From Mesorhizobium sp. CA8 (lineage in GTDB: Bacteria; Pseudomonadota; Alphaproteobacteria; Rhizobiales; Rhizobiaceae), in the NCBI RefSeq assembly GCF_020164955.1, contig NZ_JAIUHG010000001.1, positions 434,001-498,000 of the forward strand: 64,000 bases of DNA, written 5' to 3'. The notes below the pieces were generated by a model. That model made no database searches, had not been told where the DNA came from, and saw only the letters and a program-made list of their open reading frames with translations. This document shows positions 1-64,000 of the stretch, piece by piece (the first letter of the stretch is position 1; every line of letters starts with the position of its first letter). Position numbers and translations under genes: made by a program.

Positions 1-606
1 CTTGCAAGCGAGGAAGGCGCAGACAAATTGATCGCCGAGATCGGCGACCGCGACATCGATCTTCTGTTCCTCAATGCGGGGCGCGGCCTGGGCCGGGGCT
101 TTGTCGACCAGGACTGGAGCGAGGCACGCCGCGTCATCGATACCAATATCACCGGCACGGTCTATCTCGCTCATCGGCTCGGCCGCAAAATGGTCCGGCG
201 CGGTCGCGGCAGGATCCTGTTTACCGGCTCGATCGCCGGCTTCATGCCGGGCACTTTCCAGGCGGTCTATACCGGAACCAAGGCATTCATTGATTCCTTC
301 GCCATCGCGCTGCGTCATGAGCTGAAGGATAGCGGCGTGAGCGTGACAGTGCTGATGCCGGGCGCCACGCAGACCCGTTTCTTCGAACGCGCCGACATGA
401 TGGATACCGAGATCGGGGTACAAGAAAAGGACAATCCTGTCGATGTGGCCAGGGACGGCTATGACGCCATGCTGGCCGGTGAGGAACAGGTTGTCAGCGG
501 TTGGAAGAACAAGATGCAAGTTGCCGCCGCACACGTCACGCCGGCCGGCACGTTGGCCGAACAGCACCGCAACATGGCCGAACCGGGCACGGCGAAAGAT
601 CACTGA
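1..606 (+). CDS. SDR-family oxidoreductase (5' end outside window)
   Basis: C-terminal 201 residues of a classical short-chain dehydrogenase/reductase, an NAD(P)-dependent cytosolic oxidoreductase. The frame is open from base 1, so the true start and the Gly-rich cofactor loop lie upstream. Visible family marks are the LNAG structural motif (near codons 24-27), the catalytic Ser in TGSIAG, and the catalytic YxxxK in YTGTK, followed by the helix and the PG motif (LMPGATQT) that close the cofactor pocket. The substrate cannot be read from the sequence. The next gene on the same strand is a zinc alcohol dehydrogenase 84 bp downstream, so the pair may form one redox operon (inference). Confidence 0.9.
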   Translation, partial: LASEEGADKLIAEIGDRDIDLLFLNAGRGLGRGFVDQDWSEARRVIDTNITGTVYLAHRLGRKMVRRGRGRILFTGSIAGFMPGTFQAVYTGTKAFIDSFAIALRHELKDSGVSVTVLMPGATQTRFFERADMMDTEIGVQEKDNPVDVARDGYDAMLAGEEQVVSGWKNKMQVAAAHVTPAGTLAEQHRNMAEPGTAKDH

Positions 607-690
607 GAGCGCGGACGCGATCCGGAACATTCCAGCCCAGCGCCAGTTCGGCCACATCCGCTAGCATCGACACTCATAGAGAACGACCCG

Positions 691-1869
691 ATGAAAGCCC
701 TGACCTGGCATGGCAAAGGCGACATTCGTTGTGAACAGGTCGCCGATCCAACGATCGAGGACGACCGCGACATCGTCATCAAGGTGACCTGCTGCGCCAT
801 ATGCGGCTCGGACCTGCATCTGATGGACGGCTACATGCCCACGATGAAATCGGGCGACGTGCTGGGTCATGAGACCATGGGCGAAGTGGTGGAGGTTGGC
901 CGCAACCATACGAAATTCAAGAAGGGCGATCGAGTGGTTGTTCCCTTTAACATCTCCTGCGGAGAATGCTGGTTCTGCCAGAACGGACTGTTTTCGCTCT
1001 GCGACCGGTCGAACCCTAATGCCGAGCAGGCCGCCAAGGTCATGGGCCAGTCGCCCGCGGGCCTGTTTGGCTATTCGCATCTGGTCGGCGGCTATTGGGG
1101 CGGACAGGCCGAATATCTGCGAGTGCCGTTTGCGGATGTCGGCCCGATCAAGGTGCCTGACGGCATCGATGACGAGCAGGTGCTGTTCCTCTCCGATATC
1201 TTTCCCACCGGCTATATGGCAGCCGAGAACGCCGGTATCCAGGAAGGCGACACCGTCGCCATCTGGGGCTGCGGTCCGGTCGGTCAGTTCGCAATCCAGA
1301 GCGCGTGGATGCTCGGCGCCGGGCGCGTCATCGCCATCGACAAAGTGCCGGAGCGGCTCGCCATGGCGCGCGACCACGGCAAGGCAGAGACACTCGATTT
1401 CAGCAACTCCGATATCTACGATGCGCTGATGGCCATGACGGACGGGCGCGGCCCGGACAGTTGCATCGACTGTGTCGGCACCGAAGCCGATGCCACCGCC
1501 ACGCCCGATTCCATGCTCGATAAGGCCAAGACCACCGTTTATCTTGGCACCGACCGGCCGCATGTGCTGCGCGAGGCGATCTATTGCTGCCGCAAGGGCG
1601 GCACCATCTCGGTGCCTGGCGTCTATATTGGCCTCGTCGACCACATCCCGTTCGGCGCGGCGATGAACAAGGGGCTGACGTTTCGTATGGGCCAGACCCA
1701 CACGCAGCGTTATCTCCAGCCGCTCCTTCAGAAGGTGCTGAACGGCGACATCGATCCGACTTTCGTCATCACGCACCGCGCCGGTCTGGACGAAGGACCC
1801 GGCCTCTACAAAACGTTCCGCGACAAGCAGGATGGATGCATCAAGGTGGTGATGCGCCCGCACGGCTGA
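691..1869 (+). CDS. Zinc-dependent alcohol dehydrogenase (FdhA-like MDR family)
   Basis: A 392-residue medium-chain dehydrogenase that oxidises an alcohol or aldehyde with NAD(P). The catalytic zinc ligands are visible as C38 (in CAICGSD), H60 and E61 (GHE). The structural zinc lobe has four cysteines near residues 90, 93, 96 and 104 ([15 protein letters not shown]). The Rossmann signature GCGPVG appears near residue 195. Length and the 'CDRSNPN' region resemble the glutathione-independent formaldehyde dehydrogenase-like branch. The substrate is not certain, so no gene symbol is given. It follows the SDR gene on the same strand and is followed by a small disordered protein. Confidence 0.9.
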
Positions 1870-1918
1870 TCACGCGGGTCGCCTAGCATATCTCTTGCTG
1901 AACCAGAAAGGATTCGAA

Positions 1919-2158
1919 ATGGCTCAAGCGAAAGACCCGTCCAAGCCTGCGGTGAAGACGCCCGGCCCCGAAGGCCTTCCGCATCCGCGTCGCGATGCGC
2001 AGGACAGCGATGCGGGCGCGAGACCAACTGTTCCAAAGACTGCTGGCGCCCGGGAGCCGGCGACCTCGCCGCTGGACAGCCGCATTGCCAACCGCAACAC
2101 TGGCCGCCGGCGCGAGACCGGACCGACGCCGAGGCCGACGGATAAGCCGTTCGATTGA
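1919..2158 (+). CDS. Small proline/arginine-rich hypothetical protein
   Basis: A 79-residue protein starting at ATG 1919, behind an AGAAAGGA ribosome site at good spacing; an upstream TTG is possible but less likely. It is rich in Pro, Arg, Ala and Thr, with no hydrophobic segment, and is probably disordered. It lies 49 bp after the alcohol dehydrogenase on the same strand and may be co-transcribed. I do not recognise a family and assign no function. Confidence 0.6.
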   Translation: MAQAKDPSKPAVKTPGPEGLPHPRRDAQDSDAGARPTVPKTAGAREPATSPLDSRIANRNTGRRRETGPTPRPTDKPFD

Positions 2159-2269
2159 GCGCAGCCTACTAATGCGGCAGCCTGACCGCCTGCCGCGGCG
2201 CCGCTGCGGGCCTCCTCCCCCTCAGCGGCGCCATCATCTCGGCCTGCCGACATATTTGGCTGCGCTCTG

Positions 2270-2480
2270 ACGCAGGAAAGACGAGATCGTTCTCGTCGAA
2301 AATGCGGAAGAATTCGTCCCATTCGATCAATTCCTGGGTGTCTTCGGACTCACCGAAATCATGCGCAGGGCGACGCCCCTGCCTTTCGTGCGAACGACGA
2401 CCGGCCGGCCGTCTGCTTCCCGACGGGGCCGAACTGATCGCGGCGTGCTGTCCGCCATAGCTTTGGCGTTCCATCGCAGC
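2270..2480 (-). pseudogene. Frameshifted remnant of a small rhizobial protein with an 'EWDEFFRIFDEND' motif
   Basis: The minus strand reads GRPVVVRTKGRGVALR in one frame, then DFGESEDTQELIEWDEFF and RIFDENDLVF in another. Joined, these resemble a family of small rhizobial proteins, often annotated as glucan-branching-enzyme-like, that carry a WDEFF..FD.N.L motif after a short RID/DFG strand. The frame change in the middle and the unrelated tail (PASERSQICRQ) argue for a decayed copy. Family assignment is from memory of the motif and is tentative. Confidence 0.4.
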
Positions 2481-2869
2481 GGGCCTGCCGCTCCCTGATC
2501 ACCGACTGGCGCGATGCATGACGATTCAGAACGGTGCCGTCGTCTGTTCCTGTTACGGACTTCATCACCGCGATTCGGGCTGTGGTGCTTTCGATCCGGC
2601 TGATGCCGACGAAAGCCCCGGCGCGGTTCTGATCGGCCACGCCATCGCCGGGGGCCAGCGAGGGCGCGATGGAATTCGATTCCTGTGCGGCCGCGAAGGC
2701 CGCAAGTATGGCTGGGGAGCGAAGGACCGCTGGACGGCGAAAAGGTTGGCAGCTTCGACGATGTGCCGGTTCCCTTATCCGCCGCGCCGGCGGAACATAA
2801 CGTGCGGGCGGCAGTTCGGACCCGGTGTATCTCAGTGAATTCAAGGCCTCTGCTGTTTGAGTGAACGCG
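2481..2869. other. Gene-poor stretch
   Basis: Open frames exist on both strands because of high GC, but none has a convincing ribosome site or recognisable domain. One minus frame runs through most of the interval (about 2359-2844) without a family match I can name. Possibly decayed coding DNA continuous with the frameshifted remnant at 2270-2480. Confidence 0.4.
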
Positions 2870-3055
2870 ATGTCTCGCAGGAGAGAGGGCGATCTTTGCG
2901 CCCAGGCGATCCACAGCTTGGATCAGGAGATCGCTTCGCTGTTGACCGCTATCGGGCGGGAACATGTTTCTGACCGGCTCACAAAGCTTGCACTCGAACT
3001 GGAGAACGCGCTGATCGAAAAACGCAAGAGCGACATCACCGGCGAGCGCGGTTGA
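2870..3055 (+). CDS. Small helical hypothetical protein
   Basis: A 61-residue protein starting at ATG 2870; a GTG three codons upstream (2861) is an alternative. The sequence is amphipathic and charged throughout (REGDLCAQAIHSLDQEI, then LTKLALELENALIEKRK), which suggests two or three helices and no membrane segment. No family recognised. It sits on the plus strand ahead of another short plus-strand gene (3191-3358), inside a cluster of very small regulator-like genes. Real coding status is likely but not certain. Confidence 0.5.
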   Translation: MSRRREGDLCAQAIHSLDQEIASLLTAIGREHVSDRLTKLALELENALIEKRKSDITGERG

Positions 3056-3190
3056 AGACGTCACCGGCGAAGATGCAGCATTGCTTGAGATTGGGCTCCA
3101 AGGCTCGTCGTTGCCGCTATCGTTGCGCCAGCGCTGAGCGGTGGAACGCTAAAATAGACGAGTTGTCGTAGCCGATTGCGAGTCGTGCCG

Positions 3191-3358
3191 ATGGCGCAGG
3201 ATAGCAGAACTCCGGAAGTGGACGAATTCGTTCGGCGGCTGGTCGCAAACACGGGCATCACCGAAGCGCAGGCGCTCGAACTTGTTTCTTTGCTCGGCCT
3301 GAATTGGGCCTCGTTGATGAGAGAAGCGAAGGCAATGAAGGCAGCTCAGCGCCGGTAG
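3191..3358 (+). CDS. 'TGITEAQA' mini-protein, copy 1
   Basis: A 55-residue protein starting at ATG 3191 (a TTG at 3176 would add five residues). Its core, VRRLVANTGITEAQALEL followed by LLGLNWASLMREAKAM, is closely matched by the protein at 5603-5917 (TGITEAQARQLISLLGTN then SSLVRDAKAI). The predicted structure is helix-turn-helix-like with an invariant NW dipeptide, but it lacks a clear DNA-binding signature. Two copies within 2.5 kb support a real, selected gene. Function unknown; its neighbours are a broken sigma factor and stress-type regulators. Confidence 0.65.
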   Translation: MAQDSRTPEVDEFVRRLVANTGITEAQALELVSLLGLNWASLMREAKAMKAAQRR

Positions 3359-3369
3359 ATTTGGCGGTC

Positions 3370-4122
3370 TTAGCGTCTTGCGCCTTCAGTGTCCCAATGG
3401 TTGCCCGAAAATTGAAGTCGTCGCTCGATCAGCTCTTGCGGCGAGCTTTCCCCGAGGAGCCCTAGAACACCGGCACGGGCACGGTTGAGACGGCTTTTGA
3501 CGGTGCCGACGGCGCAACCGCATATCTCCGCGGTTTCTTCGTAGCTTACGCCTAGCACACCAATCAGCATCAAAACCTCACCCTGATGGGACGGCAGCTT
3601 CTGGATGGCTTGATGCACTTCCCTGCTTTAGACGGACCTATCCTGGGACGGTTCCGAAATTGGCCGGCTGGAGGCGCAGTCGAGCAGCCCTGGGGCCTCC
3701 CGCGCCGCGGCCTTGATACGCGTAAAATACGTGTTGCGCATGATCGTGAAGAGCCAGGACTTCAGGCGCGTGCCGGGCTCGAACTTGTCCACGTTGGTAA
3801 GTGCCTTGGTCAAGTTCTCCTGCACGAGATCGTCGGCGTCGTCGGCCCCCCGACAGAACGTTCGCGCAAATGCCCGCAAGGCAGGAATGAGATTGACGAT
3901 CGAGATCTCACCGGCGCGAGGGTTCGACGGATTATGCTCTGTGGCTGGCAATTTTCCGGGCCCGGCAATTAGGAGTGGATGAGATGCAGACCGAGGAAAA
4001 TGCCTGACAAAAGGGAACGTTCCTATTTTTTGTTGCCCGCCGCGAGCGCCATCGTGCAGGTCAAGCGCTTCGGAGCGAACGACCACGATCCGCAGTGTGG
4101 TGGGCCGCAGTCGGAGCGACAT
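3370..4122 (-). pseudogene. ECF-type sigma factor interrupted by one in-frame stop
   Basis: Read on the minus strand, the 5' part encodes sigma region 2 (LRAFARTFCRGADDADDLVQ, then FEPGTRLKSWLFTIMRN). The 3' part encodes region 4 (LPSHQGEVLMLIGVLGVSYE, then CGCAVGTVKSRLNRARA). Both halves lie in the same frame, separated only by a TAA at 3630-3628 and four codons (S-R-E-V) before HQAIQKLP. Intact relatives read straight through here, so this is either a nonsense-mutated pseudogene or two split polypeptides; GTG 3618 could restart the second half. ATG 4122 is the longest start, but homology begins only around residue 75, so the real start is unclear. No NepR or PhyR gene is adjacent. Confidence 0.75.
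3628..3630 (-). other. In-frame TAA stop inside the sigma-factor gene
   Basis: The codon order on the minus strand is GAT AGG TCC GTC TAA AGC AGG GAA GTG CAT CAA, so the stop splits region 2 from region 4 with no frame change on either side. Confidence 0.85.
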
Positions 4123-4134
4123 TGCAGGACTTAT

Positions 4135-4395
4135 TCACGCGGCCTCCCCCGTGCACGCGTGACCGGCAGAGAGCTGCCGGAAGGACTGGCAGTGCCGTCG
4201 AGCCCGGTTCCTCTCGGCGTCAAGCAACTCATGCTCCCCAGTCAAGCCGTTCATAAATAGCTTGAGCAAATGGGAAGCTAAGCGCTCCCCCTGTTCCGAA
4301 ACGGGTAAAATGCCGCGCTCTTTGCAGACTGTCTGAAGAACGCGAACGAGCATCCCGATTTCGTTCGCCTCCAAAAACCGACCTGGATACAGCAT
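4135..4395 (-). CDS. Small hypothetical protein of a rhizobial regulator-like family
   Basis: An 86-residue protein, start chosen at ATG 4395 because GGGCGAGGAC lies just before it; the frame stays open to 4503. The central part, FLEANEIGMLVRVLQTVCKE followed by RGILPVSEQGERLASHLLKL, then LFMNGLTGEHELLDAE, looks like compact short rhizobial proteins with an E-R-x-x-x-A-x-x-L-L-x-L-F pattern. It ends only 12 bp upstream of the longest possible start of the sigma-factor gene on the same strand, so the two may have shared a transcript. Function unknown. Confidence 0.6.
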   Translation of the reverse strand: MLYPGRFLEANEIGMLVRVLQTVCKERGILPVSEQGERLASHLLKLFMNGLTGEHELLDAERNRARRHCQSFRQLSAGHACTGEAA

Positions 4396-4766
4396 TGCGT
4401 CCTCGCCCGAAAAGCTCGTTGACCCAGCAATTACGCAAGGTGAGGCACCGCACGCGATTACATATGATAGCCTTTTTCGATTTTTCGGATTTAAGGCCGC
4501 CAAGTTTCGCTGTTCCGGCCGAGAGGCCGTTAGAACAGGATCAAATCCATTTCTGTCGTTCTAACAATCGATGGCGAGCCGATGACGCACTCTCGAGCTC
4601 ACGACTGAAGACTTCATACGAGCAGGCGGTCGCAGCTCTCGCCAAGACCCGATTTCAGTTTCAGGTGTGCCTAAGCTCAGAAACAGTTTTTTCGTGCCCC
4701 GCTAACATGTGTTATTCCACGGGAACACGTCGCGGCCTAGCTTGGACACCAGAAAAGGACAGGGAC
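4396..4766. other. Intergenic region between divergent small genes
   Basis: About 370 bp with lower GC than the surroundings. It should hold the divergent promoters of the 4135-4395 and 4767-4889 genes. No repeat, RNA gene or convincing coding frame was seen. Confidence 0.4.
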
Positions 4767-4889
4767 ATGCGGGGACGCACCATGAATTTCGTAAGAAACG
4801 GCGTCGGCCCGTTTGAAGCCGCAATGGTCGCGGTCATGACCTTGGCAGCGATCGGAATCATCCTCGTTATTGTCCTGGGGATTTACTGA
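4767..4889 (+). CDS. Single-pass small membrane protein
   Basis: A 40-residue protein (ATG 4767, with AGGACAGGGAC upstream; ATG 4782 is an alternative). After a short polar N-terminus (MNFVRNGVGPFE) it has one continuous hydrophobic helix (AAMVAVMTLAAIGIILVIVL) and ends GIY. Likely an inner-membrane mini-protein. No family recognised. It precedes a DUF6894 gene on the same strand by 73 bp. Confidence 0.5.
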   Translation: MRGRTMNFVRNGVGPFEAAMVAVMTLAAIGIILVIVLGIY

Positions 4890-4962
4890 GGCCAACCTCC
4901 GTCCGTCCCTTCATCATCAGATTACGAGTGCCCGCCAGTCACCCGCGGCATCATGAGGCGTC

Positions 4963-5244
4963 ATGGCCAGGTTTTTCTTTGATCTGTCCCACAGCGGCGA
5001 TGTCTACCACGATGCGCGAGGGACCAACCTTCCGGGCCTCAAGGAAGCCAAGGAGAGGGCCTTCGAGGTAGCGCGCAGGCTGGTAATTGGTGGAAAGGAC
5101 CGCGATGTGGTGTGCACAATCCGGGATATCACCGGCAGCGAGCTGATGCAGCTCCGGGTTCAGTGCGCAATTCCGGTGAAACCGAAACATCCTTCGCTGA
5201 CGAGATCAGCACTAGGGGCCGAGCAACGTGGTGCGACTGAATAG
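4963..5244 (+). CDS. DUF6894 family protein, copy 1
   Basis: A 93-residue cytosolic protein starting MARFFFDLSHSGDVYHDARG, the usual MARYFFD..DG....D..G opening of DUF6894, a small alpha/beta family common in rhizobia and of unknown function. The middle (LKEAKERAFEVARRL) is the conserved helix and VVCTIRDITGSEL the following strand pair. A second, more typical copy is at 6633-6872. The last 20 or so residues are divergent and overlap the tail of a minus-strand resolvase remnant, so the C-terminus may have been altered when that element decayed. Confidence 0.75.
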   Translation: MARFFFDLSHSGDVYHDARGTNLPGLKEAKERAFEVARRLVIGGKDRDVVCTIRDITGSELMQLRVQCAIPVKPKHPSLTRSALGAEQRGATE

Positions 5245-5428
5245 TGCGGTATACCTCCATTCTGGAGCAACCAATAACCTTAGCGATGCCAGCCATGCCA
5301 AGGCCGTCGGCCTGGAGGACCATAACACGGCTTCTATCCAGCCGCTGTTTACCTCCTTTGTACACGCCATCGCGCTTGGGTGCTCAAATGCCATCGCGTT
5401 GCCGCTCTCTGATGAACCGACGCTCCAT
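5237..5428 (-). pseudogene. C-terminal remnant of a serine resolvase/invertase
   Basis: The minus strand reads MERRFIRERQRDGI, an in-frame TGA (5386-5384), then APKRDGVYKGGKQRLDRSRV and GMAGIAKVIGCSRMEVYRTI. This matches the end of the catalytic domain (ERxLIRERQRDGI.AAK..GVYKG) and the terminal helix-turn-helix of Pin/Tn3-type serine recombinases. The catalytic N-terminal domain with its serine is absent, so the piece cannot be active. It marks a past mobile element within the small-gene cluster. Confidence 0.7.
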
Positions 5429-5602
5429 CGAGCGACATGCCAAGGACAGTAAGCCCGATGTGGCCCAGCTTGCCGCGGGTCGAAACGTGTGGATCGAGTA
5501 CGATAAGAAAGCGCCTTTTTGCTCACACCGGCCAAGCCGATCAAGCCTCGTCAAACGATGTCTTATCCCTTGTTGCGGTCATGCCTCTTTGAAGCCACGC
5601 CT

Positions 5603-5917
5603 ATGCCAATTATCTCGGGCCGCGACCTCGTGCAGAGGCTTTTGGAAGAAACCGGGATTACCGAGGCACAGGCACGACAGTTGATCTCGCTACTCGGCAC
5701 GAACTGGTCCTCGCTCGTTCGAGACGCGAAAGCCATCACCCATAAGCCGAGGCCGCCGCAACCAGCTCCTAGAACATTTGCAAGCGCTCTTTCTTGGAGG
5801 CAAAGCCGCTCGACAGACGCGATCGGGAACATTAGCGCCCGATCCATGTTCGGGAGGCAACCCAAACCGGTCACCCAAATTGGCACATGTCCCTTCTCCG
5901 AACCTTCTGATCCGTAA
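5603..5917 (+). CDS. 'TGITEAQA' mini-protein, copy 2
   Basis: A 104-residue protein from ATG 5603 (MPIISGRDLVQRLLEETGIT, then EAQARQLISLLGTNWSSLVR). Residues 7-48 match copy 1 at 3191-3358 closely; the remaining half (KPRPPQPAPRTFASALSWRQ and on) is unrelated, low in conservation and probably a read-on tail. The end overlaps the chosen start of the Crp/Fnr regulator by 38 bp, which suggests coupling or a misplaced stop. Function unknown. Confidence 0.6.
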   Translation: MPIISGRDLVQRLLEETGITEAQARQLISLLGTNWSSLVRDAKAITHKPRPPQPAPRTFASALSWRQSRSTDAIGNISARSMFGRQPKPVTQIGTCPFSEPSDP

Positions 5918-6617
5918 GCTTCAGAACATCTCCGATCTGACCCAGTCAGACGTAGCTATTTTAGAAGCCATCCCTCTTTCAAAAAGGGACTGTGCGGCGA
6001 ACGAGGACATTGTGCGCGAGGGAGATGGCCCCACTCATTCGTTCGTCGTCCTGGAGGGGTTGGTGGGAACGACCAAGCTTACCGGCGAGGGCAAACGGCA
6101 GATCACGTCATTCTTTGTTCCGGGCGATATTCCCGATCTGCACGGAATGCATCTCTCGGTGCTTGACTGCACCTTCTCGTCGCTGACGCGCACCAGTCTC
6201 GGCTTCATGCGGCACGATACCTTACGAGCCATCTGTGACCGACATGCCTCCATAGCAACCATTTTTTGGCGCTCGACGCTGATCGATGCAGCAATATACC
6301 GAGAATGGGTTACCAACGTTGGAAGGCGCGACGCCTATACTCGTATGGCTCACATATTGTGCGAATTGATCGTCCGCCTTCACTCGATGGGAGTCATCGA
6401 GGATCATGTGGCCAATCTTCCGATTACGCGGGCAGTCCTTGCCGACGCGTTGGGCCTATCAACCGTCCACGTGAACCGAGTGCTTCAGGAACTACGACGC
6501 AACGGGCTGATATTTACCGAGGGCACCCGGTTTCATGCTGTTGACTGGGCCGGCCTCGTCCGAGCAGGAGATTTTGACGCCACCTACTTGCATCAAAGGA
6601 CCGCAAACACATTCTGA
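5880..6617 (+). CDS. Crp/Fnr-family transcriptional regulator
   Basis: About 245 residues. The N-terminal half is a cyclic-nucleotide-binding-like beta-barrel (IVREGDGPTHSFVVLEGLVG, later FFVPGDIPDLHGMHL). The C-terminal half is a Crp-type winged helix (ITRAVLADALGLSTVHVNRV followed by LQELRRNGLIF). The Fnr iron-sulfur cysteine pattern is absent, so it is not an oxygen-sensing Fnr in the strict sense. The start is uncertain: no ATG or GTG lies near the beginning of homology (NLLIRKLQ), so TTG 5880 is taken; TTG 5778 would add 34 residues. A DUF6894 gene follows 15 bp downstream and is probably co-transcribed. Confidence 0.85.
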   Translation: MAHVPSPNLLIRKLQNISDLTQSDVAILEAIPLSKRDCAANEDIVREGDGPTHSFVVLEGLVGTTKLTGEGKRQITSFFVPGDIPDLHGMHLSVLDCTFSSLTRTSLGFMRHDTLRAICDRHASIATIFWRSTLIDAAIYREWVTNVGRRDAYTRMAHILCELIVRLHSMGVIEDHVANLPITRAVLADALGLSTVHVNRVLQELRRNGLIFTEGTRFHAVDWAGLVRAGDFDATYLHQRTANTF

Positions 6618-6632
6618 TGGCGAGCTGGTGCG

Positions 6633-6872
6633 ATGGCGAGATACTTCTTTGACAGCGGTGATCGCGACGTTGTCCTCAAGGATGAGGTAGGCATCGAATG
6701 CGATGGGATCGCGAGCGCGCGTCATCAGGCCATAGAAGGTCTGATAGACCTGACGAGAGAATTCCTCGAGGACATCGATGGCCAGGAGTTGTTCATCGAA
6801 ATCCGCGACGAGCATGGAGAGAAGCTGGTAAGGTTGAGCCTCTCGCTGCATGCGCAACCGAGTGGTCAATGA
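6633..6872 (+). CDS. DUF6894 family protein, copy 2
   Basis: A 79-residue protein starting MARYFFDSGDRDVVLKDEVG, the typical DUF6894 opening, then a helix (ARHQAIEGLIDLTREF) and a strand pair (LFIEIRDEHGEKLVRLSLS). It is paralogous to 4963-5244. It sits 15 bp after the Crp/Fnr gene, so it is likely in the same transcript. Function unknown; the family is often found beside stress regulators in rhizobia (general impression, not tested). Confidence 0.8.
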   Translation: MARYFFDSGDRDVVLKDEVGIECDGIASARHQAIEGLIDLTREFLEDIDGQELFIEIRDEHGEKLVRLSLSLHAQPSGQ

Positions 6873-7194
6873 AGGTTAGCCATTTCCGCGACTGATTGCG
6901 GTCACGCCGCCTGTGAAGCTCACGTGCAGGCTGTGTCAACTCGCTGCCCTAGCCCTCTAACGCGAATTCGCGTCGGGGGTTGCCTTGCAGCAGGGGCGGC
7001 CAGACCGGAGAGTCCTACCTTGGAGGCACCCAAGCTCGCGAGATGAACAACGACGGCTTTCAGGATCAGGTCTGGCGCAAAGCTGCTATTGGCCGTTATG
7101 CAACCTGTGCGGATTCCGCAACGGCTCGCCTGCGCGCCGTGCCAGGCACCGGCCGAGCTGAAGTCCAACTGCTTAAATGGCCCTCCCCGCGCGT
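6873..7194. other. Intergenic region between convergent genes
   Basis: About 320 bp between the DUF6894 gene and the end of the response regulator. Open frames on both strands lack ribosome sites or recognisable motifs. Nothing else seen. Confidence 0.4.
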
Positions 7195-7602
7195 TCAGCT
7201 CTCCTTTTCGAGCTCCTGAAAGGCATCTCGAATGGCTGCGACTAGTGTCGCTATGGAATAGGGTTTCTGCACCCAGCCCAGCGGTCTGGCCGTCTCGGCT
7301 CGAAGCCTCAAGTCGCGATCACCGTGCGCCGTCGTAAAGATGCATCGTATCCCGTGATCGCGGTACAACTCCACGGCCGCGTCGATGCCGTCCCGCTCGC
7401 CCAACAAGCGGATATCCATGAGGGCAAGCACCGGCTTGGTCGAGAGCGCCATACTGATCGCCTCATCGGCGCTGGTCGCGAGGCCCGCTAGCGAGAAGCC
7501 TTCGGCCAGCAGTCCGGCTTCTATATCCAGCGCGATCAGGTAGTCGTCTTCGACGACCAAGATCAACTGGTTCCGGGTGATTTCGCCCTGTTCTCCGCTC
7601 AC
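7195..7602 (-). CDS. Single-domain response regulator (CheY-like receiver)
   Basis: A 135-residue receiver domain with no output domain. It has the acidic pair (LVVEDDYL), the phospho-acceptor Asp in LALMDIRLLG, the Thr in IFTTAHGD and the Lys-Pro in WVQKPYS. GTG 7602 is chosen because it leaves the usual short lead before the first strand; TTG 7698 would overlap the upstream kinase gene. It follows the PAS/GAF histidine kinase on the same strand with a 64-bp gap, so it is the probable phosphorylation partner. As a stand-alone receiver it would act by protein contact or phosphotransfer. Confidence 0.85.
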   Translation of the reverse strand: MSGEQGEITRNQLILVVEDDYLIALDIEAGLLAEGFSLAGLATSADEAISMALSTKPVLALMDIRLLGERDGIDAAVELYRDHGIRCIFTTAHGDRDLRLRAETARPLGWVQKPYSIATLVAAIRDAFQELEKES

Positions 7603-7666
7603 CTCATCTCGGGAAAAGACGACCTGCGGCTTGAAGGACCCATTGATGTCCCCCGCACGGCTCAAC

Positions 7667-10369
7667 TCAGGTATCGCTGCTCTTGGTCGCAAGGCCAATC
7701 TCCTGGGGCATCTGGCAAAAGGTCACGATACATCTGGACGGCTGCCGGCCGACTTCGAAAGCCCCGCCGATCTGTCGCACCAAGCCTTCGACGAGTCGCA
7801 GGCCTGACGAAGACGAGCGCACAGAATTCAATTCGAAGCCCGGGCCCTCATCCTCGACCGCCAGGCTAATAGCTCGGCCATTTTTTCTGATGGAAACGCG
7901 AATGGTTCCATGCCCATTTCCAGGCAAGCCATACTTCACGGCGTTGATCAAAAGCTCGTTGATAGTGAGCGCCAGCGGCATTGCAATGTCGTTTGGCAGT
8001 TGGATCGGATCTGCCTCGCAGATCAACTGCACAGCCGGGGGGAACATCTGTCTAGCGGTCTCGCAAACAGCTTCCAAGAAAGGTCCGGCACCGAAGTTGA
8101 CGGCGTCGGGCGTGTCATAGAGGACCCGCTGAGCGGCAGCCATGGCGGCCACCCGCTTGCTGGCCTCATCCAGAACGGTCCGCGCCTCCGAACTCTTGCT
8201 GGTCCTCGCGGCAACCGAAAGCAGGGACTTCAGCATCATCATGTTGTTCTTCACGCGATGATTGAGCTCGTCGAGCAATATCCGTTGCTGGGTTTCGGCC
8301 TGCTTACGCTCGCTCACATCGACCAGCATGTTTATGGCGCCGGTGATGTTTCCAGCGGCATCGCGCATCGGGGTCGGATAGGGAATGAATGGAACCCGGG
8401 TTCCATCCGGCCGCTCGGCCACCGCTTCATATCCTCGGATGGGCCGGCCCTCGCGCAGTGAGATGGCCATGGGACACTGATCGTGGGGAAGCGGGGTTCC
8501 ATCCGGCCAGTAGAGCTTCCATGTCACGCACCACTCGTCGGTGCCAATGACGGGCGTGCGGCCGGCGAGTTGCACCGCAGCTTCATTGAAATAGGTGATC
8601 TTGCCGTCGCGGTCGGTGGTGTAGATGGCGGCAGGAATGGCAGCGAGCAGGTCTTGAAGGTGGCGCTCGCTGTCTCGTATCTTCGCTTCCGCTATCCTTT
8701 TGTCAGTTATGTCTCGGGCGATTTTGGAAGCTCCGACGATACGGCCGGACGCATCCCGCACCGGCGATATTGTGAGAGAGATATCTATCAGCGTTCCGTC
8801 TTTGCGGCGGCGAACCGTCTCGAAATGATCTATGAGTTCGCCATTGCGGATGCGACCCAATATCAGCGGCTCCTCATCCAGCCGATCCTCGGGAATGATG
8901 GTGGTGATGGGCTTGCCTACCATCTCCGCGGCCGTATAGCCGAAGAGGCGCTCGGCGCCGCGGTTCCAGGTCGAGACGACGCCTCTGAGATCCTTGCTTA
9001 CGATGGCGTCATGGGACGACTCCACGATTGCCGCCAGTCGCTGGGCCGCATTCTGTGTCTTAACACGCTCAATGCCGAACCCGAGCTGGCGTGCGATTGT
9101 CCGGGCGACTTCGATCTCTTCTGCCGAGCATTCATGCGGCTCGTCGAAATAGGCCATGAACTTGCCCAGCAGACGCCCGCCTTCGATTATCGGAATGAAA
9201 CAGACCGCGCCGATGCCTTCTGTTCGGATTGCGTGTCTTAAGTTGCTGGGGAGCTCGGCCTGTTCCACATCGCGCAAACAAATTGGCTGCGGATCGTGGT
9301 CTGCTGCGGACCAGGGCGAATGGCCTTCCACGGCGCTTCGATACGCGTCCGACAAGCCCCGCCAGGCGACAAACTTCATGATCCCGCCTTCCAAAAGCAG
9401 AATAGAAGCGCGCTGACATCTTAGCCCGCGCTGGATCGCATCGAGCGCAGCTTCGTAGACGTCTTCGCGGGTATGGGCGTGCTGCAGCATTTCCGTCAAT
9501 TGATGCAGCGCAGCCTGCTCCTCGGCCCTTTGCGCGAGTGTCGCCTCAATCTCTTTCCGCTCGGTGATATCGTGCTGCACCCGTACTGCGTAGTGAAACC
9601 GCCCGGTGCCGTCGTAAACGCTGGAAGAGGTTACGACAGCCCAGAAAAGCGACCCGTCCTTGCGGACGAACCGCTTCTCGATCGTGTAGCTTTTGATCTC
9701 GCCGGCGACCTGTTGGCGATATTTCGTGCGATCCGCCTCGACGTCGGAAGGAAAGGTTCGATCGAAAATAGATCGGCCAACAAGGTCCTCCTGCGTACAG
9801 CCCAAAAGACGGCACAAATGTCCGTTCACCCGCAGCAGCCGGCCTTCGGCGTCAGCTTCCACGATTCCCACGCCAGCGCTGTGATAGGTCAGGGCAAGTC
9901 TGTGCTCCTGTTCGCGCAACAACTCTTCCGCTTCGACCTTTTCCGTCACGTCGATGGTGATGCAGCGGGTGTTGAGGAACCGACCCCCAACTGAACGCGC
10001 GTTCGATGATATCTCCACCCAACGCATAGAGCCGTCTTTGGCGCGCAACCTCGCGCGATAGTGTTGAAGCTGCTCATGCCGAGAAAGGCGGTTCAAAATG
10101 TCGTCGATTGCGGCGGCATCCGCGTGAAATTCCCGGATGTTGCGGCCGACGTATTCCTCCGCGGCATAGCCGAGCAAGTCCAGTTCGGCTCGATTGGCGC
10201 GCAAAATGGTGCCGTCATTGGCCACCAGGTGGAGAGCCACGGCTGCATTCTCGAAGAAATCTTCCAGCTCGCTGCCGGAGTGGAGGGTCGCGATGTTTAC
10301 TTCACGGCCCTCGCCACCCGACAGGGTTCGCGGGCCAGAAATGCTGGAGGGCAAAGCTCGTTGTTCCAT
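7667..10369 (-). CDS. Multi-PAS/GAF sensor histidine kinase (HisKA_2/HWE type)
   Basis: A 900-residue soluble sensor kinase; no membrane helix is visible, so it senses cytosolic cues. Order of domains: PAS (about 30-150), PAS with PAC (155-275), GAF (285-440), PAS with PAC (445-565), PAS (570-690), dimerisation/phosphoacceptor helix with ELNHRVKNN (His near 700), and an ATPase with NELLINAVKYG and DEGPGF. The HRVKNN box is the HisKA_2/HWE form used widely in alphaproteobacterial general stress and light responses. The linked receiver gene lies just downstream. The nearby sigma factor suggests, but does not prove, a stress-response setting. Start ATG 10369. Confidence 0.9.
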   Translation of the reverse strand: MEQRALPSSISGPRTLSGGEGREVNIATLHSGSELEDFFENAAVALHLVANDGTILRANRAELDLLGYAAEEYVGRNIREFHADAAAIDDILNRLSRHEQLQHYRARLRAKDGSMRWVEISSNARSVGGRFLNTRCITIDVTEKVEAEELLREQEHRLALTYHSAGVGIVEADAEGRLLRVNGHLCRLLGCTQEDLVGRSIFDRTFPSDVEADRTKYRQQVAGEIKSYTIEKRFVRKDGSLFWAVVTSSSVYDGTGRFHYAVRVQHDITERKEIEATLAQRAEEQAALHQLTEMLQHAHTREDVYEAALDAIQRGLRCQRASILLLEGGIMKFVAWRGLSDAYRSAVEGHSPWSAADHDPQPICLRDVEQAELPSNLRHAIRTEGIGAVCFIPIIEGGRLLGKFMAYFDEPHECSAEEIEVARTIARQLGFGIERVKTQNAAQRLAAIVESSHDAIVSKDLRGVVSTWNRGAERLFGYTAAEMVGKPITTIIPEDRLDEEPLILGRIRNGELIDHFETVRRRKDGTLIDISLTISPVRDASGRIVGASKIARDITDKRIAEAKIRDSERHLQDLLAAIPAAIYTTDRDGKITYFNEAAVQLAGRTPVIGTDEWCVTWKLYWPDGTPLPHDQCPMAISLREGRPIRGYEAVAERPDGTRVPFIPYPTPMRDAAGNITGAINMLVDVSERKQAETQQRILLDELNHRVKNNMMMLKSLLSVAARTSKSSEARTVLDEASKRVAAMAAAQRVLYDTPDAVNFGAGPFLEAVCETARQMFPPAVQLICEADPIQLPNDIAMPLALTINELLINAVKYGLPGNGHGTIRVSIRKNGRAISLAVEDEGPGFELNSVRSSSSGLRLVEGLVRQIGGAFEVGRQPSRCIVTFCQMPQEIGLATKSSDT

Positions 10370-10587
10370 GAGAGGCTAAAGTCCCCTAAACTCGGTTTAA
10401 CACCCGATTTCGCAAGAGGTTCCAACGAGCTGCACTATTCACACGACCAGTAACGGCAAGTGCTGATGCTGGAACGCGTTCGCCGGCGCTAGGCCAGCAA
10501 ATCCGGCGACTAAACGATGCGCTATTTCGAGCTGTTCGCCGCAGCTTGCACGGCACCACGCCCAGACCTATGCAGAAAAGCAGCCAG

Positions 10588-10800
10588 TCAAGGACCAGCG
10601 TACGAGTTGATGTCGCTGTCGTACCAGTCGCCTGGGCCTGCGTATCGACGTAGAAGCCGCTGTTGCCGAACCAGGTCAGCGTGCCGCCGACGCCGTAGCC
10701 GGTGGCCGAGATCGAGCCGGTGCCGAAGGTCGACGAGACGTCCGACGAGACGGTGCCGTAGTGGACCGCTGGCAGACACCCGAAACCAAGCACACTGAGA
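10588..10800 (-). pseudogene. Frameshifted fragment of an autotransporter beta-barrel gene
   Basis: One minus frame reads VHYGTVSSDVSSTFGTGSIS, then GYGVGGTLTWFGNSGFYVDT and QAQAT; the sense continues as WYDSDINSYAGP in a different frame before a stop. Together these match the alternating-strand pattern of rhizobial autotransporter outer-membrane barrels (GYGxGGTLTWY..NGFYVDxQAQxTWYDSDL). Only about 65 residues remain, with a one-base shift between QAT and WYDSD. It is a dead remnant. Confidence 0.6.
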
Positions 10801-11865
10801 CTGGCGGGATTGCCCGAACGCCGACCAATGCGGATCGCGGGGTCCGAGTTCGCATCGTCTGCTTCTGGCGCACGGCGACCTCCAGTATTGTCACCTGCGA
10901 TGTCCGCTTCCGGCCAAAGGCAAAGTTTGCCCCAATGGCCGACATGAGTCGCAAAGCCGCCGTTCATTGTCGGGAGATGCGTGCTGACGCGCGCTATTCT
11001 AACAGCGCACACGCCATCAGCCGGGCCTTAGAAGTCGTCCAAAAAGCGTATCTAGTATCCTGCTTTGTCCAGAACAACCGCAATTCGGGCTGAGGCCTGC
11101 CCAGAAGTTCGAAAAGCTTCCAAGAACCCCAGGGAAATCGGACGCCCATCGGACTTTAAGGCCGATGGGTATCGCAGCGAACGTACGCGATGGAGCGGCC
11201 AACATCGGCGGCAAGAGAGCATCCGATTAGGACTGTCGACGGCTCCGTCGTGAGAACGAAAAAAGAAAAGAAGCAGAACTTTCGTGTGTGATTTTTGCAC
11301 ACGGCTTCTTGCAACTATTTGATATTGCATATCCATCCGTCCAGTCCATCATGGGCGCAACGGCTACTCTATGCTCTTGGTTTTAAGCATTTTTTTAACA
11401 TCAACTCGTTTAAATCTGCCGAGTGCACACGAATTTACGCCAGAATACCACCCTTTTCGGCCGTTGACCGGGAACTCAGCAACGGAACCCCTTCGCCAAT
11501 CTGGTTGGATCGGTCGTCGAGAAGCGCCTCGATCGGCCACTTTCGCTCTTCTCCCCGACGTGGACGCAGCCCGACGCGAACACGCCGCGTGACGTGCTGG
11601 CCAACGAACTCCAATCGGCGCGCCTTGCCGTTCGCGCCGACGCGGCGGCCGCCGGTTGGGATGGGCGGTCCTGCTGCTACGCGAACGTTGCCTCCAACGG
11701 GCAGGCAACCAGTGATCGCCGCTTGACGGTAGCGCCGCGAGGGTTCGGTCACAAGCCCGAAACTGTCTCAGGACGTCGCCTGGCAGAGCGAGCAAGAAAT
11801 ATCAACGAGTTTGCCGCAGAATCCCGAATGAGACAGGTTGACTGTTCAGATAAGTCGCCGAGCTT
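10801..11865. other. Long intergenic region upstream of the glycan cassette
   Basis: About 1.06 kb with no gene I can support. It holds one copy of a dispersed repeat (11082-11156) and an AT-rich patch at about 11280-11440. The patch includes a small hairpin (CGTGTG / CACACG around 11284-11301) and TTGCAA...GATATTGCATAT, which could be promoter-like. Open frames in 11435-11795 have no recognised domain. Confidence 0.4.
11082..11156. repeat. Direct repeat, left copy (flank of glycan cassette)
   Basis: Contains an exact 23-bp block (11107-11129) repeated at 17241-17263 in the same orientation, with weaker similarity before (CAATTCGG) and after (AAATYGGAYGCYC pattern). The two copies flank the acyltransferase and glycosyltransferase genes. 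Confidence 0.65.
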
Positions 11866-14139
11866 GTGAAAACCCCGGAGGACGGACGCATCGAGCTTCG
11901 TACCGTAACCGGCCCCGGAATGGCCTCGCCCTTCGTCAGAAGATCGAGACCAGTCATGCTGAAGCCATACTGCGCTTATAAAACGCCTGCCACCGGCAAT
12001 ATTTCGGGAAATAAACGTTTGAATCTCGTTCTCAGGCGTCCATTCGCCCAGGCTTCAATTCACGGGGATGGGCAAGCGGGGCTTACTTATCGTGGGGATA
12101 TTGACGGGCTGCGTGCCTTCGCAATCGTTCCGGTGATGCTGTACCATACCGGCATTCCGGGTTTCGGCGGCGGCTTCGTTGGCGTCGACGTGTTTTTCGT
12201 CATCTCTGGCTTTCTCATGGCATCGCTGATTTCGGGGGAAATCACTCGGGGCGGTTTCAGCTTGCTGCGTTTTTACGAGCGTCGCATCCGGCGGATCTTT
12301 CCGGCGCTCTTTGCGGTTCTGGCGGCCTCGTCCATTGCCGCATGGTTCCTGCTGATGCCCGCCGAGCTGGAATATTTCGCCCGCAGCCTGAAGGCCGCAG
12401 CGTTGTTCACATCGAATATCCAGTTCGAGAAAGAAAGCGGCTATTTCGACATTGGTGCGCAGATGAAGCCGCTGGTGCACACATGGTCGCTTGCGGTCGA
12501 GGAGCAGTTCTACATTCTGTTTCCGCTGCTGCTGGTCGCGGTCAACCGGTTCGCGCAGCGACATACGGTGTCCATCCTGATCGGGTTGCTGATCGTCTCG
12601 TTTGTGGCGAGCGCATGGACGGTCTTCCATTCGCCGATCGCGGCGTTCTATCTGCTGCAGTTTCGCGCCTGGGAACTGCTGGTTGGCTCGCTGATTGCCT
12701 TCGACGCGATACCGAGGCCGAAGCGGTCGATCATGCGGGGAGGCTTGGCAGCCGGCGGCATGTTGCTGATCGCCTTGGCCGTGTTCGGATTTGATGATCG
12801 CACTCTCTTTCCCGGCCCGACGGCACTGCTGCCCTGCGTTGGCGCCGCGCTGGTGATCTATGCACACGACGAGCAGGGGCCGGTCGGCCAAATCCTGCGA
12901 TCGAAGCCAGTTGTATTCATAGGCTTGATCTCCTACTCGCTTTATCTGTGGCATTGGCCCGTCATCGTGTTCAGCCGGGAGATGGCCGGGCGTGAACTGT
13001 CCTTGCTTCACGGCAGCCTGATCGCCCTGACGTCGCTCGCCATCGCCGCTTTTTCGTGGTGGTTTATCGAACAGCCCTTCCGCGGTCGCAATGGCTGGAT
13101 CGGCCGGCGTTCGCTGTTTGCTGGAGCGGTCCTTGTGATTGCGGTAGCCATCAGCTTTGGAAGTCAGATGATCCACGACAAGGGCGACCCATCCCGTCTT
13201 CCGGTTGATGCTCGGAATGTCTACGCCGCGACCTACGATGAAAGCCGGTTCAGCGTTCCGCCCTGTTTCGCCGATTCCGACACAACGGGACCGACGCCGG
13301 CCGATATACGCATGGGCAAGCTGTGCCCGCTCGGCATCGAAGGTTCGGACAATCCCGCTTTCCTCGTGTGGGGAGACTCCCACTCCGGCGCAATGGCTCC
13401 GGCTTTTGATGCAGCCGCCACGCAAATAGGCGTTACTGGTCTCTTTGCCGGACATTCTTCATGTCCGCCTTTGCCAGGTGTTCAGCTCACACCGCGCGGC
13501 GAGACCAAACGGTGCGGCGACTTCAACGGAGCAGTGCGCGATCTGATCGCATCCAGGCACATCCCGCTCGTCTTCCTAGTCGCCTACTGGCCCAAATACG
13601 TGCACGATGCCGAATTGCCGAACGAGGGTGTTTATTTCGACCCGTCGGTGCCGCCACCGCTTGAAGACAGATCCGCCTCGGTCGTCGAAACGCTCGACCG
13701 CCTGATGGGAGAGTTGACGCAACAAGGCAACAAGGTTGTCTTGGTCATGGATGTCCCTGAGATGGGACATTATATGCCGGAGGCGGTCGCCAAGGCGATG
13801 ATAGCAGGACGTTCCACCGATGTGGCCGCTCCTTGGGATTATGTCGAGAAACGGCAGGCGCTTTCGCGTGCGATCTTGGCGCGCCTGGCTGAAAAATACG
13901 GTGCTGCCATTGTCGATCCACTTCAAACGATCTGCAGCAATGGACATTGCGACGCCGTTCGAAACGGCTTGCCGATCTATAAGGATGCCGATCACATTAC
14001 CGCAACCATGGCGAGGAGCCTGAGCTCTCTGTATGTGCCCTTGCTGTCAACGGCTCGTCAGGCGCCGGCCCAACCCCTGAAGATCCAGGTGCGTTTGGTA
14101 CCGCCGAGCGCCGCGGCTGGCAGGTTAGATGCGCAGTGA
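11866..14139 (+). CDS. OafA/YrhL-type acyltransferase with C-terminal SGNH domain
   Basis: A 757-residue inner-membrane O-acyltransferase likely to acetylate a surface polysaccharide. The acyltransferase-3 domain begins at about residue 75 (YRGDIDGLRAFAIVPVMLYH) and includes GVDVFFVISGFLM, FYERRIRRIFPAL and about ten membrane helices. After the last helix a periplasmic SGNH esterase-like domain carries the Ser block GDSHSGAM and a late DADHIT (Asp/His), so both catalytic ends are present. GTG 11866 gives the longest form; ATG 11956 (MLKPYCAYK) is equally plausible. It faces a convergent glycosyltransferase, 16 bp away, and belongs with a group of glycan genes. Confidence 0.9.
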   Translation: MKTPEDGRIELRTVTGPGMASPFVRRSRPVMLKPYCAYKTPATGNISGNKRLNLVLRRPFAQASIHGDGQAGLTYRGDIDGLRAFAIVPVMLYHTGIPGFGGGFVGVDVFFVISGFLMASLISGEITRGGFSLLRFYERRIRRIFPALFAVLAASSIAAWFLLMPAELEYFARSLKAAALFTSNIQFEKESGYFDIGAQMKPLVHTWSLAVEEQFYILFPLLLVAVNRFAQRHTVSILIGLLIVSFVASAWTVFHSPIAAFYLLQFRAWELLVGSLIAFDAIPRPKRSIMRGGLAAGGMLLIALAVFGFDDRTLFPGPTALLPCVGAALVIYAHDEQGPVGQILRSKPVVFIGLISYSLYLWHWPVIVFSREMAGRELSLLHGSLIALTSLAIAAFSWWFIEQPFRGRNGWIGRRSLFAGAVLVIAVAISFGSQMIHDKGDPSRLPVDARNVYAATYDESRFSVPPCFADSDTTGPTPADIRMGKLCPLGIEGSDNPAFLVWGDSHSGAMAPAFDAAATQIGVTGLFAGHSSCPPLPGVQLTPRGETKRCGDFNGAVRDLIASRHIPLVFLVAYWPKYVHDAELPNEGVYFDPSVPPPLEDRSASVVETLDRLMGELTQQGNKVVLVMDVPEMGHYMPEAVAKAMIAGRSTDVAAPWDYVEKRQALSRAILARLAEKYGAAIVDPLQTICSNGHCDAVRNGLPIYKDADHITATMARSLSSLYVPLLSTARQAPAQPLKIQVRLVPPSAAAGRLDAQ

Positions 14140-14155
14140 GAGACGATGGGATGGT

Positions 14156-15256
14156 TCAAATGGCCGTCTCATCCGCCTGTCGTCTCACTGCATCTATCAA
14201 GTCTCTTGTCGCTTGAGCGACCTTGGCAACAGGTAGCCGATGAACGCAGTAGACTGCACTCGGGTTGCCGGGTTTGCACAAATCGGGCGCAACACACTGG
14301 CAAGGCAACGGCGGCTCAACGGTGCGGTGAAGCACCCCCAAAGGCCCCCAGATGTCGGGCGACGTGAGGCCATACAACCCCACAACTGGGGTTCCGACCG
14401 ACGCGGCCAGGTGCATTGGGCCACTCTCGTTTCCCAGAAAGATAAATGCGTCCGCAAGCAAAGCAGTGAGTGTCTCAAGCGAGACCTTACCAACAACGCT
14501 CACCAAAGGTGACGTTGCCACATTCAAGATTGCTTTGGCGGTCGCACTTTCATCGGGTCCACCAACCAGTAGTGACCGCAGGCCCGTCGTTGCATAAACC
14601 TCGTCGATTACTGCAGCGAACCTCTCAGGTTGCCAACGCCGCCCTTCGAACCCTGCTCCAGCGTGTACTGCGACGAAAGCTTTTGTAGCCAGATTGCTTC
14701 GCGCCAGAACCTGGGCAGACGCGCTTCGCCCGACTGGTGTGGGTTCGAGCCTCGGTATCACTTCGCGTATTTCTATCCCAAGCGCTTCAAGCGGGGACAG
14801 ATATCGGTACAAATAGTGTGCGCCTCCATGGCCGCGTGCTTCAGCAAATATGTTAGCAGGCTGAACTTCCCAAAATTTCAGGCGCCTGTCCGGGGGATTG
14901 TATCCAACGCGCAGCGGGGCGCCGATTGCCCTCTGCACTATCCTTGATGTCTTTGAGTCAGTCACATCAATGGTAAGATCGAATTTTCGGCGGCGGAGGT
15001 CAGCAGCCAAGCTTGAATATTCCTTCACTCGCTGAAGCAGACTTCTACCAGCACTTCGACGGTCGAATCCGATGGCCTCGTCTGCGATATTCTGGGTGGC
15101 CACGAAGTCTCGCAGGCCAGCAGCGCAAAGCATGGCTATCGCAGCGTTTGGACAAGCGAGGCGCAGATTTCGCACGAGCACCGAGGTCAAAATGACGTCC
15201 CCGATGTACTTCGTCTGAATAACGAGAATGGACCTAATGCTCTGCCGATCAACCAT
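14156..15256 (-). CDS. Glycosyltransferase family 9 (heptosyltransferase-like)
   Basis: A 366-residue GT-B fold enzyme of the LPS heptosyltransferase family, which adds a sugar from a nucleotide donor to an LPS core or related glycan on the cytosolic face of the inner membrane. Marks are the N-terminal ILVIQTKYIGDVILTSVL, the HAGAGFEGRRWQPERFAAV acceptor/donor loop, LLVGGPDES, and the donor-binding FLGNESGPMHLAASVGTPVV. ATG 15256 is chosen, preceded by GGTGA; TTG 15346 would add 30 residues of no family value. The donor sugar cannot be told apart. Confidence 0.85.
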   Translation of the reverse strand: MVDRQSIRSILVIQTKYIGDVILTSVLVRNLRLACPNAAIAMLCAAGLRDFVATQNIADEAIGFDRRSAGRSLLQRVKEYSSLAADLRRRKFDLTIDVTDSKTSRIVQRAIGAPLRVGYNPPDRRLKFWEVQPANIFAEARGHGGAHYLYRYLSPLEALGIEIREVIPRLEPTPVGRSASAQVLARSNLATKAFVAVHAGAGFEGRRWQPERFAAVIDEVYATTGLRSLLVGGPDESATAKAILNVATSPLVSVVGKVSLETLTALLADAFIFLGNESGPMHLAASVGTPVVGLYGLTSPDIWGPLGVLHRTVEPPLPCQCVAPDLCKPGNPSAVYCVHRLPVAKVAQATRDLIDAVRRQADETAI

Positions 15257-15418
15257 CGAAGTATTCACCGCACCGAACTCCCGAAGGTGGGGGATGCTGG
15301 TCGTTGGTCGGCTCGCACTCCGAGAAATCTTTGTCCCATTTTTCAACGTCGGAGCCAGCTCATCTTTGCTATAAAGTTCGGAATGGGCTCATATTGCGGT
15401 TTGTCTAAGAAACACTCG

Positions 15419-16117
15419 TCAGGGCATCTGTCCCTGCCACCAGGGCAATCCGGTTTCTGCCGCGAAGTCTCTATCCTCCGCGTAGATTGGCTCTCCTCTT
15501 CTCACGACCAGTCGCAGCAAAGCCGCATCTTCGTCGGCGTGATATCGAAAGGCATTTCGGGTGTCGTATCCATGCCCGGCCTGAGACAGGGAAAACCCGC
15601 TGACTACAACAGGAGCGAAACCAGCGAAACGCGCCAGCATGATCGCGAAGACTCCGGTGGAGATTTTCCGGTGCCAACGGCGGGACACATGATATTTGCC
15701 GCTAAGCCGCCAGACGATGTTGGCAAGCTGCCATTTGGTAAGCCCTTGCAAGGTGTCATAACGATAATTGAAGGTACGACAACCGGCTTTCAGCTTGTCC
15801 TCAACGTCCGTCCAAACCGGGATGATCAGATGCTTTGCCTGTCGTCCTTTTAACAAATCACGCTTGTAACAATCCTGCTCGCCCGCACCGACTAAAATGC
15901 CGCGGCGTATCAGGGCGACATCAGGAACGGGAAGACCGAAGGTTTCCGCCAAAAGCTGGGAAGCGTTGACGGTCACAAGTGCCCAATCGGCATCATGTCC
16001 CTCGGGGAGGCGAAAATTCGGTGCCGACCCCATCACCAAAGCGGGACCCGTGACCCTGGACAAGCGAAGAATGGGCTTTGAGAAAGTTGGCAAGTGATTC
16101 AAAAGCCGAGTTTTCAT
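15419..16117 (-). CDS. Putative glycan-processing protein (sialyltransferase-like pattern)
   Basis: A 232-residue protein beginning at ATG 16117, whose start overlaps the stop of the upstream glycosyltransferase by 4 bp (ATGA), a sign of translational coupling. It has LVMGSAPNF early, STGVFAIMLARFAGFAPVVV in the middle, and SGFSLSQAGHGYDTRNAFRY followed by HADEDAALLRL later. The pattern of a Ser/Thr-Gly helix then a GF strand then a His resembles family 29-type transferases, but I cannot confirm this. No signal peptide or membrane helix is evident. Its role in the cassette is inferred from context. Confidence 0.55.
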   Translation of the reverse strand: MKTRLLNHLPTFSKPILRLSRVTGPALVMGSAPNFRLPEGHDADWALVTVNASQLLAETFGLPVPDVALIRRGILVGAGEQDCYKRDLLKGRQAKHLIIPVWTDVEDKLKAGCRTFNYRYDTLQGLTKWQLANIVWRLSGKYHVSRRWHRKISTGVFAIMLARFAGFAPVVVSGFSLSQAGHGYDTRNAFRYHADEDAALLRLVVRRGEPIYAEDRDFAAETGLPWWQGQMP

Positions 16118-16860
16118 GGGGGAATCTGAACCGCCTGTTCCTCAAACGCGCGCAGAATGCTTTCTTCTCGGCTCCACAATTCGTCCCATTGCGTGGCGCC
16201 AGACCAGCCCGCAAACCAAGGACCGCCGAGCGTGTAGTGCGCCAGCGAGACATCGGCGGGGTCGAGTTCCGAAGCCGAAGCCCCTACGAGGTAATTCCAT
16301 GCCAAAGGTAATTCCCCGATCTCATGGTCCTCAAGCCATTTGAAGGCGTGGAGGTCACGTCCAGGCCACGTATTGAGCATCTCGTTGGTCAACCGTTTGT
16401 TGGACGGATGATCCAGGTTCCACAAAACGACCGACGACCAGTTCTTGCGGCGATAGAACGTCTGCGTTTGTCCGTCCATCTTGACCGCTTCGGATTCGCG
16501 TTGCTGGTGCTTAACCGCCATAATCGCGTAGGAAGGATCGACTAGGTCGAGCAGCTTGACTGGATCCTTCAGAAACAGGACGTCACAATCGCAGAACATG
16601 GCCCAGCCGCCTTGCCTCATAAACGGAACGGCAAAGCGCGATATGGCAAACTCGGTCGCCATCGGTGCCTCGGAAATCGGGCACCAGAGCTTCCCATCAC
16701 GAACCACCATCGGTCGCTTCATGATTCCCTGGGCTTCAAGCTCTTTGAGCACGAGTGGCTGTATCTGCAACGGCCTGCTCGTCCGCCGATAGGCGCTCCA
16801 TCGCGCTACCTCTAGAACTCGGGATTCGCGTGGGTCATACCCAATGTAGATTGGTATCAC
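16114..16860 (-). CDS. Glycosyltransferase with DxD motif (GT8-like)
   Basis: A 248-residue GT-A-type transferase. It begins MIPIYIGYDPRESRVLEVAR from GTG 16860 and carries the metal/nucleotide-binding DCDVLF (residues near 90-95) after a FAVPFMRQGGWAMF strand. Later blocks are SSVVLWNLDHPSNKRLT, ELPLAWNYLVG and AHYTLGGPWF, typical of bacterial GT8-like proteins. It overlaps the next gene by 4 bp. It probably adds one sugar to a surface glycan together with the neighbouring transferases; donor and acceptor are unknown. Confidence 0.75.
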   Translation of the reverse strand: MIPIYIGYDPRESRVLEVARWSAYRRTSRPLQIQPLVLKELEAQGIMKRPMVVRDGKLWCPISEAPMATEFAISRFAVPFMRQGGWAMFCDCDVLFLKDPVKLLDLVDPSYAIMAVKHQQRESEAVKMDGQTQTFYRRKNWSSVVLWNLDHPSNKRLTNEMLNTWPGRDLHAFKWLEDHEIGELPLAWNYLVGASASELDPADVSLAHYTLGGPWFAGWSGATQWDELWSREESILRAFEEQAVQIPP

Positions 16861-17685
16861 GTGGCAACTCTATAATTGGTGCGGATTTACTCGAATTAAG
16901 CAGGGAACCACTGCAAGCGGAAGACCCGAAGTACAGCGGATCACTTTGACGCGGTGGCGACCGTGCACTGTGAGCGGCATCCATCGCGCTGTCGGGAAAG
17001 CTCTCGGCGTAGAAGCGGCTGCGGCCTCCAAATCGCATTCTCTGGCATTGCGTGTTCCTTTCGATCTGAAGCCAGGATTCCGTCTTTGTTCCTACCTAGC
17101 GAGTGGGGGGAAAGGCGGTAGCGCTCCTCCGATTCGAACCCCCGATGGCGAGCGCACGGCCCGAGTTTGCCCCAATCCGTGACAGGAAGTCCAATCTCTT
17201 TCATAAGCGCACGCAATTCGGCTGGAGGAGCAGACAGAACGTTCGAAAAGCTTCCAAGAACCCGGCCAAATTGGATGCTCTTTGGATACGTGCCTCCACG
17301 AGTTTCTTTAGTTGCCGCAGCCGTTGCTGTTCTGCAAGCAAATCAACGGGTTGCCGAGGGCCCCGCGAACTCGCCTAGTGTCATTTGCAGTCGACAGCAC
17401 CAGATCAAAGCCGTTTTGACCAAGGGTTAATCGCTCATCTGCTGGTCTCCAAACACAGTGACCGTGGCTGACCTCGTTGGACCGGCACTTGGCTGGTGGT
17501 GCGATGGTTGAGCGCCTGGGCGGGATGGCTTCAATTGAAGGGAGACGCGCTACCAGTTCTGCAATGTCTGAATGAAGCGGCCATGAACTTTCGCTGAATG
17601 GAGCCTTCAGCCTCCATTCGGGCCGAACCTCCTACAAAGGGGCCGTCCAACCCCGCGGTCCCTACCGCATCGAAGGAGAAGTCCC
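16861..17685. other. Intergenic region between glycan and curli loci
   Basis: About 825 bp without a supported gene. It contains the right copy of the flanking direct repeat (17213-17287). Next to it a minus frame (AELRALMKEIGLPVTDWGKL) looks like old coding sequence but has no family I can name. The promoter of the first curlin gene is expected just before 17686. Confidence 0.4.
17213..17287. repeat. Direct repeat, right copy (flank of glycan cassette)
   Basis: Bases 17241-17263 are identical to 11107-11129, same orientation, with diverged similarity on both sides. It closes off the interval holding the acyltransferase and three glycan genes. Confidence 0.65.
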
Positions 17686-18123
17686 ATGACCCGTACATCA
17701 GTCGTCGCCGCAGCCCTTGCCGCCGTCGTCGGCTTCACCGCCGTCGCGCCCGCGATGGCCAACAACGTCAACATCGAACAATATGGCTGGCGCAATTCCG
17801 CCGGCGGCGCCCAGCACGGCTACCGCAACCGCATACACGTTTATCAGGATGGCCGCTTCAACACCGCCATAGGCCAGCAATATGGTCATCGCAACCGGTC
17901 GGTGATCGGGCAGCAGGGCGTCAACAATTACGGAGCGACCTATCAGTACGGCAGCCGGAACGCCGCAGGTATTGCCCAGTTCGGCTCGAACCACACCGCG
18001 ATCCTGACACAGGACGGCAACGGCAACATCGCCGCCGGCGTCCAGGTCGGCCACGGGTGCAATGCCGACGTCAGCCAAGGTGGCAGCGGCAACGTCGCCG
18101 CCTTCGTCCAGGACTGCCCCTGA
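17686..18123 (+). CDS. Curlin-repeat protein (CsgA/CsgB-like amyloid subunit)
   Basis: A 145-residue exported protein behind a strong GAAGGAGAAG site. A signal peptide (MTRTSVVAAALAAVVGFTAV...AMA) is followed by about five curlin-type repeats with the period of 20-odd residues: NIEQYGWRN, VYQDGRFN, IGQQYGHRN, IGQQGVNN, YQYGSRN, IAQFGSNH, LTQDGNGN. Each has the Q-x-G-x-x-N core of curli fibres. The C-terminus has a Cys pair (HGCNADV... QDCP). It should be exported and polymerise as an extracellular amyloid. It is the first gene of a three-gene curli set on the plus strand. Confidence 0.85.
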   Translation: MTRTSVVAAALAAVVGFTAVAPAMANNVNIEQYGWRNSAGGAQHGYRNRIHVYQDGRFNTAIGQQYGHRNRSVIGQQGVNNYGATYQYGSRNAAGIAQFGSNHTAILTQDGNGNIAAGVQVGHGCNADVSQGGSGNVAAFVQDCP

Positions 18124-18193
18124 ACCGTGGACGGTCGGCAAGGTCGGCAAGAGTGGTGTCGGCCACCGTCCTGCAATCACAAGGAGATGATCC

Positions 18194-18592
18194 ATGACCA
18201 AACTGGATAAGCGAACAGCAGCGGCATCTGCCGCGTTCCTGGCTGTGATCGTCGCCAGCGCGACTGCCGCGACGGCCGGCAAGGATGGCTCGAATTCCGG
18301 ACCGCTGCGATGCGAGATCCGGGACACGCTCCAAGGCGACGCCATCCTGCTCGAGCCCATGGTTTATGCCGACGAGAGCATTAACGGCACCTACAAGGTC
18401 AGCGTCTCCCGTGGTGGCAGATCCGGCTCCGCCAATATCCGGCAGGAGGGCGCCTTTGACGCCCGTCCGGGCAATCCGGTGTCGCTTGGCCAGATGAGTG
18501 TCGAGGGGAATGGCGCCTATGAGGTTGAGCTGAAAGTGACCGCAGGCGCGGCGAGTGTCAGTTGCGTCAAACAGGTGTCCGGCGCGACCTGA
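18194..18592 (+). CDS. csgH: CsgH-like curli chaperone
   Basis: A 132-residue periplasmic protein (site AAGGAGATGATCC, ATG 18194). After a signal peptide ending near ATAATAG, the mature part (GPLRCEIRDTLQGDAILLEP, then GTYKVSVSRGGRSGSANIRQ, ending GAASVSCVKQV) fits the beta-sandwich of CsgH, the alphaproteobacterial protein that keeps CsgA-type subunits from aggregating in the periplasm. Two Cys residues could form the disulfide joining first and last strands. It lies between two curlin genes, which supports the call. Assignment is by pattern and context, not by search. Confidence 0.75.
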   Translation: MTKLDKRTAAASAAFLAVIVASATAATAGKDGSNSGPLRCEIRDTLQGDAILLEPMVYADESINGTYKVSVSRGGRSGSANIRQEGAFDARPGNPVSLGQMSVEGNGAYEVELKVTAGAASVSCVKQVSGAT

Positions 18593-18621
18593 GCGCCGGC
18601 TATCTTCGAGCATCGAAAGGA

Positions 18622-18652
18622 GGGCTCTGGGCAACCGGAGCCCTTCATTTTC
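18622..18652 (+). terminator. Rho-independent terminator after csgH
   Basis: GGGCTCTGG-GCAA-CCGGAGCCC forms a nine-pair stem with one wobble and a GCAA tetraloop, followed by TTCATTTT. It sits 30 bp past the csgH stop. Confidence 0.65.
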
Positions 18653-18851
18653 ATCAAACCGGAACGACTGCAGTGCGCGGTGGATTTCCACCCGGAGTGA
18701 TGCAAAACCAAGTATTTAAGGCTTCGGCGGTTCCGTCGAAGGCGGCGCCGCTCCAAGTCTTGAACCGCGGCTGAACGAACCCTTCCACCACGGTTCAGCT
18801 TCGCCGTGCGACTGTGGCGCATCAGATGATGAAGCCACAAGGAGAGGCATC

Positions 18852-19268
18852 ATGAACCGCCAGGTCACAAAACTTATCGCCGCCATCGCGCTCGCGAGCG
18901 CCGTCGGCCTGCCCCTCTTCTGCGCTCCGGCGAAGGCGGGCGGTTCGATCGGGTTCTACTACTCGCCTCCGACGGCTCGCGATGCGCGGGCGCTGGATCT
19001 CGGCCTGCGCGCCTATTCGGTTTACAAAGGGCTGCGTAGCGCTGCCCATATCAGGCAGCGCGGGTGGAACAACCGTGCCGGCATAGGTCAGGACGGAGCC
19101 GGCAATCTCGGCATAATTCGACAGGAGGGCAGCGGACACTCCGCTACCCTGCGCCAGAACGGCAACGACAATTCCTACGGTATCTTCCAGTTTGGCCGAA
19201 ACACCGACGCCGACGTCGTGCAGGCCGGCGACAGGCAGAGCGGCGCGGCTTTCCTGTTCGGGTGGTAG
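18852..19268 (+). CDS. Second curlin-repeat protein (CsgB-like)
   Basis: A 138-residue exported protein (ATG 18852 after GGAGAGG). The signal peptide (LIAAIALASAVGLPLFCAPAKA) is followed by a non-repeat segment (about residues 33-62) and then four curlin repeats: IRQRGWNN, IGQDGAGN, IRQEGSGH, LRQNGNDN, then FQFGRNTD and VVQAGDRQ. The non-repeat head and fewer repeats suggest a nucleator or minor subunit (inference). It has its own leader of about 260 bp after the terminator behind csgH, so it may be transcribed separately. Confidence 0.8.
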   Translation: MNRQVTKLIAAIALASAVGLPLFCAPAKAGGSIGFYYSPPTARDARALDLGLRAYSVYKGLRSAAHIRQRGWNNRAGIGQDGAGNLGIIRQEGSGHSATLRQNGNDNSYGIFQFGRNTDADVVQAGDRQSGAAFLFGW

Positions 19269-19329
19269 GCAGAAATCGCCTGGTTGCGGATACGTGACGA
19301 CTGTCCGGCACGCATCCGCCGCCGATGAT

Positions 19330-19480
19330 CGATTGCGCCCGCGAGGCCCGCAACCATTGCCTCGGAGACGCTATCGAGGGCTGCGGTCGGAACGCCCGGC
19401 GAGACGAACGTTTCCCGCCAGACACAATCCAGAAACATCCAGGAAAAACTCCAGAAATCATTCAACCGTATTGTGCTCAA
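19330..19480 (-). pseudogene. Possible DUF982 fragment
   Basis: The minus strand has ALDSVSEAMVAGLAG preceded by WRETFVSPGVPTA, resembling the DUF982 protein at 22154-22456 (EEVDSVSEAMVFL). At DNA level 25 bp (19353-19377 versus 22365-22389) differ at one base. The rest of the domain is missing. This is either a degraded copy or a chance-conserved block. Confidence 0.35.
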
Positions 19481-19536
19481 GAGGGTCAGTTCATCGGCTG
19501 CAGCAGTGCTGCACTTGCTCGGGTTTGCGACAAGCG

Positions 19537-19839
19537 ATGCACAGAATCTCGATCAACTTGATGGGTGCGTTGCTCAGCTTGTCGCTTACCGCGGCAGCGA
19601 CCGGAATCCCCACCTCAAAGGTGGCACCGCTCACCCGGACCGAGCGCTGCACCAATCTTAGCCGTCAAGTTGACGAAGCCCTCAAAACGCATGCCGCGGC
19701 AATGCAGGTCACCGCGGCGAAGGCTCTTCAGAGAAAGGGAAACCGGTACTGCGCCAAGAAGAAAGAGGCGCAGGGGATCCGGATGTTCGCGAAAGCTTTG
19801 AAGCTGCTCGGAGTGACACCCATCGATCCAGATGAGTGA
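19537..19839 (+). CDS. Small exported hypothetical protein
   Basis: A 100-residue protein from ATG 19537 (ATG 19561 possible). A signal-peptide-like start (LMGALLSLSLTAAATG) is followed by a helical, basic mature part with three Cys-bearing spots (RCTNLSRQVDEAL, RYCAKKKEAQGIRMF) and a short Asp/Glu tail. It probably resides in the periplasm. Nothing beyond the export signal is recognised. It precedes another small exported gene by 36 bp on the same strand. Confidence 0.6.
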   Translation: MHRISINLMGALLSLSLTAAATGIPTSKVAPLTRTERCTNLSRQVDEALKTHAAAMQVTAAKALQRKGNRYCAKKKEAQGIRMFAKALKLLGVTPIDPDE

Positions 19840-19875
19840 CGCTCAAACCCGACTTGCCAAACAAGGAACAGGCAC

Positions 19876-20136
19876 ATGAAAAAGTCTCTTCTGTCCGTCG
19901 TCGGTCTTGCATTCGCGCTCGCCGTCTCGATGCCAGTTCTCGGTCCCAACAACGCCGCTGCGGCTACAAAGCCGGCGCCGGCAGCGACGGCCGCAACTAG
20001 CTCAGCGCCCGCTTCGGATGCTATGACCACGAAGAAGCACGTCACGAAGGCCTGCAAGGTGACCAGGAAGCACAAGTGCCCAGTCAGGCACAAGAGGGGC
20101 GCCGCCAAGAAGGCAGCCCCCAAGAAGGCCTATTAA
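19876..20136 (+). CDS. Small lysine-rich exported protein
   Basis: An 86-residue protein (ATG 19876 with AAGGAACAGGC before it). The signal peptide (MKKSLLSVVGLAFALAVSMP) is followed by an Ala/Pro/Thr stretch and then a very basic tail (KKHVTKACKVTRKHKCPVRH, RGAAKKAAPKKAY) with two Cys. Low complexity suggests an unstructured periplasmic or surface protein that could bind anionic polymers (inference). A terminator follows directly. No family assigned. Confidence 0.65.
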   Translation: MKKSLLSVVGLAFALAVSMPVLGPNNAAAATKPAPAATAATSSAPASDAMTTKKHVTKACKVTRKHKCPVRHKRGAAKKAAPKKAY

Positions 20137-20156
20137 GCCTTGCAGTATTGCAAAAG

Positions 20157-20196
20157 AGGCCATCGATCTCCGCATTTACCTGGATGGCCTTTTTTG
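20157..20196 (+). terminator. Rho-independent terminator after the small exported genes
   Basis: AGGCCATC (20157-20164) pairs with GATGGCCT (20183-20190) around an 18-base loop and is followed by a run of T. It begins about 20 bp after the stop of the 86-residue gene. Confidence 0.6.
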
Positions 20197-20604
20197 GCTT
20201 TTCCCGCTGGCGACTGACTGGGCGCAACTATCGCATCTTCGCGCCGGTCCGCTCTTTTGGTCGCGGACAGGAGCAGGCTGGTCAAGCGCCCTTGTGGCGT
20301 CCTCGATCAGCCTGACCCCTAAGTTGCGGAATCTCTGGCCAGACTTATCCCTTATATTTCCAACCTCCTCCGCCACCATTCCGGGTGCAGAAGCAGACAC
20401 CTCTCCACTCAACTAAGCGCTGACCGCGAGTATCTTTTCTGCTACCTTTTCTGATCCCCGGTTCCTGTAGGTTTGGAATCGAACAAGGGGTGTTAATGCT
20501 TCCAATTCACCGCGCGGCATGGTTTTCGATGTCAATTTGGAATAAAACGCCGCTGGATGGCGTTTATGCGAAGACCACGGCGCAATCCGTGCGGAGGACG
20601 TCCG
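20197..20604. other. Intergenic region
   Basis: About 400 bp. A 78-codon minus frame (20176-20412) has no recognised domain and overlaps the terminator. The promoter of the following dehydrogenase gene is expected here; nothing else seen. Confidence 0.35.
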
Positions 20605-22074
20605 ATGTACGCCGACTTCCCGCGAAACTCGGTCCTGGTCGTATTGGTTATCCTCATGGCTAGCTGCTCCAGCGTTCCGGTGCAGCAAACGCCGGCGGCA
20701 GCCGGCTACGGCCCCAACCCCACTCTGCCGAAACCAACACCCTCGCTGATCCCGACTGTTAACATCGCCCAAGCAACAGGCTGGCAGGAAGGTGATATGC
20801 CGACCCCGGCGGAGGGGCTGAGAGTGACGGCCTTCGCCACCGGCCTCGACCATCCGCGCTGGCTGCATGTGCTCCCGAACGGCGACGTGCTTGTTGCTGA
20901 AACCAATGCCCCTGCCAAGCATGACGATGGCTTCAGCCTCAGAAAGCTCTTCATGACCCAGGCCATGAGGCGGGCCGGCGCGGCGACGACCAGCGCTAAC
21001 CGCATCACTCTGCTGCGCGACACCAATGGTGACGGCATCGCCGATGTGCGCCGGATTTTCGCAGAAGGCCTTAATTCGCCCTTCGGCATGACGCTTTCCA
21101 AGGGCAAGCTCTATGTCGCCGACACCGACGCGCTCGTCGCTTTTCCCTACTCCAACGGCCAGACCCGAGTAACCACGCCACCAGAAAAGATAGTCGACTT
21201 GCCGGCCGGAGACATCAACCATCACTGGACCAAGGATGTGATCGCAAGTCCGGACGGAAGCAAACTCTATGTGACCGTCGGCTCGAACAGCAACGCTGGA
21301 GAAAACGGCATAGAGGCGGAAAAGAACCGCGCCGCCGTCCTTGAGGTGGATCGGTCCAGCCGCAGCATCCGGGTCTTCGCATCGGGGCTGCGCAACCCGA
21401 ACGGGCTTTCCTGGAACCCTGAGACCGGCAAGCTTTGGGTCGCCGTGAACGAGCGTGACGAGATTGGCGACGATCTCGTGCCCGATTACATCACCTCAGT
21501 TCGCAACGGCGCTTTCTATGGCTGGCCCTACAGTTATTATGGACAGAACGTCGACGAACGCGTCAAGCCGCAACGCCCCGATCTGGTGGCGAAGGCGGTC
21601 AAGCCCGACTATGCGGTGGGTTCCCATACCGCCTCGCTGGGACTGGCCTTCTCCGGCCGCGCGTCGCTCGGCCCCGCCTACGGCAACGGCGCTTTTATAG
21701 GCCAGCACGGCTCATGGAACAGAAACGTGCACAGCGGTTATAAGGTAATCTTTGTGCCGTTCCGTGGAGGCAGACCGAGCGGGTCCCCGAAGGATGTGCT
21801 CACGGGCTTTCTCGGACGTGATGGCAAAGCCATGGGCCGTCCGGTTGGCGTTGCTGTCGACAGGGCCGGAGCGTTGCTCGTCGCCGACGACGTTGGCAAT
21901 GTCATCTGGCGGGTCAGCCGCGCGAACGGGCGTCGAGCGCCGGTGCTTTCTGGCTGCCTTTATCGGACCTGTTCAAGCGCATCTTTTACCAGTTACGCGC
22001 GCTGCGCGTTACTCGCATCGTCTGAAGGAAATAACGCGCCTGGAGTTGCAATTATTCCGTGCTTCGCCCTCTGA
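20605..22074 (+). CDS. Sorbosone-dehydrogenase-family lipoprotein (PQQ-type beta-propeller)
   Basis: A 489-residue protein. ATG 20605 is chosen because GGAGGACG lies just before it; this gives a lipoprotein signal ([10 protein letters not shown]) with the modified Cys near residue 20. The rest is a six-bladed propeller typical of the L-sorbosone/glucose dehydrogenase group ([92 protein letters not shown]). Such proteins oxidise sugars or aldoses in the periplasm with PQQ, though the cofactor is inferred. After the last blade (VIWRVS) about 50 residues of odd composition extend to the stop, possibly from loss of an earlier stop. Confidence 0.85.
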
Positions 22075-22153
22075 CGGACCTACGCACGTCCGCGACACGA
22101 CCGCCGCGCAGGTCAGACGCAGCGTTCTCAATTTGCGAAATGCTGACTCGCCC

Positions 22154-22456
22154 CTAGCGCCTCAGGGCGTGGACATTGTCCATCGACGCGCCACCCAGCG
22201 GCAGCGCCATGTCATCGTCGAGCAGCCGGGTAATGCGAGCAAAGCCGACAAAGGCTTTTCGCGCTTCCTCGGCCGACATCTTGCCCGACAGTGCCGCCGC
22301 GCAGCAATTCAGGGCGCACTGATAAACCGGTCCGCGCCGTCCCGTTGGCCATTTCCGCAGGAACACCATCGCCTCGGAGACGCTATCGACTTCCTCCACA
22401 GGGTATCCCTGCCCACGCGCAATTCGCACTGGGGTAAAGAAATGCAAGCGATCCAT
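22154..22456 (-). CDS. DUF982 domain protein
   Basis: A 100-residue protein starting at ATG 22456 behind GGGAGG. Features of DUF982 are SVSEAMVFLRKWPTGRRGPV, then ALNCCAAALSGKMSAEEARK and AFVGFARITRLLDDD, a small helical family almost limited to rhizobia. Cellular role unknown; related genes often occur in many copies per genome. It is convergent with the sorbosone-dehydrogenase-like gene and divergent from the permease. Confidence 0.75.
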   Translation of the reverse strand: MDRLHFFTPVRIARGQGYPVEEVDSVSEAMVFLRKWPTGRRGPVYQCALNCCAAALSGKMSAEEARKAFVGFARITRLLDDDMALPLGGASMDNVHALRR

Positions 22457-22755
22457 AATTATCCTCCCGGTCGACCGCAATGCAGCCGAACCGCAATAAA
22501 CGCACGTATCGCGAATCAGTTCCAAACAAATTTGGTTGCCGTCGGAAAAGTTTGGAACCAGTCCGCCCCGGCCCCGAAAGCACCGTCGCGACTCAAGCTC
22601 GACGCGCGCCGCAAGGCAGCGGATAAGGGCGATTCTCATTGAATATCTTTAAGGCGAAAGCCGGCAAATGGATTGCTTGCCGGTTCCCCTGCGTCAGGCT
22701 TAACCTCCGCGATTAAACGCGTGAGGGCGCGTTTTGCAAAAGGGGAACACATGCA

Positions 22756-24213
22756 ATGACCATTCAAGGCGCATCGCCCGACCTCTACAATGAGGATCTG
22801 GCTCCCGCAACCGTCAGGAACTGGGGACCGTTTTCGATCTTCAACGTCTGGACCTCGGACGTCCACAGCCTCTGGGGCTACTATCTGGCGGCCAGCCTGT
22901 TTCTGTTCTGCGGCGGCTTCGTCAACTTCGTCATCGCCATCGGCATCGGCTCGCTGATCATCTACGCGCTGATGAACCTGGTCGGCTATGCCGGCGTGAA
23001 GACCGGCGTGCCCTACCCCGTGCTTGCCCGCGCCTCATTCGGCATCTGGGGCGCCAACATCCCAGCCCTGGTCCGCGCCATCGTCGCTTGCTTCTGGTAC
23101 GGCGCTCAGACGGCTGCGGCGTCGGGCGCGATCGTCGCGCTGCTGACGCGCCTGCAATGGTTCGACGAGTTCAACAAGAGCTCGCATATGCTGGGTCATT
23201 CCACGCTCGAGGTGATCTGCTTCGTCATCATCTGGGCGCTGCAGTTGCTGATCATCCAGAAGGGCATGGAAACCGTCCGCCGCTTCCAGGATTGGGCCGG
23301 CCCGGCCGTCTGGATCATGATGCTGATCCTGGCCATTTTTCTTTGCGTGAAGTCCGGCACTTTCGCCTTCACCAGCGACATCCCGATGGATGTGCTGCTG
23401 GACAGGACCAAGGATGCCGGCGTTCCGGGCGAGCCTGGGTCCTGGACCGCCCTGTTCGCGGTGGCAGCGATCTGGGTGACCTATTTCTCGGCGCTCTATC
23501 TCAACTTCTGCGACTTCGCCCGCTATGCACCGGACAATGCAGCACTTCGCAAGGGCAACATCTGGGGCCTGCCGGTCAACCTCATCCTGTTCTCGCTGGT
23601 CGCCGGCGTCACCACGATCGCCGCCTACGACGTCTACCATGAGGTGCTGCTGCATCCCGACCAGATCTCGGCCAAGTTCGACAGCTGGTTCCTGGCGGCG
23701 CTTGCCGCGCTGACCTTCGCCGTGGCGACGCTGGGCATCAACGTCGTGGCGAATTTCGTCTCGCCGGCCTTTGACTTCTCCAACGTGTTCCCGCGCCAGA
23801 TCGACTTCAAGAAGGGCGGTTACATCGCGGCGCTGATCGCCCTGGTGCTCTATCCCTTCGCGCCATGGGAAGGCAGCGCCGCTTCCTTCGTCAACATCAT
23901 CGGCGCGACGATGGGACCGATCTTCGGCGTGATGATGGTCGACTACTATTTGATCCGCAAAAGCGAGGTCGACGTCGAGGCGCTCTATCGCGAGGACGGC
24001 GAGTTCCGTTTCCAGAGCGGCTGGCATGTCAACGCCTTCATCGCCGCCGGCATCGGCGCCATCTTCTCCTCGATCCTGCCCAACTTCACCAACTGGCTGC
24101 CGTCCTGGTGGGGCGTCTATGGCTGGTTCTTTGGCGTGGCGATCGCGGGCGCCGTCTACTACGTCCTGCGCACCATGGCGCTTGGCGCCGGGGCAAGGAC
24201 CGCCAAGGCCTGA
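22756..24213 (+). CDS. NCS1-family nucleobase/hydantoin-type permease
   Basis: A 485-residue inner-membrane symporter with about 12 helices. The N-terminal block LYNEDLAPATVRNWGPFSIF, NVWTSDVHSLWGYYLAASLF and the segment GVPYPVLARASFGIWGANIP are the NCS1 family signature. Family members import purines, pyrimidines, allantoin, hydantoin or thiamine precursors with Na+ or H+; the substrate cannot be assigned here. No catabolic genes lie next to it. Start ATG 22756 is followed by MTIQGASPDLYN, in line with family starts. Its 3' side ends in a hairpin made of heptamer repeats. Confidence 0.9.
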   Translation: MTIQGASPDLYNEDLAPATVRNWGPFSIFNVWTSDVHSLWGYYLAASLFLFCGGFVNFVIAIGIGSLIIYALMNLVGYAGVKTGVPYPVLARASFGIWGANIPALVRAIVACFWYGAQTAAASGAIVALLTRLQWFDEFNKSSHMLGHSTLEVICFVIIWALQLLIIQKGMETVRRFQDWAGPAVWIMMLILAIFLCVKSGTFAFTSDIPMDVLLDRTKDAGVPGEPGSWTALFAVAAIWVTYFSALYLNFCDFARYAPDNAALRKGNIWGLPVNLILFSLVAGVTTIAAYDVYHEVLLHPDQISAKFDSWFLAALAALTFAVATLGINVVANFVSPAFDFSNVFPRQIDFKKGGYIAALIALVLYPFAPWEGSAASFVNIIGATMGPIFGVMMVDYYLIRKSEVDVEALYREDGEFRFQSGWHVNAFIAAGIGAIFSSILPNFTNWLPSWWGVYGWFFGVAIAGAVYYVLRTMALGAGARTAKA

Positions 24214-24222
24214 AACAAGGCG

Positions 24223-24903
<681 letters not shown>

Positions 24904-24925
24904 GGCCAATGTGCCGGCTGGTCGC

Positions 24926-26566
<1,641 letters not shown>

Positions 26567-26669
26567 TTAACGCGGCCTGATTGATTCCGCCAGAGAAAAA
26601 ACCGCCGCGAAGGCTTTTTCCCAAAATGACGTCGGTGCTCCCGAGGGAGGCTTGGCGAAACATGTTGCC

Positions 26670-26716
26670 CAAAAGTGCAAAGCAGTTTTTGGGAAACAAC
26701 ATGCGTCAAAACAAAA
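26670..26716. repeat. Dispersed rhizobial intergenic repeat, copy A
   Basis: The stretch GCAGTTTTGGGAAACAACAT and the AAAACA that follows resembles the sequence at 62413-62448 (GCGGTTTTGCGAGAACGACA..AAAACA). It lies between pyrG and the transpeptidase gene. Confidence 0.5.
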
Positions 26717-26738
26717 GGGCCGGCGATGCCGGCCCTTT
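26714..26738 (-). terminator. Strong terminator of the L,D-transpeptidase gene
   Basis: AAAGGGCCGGC and GCCGGCCCTTT form a perfect 11-bp stem with a GAT loop, 21 bp past the stop codon of the minus-strand gene, followed on that strand by TTTTGTTTT. Confidence 0.85.
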
Positions 26739-26758
26739 CGGCAGTTTGATGAAAGTCG

Positions 26759-27877
26759 TTATATAATCACAACCTTCGTGCCGATCTTGACGCGGCTGTA
26801 GAGATCCATGACGTGCTCGTTGATCATGCGGAAGCAGCCATTGGAGGCGCTGGTTCCGATCGACTGCGGCGCGATCGTTCCGTGGATGCGCAGATGCGTG
26901 TCCTTCTTGCCGTCATAGAGGTAGATGGCACGCGCGCCCAGCGGGTTCTCGCCACCGCCGGGCATGCCATCCTTGTACTGGCCATAATGCTTCGGCTCGC
27001 GCTTCTGCATGTCGAGCGTCGGGATCCAGCGCGGCCATTCCTGCTTGTCGCCGACGGCTACCGTGCCCTTGAACTGCAGGCCTTCGCGGCCGACCGCTAT
27101 GGCATAGCGGCGGGCAGTGGAGAACGACTCGACGAGGTAGAGGCGGCGCGCGCTGGTATCGATGACGATGGTGCCCGGCTCGTAGCCCGAGAAGGAAACA
27201 TCCTGCGGCACGAATTCCGGCTTCACCTTGAAGGGTCGCTTGGCCGCCTTCTTGGCCAGCGCCGAATCCAGCGCGCGGGTTTCCGGCAAATAGTTGATGG
27301 AAGTCGCCTGGGCGCCACCGAAGAGGCCGGCGAACAGCCCGCCGCTGCTCGTCTGCTTCTGGCCGGGGTTTTCGCTGCGCAGCTCGCCATTGTTGCCCGT
27401 GGCCGTGATGTTCATTACCTCGGCCGGGATCGGCTCGGCGGTCTGGATCGGAGCGATCGGGGCAACCGGTGCCAGCGGCTCGATCACTTTGACGGTCTTC
27501 CTGGCAGGCTTGGCGTCGGCGACTTCGGCGCCCCCGCTCTTCTTGGCGAGCCACTCCTGGCGCGCGGCGTCCGCCTTGGCCTTGGCCGCCTCGCGCATCG
27601 CCATCTTGCGAGCATCGAGCGCCTTCTGCTTGGCGGCTTCCTTGTCGGCCGCGATCTTGGCTTCGAGCTTGCTGATCTGCGCAAGATCGTCCGAGCTCGG
27701 GTTTTTCTTCTTCTTGAGAAGCCTCAGCTGCGATGCGTCGCTCTTGGCGGCGACAGGAATTGCGTCGGTCTTCTCAACCGACGGGGAAGTGGCCAGATTT
27801 GCCGGTCCGGCAAGGGCCAAGGAACCCATGCCGAGGACGGCACAGAATCCCAGAAGGATTAAGCTGCGAAGCTGCAT
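26759..27877 (-). CDS. L,D-transpeptidase (YkuD domain), periplasmic
   Basis: A 372-residue exported enzyme. ATG 27877 gives a signal peptide (MQLRSLILLGFCAVLGMGSL). An Ala/Lys-rich linker of about 150 residues with coiled-coil character (LLKKKKNPSSDDLAQISKLE) precedes the YkuD domain (from about VIIDTSARRLYLVE). The catalytic motif is complete: IHGTIAPQSIGTSASNGCFR, with the His, Ser, Gly and nucleophile Cys. Enzymes of this type make 3-3 crosslinks or attach proteins to peptidoglycan, a dominant crosslink type in Rhizobiales. An uncommon insertion between secG and pyrG. A terminator follows it. Confidence 0.9.
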   Translation of the reverse strand: MQLRSLILLGFCAVLGMGSLALAGPANLATSPSVEKTDAIPVAAKSDASQLRLLKKKKNPSSDDLAQISKLEAKIAADKEAAKQKALDARKMAMREAAKAKADAARQEWLAKKSGGAEVADAKPARKTVKVIEPLAPVAPIAPIQTAEPIPAEVMNITATGNNGELRSENPGQKQTSSGGLFAGLFGGAQATSINYLPETRALDSALAKKAAKRPFKVKPEFVPQDVSFSGYEPGTIVIDTSARRLYLVESFSTARRYAIAVGREGLQFKGTVAVGDKQEWPRWIPTLDMQKREPKHYGQYKDGMPGGGENPLGARAIYLYDGKKDTHLRIHGTIAPQSIGTSASNGCFRMINEHVMDLYSRVKIGTKVVII

Positions 27878-28089
27878 GGCGAAGATCCGATTTTTAAAGC
27901 AAGTTGCCCACGGCGTCGCCCGGCGCCCCCCAAGGACGCCGAATAGTGCCGCGCGCATTCTATAATCGATTAGCCGTCATCGCCTCAAGCTGAGGCAGGC
28001 GCTACGCCCGGTTGAATCTTCGTGATCGGGCGCGCATTTGCCGCGACTGTGTTCAAAGAACCACAGATCGCGGCCCGGTGCTTGTCCGG

Positions 28090-28602
28090 CTACTGGTTCG
28101 GAACCTGCGGGGTGACCGGCAAGGCGACGCCATTGTTTGCCGGCGGCGTGGCCGGATTCGCGGGCGCGGGAGCGGCCGGAGCGGGCGTCGTTGCCGGGGC
28201 CGGCGCGGTCGTACCATTGGCGAGTGGCGCGGTCGTCGTCGTGCCGCCCGACGGAGCCGCACTGCCGGCCGGAGCCGCAGGCTTGGAAGTGCCCACCGGC
28301 CCATTGGAACCCGGCAGCTGGTTGAGCACGCCGTTGCCCTGGCTGGACGTCGCCGGACGGTCGAGGATGTCGATCGGCTTTTCGCCGTAGCGGGCAAGGA
28401 TCGACAGCGCCAGCGAGGTTACGAAGAAGGCCGCCGCCAGGATTGCGGTGGCGCGGGTCAGCGCGTTGGCGGCGCCGCGCGCGGTCATGAAGCCGGAACC
28501 GCCGCCGATGCCCAGGCCGCCGCCTTCGGAGCGCTGCAGCAGCACCACGCCGACAAGGGCGAGCACGACCATGAGGTGTATGACGATCAGTACGGTTTCC
28601 AT
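28090..28602 (-). CDS. secG: Preprotein translocase subunit SecG
   Basis: A 170-residue inner-membrane subunit of SecYEG. The N-terminal 75 residues carry the two helices around the conserved GGGLGIGGGSGFMTARGAAN loop. The remaining 95 residues are an Ala/Pro/Thr-rich, low-complexity tail (GTTTTAPLANGTTAPAPATT), typical of rhizobial SecG and far longer than the roughly 110 residues seen in E. coli. It belongs to the tpiA-secG-pyrG block on the minus strand. A 128-bp palindromic repeat separates it from tpiA. Confidence 0.93.
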   Translation of the reverse strand: METVLIVIHLMVVLALVGVVLLQRSEGGGLGIGGGSGFMTARGAANALTRATAILAAAFFVTSLALSILARYGEKPIDILDRPATSSQGNGVLNQLPGSNGPVGTSKPAAPAGSAAPSGGTTTTAPLANGTTAPAPATTPAPAAPAPANPATPPANNGVALPVTPQVPNQ

Positions 28603-28770
28603 AATTTATCCTGGCGAGGCCAAGCGCTGCCGCGCATACGACCGGTGTTTTGGAGGCGGCTCCTTACAATGCTTTGGCGGCATTTCCAAGCCCGTGGCCG
28701 GGAATATGGGAAGCAATGCGGCCAATACAACGATTTATGCCGCGCGAGTCTGGCAGACGGGCTAGGGTGT

Positions 28771-28898
28771 GTTGAGATTCAGGTCAGGCCGAGCCGAAAC
28801 GGTGTTTCCGAGAACCGGAGCGGAGCGTACTTGAAGTACGTGAGCACCGGAAGCGCAGGAAACCATCGTTCGCAGGCCGGCATCACCTGAATATCAAC
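28771..28898. repeat. Nested palindromic intergenic repeat (128 bp)
   Basis: GTTGAGATTCAGGT (28771-28784) and ACCTGAATATCAAC (28885-28898) form outer arms with one mismatch. Inside are CCGGAGCGGAGCGTACTTGA and AGTACGTGAGCACCGG, with a perfect CGTACTTGAAGTACG core. Lies just past the 3' end of tpiA. Confidence 0.75.
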
Positions 28899-28903
28899 GC
28901 AGG

Positions 28904-29671
28904 CTAGGAGATGTTCATATAAGCTTCCGCGATCGCCAGGAAGTCGGCCGCCTTCAGGCTGGCGCCGCCGACCAGCGCGCCGTCGACATTCTCGACCCCG
29001 AGCAGTTCCACTGCATTGGAAGGCTTGACCGAGCCGCCGTAAAGAATGCGCATCCTGGCCGCGGCATCACCGAGCAACCCGATCAGCTTGCCGCGGATGT
29101 GCGCATGCGCCTCGGCGACGTCGGCCGCGGTCGGGGTCAGGCCGGTGCCGATCGCCCAGACCGGCTCATAGGCGATGATGGTGTTCGCCGCGGTAGCGCT
29201 GGTCGGAACCGACCCTTCGAGCTGGCGCGACAGGACATCGAGCGTGGCGCCCGCCTCGCGCTCGGCGCGCGTCTCGCCGATGCAGATGATCGCCACAAGC
29301 CCTGCCCGCCAGGCGGCCGATGCCTTGGCATTGACTATCGCATCATTGTCGCCGAACAGCTCGCGGCGTTCGGAATGGCCGACGATCACGTGGCTTGCGC
29401 CGGCATCCTTGAGCATCTCGGCCGAAATCTCGCCTGTGAAGGCGCCGCTCTCCTTGGGATGACAATCTTCTCCGCCGGCTCGCACCGGCGTGCGCGACAG
29501 GATCTCGGCGGCGCGCTGGAGCAAGGTCGCCGGCACGCACACCAGCGCTTCGGTCTCCGCGTCGAGCCCGCTCATGAAACCGTTGCCGATCGACCGCAAC
29601 TCGTTGAGCGAGGCGCTAGTGCCGTTCATTTTCCAGTTGCCGGCGACAAGCGGGCGAATTCCAGGGGTCAT
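28904..29671 (-). CDS. tpiA: Triose-phosphate isomerase
   Basis: A 255-residue glycolytic/gluconeogenic enzyme interconverting dihydroxyacetone phosphate and glyceraldehyde-3-phosphate. Substrate Lys is in NWKMNG, the electrophilic His in GHSERR and the catalytic Glu in [10 protein letters not shown], followed by the phosphate-binding [11 protein letters not shown] 29671 ([14 protein letters not shown]) is chosen; the longer start at 29734 would add 21 residues with no family match. It is divergent from ppiD with a 143-bp gap. Confidence 0.97.
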
Positions 29672-29814
29672 GGGGCGCGTTCTCCGAGCGACATTAAGCA
29701 GCGCCCTCACTACCAAAATCAGGTCACAAAGCAATCGACAGTGGACCGGAAGGGCGCTATTGCGCTTGTTTCAGACTCGGCGCAGGCGAAAATGCGCAAA
29801 ACTCGGAAGTATGT

Positions 29815-31710
29815 ATGCTTGGTATATTGAGAAGCGCGGCAGGCACTTGGGTCGCGAAGGCGTTGCTGTCCTTGCTGGTGGTGAGTTTCCTCGCCTGGGG
29901 CGCGACCACGCGCATGGTGGGAGGCGTGCTGGGCGGCCATCACGCGGTGATCACCGCCGGCGGCACGGAGGTCTCGATCAACGAGTACCGCCTCGCCTAT
30001 GACCGCCAGCTCAGCCTTCTGTCGCAGCAATATGGCCAGCGGGTCACCCAGGAACAGGCCAAGCTGCTCGGCGTCGACAACCAGGTCCTGGCGCAGCTCG
30101 TTTCGGGCGCCGTGCTCGACGAGCAGGCGCGCAAGCTCGGGCTCGGCCTTTCCAAGGATCGGCTGGCCGATCTGACGCGCGAGGATCCGGCTTTCAAGGG
30201 ACCTAGCGGCCAATTCGATCGCCGGACCTTCGAGTATCTCCTGCGCCAGCTCGGCATGCGGCCTGAGGACTACCTCAAGAACCGCGCGCAGGTGGCTGTG
30301 CGCCAGCAGATCGTCGAGGCGATTTCCGACGGCCTCAAGGTGCCGCAGACCTTCCTGAAGGCGGTCTCGCTCTACCGCGGCGAGGATCGCACAATCGACT
30401 ATCTCGTGCTGCCGAAGACGCTTGTGCAGCCGATCGAGGCGCCGTCCGACAGCGCCCTCAATGCCTATTTCGACGCCAACAAGAAGAACTACGCCGCGCC
30501 GGAATACCGCAAATTCTCCTATGTCCGGCTGGAGCCTCAGGACATCGCGGATCCGTCCGCCGTGACCGACCAGCAGGTCAGCGACGACTACAAGAAAAAC
30601 ATCGCGCGCTACACGACGCCCGAGATGCGCACCATCGAGCAGTTGGTGTTCAAGACGCCGGATGCGGCGAAGGCCGCCTACGATTCGCTGAAGGCAGGCG
30701 CCACTTTCGACAAGCTCATCACCGCCGAAGGCAAGACACCGGCCGACACGCTGCTTGGCACGCTGTCGAAGGACAAGATCGCCGACAAGGCGGTCGCCGA
30801 TGCGGCCTTCTCGCTCAATGCCAATGAGGTGAGTCCAGTCGTGCAGGGCGCCTTCGGTCCCGTGCTCTTGCGCGTCACAGAGATCAAGCCGCAGGTGGTG
30901 AAGCCGCTTTCGGAAGTGTCCGGCCAGATCCGCAAGGACCTGGCGCTCGGCGAAGCGAGCCGCATCCTCCTCGACGTGCATGACAGCTATGAGGATACCC
31001 GCGCCTCGGGCGCCTCGCTTGCACAGGCCGCCGAGAAGCTGAAGCTCAAGGTCGTCACCATCGACGCCATCGACCGGACCGGCCAGCGCCCGGACGGCAC
31101 GATCGTCAACGACCTGCCGGAATCGGCCGCGCTGATCAAATCGGTGTTCGCGGCCGAGCCCAATACCGAGAATGAGGGCCTGACCACCGCGGACAACGGC
31201 TTTGTCTTCTACGAGGTGCAGTCGATCACGCCGGCGCGCGATCGCACGCTGGACGAAGTCCGCAAGAAGGTCGTGGCCGACTGGACCGAGGCCGAGACCG
31301 ACAAGCGGCTCAACGCGAAGGCTGAGGAACTGGAGAAGCGCCTCAAGGCCGGCACCACGCTCGACGCCATTGCCGGTGAGCTCAAGCTCGAAAAACAGAC
31401 CAAGCGTGGTCTGAAGCGCGAAGCCGACGATGCCGATTTCGGCAAGGAGGGTGCTGCGGCGATGTTCGGCGTCGGCGAAGGCGGCACCGGTTTGATCCCC
31501 TCGCCCACCGGCGACGGCCAGATTCTGTTCAAGGTCGCCGAGGTCTTCGAGCCGGCGGGCGCCGATGGCAGCGCGGTGCCGGAAGACGCGCAGAAGTCCT
31601 TCGGCGCCGGCATGTCAGACGACCTGCTCGACCAGTTGGTAGCGCAGTTGCAATCGCAATATGCCGTTCGCATCGATCCGAACGCCGTTTCGCAAGCACA
31701 GACACGATGA
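29815..31710 (+). CDS. ppiD: PpiD/SurA-type peptidyl-prolyl isomerase
   Basis: A 631-residue periplasmic chaperone with one N-terminal membrane anchor ([20 protein letters not shown]). The SurA-like N-terminal part ([20 protein letters not shown], later [20 protein letters not shown]) is followed by a PpiC-type rotamase region ([20 protein letters not shown], then [10 protein letters not shown] and [14 protein letters not shown]) and a helical tail. It assists folding of proteins leaving SecYEG. It heads the plus-strand block ppiD-trpD-trpC-moaC-moeA-lexA and overlaps trpD by 4 bp. Confidence 0.9.
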
Positions 31711-32717
31711 GCGCGCTGAAGACACACATAGCCAAGGTTGCCACCGGCACCGCGCTTTCCTTCGAGGAAGCCCGCGAGGCGTTCGATATCATCATGTCGG
31801 GCGATGCGACGCCCGGCCAGATCGGCGGCTTCCTGATGGCGCTGCGCGTGCGCGGCGAGACCGTGAGCGAGATATCCGGCGCGGTCGCCACGATGCGCGC
31901 CAAGATGCTGCGTGTCGAGGCGCCGCACGGCGCCATCGACATCGTCGGCACCGGCGGCGACAATTCGCACTCGGTCAACATCTCGACCGCTTCGGCCTTC
32001 GTCATCGCCGCCGCCGGCGTGCCGGTCGCCAAGCATGGCAATCGCGGCCTGTCCTCGCTGACCGGCTCGGCCGATGTGCTGACGGCGCTGGGCGTCAGAA
32101 TAGACATCTCGCCGGAGCTGATCGGTCGCTGCATCCACGAGGCCGGCGTCGGCTTCATGTTCGCGCCGGCGCACCATCCGGCGATGAAGCATGTCGGACC
32201 GACCCGCGTCGAGCTCGGCACGCGCACCATCTTCAACCTGCTCGGGCCTTTGTCGAACCCGGCCGGCGTCAGCCGCCAGATGGTCGGCGTTTTCCTGCCG
32301 GAATGGATCATGCCGGTCGCCGAGACGCTCAAGGCGCTGGGCGCCGATCACGCCTGGGTCGTCCATGGCGACGGCTATGACGAGATCACCACGACGGGCG
32401 AGACCCAGGTGGCTGAGCTTGCCGGCGGCGAAATCCGCAGCTTCACCCTGACGCCGGAAGCCGTCGGCTTGAAGCGACACACCAAGGAAGAGCTGCGCGG
32501 CGGCGACGCGGCCTACAACGCCAAGGAATTGCGCGATATGCTGGGCGGAGCGGCCGGCGCCTATCGCGACACCGTGCTGATGAATGCCGGCGCCGGACTG
32601 GTCGTGGCCGGCAAGGCGACGACGCTGGCCGACGGCATCGCGGCGGCGGCGCAAGCGATCGACAGCGGCCGCGCGCTTGGCGTGCTGGACAAGCTCGTCG
32701 AGATTTCGAACGGATAA
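31707..32717 (+). CDS. trpD: Anthranilate phosphoribosyltransferase
   Basis: A 336-residue enzyme of tryptophan synthesis that joins anthranilate to PRPP. The PRPP/anthranilate motifs are present: [37 protein letters not shown], and later [17 protein letters not shown] and the late VHGDGYDE. The more usual GTGGDG is GTGGDN here, a tolerated change. It overlaps ppiD by ATGA and precedes trpC by 4 bp, so translation is coupled. Confidence 0.97.
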
Positions 32718-32721
32718 GGCC

Positions 32722-33534
32722 TTGTCGGACATCCTGCGCAAGATCGAAGCCTATAAGCGCGACGAGATCGCAGCGGCGAAGGCAAAGGTACCGCTGGCCG
32801 AGATCAAGGCGCGGGCAAATGATGCCGATGCGACGCGCGGTTTTTTGGCGGCGCTTGAGGCGAAGCGCGGAGCGGGGAGCTTCGGCCTCATCGCCGAAAT
32901 CAAGAAGGCTAGCCCTTCCAAGGGTTTGATCCGCGCCGATTTCGACCCGCCGTCATTGGCACAGGCCTACCAGAAAGGTGGCGCCGCCTGCCTTTCGGTG
33001 CTTACAGACGCCCCGTCCTTCCAGGGCGCTCCGGAATTTCTCACCAATGCGCGCAAGGCGGTTTCCCTGCCCGCGTTGCGCAAGGATTTTCTGTTCGACC
33101 CCTACCAGGTCTACGAAGCACGGGCCTGGGGCGCAGACGCCATCCTGATCATCATGGCAAGCGTGGACGATGCCCTGGCGAGCGAATTGGAAGCTACCGC
33201 CTTCGAACTCGGGATGGACGCGCTGATCGAGGTGCATGACGAGGCCGAAACGGAGCGCGCGCTAAAATTGTCGTCGCGGCTGATCGGTATCAACAACCGC
33301 AATCTGCGGACCTTCGAGACCAGCCTTGAGACTTCCGAGCGACTGGCGCCAATGGTGCCGGACGGCTACCTGCTGGTCAGCGAAAGCGGCATCTTCACCC
33401 ACGACGACTGCCTCAGGATGCAGAAGACCGGCATTGGCACCTTCCTTGTCGGCGAGAGCCTGATGCGGCAGGCCGACGTAGCCGCGGCGACTGAGCTTCT
33501 GCTTGCACGCAAGGCAGCGGCCGAGGCCATCTGA
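32722..33534 (+). CDS. trpC: Indole-3-glycerol-phosphate synthase
   Basis: A 270-residue TIM-barrel enzyme forming indole-3-glycerol phosphate in tryptophan synthesis. TTG 32722 ([12 protein letters not shown]), after GGATAAGG, is the only start that gives the family N-terminus. Motifs: the loop [18 protein letters not shown] with catalytic Lys, [51 protein letters not shown] and the Ser-Gly [10 protein letters not shown]. moaC starts 2 bp after its stop. Confidence 0.96.
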
Positions 33535-33535
33535 A

Positions 33536-34012
33536 ATGGCCCTCACCCATCTCGGCGCCAAGGGCGAAGCCAACATGGTGGATGTCGGCGACAAGGCCGA
33601 GACGACACGCACGGCAGTCGCCGAAGGCCTTGTCACTATGCAGCCCGCAACGCTGGAGATGATTCTCGCCGGCGACGCCAAGAAGGGCGATGTGCTGGGC
33701 ACAGCGCGCATCGCCGGCATCATGGCGGCGAAGAAGACGCATGAGCTGATCCCGCTTTGCCATCCGCTGCTTCTCGCCAAAGTGGCCGTCGAGATCGAGC
33801 CGGACCGCGCGCTGCCCGGCCTCAGGGTCACCGCGCTTGCCCGCGTCACCGGCAAGACCGGCGTGGAGATGGAGGCGCTGACCGCAGCCTCGGTCGCCTG
33901 CCTCACCATCTACGACATGGCCAAGGCGGCGGATCGCGGCATGGTGATTTCCGGTATCCGGCTGGTCGAGAAGACCGGCGGCAAGTCCGGCGACTACAAG
34001 GTGGATGCCTGA
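33536..34012 (+). CDS. moaC: Cyclic pyranopterin monophosphate synthase
   Basis: A 158-residue enzyme of molybdenum-cofactor synthesis that, after the radical-SAM step of MoaA, forms cyclic pyranopterin monophosphate. Family motifs are [38 protein letters not shown], and [20 protein letters not shown], ending GGKSGDYKV. It starts 1 bp past the trpC stop, and its TGA overlaps the ATG of moeA. Confidence 0.97.
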
Positions 34013-35217
34013 TGGCTTTGGTTCCGGTCGCCGAAGCGCTCGATCGCTTGCTCGACGACGCGGCGCCATTGCCGGGCGAGAGCGTTCCGCTGGCGGACGC
34101 CGCCGGTCGGGTCCTGGCGGAACCGGTTGTCGCGCTGCGCACGCAGCCGCCCTTTAACGCCTCCGCGATGGACGGCTACGCCGTGCGCTCCGCCGATATT
34201 GCCGCGGCGCCGGCGCAGCTCGAGGTCGTAGGCATGGCACCCGCCGGGCGCGGCTTTTCCGGAACCGTCCGCGAAGGCCAGGCCGTGCGCATCTTCACCG
34301 GCGCGCCGCTGCCCGAGGGTGCCGACACCATCGTCATCCAGGAAAACGTCCGCGATCTCGGCAATGGCAGGATCGAGGTGACGGAACCGACCGCGGAAGG
34401 ACGCAATGTGCGCCGCCGCGGGCTCGACTTCGTCCAGGGCGACGTGCTGCTTGAAAAGGGCCGCGTGCTCGACGCGGCGGCCCTTTCGCTGGCGGCCTCG
34501 GCCAACCACCCCGCCTTGAACCTCGTGCGCCGGCCGCTGGTCGCGATCGTCGCCACCGGCGATGAATTGCTGCCTCCGGGCAGCACGCTCGGCCCCGACC
34601 AGATCATTTCATCGAATGCCTATGGCGTTGCCGCCGTCGCCCAGTCGGTCGGCGCGCGCACGCTCGATCTCGGCATCGCTGCCGACCGCAAGGAGGCAAT
34701 CGCTGCGCTGGTCCGGAAAGCGGTCGAGGCGAACTGCGATGTCATCGTCACCCTCGGCGGCGCCTCGGTCGGCGATCACGACCTGATCCACGACGTTCTG
34801 ACCGGCGAAGGCATGCAGCTCGACTTCTGGAAGATCGCCATGCGCCCCGGCAAGCCGCTGATGTTTGGCCGGCTTGGCAATATCCGCTGCATCGGCCTGC
34901 CCGGCAATCCGGTAGCCAGCATCGTCTGCTCGCAACTCTTCCTGAAGCCGCTGCTTGCCCGGCTCGGCGGCCGCGACCACCGGCAAGACCTGCGAGCGGC
35001 CCGGTTGGGTGCCGCAATGCAGGCCAACGACCTCAGGCAGGACTATGTGCGCGCCTCCGTGCGCGAGGAAGCCGGCGCTCTGGTCGCGACTCCCTTCGGC
35101 ATCCAGGACTCCTCGATGCTCAGGACGCTCGCCGAGGCCAACGGCCTGATCGTGCGCGAGCCCTTCGCGCCGGCCGCGGAGACCGGCGCCGAATGCAGCG
35201 TGCTGATGTTACGCTGA
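34012..35217 (+). CDS. moeA: Molybdopterin molybdenumtransferase
   Basis: A 401-residue enzyme that inserts molybdate into adenylated molybdopterin. Signature blocks: [75 protein letters not shown] and [20 protein letters not shown]. The start ATG 34012 overlaps the moaC stop by one base. lexA follows after 116 bp that carry an SOS box, so moeA is probably the last gene before a separately regulated promoter. Confidence 0.96.
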
Positions 35218-35257
35218 ACAAATCGTCAACAAATTCACTAAACTTTAAACGGTTGCG

Positions 35258-35272
35258 GAACACAACTGGAAC
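35258..35272. promoter_or_regulatory. SOS box (LexA operator) upstream of lexA
   Basis: GAAC-ACAACTG-GAAC, the exact GAAC-N7-GAAC form of the alphaproteobacterial LexA operator. A weaker element, GTTC-N7-GTTT, lies at 35284-35298. Both are between moeA and lexA, 36-76 bp before the lexA start, fitting autorepression. Confidence 0.85.
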
Positions 35273-35333
35273 AGATAGTGTTTGTTCTGGGTTTGTTTTT
35301 CCGATTCTGGTTTCAGAACCCGTGGGGGCCGCC

Positions 35334-36074
35334 ATGCTGACGCGCAAACAACATGAACTTCTGATGTTCATCCACGAAAGGCTGAAGGAAAGCGGGATTC
35401 CGCCGTCTTTCGACGAGATGAAGGAAGCGCTCGACCTCGCCTCCAAGTCTGGCATCCACCGGCTGATCACGGCGCTGGAGGAACGCGGCTTCATTCGCCG
35501 GCTGCCGAACCGGGCGCGCGCGCTGGAAGTGCTGCGCCTGCCCGACTCGATCGCGCCCGGCCTCAATGCGGCGAAGAAGTTTTCGCCGAGCGTCATCCAG
35601 GGCAGCCTGGGTCAGAACAATCTCAGCCGTCAGGTGAAGCCGGCGGCGCCGTCGCGCACCCCGGCACCAAGCAATGACGACGATGCCGGCTCCGCCGTGT
35701 CCATTCCGGTGATGGGCCGCATCGCCGCCGGCGTGCCGATCGACGCCATCCAGCACCAGACGCATTCGATCACGGTGCCGCCGGACATGATCGCCGGCGG
35801 CGAGCATTATGCGCTGGAGGTCAAGGGCGACTCGATGATCGAGGCCGGCATCTTCGACGGCGATACCGTCATCATCCGCAACGCCAACACGGCAAGCCCG
35901 GGCGAGATCGTGGTGGCACTGGTCGACGACCAGGAAGCGACGCTCAAGCGCTTCCGCCGCAAGGGTGCCTCGATCGCGCTGGAGGCGGCCAACCCCGCCT
36001 ACGAAACCCGCATCTTCGGGCCGGATCGGGTGAAGGTGCAGGGCAAGCTTGTCGGGCTGATCCGCCGCTACTGA
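35334..36074 (+). CDS. lexA: LexA repressor
   Basis: A 246-residue SOS repressor. The winged helix is at residues 20-60 ([20 protein letters not shown], then [13 protein letters not shown]). The Ala-Gly cleavage site is in GRIAAGVP; the catalytic Ser is in [15 protein letters not shown] and the Lys in EATLKRF. The linker ([19 protein letters not shown]) is longer than in E. coli LexA, as is common in Rhizobiales. Its 3' end overlaps comEC, which is convergent, by 7 bp. It is preceded by its own SOS box. Confidence 0.97.
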
Positions 36075-38527
36075 TCCGATTGCGAAGGTTTCGCATCCGC
36101 CCGCTCAGGCTTTTGATAGGGCGGCAGTCCTCTTGCCTCGCGTGCGTATTTCCGCTGCTCGTGCCAGGGTCGGTATGGTTCTTCGACCGCGTAGCGAATA
36201 GTCGGCGGCGCGGTTGCCGATTGCAGATCGAAGAAAACAGCGGCGCTGCCGTCGCGCGCCAGTTGCCGCTTGGTGACGACAAGCACGCGCGGATCGCGGC
36301 AAGGATTGTAGGCCGTGGCGTCGTTGATGACGATGAGGTCGGCGAAGCCGCAGGCCGGCCGGGCGCTGTCGCGGTTTTCGGCGAGCGCGACGATGGCGCC
36401 GGACGGATGCCGGCCGATGCAGAGATCACCTGTGCAGTAGAAGGGCGAGCCGGGCGGCAGGTCGACGGGGTCGGCGATGTCCAGCGCATCTTGGGCGAAC
36501 GTCTCCGGCGGCACGATGTCCTCGGCTCTCAACGCCCGTTTCCAGTTGTCGGTGGTGAACTCGTTGGAGCGTGCGCGATTGACGGCAAGCTCGCCGCCGC
36601 CGATCGGCATCGCCACCAGATGCGCGTCCTCCGAAATGAGCACATCCGGCGTGCGGACATGCGGAATGGCCAGCAGTGAGGCAAGCGCGAAGGGAACAGC
36701 GGCAAGCCTTAGCCAGGTGGTGGCCATCGTCGCGATGACCAGCGCGATCGTCGCCAGCAGCACCGACTGGATCGAGATCAGCCCGACGGCGTCGACCGGT
36801 GAGCGCTCGGAGATCCATGCCGAGATGGCGATCATTGCCGTCAGGCCTTTGCCCATCACATAGAGGAACGGCCCGTCGAAGCCGAAGGGCATGGCCAGCG
36901 CGCTCAACACCGCGAACGGCATGACGATCAGCGAGACGATCGGCATGACCGCCAGATTGGCGAGCAGGCTGAGTGGCGAGACGCGCTGAAAATGCCAGAT
37001 CGCAAACAGCAATGTCGCGCTCCCCGCGATGAGCGACGTCACGGCGGCGCCGCCCACGCCAACCGCCAGTTTTCGCGACAGGAACCCGAGGAACGAACGC
37101 TTTGCCGGCGGCGCGATCGTTTTGCCGGCGCGATAGTCCGCAAAGCCGGCATAGGCGCCGACCAGGGCGGCGGTGGCGGCGAAGGACATCTGGAAGCTCG
37201 GGCCGACCACTTCGTGCGGCGAAACAAGGATAACGGCAATGGCCGAGATCGCCAGGTTGCGCATGGTGAGCGCCGCGCGATCGAAGAGCACGGCCGCGAG
37301 CATTACGGCGAGCATGATGAAGCTTCGTTCGGCCGCCACCACGATGCCGGAGATGACGAGGTAAGCGGCGATCGAGATCAGCGCGATTCCAGCGGCATAT
37401 TTCTTCACCGGTCGGCGCGACGAGAAATCCGGAAACAGCGCGAAGGCGCCGCGTAAAAGCACCATGATCGTGCCGGCGACCAGCGCCATGTGAAGGCCGG
37501 AGATCGAGATGATGTGATAGATGCCTGTGCGCCGCATCGACTCGTTGATCGCTTCCGGAATGCCGGCGCGCACGCCGACGATGAGCGCCGCTGCGATCTC
37601 GCCCTCGGACCCGCCGATGCTGCTCCTGATGTGATCGGCGATCCCTTCGCGCGCGTTTTCGACTGCCGATGCGACGCGCGCTCCAAAGGGTGCCTCCACC
37701 GGCGCAATCAGCTTCGGATCGCCCAGGAAAAAGCCGCTGCCGCCGATGCCGGCAAAGTAGCTGTCGAAGGAAAAGTCGTAGCTGTCCGGCCGCACCGGGC
37801 CCGTCGGCGGCAGCAGCTTGGCATAGCCGGTCAGCATCGATCCGGCCGTCATGCCGGGCGGGATCCTGCGCGCTGACAGCCTGACGCGGTCCGGCGCGTA
37901 GCGCAGCTTCGGACGCTCCGTTGAAATCAGATCGATGGTGAGCCGGACGCGGCCGTTGGCCATCGCCTCGGCGACGACGAGGCGGCCCGTCAGCCGTGTC
38001 TGGATTTCGGACCCAAGCATCGGGGTCGCCATCCGCCAGGTCTCCACTTTGGCCGCGAGAAAGCCCAGGGCGCAGAAAAGCGTCGCCATGAAGAGAAGAT
38101 GCGTTCTCTGCCAGGAGCGCGACACCGCCGCGCAGACAGCCATCAGAGCCACTGCCGCAAGCGGCCTGTAGAGGTCCGGCTCGGTGCTCAGCGAAAAATA
38201 GTAGATCACGCCGGCTGCAAGGAACACCGGCACCAGCAGAAAGCCGGCGCCACGGTCGAGTTCGGTCGCGGCAGCGACGGCAACGCTTCGGCGCAGCGCA
38301 GGAGGCGAAACGCGGCCAAGCTGTTTGCGGATCCTGTCGGCGATAGCTGTTGGCGAGGCTGGCTGCAGCGCACCGCCACCGGGCGGCGACGGCTCGGCGG
38401 GTGGATGGAGTTCCGGAAGCGAAAGCGGCGCGTCTTCGGCGGGCGCAGCATGGGCAAACATCAGGCGCTCGCTGACGCCAGCTGTCGTTCCCCTGCCCTC
38501 CTCCGCACCCCGGCCACGTCCAGCCAT
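36068..38527 (-). CDS. ComEC/Rec2-type membrane protein, lacking metal-site motif
   Basis: An 819-residue multi-spanning protein. An N-terminal soluble part (DUF4131-like, [20 protein letters not shown]) is followed by the competence domain (about residues 290-560; [20 protein letters not shown] and [20 protein letters not shown], the family signature) and a C-terminal portion that occupies the position of the metallo-beta-lactamase-like nuclease but shows no HxHxDH. This form is usual in rhizobia and makes natural competence uncertain. It is convergent with lexA and divergent from gltX, sharing a 101-bp gap. Confidence 0.9.
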
Positions 38528-38628
38528 CGGGTCTGCCCCTTGCGCCCCAGACCGCCTATGCTACATGAACGCCGACCGCGCGAAAGCCCGCGCGAAATAT
38601 GCCGTTTCAGTGCTTCTTCGAGAGTTCA

Positions 38629-40053
38629 ATGTCCGACAAGGTCGTCACACGTTTTGCCCCCTCGCCTACAGGCTACCTGCATATTGGCGGGGCGCGCACG
38701 GCGTTGTTCAACTGGCTTTATGCCAAGCACACCGGCGGCACGATGCTTTTGCGCATCGAGGACACCGATCGCGAGCGTTCCACCGAGGCCGCCACGGCCG
38801 CCATTCTCGACGGTCTGACCTGGCTTGGGCTTTCCTGGGACGGCGACGCCGTCTCGCAGTTCGAGCGCGCGCCGCGCCATCGCGAGGTAGCCGAGGAGCT
38901 CGTGCGCATGGGCAAGGCCTATTACAGCTATGAGACGCCGGCGGAGCTGGAGGCAATGCGCGAGGCAGCTAGAGCCAAGGGCCTGCCGCCGCGTTACAAC
39001 GGCCAGTGGCGCGACCGCGATCCGTCCGAGGCGCCGGCAGGCGTCAAGGGCGCAATCCGCATCAAGGCGCCAACCGAGGGCGAGACGGTCGTGCAGGACC
39101 GTGTGCAGGGCGAGGTGCGATTTCCCAACAAGGATCTCGACGACTTCATCATCCTGCGTTCGGACGGCAACCCGACCTACATGCATGCCGTCGTCGTCGA
39201 CGACCACGACATGGGCGTTACGCATATCATCCGCGGCGACGATCACCTGACCAACGCCGCGCGCCAGACGGTGATCTATAACGCCATGGGCTGGGCGGTG
39301 CCATCGATGTCGCACATCCCGCTGATCCATGGCGCCGACGGCGCCAAGCTGTCGAAGCGGCATGGCGCGCTGGGCGTCGAGGCCTATCGCGCCATGGGCT
39401 ATCTGCCGGAGGCCCTGCTCAACTATCTGGCGCGGCTCGGCTGGAGCCATGGCGACGACGAGGTGATGTCGATCAAGGACATGATCGCCTGGTTCGACAT
39501 CGCCGACGTCAACAAGGGCGCGGCCCGCTTCGACTTCGCCAAGCTCGAGGCGCTGAACGGCGTGCATATGCGCAAGATGGACGATCGCGCGCTGTTCGAC
39601 ATCTTCGTCGCCACTCTGCCCTATCTCGAAGGCGGCCCGGCGCTCGCAGCAAAGCTCGATGAAAGGCGCAAGGCACAGCTGCTTGCCGCCATGCCTGGCC
39701 TCAAGGAGCGGGCCAAGACCCTGGTCGAACTGGTCGATGGCGCGGGTTTCCTGTTCGCCGAGCGGCCCTTGCCTCTCGACGAGAAGGCGGCGAGCTTGCT
39801 CAACGCGGATGCGCGCGTGATTCTGCGCGGCGCGCATGGCGCGTTGTCCTCCATCCAAGGCGACTGGAGCGCCAGTTCGGCGGAGGCTTCGATCCGCGAG
39901 TTTGCGCAGGCCGGCGGACACAAGCTCGGGGCGGTGGCCCAGCCGCTCAGAGCCGCGCTGACTGGGCGCAGCACCTCGCCCGGCGTGTTCGACGTGCTGG
40001 CCGTGCTGGGCCCCAAGGAAAGCCTGGCGAGGATTGCAGATCAAATCGATTAG
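38629..40053 (+). CDS. gltX: Glutamyl-tRNA synthetase
   Basis: A 474-residue class-I aminoacyl-tRNA synthetase charging tRNA-Glu (and, in this lineage, tRNA-Gln before amidation). The HIGH-type motif appears as [20 protein letters not shown] and the KMSKS-type motif as [16 protein letters not shown] second GltX may be present in rhizobia, so the enzyme here could be one of two. ATG 38629 ([12 protein letters not shown]) is used; the frame is open from 38599. gltA follows on the same strand 182 bp later. Confidence 0.97.
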
Positions 40054-40235
40054 GAGCGAACTGGCCCAAGAAGATTGGCATTGAAAGGTGTGTTTCGCAG
40101 TGCAACATTAGGCCTTGGCCCAATCTGGCACGCACCTCCTAAAATGCGGTGGCGAGTTCGCGCATTCCGGTGATTTCGACGTGTCGTTTGCAGGAATTGC
40201 CTTGCCGGCATGAGGAAACATAAAGGAGTTTGGGA

Positions 40236-41564
40236 ATGAGCGAAGCTGCGACAAAACTGGGATCTGGCGGCAAAGCGCACGAGTCGACCGCCAGGCTCGA
40301 ACTCGCCGGCAAGACGCATGAATTCAAGGTGCGAAGCGGGTCGACCGGGCCTGACGTCATCGACATCGGCGCGCTCTACAGCACCACCGGCGCCTTCACC
40401 TACGATCCCGGCTTCACGTCGACAGCGAGCTGCGAGTCGGCGATCACCTTCATTGACGGCGATGCCGGCATCCTGCTGCATCGCGGCTATCCGATCGACC
40501 AGCTTGCCGAGCATGGAGACTTCCTCGAGGTCTGCTACCTGCTGCTCTACGGTGAATTGCCGACAAAGGCCCAGAAGGAAGATTTCGACTATCGCGTTAC
40601 GCGCCACACCATGGTGCACGAGCAGATGTCGCGCTTCTTCACCGGCTTCCGCCGCGACGCACATCCGATGGCCGTGATGTGCGGCGTGGTTGGCGCGTTG
40701 TCGGCCTTCTATCACGACTCGACCGACATCTCAGATCCGTATCAGCGCATGGTCGCCTCGATGCGCCTGATCGCAAAGATGCCGACCATCGCGGCGATGG
40801 CCTACAAATACCATATCGGCCAGCCCTTCATTTACCCGAAGAACGATCTCGGCTTCGCGGCCAATTTCCTGCACATGTGCTTTGCCGTGCCGTGCGAGGA
40901 GTACAAGATCAATCCGGTGCTGGCGCGCGCGATGGAGCGCATCTTCATCCTCCATGCCGACCACGAGCAGAACGCCTCGACCTCGACGGTTCGCCTCGCC
41001 GGCTCTTCCGGCGCCAACCCCTTCGCCTGTATCGCCGCCGGCATCGCTTGCCTGTGGGGTCCCGCGCATGGCGGCGCCAACGAAGCGGCGCTGAACATGC
41101 TGGGCGAGATCGGCCATGTCGATCACATTCCGGAGTTCATTGCCCGCGCCAAGGACAAGAACGACCCGTTCCGGCTGATGGGCTTCGGCCACCGCGTCTA
41201 CAAGAACTATGATCCGCGCGCCAAGATCATGCAGAAGACCGCGCATGAGGTATTGGGCGAGCTCGGCATCAAGGACGATCCGCTGCTCGACATCGCGATG
41301 GAGCTGGAGAAGATCGCGCTGACCGACGAGTACTTCATCGAAAAGAAGCTTTATCCGAATGTCGATTTCTATTCCGGTATAACGCTGAAGGCGCTCGGCT
41401 TCCCCACCACCATGTTCACCGTGCTGTTCGCGGTCGCGCGCACCGTCGGCTGGATCGCCCAGTGGAAGGAAATGATCGAGGATCCGCACCAAAAGATCGG
41501 CCGCCCGCGCCAGCTCTACACCGGCGCGACAGAACGCGATTACGTGCCGATTGCTAAGAGATAG
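40236..41564 (+). CDS. gltA: Citrate synthase
   Basis: A 442-residue type-II enzyme condensing acetyl-CoA and oxaloacetate into citrate, the entry of the TCA cycle. Catalytic blocks are [38 protein letters not shown] and [22 protein letters not shown] 40236 is preceded by AAAGGAG at ideal spacing. A 3' inverted repeat of heptamer type follows directly and the convergent lpxB gene ends inside it. Confidence 0.97.
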
Positions 41565-41574
41565 GGAATAGTGA

Positions 41575-41621
41575 GTAGGCAATAGGCAGTAGGGGCTCTC
41601 TTTCTACTGCCTATTGCCTAC
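41575..41621. terminator. Perfect 18-bp inverted repeat between gltA and lpxB
   Basis: GTAGGCAATAGGCAGTAG (41575-41592) and CTACTGCCTATTGCCTAC (41604-41621), loop of 11. Built from the same heptamer motif as the array at 24.3 kb. The right arm supplies the last codons and stop of lpxB. Likely works as a two-way terminator (inference). Confidence 0.75.
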
Positions 41622-42791
41622 TGCCTTCCTGATACACCCCATCACCACTTCGGCGGCGATCTCGCCCGGGGGCCGCTCGGTCGTCATGCGCCGGGCAATC
41701 TCGGCAAAGCCCGCCTTTTGCCAGTCGCGCATGCCGGTATCGGCAAAAAGGGCTTCCAACTGCCTGGCGAGATTTTCCGGGCGGACATACTGGTCATAAA
41801 ATTCCGGAACCAGCGCGCGGTCGGAAATGAGGTTGGGCAGCAGCGCCGACCATGTCGTCACCATATGCTGCAGAAGCTGGCGCGCGATCGGGTCGAGCTT
41901 ATAACAGGACACCATCGGAAGGCCGGCAAGCGCCAGCTCGAGCGAAACCGTTCCAGACGCGATCAACGCCGCATCGGCCTTGCCGAAGGCCTGCCATTTG
42001 CGCTCCGGCTCGGTGATGATCTCCGGCTTGTCGTCCCAGCTGGCGACCGAACCCTTCACCAGTTCGGCGACATGCGGCACTGTCGGCAGGATGAGGCGCA
42101 GGCGATGGCCGCGTTGGCGCAGCACCGACATCGCCTTGCCGAAGGGTTCCATCAGCCGGCGGACCTCGCCGCGGCGCGAGCCGGGCAGCACCAGCACCGC
42201 CTTGACGCGGTCGTCGGAGAGATCGCGCGGCTGGCTCTGCGCCTTGGCGGCGCCGAGCACGCCCGGATCCTGCGTCAGCCGATGACCGACATAGGTGCCG
42301 GGGGGGCCGCCGAGACGGGCAAGCGCCTTCACCTCAAACGGCAGGATGCACAGGATATGGTCGACATACGGCCTCATGGCCACCGCCCTGCCCGGCCGCC
42401 AGGCCCATACGCTTGGGCAGACATAGTGGACGATCGGGATGGCGGGTGCTGCCGCGCGGACCTTCTTTGCGACGCGCAGCGAAAAGTCCGGACTGTCGAT
42501 GGTGACGAGGCAATCGGGCCGCTCGGCCGCGATCATCACCGCCGTCTGGCTGATCCGGCGCATCAGCCGTGGCAGGTCGCGCAGTACCGCGCTGAAGCCC
42601 ATCAGCGCGATCTCGCTGCCATCGAAAAGCGGCGTCAGCCCCAGCTGCTGCAGATGCCGGCCGCCAATGCCCACAAGTTGCACCTTGCGCCCGGTCGTGC
42701 GCTCGAGCGCACGCACGATGTCGGCGCCGAGCAGATCGCCGGATTCCTCCCCGGCGACTATCGCGAGCTTGAGCGGCTTGTCAGCGACCAT
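41604..42791 (-). CDS. lpxB: Lipid-A-disaccharide synthase
   Basis: A 395-residue family-19 glycosyltransferase joining UDP-2,3-diacylglucosamine and lipid X to make the lipid A disaccharide. Marks: AIVAGEESGDLLGADIVRAL, GIGGRHLQQLGL, PIVHYVCPSVWAWRPGRAVA, MFDHILCILPFE-like VDHILCILPFE and PGSRRGEVRRLM. ATG 42791 is used; it overlaps lpxI by 11 bp. The C-terminus (VGNRQ) and stop are encoded by the repeat arm, in the same way as the DUF1697 gene 17 kb away. Last gene of the lipid A block. Confidence 0.96.
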   Translation of the reverse strand: MVADKPLKLAIVAGEESGDLLGADIVRALERTTGRKVQLVGIGGRHLQQLGLTPLFDGSEIALMGFSAVLRDLPRLMRRISQTAVMIAAERPDCLVTIDSPDFSLRVAKKVRAAAPAIPIVHYVCPSVWAWRPGRAVAMRPYVDHILCILPFEVKALARLGGPPGTYVGHRLTQDPGVLGAAKAQSQPRDLSDDRVKAVLVLPGSRRGEVRRLMEPFGKAMSVLRQRGHRLRLILPTVPHVAELVKGSVASWDDKPEIITEPERKWQAFGKADAALIASGTVSLELALAGLPMVSCYKLDPIARQLLQHMVTTWSALLPNLISDRALVPEFYDQYVRPENLARQLEALFADTGMRDWQKAGFAEIARRMTTERPPGEIAAEVVMGCIRKAVGNRQ

Positions 42792-43707
42792 TAGCCGGCT
42801 CCCCATTGGCCAGCTCCGCTGCGGGCAGGCCGACGATGAACAGGCCAAGCGCATTGGCGCGCGCCAGCGTTTCCGGACCTTCGAGAATAAGCGAGCGGCC
42901 AGTTTCCAGGGCGATGCCGGCCAGTCCGGCGGCATGCGCGGCCTCGACCGTCTGCGGACCGATCGAGGGCAGGTCCGCACGCAACTCCTGGCCGGGCTTC
43001 GCGCATTTGACAAGGACGCCGCGCGTCTTGCCGGCGAGCCTGCCGTGGCCGCGCAATTCCCTTGTCCGCTCGAGTAGCGCGGCGGTGCCCTCCACTCCCT
43101 CGAGCGCTATCGCCCGCCCGCCGATCGCGATCGCCGCCTGTCCGATGTCCAGGACGCCGATGGCCTTGGCCGCCGCGCGGCCGGCCTCGATATCGCGCCA
43201 ATCCGATTGCTTCGGCGCCGTGACCGTCAGCGTCCCCTCGCCGGCGGCGAGTTCCGGCACGACCTCATGCGCGCCGACGACCGTAATGCCGCGCTTCTCC
43301 AATCCGCGCGTGATGATCCTCAAAAGCCCGTCATCGCCGCGCGCCAGAGCCATGACCACGGAAGGGATTATCGCCAGCAGGCCAAGGGTCGGGCGGATCT
43401 TGGTCAGCCGAGGCCTGCGCCGGATCTCGCCGGCGAGAACCAGATGGCTGATATTGCGGCGTTTCAGCAACGGAACCAGGGAGCCGACATCTTCCAGCGC
43501 GAGCGTCGCCTGCTCGTACCTTGCGAAATCCGCCTCGCGATCGACTTCGCCTTCCGCCATGATGATGAAAGGCGAATGTCCCTGCCGCGCAAGGCCCTCC
43601 GCCACTTCGACCGGCAAGCTGCCGCCGCCGGCGATGATGCCGACCTTGGAGCCGGGCGGGAGTACAAGCCGTGTTTCGGCGGGCTCAGCCCTCGTCATCG
43701 CTGTCAT
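42781..43707 (-). CDS. lpxI: UDP-2,3-diacylglucosamine pyrophosphatase LpxI
   Basis: A 308-residue enzyme hydrolysing UDP-2,3-diacylglucosamine to lipid X, the alphaproteobacterial replacement for LpxH. Family features are GIIAGGGSLPVEVAEGLARQ, ARYEQATLALEDVGSLVPLL, AGEIRRRPRLTKIRPTLGLL and VKCAKPGQELRADLPSIGPQ. Start ATG 43707 overlaps the lpxA 3' end by 23 bp; ATG 43698 is a close alternative. It sits between lpxA and lpxB as in other rhizobia. Confidence 0.94.
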   Translation of the reverse strand: MTAMTRAEPAETRLVLPPGSKVGIIAGGGSLPVEVAEGLARQGHSPFIIMAEGEVDREADFARYEQATLALEDVGSLVPLLKRRNISHLVLAGEIRRRPRLTKIRPTLGLLAIIPSVVMALARGDDGLLRIITRGLEKRGITVVGAHEVVPELAAGEGTLTVTAPKQSDWRDIEAGRAAAKAIGVLDIGQAAIAIGGRAIALEGVEGTAALLERTRELRGHGRLAGKTRGVLVKCAKPGQELRADLPSIGPQTVEAAHAAGLAGIALETGRSLILEGPETLARANALGLFIVGLPAAELANGEPANGR

Positions 43708-44533
43708 TGTCGTCGCCGTCACCGCCCCTCGACGACGGCATGGCATAGTGCCGCTTGCCGCCGCTGGCGATGAAGTCGATCATCTTCAGGGCGGCAGGAG
43801 ACGAGGCGGCGAATTCCGCCCTGGCGAGCTCGATGTTGTCGGCGACGCTGCGGGAGCGGTCGAAAATTAACCGATAAACCTTGCGCAGCAGATAAATCTC
43901 CGAGCGTGGCAAGCCGGAACGCTTGAGCCCGATGATGTTCAGGCCACGCAGCTTGGCGCGATTGCCGGCGGCGATTGCATAGGGAATGATATCGCCGACC
44001 ACCGCGGAGCAGCCGCCGATGAAGGCGTTGTCGCCGATGCGCACGAACTGGTGAACGGCGGTCAGTCCGCCGATATAGACGTTGTCGCCGATCTCGCAGT
44101 GGCCGCCGAGCGTCGCGCCATTGGCGAAGGTGGCGTTCTTGCCGACGACGCAGTCATGGGCGATGTGGGCATAGGCGAGGAAATTGCCGTTGGCGCCGAC
44201 ACTCGTCTCGCCACGGCTGGAATCCGTGCCGACATGCATCGTGACGCCTTCGCGGATGGTGCAGTTCTCACCGATAACGAGCGTAGTGCGCCCGCCCTTG
44301 TGCTTGGTGTTCTGCGGCGGCGCGCCGAGCGTCGCCATCGGATAGACCTTCGTCCCTGCCCCGACGGTCGTGGCGCCCATCACCGACACATGGCTGACCA
44401 GTTCGACGCCGTCGGAGAGAATTGCATCGGGCCCGACATGGCAGAACGGTCCGACGCGGACGCCTTTGCCGAGCCGGGCTCCTTCTTCGACGACCGAGGA
44501 AGGATGAATGGATGTCTCGACTTTCATGAGCAT
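43685..44533 (-). CDS. lpxA: UDP-N-acetylglucosamine acyltransferase
   Basis: A 282-residue trimeric left-handed beta-helix enzyme that transfers a hydroxyacyl chain from ACP to UDP-GlcNAc, the first step of lipid A synthesis. Hexapeptide repeats run through residues 8-190 (IHPSSVVEEGARLGKGVRVG onward). The catalytic-His region AHIAHDCVVGKNATFANGAT is present, as is HCEIGDNVYIGGL. The C-terminal tail is Asp-rich (RGGDGDDNDSDDEG), longer than the E. coli end. Second ATG at 44527. It is 9 bp past fabZ. Confidence 0.96.
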   Translation of the reverse strand: MLMKVETSIHPSSVVEEGARLGKGVRVGPFCHVGPDAILSDGVELVSHVSVMGATTVGAGTKVYPMATLGAPPQNTKHKGGRTTLVIGENCTIREGVTMHVGTDSSRGETSVGANGNFLAYAHIAHDCVVGKNATFANGATLGGHCEIGDNVYIGGLTAVHQFVRIGDNAFIGGCSAVVGDIIPYAIAAGNRAKLRGLNIIGLKRSGLPRSEIYLLRKVYRLIFDRSRSVADNIELARAEFAASSPAALKMIDFIASGGKRHYAMPSSRGGDGDDNDSDDEG

Positions 44534-44542
44534 TTCAAATCG

Positions 44543-45004
44543 TCAGCCGGTAACCATCATGGCCGAAACCTCGGCTTCGGCGACCTTCGCGCCGTCGACC
44601 ATCGCCTCGCAGGCGAATTTCAGCAGATTGCCGCGTTTCTTGATCTTTTTGACATGGATCCTGAGTTGATCGCCCGGGACCACCGGTTTGCGGAACTTCG
44701 CATTGTCGATGGTCAGGAAATAAACCAGCGAGGGCTTTTCCGTGTTCAGGCTGCGAATGGATATCGCGCCGGCGGTCTGGGCCATGGCCTCGATGATGAG
44801 CACGCCGGGCATGACGGGCTGCTGGGGAAAGTGGCCCTGGAAATGCGGCTCGTTGATGGTCACATTCTTGATGCCGACGGCGGAGTCGTCGCCGTCGATC
44901 TCGACGATACGGTCGATCAGCAGGAACGGATAGCGGTGCGGCAGGAGCTTCATGAGCCCCATGATGTCGACCGCCTCGAGTGTCGTTGCCACCACGTCAG
45001 CCAT
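44543..45004 (-). CDS. fabZ: 3-hydroxyacyl-ACP dehydratase FabZ
   Basis: A 153-residue hot-dog-fold enzyme of fatty-acid elongation, dehydrating 3-hydroxyacyl-ACP. The catalytic His and Glu are in [20 protein letters not shown] followed by IEAMAQTAG. The N-terminal block [20 protein letters not shown] is canonical. It overlaps lpxD by 8 bp and is followed by lpxA, the order shared with most proteobacteria, where FabZ balances membrane and lipid A acyl supply. Confidence 0.97.
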
Positions 45005-46052
45005 TTCCGTCGCCTTGCTTGCGCGTCCTGGCCATCTTGCGCAGCATCGCTATCTCGCGCATGGCTTCCGCCATGGGCTGCGCCGGGTAACCTCCCCAGA
45101 CCTCGCCTGCCGGCACGTTGTTCATGAATCCACTTCTCGCAGCAAGCTTGGCTCCCGGACCGATGGTCAGATGATCGGCGAGGCCGACACCGCCACCCAT
45201 GGTGACGTTGTCGCCGACGACGACGGAACCGGAAATACCCGAAAGCCCGGCTATTATGCAATTGCGGCCGATGCGAACATTGTGGGCGATCTGCACCAGA
45301 TTGTCGATCTTGGTGCCTTGGCCGATGATGGTGTCGGACATCGCGCCGCGGTCGACGGTCGAATTGGAGCCGATCTCGACATCGTCCTGGATGATGACGC
45401 GGCCGATCTGCGGCACGCGTTCAGGTCCTTTGGCGCCACCGACGAAGCCGAAACCGTCCTGGCCGATCCGGGCGCCGCCATGGATGATGACGCGATTGCC
45501 GACAAGCGCATATTGAATGCTGGCGCCGGGGCCGATGAAGCCGTCGCGGCCGATCTGGCAGGACCGGCCGATAACGGCGTGGGGAGCAACGACCGTGCCG
45601 CGGCCGATGGACACGCCGGGGCCGATCACGGCGCCGGCCTCCACGATCGCCCCGTCTTCGACATGCGCGGATGGATCGACAAACGCATGCGCCGATATGC
45701 CGGTTTCTCCGGTCATTGGCCCCGGTGTCGCGGCTTGCGGAAACAACAGGCGTCCGACCATTGCGAAAGCCTGTTGCGGACGTGGATGCATGAGTACGGC
45801 GACGCCCGATGGCGCCTTGCTGGCAAAATCGGCGGGGCACAGAACCGCGGCCGCCCTCAGCGACGGCATGAGCGCGAAATTGCGCTTGCCGTCGACAAAG
45901 ACGAGCGCGCCGTTGCCACCTTCACTGGCGGGAGCCAGCGCCTCGATGGCAATTTCGGCCTGAGCGGAATCGAGCAGGCTGGCGCCGGTCAGATTCGCGA
46001 CCTCGCCAGCCGTATACCGGCGTGAAGGCGCGAAGAACACCGGATCGGTCAT
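44997..46052 (-). CDS. lpxD: UDP-3-O-(3-hydroxyacyl)glucosamine N-acyltransferase
   Basis: A 351-residue enzyme adding the N-linked acyl chain in lipid A synthesis. The N-terminal uridine-binding domain ([20 protein letters not shown]) leads to a left-handed beta-helix ([20 protein letters not shown] and on) with the conserved [20 protein letters not shown] and [21 protein letters not shown] long 3' end reaches into fabZ. A GC-rich hairpin lies between bamA and this gene. Confidence 0.96.
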
Positions 46053-46090
46053 TCCAGAAGCAATATCCAGCTGGGTCGGATTAGTCCACT

Positions 46091-46111
46091 CCGGGCCGTC
46101 AACCGGCCCGG
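46091..46111. promoter_or_regulatory. GC-rich hairpin between bamA and lpxD
   Basis: CCGGGCCG and CGGCCCGG pair perfectly around a five-base loop (TCAAC). It has no T-run on either strand, so it may be an attenuating or RNA-stabilising hairpin rather than a full terminator. Confidence 0.4.
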
Positions 46112-46130
46112 AACCATCGCGACCACAAAA

Positions 46131-48494
46131 TTAGAAGCGGGTCGCGATACCGAAGTTGAATTCCTGCGTTTTGTCGGTCGGCTCTTTCTTGACCGGGATC
46201 GCATAGTCGATGCGGATCGGGCCGAACGGCGAAGCCCACATCAGGCCGACACCGACCGAAGCGCGAAGCTTCATGCCTGTTGAGGACGGATCGACGCCGA
46301 CAAGGTTGTTGCCATAGAGCGTCGCTGCATCCGCAAAGACGGCGCCACGCAGGCCGAAGCTCTCCGGAATGACGGGCAGTGGGAACTGAGCTTCAGCCGA
46401 GGCATTGAAGTAGGTCGTGCCACCGAGATGGTCGCCACTGCCTCCGCTAGCCACGGGACCAATACCGCCATACTCAAAACCGCGGATCATGCGGTCGTTG
46501 CTCTGGAAATAGTCAAAGACACGCAGATCGTTGCTGCCATAGGCCGCAAGATAGCCCGCGCCGCCCGAAACGAGGCCGACCAGGTCGAGCTGCTCTGACA
46601 AGGTCTGGTAAACACTGGCACGCCCGGTCACCTTCACCCACTTGGCATCGCCGCCGAGGCCGGCAAATTCGGTGGTACCGGTGATGTAGAGACCCTCATG
46701 CGGGTTCTTCATGTCGTCGATAGTGTTGTAGACAAGACCCAAGCTGACCGATGACTTCAGCCACGGGCTTTCTGCGATACCAGCTTGAATTGCGTCCGAA
46801 ACATCACACTTCGCAGGGTCTAGCACACCGTTGGTCAAGCAATGGTCTGGGTAATCATACTTTTCCTGCGAGATGTTGTACGCCAGCTGCGTCGAAATGC
46901 TGTCGGTGATCGGCAGGCCGAAGCGAATGGTCGCGCCGGTGACGTCGGTGTCGTAGTGGTCATACTCGCGGGTCGACTTGTAAATGTCGAAGCCCGCCGC
47001 GATGCGCCGGCCGAGGAAGTAAGGCTCGGTGAAGGAAACAGCGAAGTCGCGCGAATGCTTGCCGCCGCCGGCCGACAGCTTGATGTATTGGCCGCGTCCG
47101 AGGAAGTTGCGCTCCGTGATCGAGCCTTCGATCGACGGGCCGGGCGTGTCGCCGCCGGTCGAATAGCCGGCGCCGACCGAGAATTCGCCGGTCGACTTCT
47201 CGACCACGTTGACCACCAGCACGACCTGGTCAGGCGCCGAGCCCGGAACCGTCGAGATATCGACGGACTGGAAATAATCAAGGGCTTCCAGCCGCTTCTT
47301 CGCGCGCTGGATGAGAACCTGGTTGAAGGCGTCGCCCTCGCTGACATCGAATTCGCGACGGATGACATAGTCGCGCGTGCGGTCGTTGCCGCGGATTTCG
47401 ATGCGCTCGATATAGGCCTTGGTGCCCTGGTCGATGGTGTAGACGACCGAAATGGTGTGGTTCTCGAAGTTGCGGTCGCCGCGCGGCGTCACTTGGGCGA
47501 AAGCATAGCCCGAGCCCGCGACCTTCTCGGTCAAGGCGACGATCGAATCCTCGACGTCCTTGGCGTTGTAGACGTCGCCCTTATGGGTCTCGACTGCGGA
47601 TTCCAGCGACTTCGAGTCCACCTCGGGAATGGTGCTTTCCACGCTGACGTCGCCGAACGTGTAGCGGTCGCCTTCCTGCACGGTGATGGTGACCGTGTAT
47701 TTGTTGGTGGTGTCGTCGAGCTCGCCGACGGCCGAGACGACCTGGAAGTCGGCATAACCGTGATTGTAGTAGAAGCGGCGCAGCAGCTCCTGGTCGGCGC
47801 GGAGCTTGTCCTCGTCATAGACGTCGTCGCGCAGCACGAAGGACAGCCAGGACGAGCGCTTGGTGTTGATGACATCCGACAGGCGGCGGCTGGAAAAAGC
47901 GTGGTTGCCAACGAAATTGATCGCAGCAATCTGGGTGCGGCCGCCTTCATTGATGTTGAAGACCACGTTCACGCGGTTGTCGCCGAGATCCATGACCTGC
48001 GTGGTCACCGCGGCATCGTCACGACCGATGCGCTTGTAGGCCGTCTTGATCGCCTCGACATCGGCGTCCAGCGTCTGCTGCGAGAAGGTTGCACGCGGCT
48101 TCAGCTGGATACCCATCTGAAGCGCGTTGTCCTTGATCTTCTTGTTGCCCTGGAACAGGACCTGGTTGACGACCTTGTATTCGGAAACCTTGACGACCAG
48201 GCTCGAACCGACTTGGTTGATCCGGACGTCCGAGAACAGCCCGGTGCCGAACAGCGCCTTGACGGCGTCGTCGATATCGGAGCTGGAGAAAGGCTTGCCC
48301 GGCTTGATCGCGATATAATTGCGGATCGTCTCGGCATCGACGCGCTGGTTGCCGCTGACCTCTACCCGCGAAATGACCGCGGCTTCGGCCACGGATGTGG
48401 CGGCCAACTGCACTGCGAGCGCGCCTGGCATGACCAGAGCGGCGGACAAAGCCGCCGCGGAAGCGGCGCTCAGAAACTTGGATGCTGCCTTCAT
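46131..48494 (-). CDS. bamA: Outer-membrane protein assembly factor BamA
   Basis: A 787-residue Omp85 protein that inserts beta-barrel proteins into the outer membrane. A signal peptide (FLSAASAAALSAALVMPGAL) is followed by five POTRA domains (from about ISRVEVSGNQRVDAETIRNY to TKAYIERIEIRGNDRTRDYV) and a 16-strand barrel (GEFSVGAGYSTGGDTPGPSI, ASPFGPIRIDYAIPVKKEPT). The end is the beta-signal ATRF. ATG 48494 is preferred; GTG 48527 is possible but would extend the signal peptide with basic residues. It lies between rseP and lpxD. Confidence 0.96.
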   Translation of the reverse strand: MKAASKFLSAASAAALSAALVMPGALAVQLAATSVAEAAVISRVEVSGNQRVDAETIRNYIAIKPGKPFSSSDIDDAVKALFGTGLFSDVRINQVGSSLVVKVSEYKVVNQVLFQGNKKIKDNALQMGIQLKPRATFSQQTLDADVEAIKTAYKRIGRDDAAVTTQVMDLGDNRVNVVFNINEGGRTQIAAINFVGNHAFSSRRLSDVINTKRSSWLSFVLRDDVYDEDKLRADQELLRRFYYNHGYADFQVVSAVGELDDTTNKYTVTITVQEGDRYTFGDVSVESTIPEVDSKSLESAVETHKGDVYNAKDVEDSIVALTEKVAGSGYAFAQVTPRGDRNFENHTISVVYTIDQGTKAYIERIEIRGNDRTRDYVIRREFDVSEGDAFNQVLIQRAKKRLEALDYFQSVDISTVPGSAPDQVVLVVNVVEKSTGEFSVGAGYSTGGDTPGPSIEGSITERNFLGRGQYIKLSAGGGKHSRDFAVSFTEPYFLGRRIAAGFDIYKSTREYDHYDTDVTGATIRFGLPITDSISTQLAYNISQEKYDYPDHCLTNGVLDPAKCDVSDAIQAGIAESPWLKSSVSLGLVYNTIDDMKNPHEGLYITGTTEFAGLGGDAKWVKVTGRASVYQTLSEQLDLVGLVSGGAGYLAAYGSNDLRVFDYFQSNDRMIRGFEYGGIGPVASGGSGDHLGGTTYFNASAEAQFPLPVIPESFGLRGAVFADAATLYGNNLVGVDPSSTGMKLRASVGVGLMWASPFGPIRIDYAIPVKKEPTDKTQEFNFGIATRF

Positions 48495-48712
48495 CGGGCT
48501 TTTGTACCTTTTTCTCGTAGTCCCCACGGCGAGAAAACCGGACGTGCGGTATTTTCCCGTACCGTATTAACCGGATTTTCCCTACACGCAAGGCTCCCGG
48601 TTAATTTGTATTTACTTAACCGTACCGCGTGGCTTTCGCGTCACGCATATCCCCACGCATGGTAAACGGCATCTCAATACGACCGGCGCTGAAGCCAAAT
48701 TTCTTCATGATT

Positions 48713-49855
48713 TCAGCACCCAAACAGATCGTTCCAAAAGACGAAGCCCATGAAGCCGAGCACCAGGAACAGCCCGGTCCGATAGGCCATCTCCATCATT
48801 CGCTCCGAAACGGGCCGCCTAATGACGGCCTCCACGCCGTAGAACAACAGGTGGCCGCCGTCGAGAGGGGGAATCGGCAGGAGATTGAGAAATCCTATTC
48901 CGACTGACAGAAATGCAACAAGCTGCACCAGCCACTCGAAGCCGAGCTTGGCTGCCTGACCCGACATCTTCGCGATCTTGATCGGGCCGCCCAACTGGCA
49001 TTTGTCCTCGCGCCCAAGCGCAAAGCGCTGCAGGAATTGGCCGGTGCGCTCGATCACATGCCCGGTTTCTTCGACCGCCGCCACCACGGCGCCGGCCGGC
49101 GTATAGGAGATCAGGCGCGGCTGGCCGAGCTCGGCGTTGTTGACGACTCCGATCACCGCGACCTTGACCTTGTTGCCCAGCGCATCCTGCTGCTCCATGG
49201 GCTCCGGGGTCGCCGTAACGTCGATTTCCTTGCCGTCGCGCAGCATGGTGAAGGTGATGGCGTCGCCCGCCCGGCCCGAAACCAGCCGCTGCACGTCGGC
49301 GAAGGTCTCCACCTTGCTGCCGTCGACTCTAACGAATCGGTCGCCCGGCTGGATTCCGGCTTTCTGCGCCGGGCTGCCGGCGGTCACTTCGGCCACCGTC
49401 GGCTCCAAGACCGGGCGGCCATAGAGAGAAAACAGCACCGCAAACACGGCAATCGTCAGCAGGAAATTGAAAAGCGGGCCCGCGACGACAGTGGCGGCGC
49501 GCTTCCAGATGGGTTGCGTGTGAAAGGCGACCGCGCGCTCGGCTTCCGTCAGCGATTCGAGCCCTTCCGTGCTCGGCTGGCTCGACGTCGCATTCATGTC
49601 GCCGACGAATTTGACGTAGCCGCCAAGCGGAATGGCGCAAAGCTTCCAGCGCGTGCCGCGGCGGTCGTAAAAACCGAAGAGCTCAGGGCCGAAGCCGATG
49701 GAAAAAGCCTTTACGCCGATGCCGCACCAGCGGCCGATCAGATAGTGGCCCATCTCGTGGACGAACACGACCACGGTCAGCACGAACAAAAACGGCACGA
49801 GCGTGCCAAGGACGAAGCCTTGTGTGCTGAAGACCGCGTGAAAGATGTCGTTCAA
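48713..49855 (-). CDS. rseP: RIP metalloprotease RseP
   Basis: A 380-residue site-2 intramembrane protease. The zinc motif HEMGH (HExxH) lies in the first helix (VLTVVVFVHEMGHYLIGRWC), and the third ligand Asp is in IPPLDGGHLLF. One PDZ domain is present (AQKAGIQPGDRFVRVDGSKV). The substrate may be an anti-sigma factor or remnant signal peptides. Start MNDIFHAVFSTQGF. Located between cdsA and bamA, as in most proteobacteria. Confidence 0.95.
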   Translation of the reverse strand: MNDIFHAVFSTQGFVLGTLVPFLFVLTVVVFVHEMGHYLIGRWCGIGVKAFSIGFGPELFGFYDRRGTRWKLCAIPLGGYVKFVGDMNATSSQPSTEGLESLTEAERAVAFHTQPIWKRAATVVAGPLFNFLLTIAVFAVLFSLYGRPVLEPTVAEVTAGSPAQKAGIQPGDRFVRVDGSKVETFADVQRLVSGRAGDAITFTMLRDGKEIDVTATPEPMEQQDALGNKVKVAVIGVVNNAELGQPRLISYTPAGAVVAAVEETGHVIERTGQFLQRFALGREDKCQLGGPIKIAKMSGQAAKLGFEWLVQLVAFLSVGIGFLNLLPIPPLDGGHLLFYGVEAVIRRPVSERMMEMAYRTGLFLVLGFMGFVFWNDLFGC

Positions 49856-49959
49856 GTCATGCCCTCAAATTCGCCCGCACGCGACATTCCACCGCGACTG
49901 TGGCATCAATCCGGGCGAATCGGTGGCGCGCGCCATTTTTCGCCTTACTGCTGTGTCGT

Positions 49960-50775
49960 TCAGTTTGGAAAAAGCCCCAATGCCGGATGCTCGGCGCCCG
50001 CCGCGACCCAGCCTATGACGTACAGCGCGAACGCCGCCGCGACAAGCCCGTCCACCCTGTCCATGACGCCGCCATGGCCGGGAATGAGATTGCTGGAATC
50101 CTTGGCGCCGTGCCGGCGCTTGACCCATGATTCGAACAGATCGCCGATCTGCGAAACGATCGAGAGAGCGAGCGCGACGAGGCCAAGCTGGACAAGATTG
50201 CCGGCGCCGGCCGCGATTGCGAGCAAAACTCCGGCGATAACGCCGCCCACCGCGCCACCCAGCGCGCCGCTCTGGGTCTTGCCGGGCGAGATCGAGGGCG
50301 CGAGCTTCGGGCCGCCGACCGCGCGGCCGACGAAATAGGCCGCTATATCGGTCGCCCAGACCACCGCGAACAGGAAGAGAATCGCAATCAGCCCGGAATG
50401 ATTGTCGTCGCGGAGATAGGCGAGCGAAAGGCCGGAAAGAGCCGCGTAGGCCAGCCCGGAAGCTTCCCAAGGCGCTGCCCCCCTGATCCGGGCGACAATG
50501 GCCGCGACCGCCACAAGGATTGCGACAAGGAGGAGCAGCCACAAGGCCGGCAGGCCGACGATCAGCGCGCCGATGAAGATCACAATCAGCGCTTCCGGCA
50601 GGAAGCCGAGCGCCGCGCCGTTGCCGGGGCGCGCCATGCGCGTCCATTCATAGAAGATCAGCGCCGCTATTCCTGCGCAGAACAGCCGGAACGGCAATCC
50701 GCCGAACCAGGTGAGCGCAAGCGTCAGAGCCGCCATCACGACTGCCGAGATGACGCGCTGCTGGAGGTTGCTCAT
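49960..50775 (-). CDS. cdsA: Phosphatidate cytidylyltransferase
   Basis: A 271-residue membrane enzyme making CDP-diacylglycerol from CTP and phosphatidic acid, the branch point of phospholipid synthesis. The family signature near the C-terminus is complete: SIVSQIGDLFESWVKRRHGA followed by KDSSNLIPGHGGVMDRVDGL. About eight helices are seen. ATG 50775 (MSNLQQRVISAVVMAALTLA). The gap to uppS is 12 bp, to rseP 104 bp. Confidence 0.96.
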   Translation of the reverse strand: MSNLQQRVISAVVMAALTLALTWFGGLPFRLFCAGIAALIFYEWTRMARPGNGAALGFLPEALIVIFIGALIVGLPALWLLLLVAILVAVAAIVARIRGAAPWEASGLAYAALSGLSLAYLRDDNHSGLIAILFLFAVVWATDIAAYFVGRAVGGPKLAPSISPGKTQSGALGGAVGGVIAGVLLAIAAGAGNLVQLGLVALALSIVSQIGDLFESWVKRRHGAKDSSNLIPGHGGVMDRVDGLVAAAFALYVIGWVAAGAEHPALGLFPN

Positions 50776-50787
50776 TCCTGGCCGCGC

Positions 50788-51507
50788 CTAAAGCGCGACA
50801 TCGCGGGCGGTGAGCCCGCCGAAGCGTCGTTCACGGCCGGCAAAGTCGCGCAGGGCATCGGCCAGATGCTCGCGGCTGAAGTCCGGCCAATAGCAAGGCA
50901 GGAAGACAAGCTCGCTATAGGCGGCCTGCCAGAGAAGGAAGTTCGACAGCCTGAGCTCGCCGCTGGTGCGGATCACCAGTTCGGGATCGGGAATGCCCTG
51001 TGTGTCAAGCGACGCCGCGAAGCTTTCGGCCGTGATCGCGTCGCTCGCCATGTCGCCGCGCGCGACGGCATCCGCCAGTGTGCGAGCGGTGCGCACGATC
51101 TCGTCGCGGCCGCCATAGTTGAAGGCGATCACCAGCGTCAGCGCCTCGTTGCCGGCGGTCAGCGATTCGGCGTCCTGCAGCAGCCCTCTGATGTCGGGTT
51201 GCAGACCTTCCTTGTCGCCGATCACCCTCACCCGCACCCCGTTCTGATGCAGTTCGGCGAGATCGCGGCGGATGAACAGCTTCAAAAGACCCATGAGGTC
51301 GCTGACCTCGGATTTCGGCCGCGACCAGTTCTCGGAGGAAAAGGCGTAGACGGTCAGGTAGGAGACGCCGAGTTCTGGTGCGGCGCGGACCGTCTGGCGC
51401 AGAGCCTCGACGCCGGCGCGGTGCCCGGCAAGGCGCGGCAGACCGCGCGCCTTGGCCCAGCGTCCGTTTCCATCCATGATGATCGCGACATGCGCAGGCG
51501 TTGCCAT
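50788..51507 (-). CDS. uppS: Undecaprenyl pyrophosphate synthase
   Basis: A 239-residue cis-prenyltransferase making the C55 lipid carrier for peptidoglycan and O-chain synthesis. The catalytic N-terminus is intact: [20 protein letters not shown], then [12 protein letters not shown]. Further marks are [20 protein letters not shown] and the [20 protein letters not shown] region with the conserved RTSGE. Between frr and cdsA in the usual order. Confidence 0.97.
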
Positions 51508-51536
51508 AGTCTCGCTTTCGAGCCGGAAACCCGACC

Positions 51537-52091
51537 CTAAACCTGCATGATTTCAGCTTCCTTATCGGAAAGCAGGTGATCGATGGTGCTGATCATCTCG
51601 TCGGTCAGCTTCTGGACCTGGTCGGACCGCTTGCGCTGGTCGTCTTCGCTGATGGTGCCGTCCTTCTCAGCCTTCTTGAGGAAATCCATGCCGTCTCGGC
51701 GGACATGGCGCACCGCGACGCGCGCGTTCTCGGCATAACCATGCGAAATCTTGACCAGTTCCTTACGGCGCTGCTCGTTGAGCTCGGGCAGCGGGATCCT
51801 CAGCGTGGTGCCGTCGACGATCGGGTTGAAGCCCAGATTGGCTTCGCGGATGGCGCGGTCGACCGCGCTGACCATCGACTTGTCCCAGACCGATACCGAA
51901 ATCATGCGCGGCTCCGGCACCGAGACATTGGCGACCTGGTTGATCGGCATCGCCGTGCCGTAGGCCTGCACCTGGACGGCGTCGAGCAGGTTGCTTGAGG
52001 CCCGGCCGGTGCGCAGCGAAGCCAGGTCATGCTTGAAGGCGGCGATCGCCCCGTCCATGCGTCGCTTCAGGTCTTCGTACTCGCCACTCAT
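51537..52091 (-). CDS. frr: Ribosome recycling factor
   Basis: A 184-residue factor that splits post-termination ribosomes together with EF-G. Family motifs: [40 protein letters not shown], then [20 protein letters not shown] and the final [26 protein letters not shown] lies six bases before ATG 52091, so that start is chosen over ATG 52097, which has no spacing from the site. Confidence 0.96.
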
Positions 52092-52181
52092 GATCATCTC
52101 CTCGACCCGTTCGCCGGGTTCACTGTTTCTATCGTCGTTCGGTTCGCGGTTCCGTAGTCGCTCAACGAATCCTGGCGCCTG

Positions 52182-52904
52182 TTACTTGTCCGTGACGACC
52201 GTGCAATGGCCGCCGCCTCTCAGAATATCGCCGAAACCACCTTTTTCGTGGATCGAATAGACGATTATCGGAATGTTGTTTTCGCGCGCAAGTGCAATCG
52301 CTGCCGTATCCATGATCGCAAGCCCGCGCTTAATGACTTCGGCGTGGCTGATGCGGTCGAAGCGGACAGCGTTCGGGTCTTTCTTGGGATCGGCCGAATA
52401 GACCCCGTCGACCTGCGTGCCCTTGAACAGCGCATCGGCGCCGATCTCGGCGGCGCGAAGGGCCGCGGCCGAATCGGTGGTGAAGAACGGATTGCCGGTG
52501 CCGCCGGCGAAGATGACCACCTTGCCCTGGTTCATATAGGCCGTCGCCTGGCGCTGGGAAAAGCTCTCGCAAAGTTCCGGCATGGCTATAGCCGAAAGCA
52601 CGACGGCATCGACGCCGATCTTGTTGAGCGAGGTGCGCAGCGCCAGCGAATTGATGACGGTGGCGAGCATGCCCATGTGGTCGCCGGTGACACGGTCGCC
52701 GCCCTTCGAGGCGACGGCCACGCCGCGAAAAATGTTGCCGCCGCCGATGACGACGCCCACTTCGACGCCCAGCGCGCGCGCCTCGGCAATGTCGGCGGCG
52801 ATGCGGTCGACCACCGAGACGTCGATGCCGAAATGCTGCTCGCCCATCAACGCTTCGCCGGAAGCTTTCAGCACGACACGTCGATAGAGGGGCTTCACCG
52901 TCAT
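52182..52904 (-). CDS. pyrH: Uridylate kinase
   Basis: A 240-residue amino-acid-kinase-fold enzyme phosphorylating UMP to UDP. Motifs: RVVLKASGEALMG, VVIGGGNIFRG, GDHMGMLATVINSLALRTSL, VIFAGGTGNPFFTTDSAAAL and KGTQVDGVYSADPKKDPNAV. ATG 52904 (MTVKPLYRRVVLK) behind CGAGGA is chosen over a longer form reaching 52976. In most alphaproteobacteria tsf lies directly upstream; here three accessory genes intervene. Confidence 0.97.
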   Translation of the reverse strand: MTVKPLYRRVVLKASGEALMGEQHFGIDVSVVDRIAADIAEARALGVEVGVVIGGGNIFRGVAVASKGGDRVTGDHMGMLATVINSLALRTSLNKIGVDAVVLSAIAMPELCESFSQRQATAYMNQGKVVIFAGGTGNPFFTTDSAAALRAAEIGADALFKGTQVDGVYSADPKKDPNAVRFDRISHAEVIKRGLAIMDTAAIALARENNIPIIVYSIHEKGGFGDILRGGGHCTVVTDK

Positions 52905-53070
52905 CTCATTCCTCGAAATATCGGCGCGGCAAATTTGGAGGCAAACCGCCCCCGCTTCATCCGGCGATGCTGTCATGACGGGTTGACCCGATACACGAAG
53001 GGCGCGGCGATGTCACGCCGCGCCCTCGTGCAAAATTCGAAGGCTTTTTCGATCAGTTGCCGTCTTTCGA

Positions 53071-54180
53071 TCAGTTGCTTGAGATGCTGACCGCCTCGCC
53101 TTCGATGATAACCGCAGGCGAATAACCGGCCGGCTTGTCGCCCGTCACCGCGCCGCCGGTCACCCGGACCTGGATCTCGGGGCCGAAATAGGAATGCGGG
53201 AACGGCGCAGGCGTGGCGCTGACCTTTTCCAGCCGAGCGCGAAGCTCTGCGGGAATCGAAAAATCGAGCGCGCCAAGATTATCCTCGAGCTGGTTGAGCT
53301 TCGTCGCTCCGAGGATGACGGAGGCGATGCCGGGCTGCGTCGCCACCCAGTTGAGCGCGACCTGGGCCATGCTGCGGCCGAGTTCGGCCGCCACCTTCTC
53401 GAGCTCCGCGACGATCGCCCAATTGCGGTCGCTGAACTTCTGGAAGCTGGGATGCGTGGTGTTGCGGAAACCGTCGAGCCTGCCGGCGTTTCCGGCTTGG
53501 GTCGGCCTGTATTTGCCGCTGAGCAGGCCGCTGGCCAAAGGGCTCCACACCATGATGCCCGCGCCATGACGGATGGCGAAAGGCACATATTCATGTTCGA
53601 TGGCGCGCTCGGCGAGCGAATATTCGAGCTGCAGCGCCGAGACCGGCTCATAGCCGCGCAATTCGGCGATCGCCTGGGCGCGGCCGGCATACCAGGCCGG
53701 CACGTCGGAGAGGCCGATATGGCGCACCTTTCCGGCGCGAACGAGGTCGTCCAGCGTGCGCAGCACCTCCTCGGCCGGAGTGATCCTGTCCCAGACATGC
53801 AGAAGGTAAAGATCGATATAGTCGGTGCCGAGCCGTTTCAGCGAGGCGTCCACGGCCCGCATGATGTTCTTGCGGCCGTTGCCGCCGGCATTCGGATTGC
53901 CGGCTTCGGAATTCATGGTGAATTTGGTGGCGATGACCGCCTTGTCCCGCAGGCCGCGCTCGGCGACGAACTCACCGAGCCAGGTCTCGGCAGTGCCGGC
54001 GGTATAAAGGTCCGCCGTATCGAAGAAGTTGCCTCCCGCTTCGACATAGGCGTCGAACATCGCGCGGGCTGTGTCCCTGTCCGCGCCCCAGCCCCATTCG
54101 GTGCCGAAGGTCATGGTGCCGAGCGCCAGCCGGCTGACGCGCAGGCCGCTGTTGCCAAGCGTGTAATAGCTCATGGTCAT
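53071..54180 (-). CDS. Aldo/keto reductase
   Basis: A 369-residue NADPH-dependent reductase. The AKR active site is present: Asp and Tyr in NFFDTADLYTAG, Lys in AVIATKFTMN and His in IDLYLLHVWD. The cofactor end is VALNWVATQPGIASVILGAT. ATG 54180 follows GGAGATCACC. The tail beyond about residue 325 (PAPFPHSYFGPEIQVRVTGG, AGYSPAVIIEGEAVSISSN) is longer than usual. It belongs to an insert between pyrH and tsf, together with a SnoaL-like protein on the same strand and a divergent LysR regulator. Confidence 0.93.
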   Translation of the reverse strand: MTMSYYTLGNSGLRVSRLALGTMTFGTEWGWGADRDTARAMFDAYVEAGGNFFDTADLYTAGTAETWLGEFVAERGLRDKAVIATKFTMNSEAGNPNAGGNGRKNIMRAVDASLKRLGTDYIDLYLLHVWDRITPAEEVLRTLDDLVRAGKVRHIGLSDVPAWYAGRAQAIAELRGYEPVSALQLEYSLAERAIEHEYVPFAIRHGAGIMVWSPLASGLLSGKYRPTQAGNAGRLDGFRNTTHPSFQKFSDRNWAIVAELEKVAAELGRSMAQVALNWVATQPGIASVILGATKLNQLEDNLGALDFSIPAELRARLEKVSATPAPFPHSYFGPEIQVRVTGGAVTGDKPAGYSPAVIIEGEAVSISSN

Positions 54181-54214
54181 GGTGATCTCCGATTCTGAAC
54201 TGATTTGCTGCCGG

Positions 54215-54742
54215 TCACTGGCCGGGGGTCGCCTTGACCCAGGGATTGCCGCGCTCATGCGTCATGCGGAAGGTGAAGCCGTCGACCTTCCAGCCGGCAG
54301 CCGAGCGTGTCAGGTGGTGCTCATAGGTGCCCCAGACTTCCCAGAGCGGGTTGCCATTGCCTTCCATCCGGTTCCAGGCATAACCGTTGGACCGGACAGT
54401 CGCGGCATCGGCTTCGAGCACGACCTGGTGGTTGGTGCGAAGATGCAGGCTGGTCTTGCTGCCTTTGAGGTTGCCCGCCCAGGCGCCGATCAGGTCGTCG
54501 GACGCGATATTGGCCGCGGGCTGCCCGGACAGGCTGCTGAAATCGGCGGTGACACGCTCGGCGAAATAGCTGCGCGCCAGCTTCCAATCCTGCGCATCCA
54601 CCGCGCGGTCGATCGCATCGGCAATGCGGATAACGGTGCGCTCGTCGGCAAGCGCCTGCCAGCCGGCCGGTTCGGCGCCGCCGGCATCGACCGGCGCCAG
54701 TGCCATGCCTGCCGCAAAAGTTACATGTCTCAACACGTTCAT
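54215..54742 (-). CDS. SnoaL/NTF2-like domain protein with export signal
   Basis: A 175-residue protein. A short hydrophobic start (HVTFAAGMALAPVDAGGAE) suggests export. The rest is a SnoaL_4-type alpha+beta barrel: IRIADAIDRAVDAQDWKLAR, YFAERVTADFSSLSG, then NHQVVLEADAATVRSNGYAW and VWGTYEHHLTRSAAGWKVDG. Such barrels bind small ligands; a function here is not known. It is 34 bp upstream of the aldo/keto reductase on the same strand and divergent from the LysR gene. Confidence 0.8.
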   Translation of the reverse strand: MNVLRHVTFAAGMALAPVDAGGAEPAGWQALADERTVIRIADAIDRAVDAQDWKLARSYFAERVTADFSSLSGQPAANIASDDLIGAWAGNLKGSKTSLHLRTNHQVVLEADAATVRSNGYAWNRMEGNGNPLWEVWGTYEHHLTRSAAGWKVDGFTFRMTHERGNPWVKATPGQ

Positions 54743-54856
54743 TTCGCCTCTCCCAGGGCATCAGCCCGCCGCCGATGTGTTGACACCAGTATGAGCTGGC
54801 CCAGGAGTATGGATAAGATTGCATTGTTCGCAAAGACTGTGCGATATCATTCATGA

Positions 54857-55783
54857 ATGGATCGCGATCTGCTCACACACCTGCCGGTCATCGTCGCCGT
54901 GGCGCGCCGCGGCGGCTTCGCGCTTGCCGCGGCTGAGCTCGGCATGAGCCCATCTGCGGTCAGCCACGCGGTCCGGCTGGTGGAAGAGCGCATCGGCCAA
55001 CCGCTCTTTGCGCGTACGACGCGCAGCGTCTCGCTGACGGAAGCCGGCAAAGCGCTGGTGGAGACCGCGGCTCCTGCCCTGCAGGACATCGCCGAGCGGA
55101 TGGATCGCATTCGCGGCGTGAAAGGAAGGCCGGCCGGCCTGCTGAGGATCAACGCCTCCAACATAGCGATCCCCTTGGCGGTGACGCCGGTGGTCGCGGC
55201 GATGGCCGAACGCTATCCCGATGTGACGGTCGAAATCGTTGCCGATCAGGGACTTATCGATATCGTCGGCGAAGGTTTTGACGCCGGCATCCGGCTGGGT
55301 GAAATGATCGCGCAGGACATGGTCACCGTCAGGATGACGCCGCCGTTCAAAGCCGTGATCGTCGCCTCTCCCGCCTATGTCGGAAAGCACGGCCGTCCGC
55401 GCGACGTGGCCGATCTCGCCAATCACAACTGTGTCGGCTACCGGCTGGTTCGGTCCGGCGCGCTTTACCGCTGGGACCTGAACGACAATGGCAAGGATGT
55501 CGTCGTCGAAACGCGCGGCACGGCCACTGTCACGGATTCGCTTGGCGCCATCGATCTGGCGCTGGCCGGCGTCGGGCTCGCCTACGCCTTCGAGCCGCTG
55601 GTGCGCGCCGACCTTGCCGCCGGCCGCCTCGCCCAGATCCTGCCGCAGACGGCGATCGAGGAGCCCGGGCTCTTCCTCTATTTCCCGCGCCGCGCGTCGA
55701 TGGCGCCGAAGCTCAGGGCCTTTATCGATACCGCACAAGAAATCGGCCGGGCATCCATGCGGACACCCGGCCGAGTTGCCTGA
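54857..55783 (+). CDS. LysR-family transcriptional regulator
   Basis: A 308-residue LysR regulator with an N-terminal winged helix (FALAAAELGMSPSAVSHAVR, LFARTTRSVSLTEAGKAL) and a periplasmic-binding-like effector domain (VTVEIVADQGLIDIVGEGFD, LADLANHNCVGYRLVRSGAL). It is transcribed away from the SnoaL/aldo-keto pair with a 114-bp shared promoter region, the classic layout in which LysR controls the neighbouring genes (inference). It is convergent with tsf. Confidence 0.95.
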   Translation: MDRDLLTHLPVIVAVARRGGFALAAAELGMSPSAVSHAVRLVEERIGQPLFARTTRSVSLTEAGKALVETAAPALQDIAERMDRIRGVKGRPAGLLRINASNIAIPLAVTPVVAAMAERYPDVTVEIVADQGLIDIVGEGFDAGIRLGEMIAQDMVTVRMTPPFKAVIVASPAYVGKHGRPRDVADLANHNCVGYRLVRSGALYRWDLNDNGKDVVVETRGTATVTDSLGAIDLALAGVGLAYAFEPLVRADLAAGRLAQILPQTAIEEPGLFLYFPRRASMAPKLRAFIDTAQEIGRASMRTPGRVA

Positions 55784-55837
55784 GCTCGTGAGCTCTTCAC
55801 CTTAAGGGAAACGCTGCGCGATTCCCTTGGATCAGAG

Positions 55838-56758
55838 CTATTTCTTGACCGCAGCCGCGACTTCCGCCGCGAAATCGGTCGTTTCCTTCTCGATGCCCTC
55901 GCCCAGCGCGTAACGCAGATAAGCGGTGATCTTCGCCGGAGCGCCGATCTCCTTCTCCGCATCCTTCAGCGCCTTCTCGACGGTGACGTCGGGATTGAGC
56001 ACGAAGGCCTGCTTCAAAAGCACCACCTCTTCATAGAACTTGCGCAGGCGGCCCTCGACCATCTTCTCGATGATGGCTTCCGGCTTGCCCGACTGACGCG
56101 CCTGGTCGGAGAAGATCGCCTTCTCGCGCTCGACAAGCGCCGGGTCGACTTCCTCGGCGCTCAGTGCGACCGGGTTGCTGGCGGCGACATGCATCGCGAC
56201 CTGGCGGGCAAAGGCGTTGGCCGCATGCTCGTTGCCGGTGGTCTCGATCGCCACCAGCACGCCGAGCTTGCCGAGGCCGTCGGCAACCGCGTTGTGGACA
56301 TAGGTCGCCACCACGCCGTGCGGCACGGTGAGCTTGGCCGAACGGCGGAAGCCCATGTTCTCGCCGATGGTGCCGACCGCGTCTTTGATGGTCTCGGTGA
56401 CCGACTTGTCGGAGCCCGGATATTTGGCGGCGGCAACGGCTTCGGTCGTGCCGTAGGCGAGCGCGACCTTGGCGACGTTGGCGACGATTTCCTGGAAAGC
56501 CGCATTGCGGGCGACGAAGTCGGTCTCGGAATTGACCTCGACAATGGCGGCTTCACGCACGCCGGCATCGACGCCGATCAGGCCCTCGGCGGCAGTGCGG
56601 CCAGCCTTCTTGTCGGCCTTGGAAATGCCCTTCTTGCGCAGCCAGTCGACGGCCGCTTCCATGTCGCCGTTGGTCTCGTTCAACGCCGCCTTGCAGTCCA
56701 TCATGCCCGCGCCGGTCAAGTCGCGGAGTTCTTTGACCTGTGCAGCCGAAATCGTCAT
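55838..56758 (-). CDS. tsf: Elongation factor Ts
   Basis: A 306-residue guanine-nucleotide exchange factor for EF-Tu. The EF-Tu-binding UBA-type N-terminus is [20 protein letters not shown]; later marks are [40 protein letters not shown] and [20 protein letters not shown]. It follows rpsB with a 120-bp gap, the universal rpsB-tsf pair. Its 3' side is convergent with the LysR gene, not followed by pyrH as usual. Confidence 0.97.
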
Positions 56759-56878
56759 TGTCGCCTCTTTGTTTCAAATGCGCCGACGCACCAACCGGAC
56801 TCGGGTGATGCGCTCGGCAAAAGCGCTTTAGCGCGCCAACTTATTGGAAAGATGAAGGCCGGGGCCCGGCCTTCCTTA

Positions 56879-57658
56879 TCAAGCTTCCGGAGTTTCGGCG
56901 GCCGGAGTGTCGAGCGCCGGCTCGACCGGAACCTCGGCCGAAGCGCCGACGTCGACGCCGAGCGCGCCCTGCTGGCGCGCGATGCCGTCGATGGCGGCCT
57001 TGGCGATCAGGTCGCAATAGAGCTGGATGGCGCGGGCCGCGTCGTCATTGCCGGGAATCGGGAAGTCGATCTTGTCCGGGTCGCAGTTCGAATCGATGAT
57101 GGCCACGACCGGGATGCCGAGGCGCTTGGCCTCGAGGATGGCGATCGCTTCCTTGTTGGTGTCGATGACGAACATCAGGTCCGGCGTCGAGCCCATGTCC
57201 TTGATGCCGCCGAGAGCCTTGTTGAGCTTCTCGCGCTCGCGGTCGAGGTTCAGGCGCTCCTTCTTGGTGAGGCCCTGCGCCTCGCCGGCGAGCGTCTCGT
57301 CGAGCTTGCGCAGGCGCTGGATCGAGTTCGAGATCGTCTTCCAATTGGTGAGCATGCCGCCCAGCCAGCGCGAGTTGACATAGTACTGGGCCGAACGCTG
57401 CGCCGCGTCGGCGACGATGTCGGACGCCTGGCGCTTGGTGCCGACGAACAGCACGCGGCCACCCTTGGCGACGGTGTCGGACACCTGCTTCAGCGCCTGG
57501 TGCAGCAGCGGCACCGTCTGCGACAGGTCGATGATGTGGATGTTGTTGCGGGCGCCATAGATGTAAGGCGCCATCTTCGGGTTCCAGCGGTGGGTCTGGT
57601 GGCCGAAGTGAACACCAGCTTCCAAAAGCTGGCGCATGCTGAAATCTGGCAGAGCCAT
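56879..57658 (-). CDS. rpsB: Ribosomal protein S2
   Basis: A 259-residue 30S protein. Family blocks: [98 protein letters not shown] and [14 protein letters not shown]. The C-terminal extension ([20 protein letters not shown]) is typical of alphaproteobacteria. A stable hairpin leader precedes it. Confidence 0.97.
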
Positions 57659-57680
57659 TCTTTAGTTCCTTTCCGGTTGG

Positions 57681-57730
57681 CCTCCACGGACACAGGCATT
57701 TCGGACAGGATGTCCTGATGCCACCGGAGG
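57681..57730 (-). promoter_or_regulatory. Structured 5' leader of rpsB
   Basis: Three nested complementary pairs: CCTCC/GGAGG (57681-57685 with 57726-57730), GGCAT/ATGCC (57695-57699 with 57718-57722) and GGACA/TGTCC (57703-57707 with 57711-57715). On the mRNA strand this forms one long interrupted hairpin ending 23 bases before the rpsB start. It may serve S2 autoregulation (inference). Confidence 0.5.
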
Positions 57731-57834
57731 TTTCAGCCGGATTTCTCCCGGGCAGACACCAAAGTCCGTGTGTGGAATGAGCGCGCATATAGAGGGGAAG
57801 TCCTATAAACGCAAGCCGGGTGTCACTTCGCGCA

Positions 57835-58446
57835 TCAACGTGCGGCAATCAGCGCACCGGTGCCGATCATCGCGCCGCCAGCGAGCCTGTTCATGAGGCG
57901 CATGCGCTTCGGGGTTTTGAACCACCCGGCTGCCCGACCCGCCATCGCGGCATAGAGGCCCATGGTGATGATATTGACGCTGACCACGACAAGGACCACG
58001 AGTAGGCCATCGGCGAACGTCATGGTGTCAAGGTTGAGGATCAGCGGCATGATGGAGGCGTGGAACAGAATCGCCTTCGGATTGCCGAGCGCAATGGATG
58101 CGCCGAGAAAGAAGGACCGCGACAGCCGCGCCTGTATCTGACGAGAGTCGTCCGGTTTCTGAGCGGCGGTCCGCCACATCCTGATGCCGAGAAAGACCAG
58201 ATAAGCGGCGCCGGCATATTTCAGCAAAAGAAAAACCCACTCGAAGGTCTGGGCCAAGGCCACCAATCCGAGCAACGCCAGGGTGACCAGGACGGCGTCG
58301 CCCGCGGCGACCCCCATGCCGGCTATGAAAGCGCGCAAGAACCCACGCGACAGACCGTTGGTGATGACCGCGAACATCGCCGGTCCAGGCGTGGCGGCGG
58401 CCAATGAGATCGCGACGCAATAAGCCAGGAACGCCGTCACCGTCAT
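57835..58446 (-). CDS. LysE-family amino-acid exporter
   Basis: A 203-residue inner-membrane exporter with about six helices. The N-terminal signature AISLAAATPGPAMFAVITNG is intact, and SRGFLRAFIAGMGVAAGDAV with LLLKYAGAAYLVFLGIRMWR follows. Members export lysine, homoserine, threonine or related solutes; the substrate is not readable. Its start overlaps the stop of the DUF4031 gene by 4 bp (ATGA), so the two are translationally coupled. Confidence 0.92.
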   Translation of the reverse strand: MTVTAFLAYCVAISLAAATPGPAMFAVITNGLSRGFLRAFIAGMGVAAGDAVLVTLALLGLVALAQTFEWVFLLLKYAGAAYLVFLGIRMWRTAAQKPDDSRQIQARLSRSFFLGASIALGNPKAILFHASIMPLILNLDTMTFADGLLVVLVVVSVNIITMGLYAAMAGRAAGWFKTPKRMRLMNRLAGGAMIGTGALIAAR

Positions 58447-58721
58447 CGTCTTACCTTCCCATTCGGAACCCGCACGCGGCGGAAGATCGCCACGATGTCC
58501 TCACGGCTGCATTCGATCGCCCCAAGCCTGACCGCGCGATCACGCTCGAACCCAGTGATATCGTAATGCGGCGCCGATGTCTTGGGCGGCCCCTGATAGG
58601 ACGAGCGCTTAAGGCCTAGCTCGGCGGCAAAGCGATGGAGTTCGTCGGTATTGTCGGCGAGCAGATGACACCAGCGGTGGCCGGCCCATTTCCAGATCGC
58701 CGCATCGACATAGACCGCCAT
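58443..58721 (-). CDS. DUF4031 domain protein
   Basis: A 92-residue protein starting MAVYVDAAIWKWAGHRWCHL at ATG 58721 (GTG 58730 possible). It follows the DUF4031 pattern: HLLADNTDELHRFAAELGLK, SSYQGPPKTSAPHYDITGFE, RDRAVRLGAIECSREDIVAI. The family has conserved His/Trp/Asp residues but no known role. It overlaps the LysE gene by 4 bp. Confidence 0.85.
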   Translation of the reverse strand: MAVYVDAAIWKWAGHRWCHLLADNTDELHRFAAELGLKRSSYQGPPKTSAPHYDITGFERDRAVRLGAIECSREDIVAIFRRVRVPNGKVRR

Positions 58722-58803
58722 CAGGCCCACCGCATGCGGTGAGCCTCACACATGGCATTCGCAGGCCAAGCCTGCAAGCCGGGCCGGCTGCCGTCAGCAA
58801 ATG

Positions 58804-59634
58804 CTATTTCGAAGCAGGGCAAGGCTTGGTCTGGTCGAACAGCGACAGGTTCACAAGCTTGCCGGTCATCGAGAACTCGCCATAGTCCATGACGAGGTCG
58901 CGCGTAATGCCGTTCTCATGCAGCTTGAAGCTGATCCGGTATTCCGGCACCTCTTCGCCGCTTTTGTCGGTATCGTCGAAATAGGCGATGTCGACCGGCC
59001 AGTATTTGTCGGAGGCGAGCTTGGCCAGCGCCGGCGCTTCCGGGTCCGTCTTTTCGGCTTCGGTCTTCTTGCCGACGATGACCGTGGTGGTCATCACCTT
59101 GTTGGCGTCCTCGGAGCCGTCGAACAGGTTCGTCTGGTAGAAATTCTCGCCCTTCTCGGCCTTGCCGATCAGCTCGACCAGATGCTGGGTCGGAAACTGC
59201 GTCGCCGCGAGCTCGAGACTGTTCTTCTCCGGCTTGTCGATATCGACCTTGAGGCCCTTCGCTTCCCTGGTGGCCGTGCCTTTGACTTCCTTGTCGAGGT
59301 TCTGGTCGACAAAGGATTTGGTCACGAAGGAAAAGGTCTTGCCTTCGGCGTCCTCGAAGGTGGTCGTCTGCTGGTCGGTCAGCCTGGTGTTGTCATTGGT
59401 CACGATCTGGGTAACGAAGCGGAACTTGACCGTATAGCCTTCACAGGCGGAGCCGTTGAACTCGTAGACCATGCGGCCCGTGATGCCGGTAATGCCTGAA
59501 CGGTCGGAGGCCTTGTTGAGCGTCAGATCGTAGACGGCGCGATGCGCCTGCAGCGCTGGCACAGCAAAGGCCGGCGCCATCGGAAACGCGGCCGAAAGGC
59601 AGGCGGCGGCGAGAAAAAGGCGCGTTGCGCGCAT
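58804..59634 (-). CDS. eipB: EipB-family cell-envelope protein (DUF1849)
   Basis: A 276-residue periplasmic protein. The signal peptide (LFLAAACLSAAFPMAPAFA) is followed by the EipB barrel: HRAVYDLTLNKASDRSGITG, ITGRMVYEFNGSACEGYTVK, FRFVTQIVTNDNTRLTDQQT, KGTATREAKGLKVD and EYRISFKLHENGITRDLVMD. The two Cys (SACEG and TKPCPASK at the end) fit the disulfide known in Brucella EipB, which is needed for envelope integrity. Divergent from ridA. Confidence 0.88.
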   Translation of the reverse strand: MRATRLFLAAACLSAAFPMAPAFAVPALQAHRAVYDLTLNKASDRSGITGITGRMVYEFNGSACEGYTVKFRFVTQIVTNDNTRLTDQQTTTFEDAEGKTFSFVTKSFVDQNLDKEVKGTATREAKGLKVDIDKPEKNSLELAATQFPTQHLVELIGKAEKGENFYQTNLFDGSEDANKVMTTTVIVGKKTEAEKTDPEAPALAKLASDKYWPVDIAYFDDTDKSGEEVPEYRISFKLHENGITRDLVMDYGEFSMTGKLVNLSLFDQTKPCPASK

Positions 59635-59772
59635 GCGTTGCTCCGGTCGTCGCGGCTGGGGGCAGGCCGCAGGGAAAGATGGTCCAGCTTAAAAAAAGTC
59701 GTGGCGGAAGCGAGGCAAAAATAGCAATTTCGGCCCGGCCAACGCGGCGTCTTCCAGCAATAGGGAAAACCA

Positions 59773-60237
59773 ATGAGCGAAACAATCGAAAAGCGGCTAA
59801 GCGATCTTGGCGTCACCCTTCCGGCCGCCGCCGCGCCCGCCGCCAACTACGTGCCCTATTGCCGCACCGGCGACATGCTCTTTACCGCCGGCCAGCTGCC
59901 GCTGAAGGACGGCAAGCTGCAGGCAAGCGGGCTGCTTGGCCGCGACATCGACACCGTGGCTGGCAAGGAAGGCGCGAAAATCTGCGCCATCAACATCCTG
60001 GCGCAGGCCAAGGCCGCGCTCGGCGATCTCGAAAAGATCCGCCGCCTAGTCAAGATCACCGTCTTCGTCGCCTCCGCGCCTGACTTCGTCGAGCAGCATC
60101 TGGTTGCCAACGGCGCCTCCGACTTCCTGGTCGCGGTACTCGGCGAGCGCGGCAAGCACGCCCGCTCCGCCGTCGGCACCGCCTCGCTGCCGCTCAACGC
60201 CGCGGTCGAGATCGAAGCGATCTTCGAAGTCGAGTGA
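59773..60237 (+). CDS. RidA/YjgF-family protein
   Basis: A 154-residue Rid protein; family members deaminate reactive enamine/imine intermediates from PLP enzymes. The pattern is VPYCRTGDMLFTAGQLPLKD, AKICAINILAQAKAALGDLE, RLVKITVFVASAPDFVEQHL, HARSAVGTASLPLNAAVEIE. The expected Arg is seen within the ARSAVG block. It starts a plus-strand run with a glycerophosphodiesterase gene 8 bp on. Confidence 0.92.
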   Translation: MSETIEKRLSDLGVTLPAAAAPAANYVPYCRTGDMLFTAGQLPLKDGKLQASGLLGRDIDTVAGKEGAKICAINILAQAKAALGDLEKIRRLVKITVFVASAPDFVEQHLVANGASDFLVAVLGERGKHARSAVGTASLPLNAAVEIEAIFEVE

Positions 60238-60245
60238 GGCTTAAC

Positions 60246-60974
60246 ATGACCGATCTGTCCTGGCTGATCGCGCGACCTGTCGCGCATCGCGGCTTCCACG
60301 ACATGAACAAGACCCGCTGGGAGAACACGCTGTCGGCCTTCGCCGCGGCGGCCGAGCGCGGCTACGCCATCGAATGCGACGTTCATATCTCGTCCGACGG
60401 CGTCCCGGTCATCATCCATGACGGCGACCTGAAGCGCCTCACCGGCCAGGACGGGTTTGTCTGGCAATGTACCGCAGCCGAGCTGGCGACACTCAGGATC
60501 GGCGGCACCAAAGACCACGTCCCGACGCTCGAGGAAGCGCTCGACCTGATCGACGGCCGCGTGCCGTTGGTGGTCGAGCTGAAAGGCGTTCCCGGTCACG
60601 ACGCGGGGCTGGTGGCAAGCGTCGGCCGGCTGCTCAAGCGCTACAAGGGCAAGGTGGCGATCATGTCGTTCGATCACTGGCTGATCCGCGACTTCGCCAA
60701 GGATGCGCCAGGCATCCCCGGCGGGCTGACCGCCTATGGCAGGGACAACCAGCTGATCGAAGCGCATTTCGCCATGCTCGCGCACGACCTCGCCTTCACC
60801 TCCTACGCCGCCGGCGACCTGCCGAACCCCTTCGTCAGCTTCGTGCGCGAAAAGCTGAAAATGCCCGTCATCACCTGGACGGTGCACGACCAGCCGGCGG
60901 TCGACCTCACCTTCAAATATGCCGACCAGATGACCTTCGAGGGATTTGAGCCTGATCTGGTCAAGGTCGCCTGA
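60246..60974 (+). CDS. Glycerophosphodiester phosphodiesterase family protein
   Basis: A 242-residue TIM-barrel enzyme that cleaves glycerophosphodiesters. The metal/catalytic site is present: AHRGFHDMNKTRWENTLSAF, AIECDVHISSDGVPVIIHDG (Glu, Asp, His) and VPLVVELKG. ATG 60246 is preferred, after GAGTGAGG; a GTG at 60234 overlaps the ridA stop. Probable role in lipid head-group recycling. Confidence 0.93.
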   Translation: MTDLSWLIARPVAHRGFHDMNKTRWENTLSAFAAAAERGYAIECDVHISSDGVPVIIHDGDLKRLTGQDGFVWQCTAAELATLRIGGTKDHVPTLEEALDLIDGRVPLVVELKGVPGHDAGLVASVGRLLKRYKGKVAIMSFDHWLIRDFAKDAPGIPGGLTAYGRDNQLIEAHFAMLAHDLAFTSYAAGDLPNPFVSFVREKLKMPVITWTVHDQPAVDLTFKYADQMTFEGFEPDLVKVA

Positions 60975-61027
60975 GGAATGCCTGAAACGTGACTTGTAGA
61001 CGCCTGGGTGACGCTTAAATAAGCCCA

Positions 61028-62242
61028 ATGGATCAAGGTGACGACGACGATGGACGGGCAGCGAACGCGGACTATGCGATCCGCGTCGCGGCGGGTATCG
61101 GCGCCTTCACCTGCGAGGAATGGAACGGCTTTGCCGGTACCACGCGTGGTGGCCAAGGAAACGGCTACAATCCGCTGGTTTCATTCGCTTTTCTAAGCGC
61201 TCTGGAAGATTCCGGCTGCGCTGTCCGGCGCACCGGCTGGCAGGGCCATCACCTGCGGTTGGAAACCGCGCAGGGCAGGCTTCTCGGCGCCGTCCCTTGT
61301 TACCTCAAATCGCACAGCCAGGGCGAATATGTCTTCGACCATGGCTGGTCGGACGCCTTCGAGCGCGCCGGCGGGCGCTACTATCCCAAACTGCAATGCT
61401 CGGTGCCCTTCACGCCGGTCACCGGCCCTCGCCTGCTGGTCAGCAAAGGCGAGAATGAAGGCGCCGTGAAGGCCGGATTGGCGGAGGGCCTGAAGCTCGT
61501 GACCGACAAGCTCGGCGTCTCTTCCGCGCATGTCACCTTCGCCACCGAGCCGGATGTCGCGACGCTGGAAGCGGCGGGCTTCCTGCATCGCACCGACCAG
61601 CAGTTCCATTTCCTCAACGATGGCTTTTCGACCTATGACGACTTCCTCGCCACGCTCGCCTCGCGCAAGCGCAAGGCGATGAAGAAGGAGCGCCGCGAGG
61701 CGCTGGTCGACGGCATCTCGATCGACTGGCTGACCGGCAAGGACATCACCGAGCGCGTCTGGGACGATTTCTACGCTTTCTACATGGATACCGGCGGCCG
61801 CAAATGGGGCCGGCCCTATCTCAACCGGCAGTTCTTCTCGCTGATCGGCGAGCGTATGGCCGACGACATTCTTCTGGTGATGGCGAAGCGGAACGGCCGC
61901 TACATTGCCGGCGCCATCAACTTCATCGGCTCCGACGCGCTCTACGGTCGCAACTGGGGCTGCATCGAGGATCACCCTTTCCTGCATTTCGAGGTCTGCT
62001 ACCATCAGGCGATCGATTTCGCCATCGAACGCAAGCTCAAGGTGGTGGAGGCGGGCGCGCAGGGCGAGCACAAGCTGGCGCGCGGCTACCGGCCGGTGAC
62101 CATGCATTCGGCGCACTACATCTCGCATCCCGGTTTGCGCAATGCCGTCGCCGACTATCTCAGGCGCGAGCGGCGCGAGGTCGAACGCATGGGCGAATAT
62201 CTCGAAGAGCACACACCCTTCCGCAAGGACCTCGAGGAATAG
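61028..62242 (+). CDS. FemAB/GNAT-like protein (DUF482)
   Basis: A 404-residue protein of the FemAB-like GNAT group. Features: EWNGFAGTTRGGQGNGYNPL, GAVPCYLKSHSQGEYVFDHG, WSDAFERAGGRYYPKLQCSV, PFTPVTGPRLLV, later ITERVWDDFYAFYMDTGGRK and KVVEAGAQGEHKLARGYRPV, a run strongly conserved in alphaproteobacteria. It may transfer an aminoacyl or acyl group to an envelope substrate, though the role has not been shown. It sits 53 bp after the phosphodiesterase gene, as in other rhizobia. Confidence 0.88.
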   Translation: MDQGDDDDGRAANADYAIRVAAGIGAFTCEEWNGFAGTTRGGQGNGYNPLVSFAFLSALEDSGCAVRRTGWQGHHLRLETAQGRLLGAVPCYLKSHSQGEYVFDHGWSDAFERAGGRYYPKLQCSVPFTPVTGPRLLVSKGENEGAVKAGLAEGLKLVTDKLGVSSAHVTFATEPDVATLEAAGFLHRTDQQFHFLNDGFSTYDDFLATLASRKRKAMKKERREALVDGISIDWLTGKDITERVWDDFYAFYMDTGGRKWGRPYLNRQFFSLIGERMADDILLVMAKRNGRYIAGAINFIGSDALYGRNWGCIEDHPFLHFEVCYHQAIDFAIERKLKVVEAGAQGEHKLARGYRPVTMHSAHYISHPGLRNAVADYLRRERREVERMGEYLEEHTPFRKDLEE

Positions 62243-62406
62243 TCGGGCCTCGCCCGCGCGCCATGCCGCTGTGATGAAAAACAGCGCCGACACGTTTGCC
62301 GCATCAGGCGACAAATGTCGGCGCTCATGCAATAGCAGGGCGTGCCGTCAAGAACAGCCGATAGTCCTGGCAAAGCGAATGACGCCGGCTTGATGCATGC
62401 CTTCCA

Positions 62407-62495
62407 AAACTACGCAGCGGTTTTGCGAGAACGACATGCATGAAAACAGAGACTTAAAGCGCGTCGCCTGAATCCATTCCGCACGACGCGCTTTA
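62407..62495. repeat. Dispersed rhizobial intergenic repeat, copy B, with hairpin
   Basis: AAAACTACGCAGCGGTTTT forms a small stem and TAAAGCGCGTCG (62455-62466) pairs perfectly with CGACGCGCTTTA (62484-62495), loop of 17. The first part resembles copy A at 26670-26716. It lies between the FemAB-like and HIT genes. Confidence 0.7.
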
Positions 62496-62574
62496 GCGAT
62501 CTCGCCTGAGCGCCTTGCCGCCCGGTGGCGGCTTCGCTACACCGGACAGCGAATGCAATTGGGAGTGTCACCCC

Positions 62575-63003
62575 ATGGCCGAAGCTTATGATCCCGGCAA
62601 CATCTTCGCGAAAATCCTGCGCGGCGAGATCCCCTCGCACCGCGTCTACGAGGACGATGCTGTCGTCGCCTTCATGGATGTGATGCCGCAAGGCACAGGC
62701 CACACTCTGGTGGTGCCCAAAGCGCCGTCGCGCAACATCCTCGACGCCGATCCGGCAACGTTCGCACCTCTGTTCATGGTCGTCCAGAAGGTGGCCGTGG
62801 CGGTGAAAAAGGCCTTCGACGCCGACGGCGTCACCCTCATGCAGTTCAACGAATCTGCCTCCGGGCAGACCGTCTACCATCTCCATGTCCACGTCGTGCC
62901 GCGCTTCGAAGGTGTGCCATTGAAGCCGCATTCCGGCCAGATGGAGAAGCCTGAAGTGCTGGCCGAGAACGCCGACAAGATCCGGGCGGCGCTGGCAAGC
63001 TGA
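62575..63003 (+). CDS. HIT-family hydrolase
   Basis: A 142-residue nucleotide-binding protein with the histidine-triad motif YHLHVHVVPRFEGVPL (H-x-H-x-H) near residue 104. N-terminal marks are DPGNIFAKILRGEIPSHRVY and DDAVVAFMDVMPQGTGHTLV. HIT enzymes hydrolyse nucleoside phosphoramidates or related compounds. ATG 62575 (MAEAYDPGNI) is preferred over the open frame from 62515. The clpA gene is convergent to it, with a decayed kinase piece in between. Confidence 0.93.
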   Translation: MAEAYDPGNIFAKILRGEIPSHRVYEDDAVVAFMDVMPQGTGHTLVVPKAPSRNILDADPATFAPLFMVVQKVAVAVKKAFDADGVTLMQFNESASGQTVYHLHVHVVPRFEGVPLKPHSGQMEKPEVLAENADKIRAALAS

Positions 63004-63035
63004 ACGGCTGGCGCCCGGCCGGCAGCGGTTGCGCA

Positions 63036-63154
63036 AGTGTCCGGAACGACGACGGCTCGGGTCCGACCTCAAGCTTTTCCCGGATCGCCGCGGCGATGCT
63101 CGGCTTTCCCGAGCGCGGCGCACCGTTGAGGATGATGATTTGTCCGGCTTCCAA
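63036..63154 (-). pseudogene. 5' remnant of a chloramphenicol phosphotransferase-like gene
   Basis: On the minus strand a start MEAGQIIILNGAPRSGKPSI followed by AAAIREKLEVGPEPSSFRT matches the N-terminus of CPT-like P-loop kinases (GxIIILNGAPRSGKSSIA). The P-loop Ser/Thr is replaced by Pro (GKPS). After about 40 residues the sequence leaves the family, so only the start is left. It lies downstream of the clpA terminator. Confidence 0.5.
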
Positions 63155-63172
63155 GCGGTGCTCCCTTCAACG

Positions 63173-63200
63173 AAAAAAGGCCCCGTTGCCGGGGCCTTTT
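63173..63200 (-). terminator. Terminator of clpA
   Basis: GGCCCCG (63179-63185) and CGGGGCC (63190-63196) form a seven-pair stem around a four-base loop, extended by flanking A/T. On the minus strand it is followed by TTTTTTCG, about 20 bp after the clpA stop. Confidence 0.85.
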
Positions 63201-63220
63201 GTATTTCAAGCGAGCGCTTG

Positions 63221-64000
63221 TCAGCCCTTGCGCGGCAGTTGCGGCACAAGGCTGCGCTTGTTGCCGTCCTTGCCCTTCGGCTCCGGCTTCTGCGCCACTG
63301 CCTTCTTGGGCGCAGGCTTCTTGGCCACCGCCTTTTTCGGCTTCGGCGCGTCTTCCGGCTCTTCCTTCTTCGGCTGCACGGGCGACTCGTCGGCGAGCGA
63401 TTCGAGCTTCAGGCCGGACTCGCCGGTTTCCTTCTTCTCGACGGTCACGCGCACCGTGCCGCCCTTCTTGAGCTTGCCGAAAAGCACTTCGTCGGCCAGG
63501 GGCTTCTTGATGTGCTCCTGGATGACGCGGCCGAGCGGACGCGCGCCCATGCGCTCGTCATAGCCCTTGTCGGCCAGCCAGGCGATCGCGTCCGGCGACA
63601 GGTCGAAGGTGACTCCGCGCTCGGAGAGCTGGGCTTCGAGCTGCATGACGAACTTCTGCACCACCTGATGGATGACAGGCACCGGCAGCGAGCCGAACGG
63701 GATGATTGCGTCCAGACGGTTGCGGAACTCCGGTGTGAACAGCCGGTTGATCGCTTCGACGTCGTCGCCTTCGCGCTTGGTCGAGCCGAAGCCGATCGCC
63801 GCGCGCTGCGCGTCCGAGGCGCCCGCATTGGTGGTCATGATCAGGATCACGTTGCGGAAGTCGATCTGCTTGCCGTTGTGGTCGGTCAGCTTGCCGTGGT
63901 CCATCACCTGCAACAGGATGTTGAACAGGTCCGGATGCGCCTTCTCGACCTCATCGAGCAACAGCACGCAATGCGGATGCTGGTCGACGCCGTCGGTGAG
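63221..64000 (-). CDS. clpA: ATP-dependent Clp protease ATPase subunit ClpA (C-terminal part)
   Basis: C-terminal ~259 residues of the unfoldase that feeds ClpP; the gene continues past the window end. Visible are the second AAA Walker B (CVLLLDEVEKAHPDLFNILL), sensor 1 (ILIMTTNAGA), the arginine-finger region FTPEFRNRLDAIIPFGSLPV and the C-terminal D2-small block GYDERMGARPLGRVIQEHIK. After VTVEKKETGE there is an unusual ~60-residue Lys/Pro/Ala/Glu-rich tail (KKEEPEDAPKPKKAVAKKPA, then PQLPRKG) absent from E. coli ClpA. A strong terminator follows. Confidence 0.95.
   Translation of the reverse strand, partial: LTDGVDQHPHCVLLLDEVEKAHPDLFNILLQVMDHGKLTDHNGKQIDFRNVILIMTTNAGASDAQRAAIGFGSTKREGDDVEAINRLFTPEFRNRLDAIIPFGSLPVPVIHQVVQKFVMQLEAQLSERGVTFDLSPDAIAWLADKGYDERMGARPLGRVIQEHIKKPLADEVLFGKLKKGGTVRVTVEKKETGESGLKLESLADESPVQPKKEEPEDAPKPKKAVAKKPAPKKAVAQKPEPKGKDGNKRSLVPQLPRKG

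Follow-up and report, generated by a model that had tools for sequence, protein, structure and literature searches.

Gene content and protein features of the locus

The window, i.e., the whole 64-kb stretch of Mesorhizobium sp. CA8 DNA that was analyzed, belongs to a 6.16-Mb genome of 57 contigs with a completeness of 100% and carries three adjoining genes on the plus strand. Its host is a soil bacterium with legume symbionts among its relatives. curA (17686 to 18123) encodes a major-type curlin of 145 amino acids (aa); csgH (18194 to 18592), which sits between the two curlin genes, encodes a periplasmic CsgC-like amyloid-inhibiting chaperone of 132 aa; and curB (18852 to 19268) encodes a putative minor or nucleator-type curlin of 138 aa. 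These open reading frames (ORFs), together with Pfam matches for all three products and an NCBIfam match for CsgH, bear out the preliminary description of two curlins flanking CsgH. Both curlins lie above the cut-off of the Pfam Curlin_rpt profile (20.7 bits), one with an E value of 6.8e-18 (64.8 bits) and the other with 1e-10 (41.8 bits), and this cut-off is passed nowhere else in the genome beyond the curA and curB ORFs. Likely signal peptides were read by eye on both proteins. With the Escherichia coli CsgB profile (cut-off, 165 bits), CurA scores 71.2 bits and CurB 45.1 bits; both are below the cut-off, and CurB is not singled out. Among 43 compared stretches, one of which (L089) has no csgH, the curlin family is co-oriented with csgH in 41.

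CsgH matches the Pfam family PF21112 (E value of 8.1e-18, 64.7 bits, cut-off of 27) and the NCBIfam model CsgH_alph, NF041112 (92.1 bits, cut-off of 35), and residues 38 to 124 match the solved Rhodopseudomonas palustris CsgH (PDB 2N59) with an E value of 7.3e-8. Its cysteines, C40 and C124, are far apart, as in the CsgH family, and form no CxC motif; far-apart cysteines rather than CxC are described as the defining trait of CsgH (PMC4838910). Genome contigs yielded five named relatives of CsgH, every one from Mesorhizobium and 76 to 80% identical, a set from which records of the same or very near genomes were possibly left out. R. palustris CsgH inhibits the fibrillation of E. coli CsgA (Sci Rep 2016, PMC4838910), in a study that stressed the more basic nature of the inhibitor; CsgH has been described as exceeding its subunit by over 2 pI units. 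The Mesorhizobium protein is like R. palustris CsgH in sequence and in its far-apart cysteines but differs in charge, with an acidic CsgH (computed pI of 5.0) beside basic curlins (8.7 and 10.0); the computed values are thus the reverse of the published basic-inhibitor rule, which fails for this CsgH. Charge complementarity between CurA and CsgH was rejected as well. In the 37 of 45 CsgH rows in which both proteins could be parsed, the correlation was -0.26, and it was -0.52 in the 20 nonindependent Mesorhizobium rows and -0.06 over 13 genus means (rho in each case).

In CurA, five stretches match the Pfam curlin repeat, and the repeats start directly after the likely signal peptide. The lack of a head like the N22 segment of CsgA was considered as a marker of independence from CsgG and rejected because csgF-bearing alphaproteobacterial loci also contain curlins that start at the first repeat, at least four in number (L132, L133, L134, and L136; another L136 curlin, of 181 aa, has a long head). 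The AlphaFold model of CurA was useless (pLDDT of 39).

CurB has about 3.5 repeats (seven strands). The second curlin does have the long non-repeat head noted in the preliminary description. This head is conserved, counts about 33 to 35 residues from the likely signal peptide to the first repeat, and in the nearest Mesorhizobium relatives is close to GGSIGFYYSPxTARDARALDLGLRAYSLYNGLR. An AlphaFold model built on a shallow alignment (mean pLDDT of 61) places a low-confidence helix at residues 42 to 58 of the head, followed by seven repeat strands, and a Foldseek search with this model gave no match at an E value of ≤0.001. The idea that the head forms an amphipathic membrane helix was rejected because the hydrophobic moment of residues 42 to 62 (0.07) is not above that of shuffled sequences, 94% of which reach an equal or higher value; the relatives behave alike, except that of L080.

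Exporter searches and distribution among genomes

No match to the CsgG family profile (PF03783) was obtained in the 57 contigs at an E value of ≤0.001, and the CsgF and CsgE profiles gave no match in the genome even at an E value of ≤10. These profile searches, which may miss a very divergent CsgG, confirm the earlier remark that no csgG, csgE, or csgF is in view and extend it from the window to the whole genome. The preliminary description had also considered that the secretion genes lie elsewhere and had proposed a genome-wide search for csgG. Since that search and those with the CsgE and CsgF profiles came back empty, this reading is not supported, and the remaining options are export by another path or no export.

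A further proposal is that the curlins leave through a CsgG-like pore too diverged for the profiles, which we regard as very unlikely. In its favor, the CsgG profile reaches distant paralogs, and PF03783 matches do occur in some CsgH-bearing genomes, as detailed below. Against it, the PF03783 search matches the controls from E. coli, Caulobacter, Synechococcus, and Bacteroides, so the profile is broad. A class-specific alignment of six alphaproteobacterial CsgG-family proteins, which scores two of its own members with E values of 1.2e-136 and 6.7e-142, gave a single match in the Mesorhizobium genome, at 12.2 bits and an E value of 0.18, where the open frames are not CsgG-like by eye. Finally, there is no pore-type conserved neighbor, and the PF03783 matches of three genomes from other orders (G294, G527, and G295) are not beside curlins.

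CsgH is carried by 18 of 150 genomes of the order, 30 of 146 genomes of the genus Mesorhizobium, and 6 of 385 genomes of the class, with the CA8 genome included in each count, which gives 52 distinct genomes in total. PF03783 matches (E value of ≤0.001) occur in 3/17, 1/30, and 3/5 of these, i.e., in 7 of the 52, and the other 45 have no CsgG-family match. CsgG was seen next to csgH only in G008, where the two are 2 kb apart, the match covers positions 5 to 79 of the 210 of the profile, and the curlin (599 aa) belongs to a different type. The remaining six matches are on other contigs or far from csgH. By reading, hfaAB-like holdfast settings away from curlins surround the matches of G294, G527, and, with less clarity, G295, although in G527 both genes are on short contigs, where linkage cannot be judged. 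The match of G015 is a lone lipoprotein-like gene, that of G098 is at the threshold in what reads as an mce-type neighborhood, and that of G196 is at 7.70 Mb of the same 7.78-Mb contig that has csgH at 1.18 Mb. HfaB belongs to the CsgG family. The holdfast Hfa system resembles the present one in having alphaproteobacterial surface amyloid-like proteins, but PF03783 matches Caulobacter and not the Mesorhizobium genome. In the 385 genomes of the class, CsgH and CsgF (6 positives each, 5 of them over the cut-off) do not overlap; with a chance overlap of about 0.1, this is uninformative. Among the fetched loci, a few of which are short contigs, no conserved linked exporter was found within 10 kb of the three genes.

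The curA-csgH-curB triad is the usual form of the system in the fetched Hyphomicrobiales loci, and the locus type has been in print since 2012. Dueholm and coworkers, who named csgH, found curlins alone in many Alphaproteobacteria and implied alternative proteins for the remaining steps (Dueholm 2012, PMC3521004). According to a 2025 review, CsgA/B+CsgH is one of the five commonest curli compositions (Adv Sci, PMC12822426), and the present locus is like these published clusters in having curlins beside csgH without csgE, csgF, or csgG: its curlin genes and csgH lie within 5 kb, and csgE, csgF, and csgG are absent from the cluster. CsgG was missing from 1033 of 43279 CsgA genomes in another survey (Nat Commun 2023, PMC10192328), and a 2014 Agrobacterium review reports curlin-like clusters with no assigned role in A. 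tumefaciens and R. etli (PMC4018554). The arrangement is known yet unexplained.

Cassette limits, selection, and a shared operator

A blastn comparison of the whole window with 22 Mesorhizobium loci delimits a conserved cassette on the plus strand at approximately 17566 to 19353 (about 1.75 kb), with ends that vary by tens of bases. Near-full-length homology, over 17554 to 19353 at 82 to 88% identity, was found in 8 of the loci, and the other 14 have curA, mostly with part of curB, at lower identity; outside the cassette, homology is limited to single matches in three loci (L099, L100, and L109). These 22 loci, taken from part of the 30 CsgH-bearing Mesorhizobium genomes, fall into 14 neighborhood groups under a rule of >5 kb of sharing, a number that may in truth be lower given the short contigs of L094 and L100. 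In an all-against-all comparison, the families common to most loci are curA, csgH, and curB, along with other-frame ORFs over them. The next larger clusters, by reading the ABC-transporter and dehydrogenase superfamilies, are scattered and are inflated by seven syntenic Mesorhizobium loci. csgH is also present on 40 plasmid records (36 from Rhizobium, 2 from Mesorhizobium, and 2 from Sinorhizobium), 13 of which are typed as conjugative and several of which are nearly identical. Four plasmid stretches contain csgH and two curlins with no csgG annotated in their incomplete gene tables, and in one of them (L153), the second curlin is 5 kb off. This distribution may reflect transfer of the cassette as a unit or many losses. 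A linkage with cyclic di-GMP genes was rejected: four proteins identified by motif (two GGDEF and two EAL) in 757 kb are not an obvious enrichment, and such neighbors on two Rhizobium plasmids may be lineage specific.

All three genes look to be under purifying selection, with dN/dS values (Nei-Gojobori) against Mesorhizobium relatives of 0.06 to 0.13 for CurA, 0.23 to 0.55 for CsgH (11 relatives each), and 0.22 to 0.32 for CurB (10 relatives). That the locus is a nonworking relic, left after a curli operon lost its exporter, is accordingly already disfavored and seems to us highly improbable: the missing exporter and two broken-looking copies, a curB frameshift in one metagenome-assembled genome (L034) and one curA of the four copies in G280 (L092), would agree with decay, but the low dN/dS, the conserved termini, and an operator conserved across many genera speak against it.

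This operator was recognized by aligning the regions upstream of curA. Its consensus, TGAACnnnnnCTGAAnGnnGCCTTCAGnnnCGGTTC, consists of four GAAC-type half-sites arranged as a dyad with 11-9-11 spacing. In the window, the putative curA operator (17584 to 17619, plus strand) reads TGAAC-N6-TGAAT-N5-CTTC-N8-TTC and is 102 nucleotides (nt) before the curA start, and a pattern match, TGAAC-N6-TGAAC-N5-CTTC-N8-TTC (18761 to 18796, plus strand), constitutes a putative curB operator 91 nt before the curB start. Across 45 loci (886 kb; L089, which has no csgH, and L152, which is the same plasmid stretch as L101, were left out), the pattern TGAAY-N6-TGAAY-N5-STTC-N8-TTC matched 56 times, 40 of them before curA and 14 before curB. 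The two remaining matches lie where curB should start, in a frameshifted copy (L104) and at a contig end (L094). No match was found elsewhere in the 886 kb, nor in one Markov-1 simulation of an equal amount of DNA. The pattern was drawn from the curA upstream regions, and more independent evidence comes from the curB sites, the silent flanks, and the fourth half-site, which lay outside the earlier pattern and has G, T, T, and C in 40, 41, 41, and 40 of 41 distinct sites. The first half of the pattern, TGAAY-N6-TGAAY, occurs in the 64-kb window only at the curA and curB sites. A scan of 27% of the genome (the window and a further 1.59 Mb) gave these two sites scores of 43 to 48 and no other position a score above 6.

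The exact operator is absent from 9 of the 45 loci, L071, L075, L079, L080, L084, L085, L087, L092, and L150. Among these, L071 is the G008 locus with the linked CsgG; L075, L080, and L085 have a CurA without cysteines; L087 and L150 are near misses; L092 has the broken curA; and L084 has no curlin found beside csgH. The operator is also absent from five csgF-bearing loci, as it is from L071, and many Mesorhizobium curB genes lack it. With an operator of its own in most loci, conserved genes under purifying selection, and the gene order usual in the fetched Hyphomicrobiales loci, the locus is poorly served by the label "reduced" that the preliminary description gave it, which is misleading.

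The two operators suggest that curA-csgH and curB are probably two coregulated transcription units. A possible terminator hairpin with a 12-bp stem and a T-rich tail (18619 to 18646, plus strand) lies in the gap between csgH and curB; it is weak evidence alone, as terminator-like sites number 3 in 3.3 kb, with 3.1 expected in shuffled sequences. Under stricter criteria in a second script, 13 of 28 loci had a hairpin followed by a T tail somewhere in the curA-curB interval, at varied places, and the window had none. No known RNA element scored above its gathering score.

LexA is a candidate regulator only through the half-site spacing, which would make the operator an SOS box and the cassette LexA controlled. 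The half-sites are spaced GAAC-N7-GAAC, like the Caulobacter SOS box, GTTCN7GTTC (PMC6237742), with a perfect GAAC-N7-GAAC in 23 of 41 distinct operator sites and a perfect GTTC-N7-GTTC in 7, and a gene that reads as lexA (start at about 35334) is present inside the window with an SOS-type box at 35258 to 35272. We nevertheless consider control by LexA to be rather unlikely. Unlike the lexA promoter, the curlin operator combines four half-sites in a dyad and has a T preceding GAAC; the second half-site often deviates (GAAT in 17 of 41); and the curA operator of the window has no perfect GAAC-N7-GAAC. SOS-type boxes in the window number 3, against 1.86 expected, which is the level of chance; curB has one exact box of the GTTC-N7-GTTC type (18762 to 18776), and curA has none.

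Curlin termini and proposed routes of export

The gene identities, the absence of CsgE, CsgF, and CsgG by profile, the conservation, the selection, the cassette limits, and the operator described above were computed directly. Compared with the E. coli csgBAC-csgDEFG system of type VIII secretion, the Mesorhizobium locus is alike in its curlin repeats, its subunit- and nucleator-like pair, and its Ig-like periplasmic inhibitor, but no CsgG, CsgE, or CsgF was found, CsgH replaces CsgC, and CurB has a Gly-Trp end. Our preferred reading, to which we assign a probability of about 0.5, is that the locus is a self-contained, CsgG-independent curli cassette whose CsgH-guarded curlins would pass the outer membrane along a route that is unlinked and supplied by the host. 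CurA, as the main subunit, and CurB, as the likely nucleator, would carry signal peptides for entry into the periplasm through Sec, where CsgH would prevent them from polymerizing. The onward route to the cell surface would be provided by hosts of the order and not encoded by the cassette; once at the surface, CurB would seed CurA fibers. One shared regulator would bind the four-half-site operator before curA-csgH and before curB. The two transcription units, the outer membrane crossing, the nucleator role, and fiber formation are thus what we infer for this system.

The C terminus of CurA carries a pair of cysteines, C125 and C144, and such a pair, about 19 residues apart, is found in 38 of 42 upstream curlins. 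In the periplasm, these cysteines could become linked by a disulfide, and the pair is compatible with a reading in which the curlins stay in the cell, either as a periplasmic or envelope amyloid with CsgH or as a soluble store freed by lysis or vesicles; the exporter that is neither linked nor recognizable in the genome agrees with this as well. However, inhibitors of the CsgC/CsgH type are thought to hold subunits export competent (PMC4838910), and the coconservation of a nucleator-like and a subunit-like curlin would fit a surface fiber, and we judge retention to be unlikely.

CurB ends in Phe-Gly-Trp. The C-terminal Gly-Trp is present in 31 of 33 downstream curlins, and the remaining 2 end in Gly-Trp-Arg. 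Further inward, F, Y, or W is found at position -3 in 29 of 33, F, L, or V at -5 in 31 of 33, and A at -7 in 28, with the two Gly-Trp-Arg rows counted one position off. None of 12 frames from csgF- or csgG-linked loci, chosen by a curlin-motif rule, ends in Trp. This aromatic-Gly-Trp end, in which positions -3 and -5 are mostly hydrophobic and position -7 is small, resembles outer membrane beta-signals, and CurB might accordingly be handled by BAM and enter the outer membrane as a fiber seed. Insertion by BAM is nonetheless doubtful, and decidedly so, because a curlin strand on its own shows the same alternation and the Trp may simply cap the solenoid; moreover, CurA has no such end, and its export would stay unexplained.

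Beyond the cassette reading for this genome, we put forward more tentatively a general form of it, in which Hyphomicrobiales curlins may be displayed on the surface without a CsgG-family pore, through a host-supplied route. The genes would make up a mobile 1.75-kb cassette of two units with a dedicated operator, and the nucleator would be a distinct curlin class with a conserved head and a Gly-Trp end that is perhaps outer membrane targeting.

As far as we searched, there is no report of the Gly-Trp end of CurB, the cysteine pair of CurA, or the four-half-site operator. The text examined of PMC3521004 and PMC12822426 contains none of these and no whole-genome test of absence, cassette limits, or selection, and no report of a rhizobial curlin export route or curlin operator was recognized in the literature searched, which covered few subscription journals. 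The question of how curlins exit without CsgG was raised in 2012, and no answer was found in that literature. The compact cassette and its defined operator provide handles on the regulator, the inducing condition, and the export route. If the curlins are exported, rhizobia would possess a fiber system that surveys based on csgG miss, with copies on both chromosomes and plasmids.

The flanks of the cassette and a distant ORF in the window

Directly downstream of the curli cassette, the ORF at 19876-20136 (+) encodes a small, very basic protein that looks secreted. Its product shows a weak match, under the cut-off, to the acid-shock protein Asr (E 0.013). Around this ORF, 0.7 kb of the window (19419-20139) matches DNA of the fetched locus L100 at 74%, and there too a curlin cassette is nearby. 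Within the cassette, the csgH 3' end together with the hairpin (18571-18651, +) gave two sub-threshold Rfam matches: BjrC68 scored 19 bits, where the gathering cut-off is 39, and sX12 scored 21.4, where it is 106. The same window also carries an ORF at 35334-36074 (+), which on the reading of its sequence is a putative lexA, and upstream of it lies a GAAC-N7-GAAC site of the SOS-box type (35258-35272, GAACACAACTGGAAC).

Gene neighborhoods in other genomes

Genes encoding EAL, diguanylate cyclase, or HD-GYP proteins adjoin the cassette on two Rhizobium plasmids (L150 and L153), and no obvious enrichment of genes of these types was seen at the remaining loci. CsgG-family genes were found in three alphaproteobacteria from outside the order (L137, L138, and L139), and in L138 and L139 they are accompanied by small secreted proteins, an arrangement that may be read as hfaAB-like. 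In these genomes, csgH is on other contigs.

Multiple cassette copies within one genome

The Mesorhizobium genome G280 has four CsgH matches across two contigs (L090, L092, L095, and L097). In one of its cassettes, the curA frame is apparently broken. In G040, which belongs to another family of the same order, a single locus (L074) contains three csgH genes and five curlin genes inside 20 kb, with five matches to the four-half-site operator pattern, and this csgH/curlin set appears to be a local amplification.
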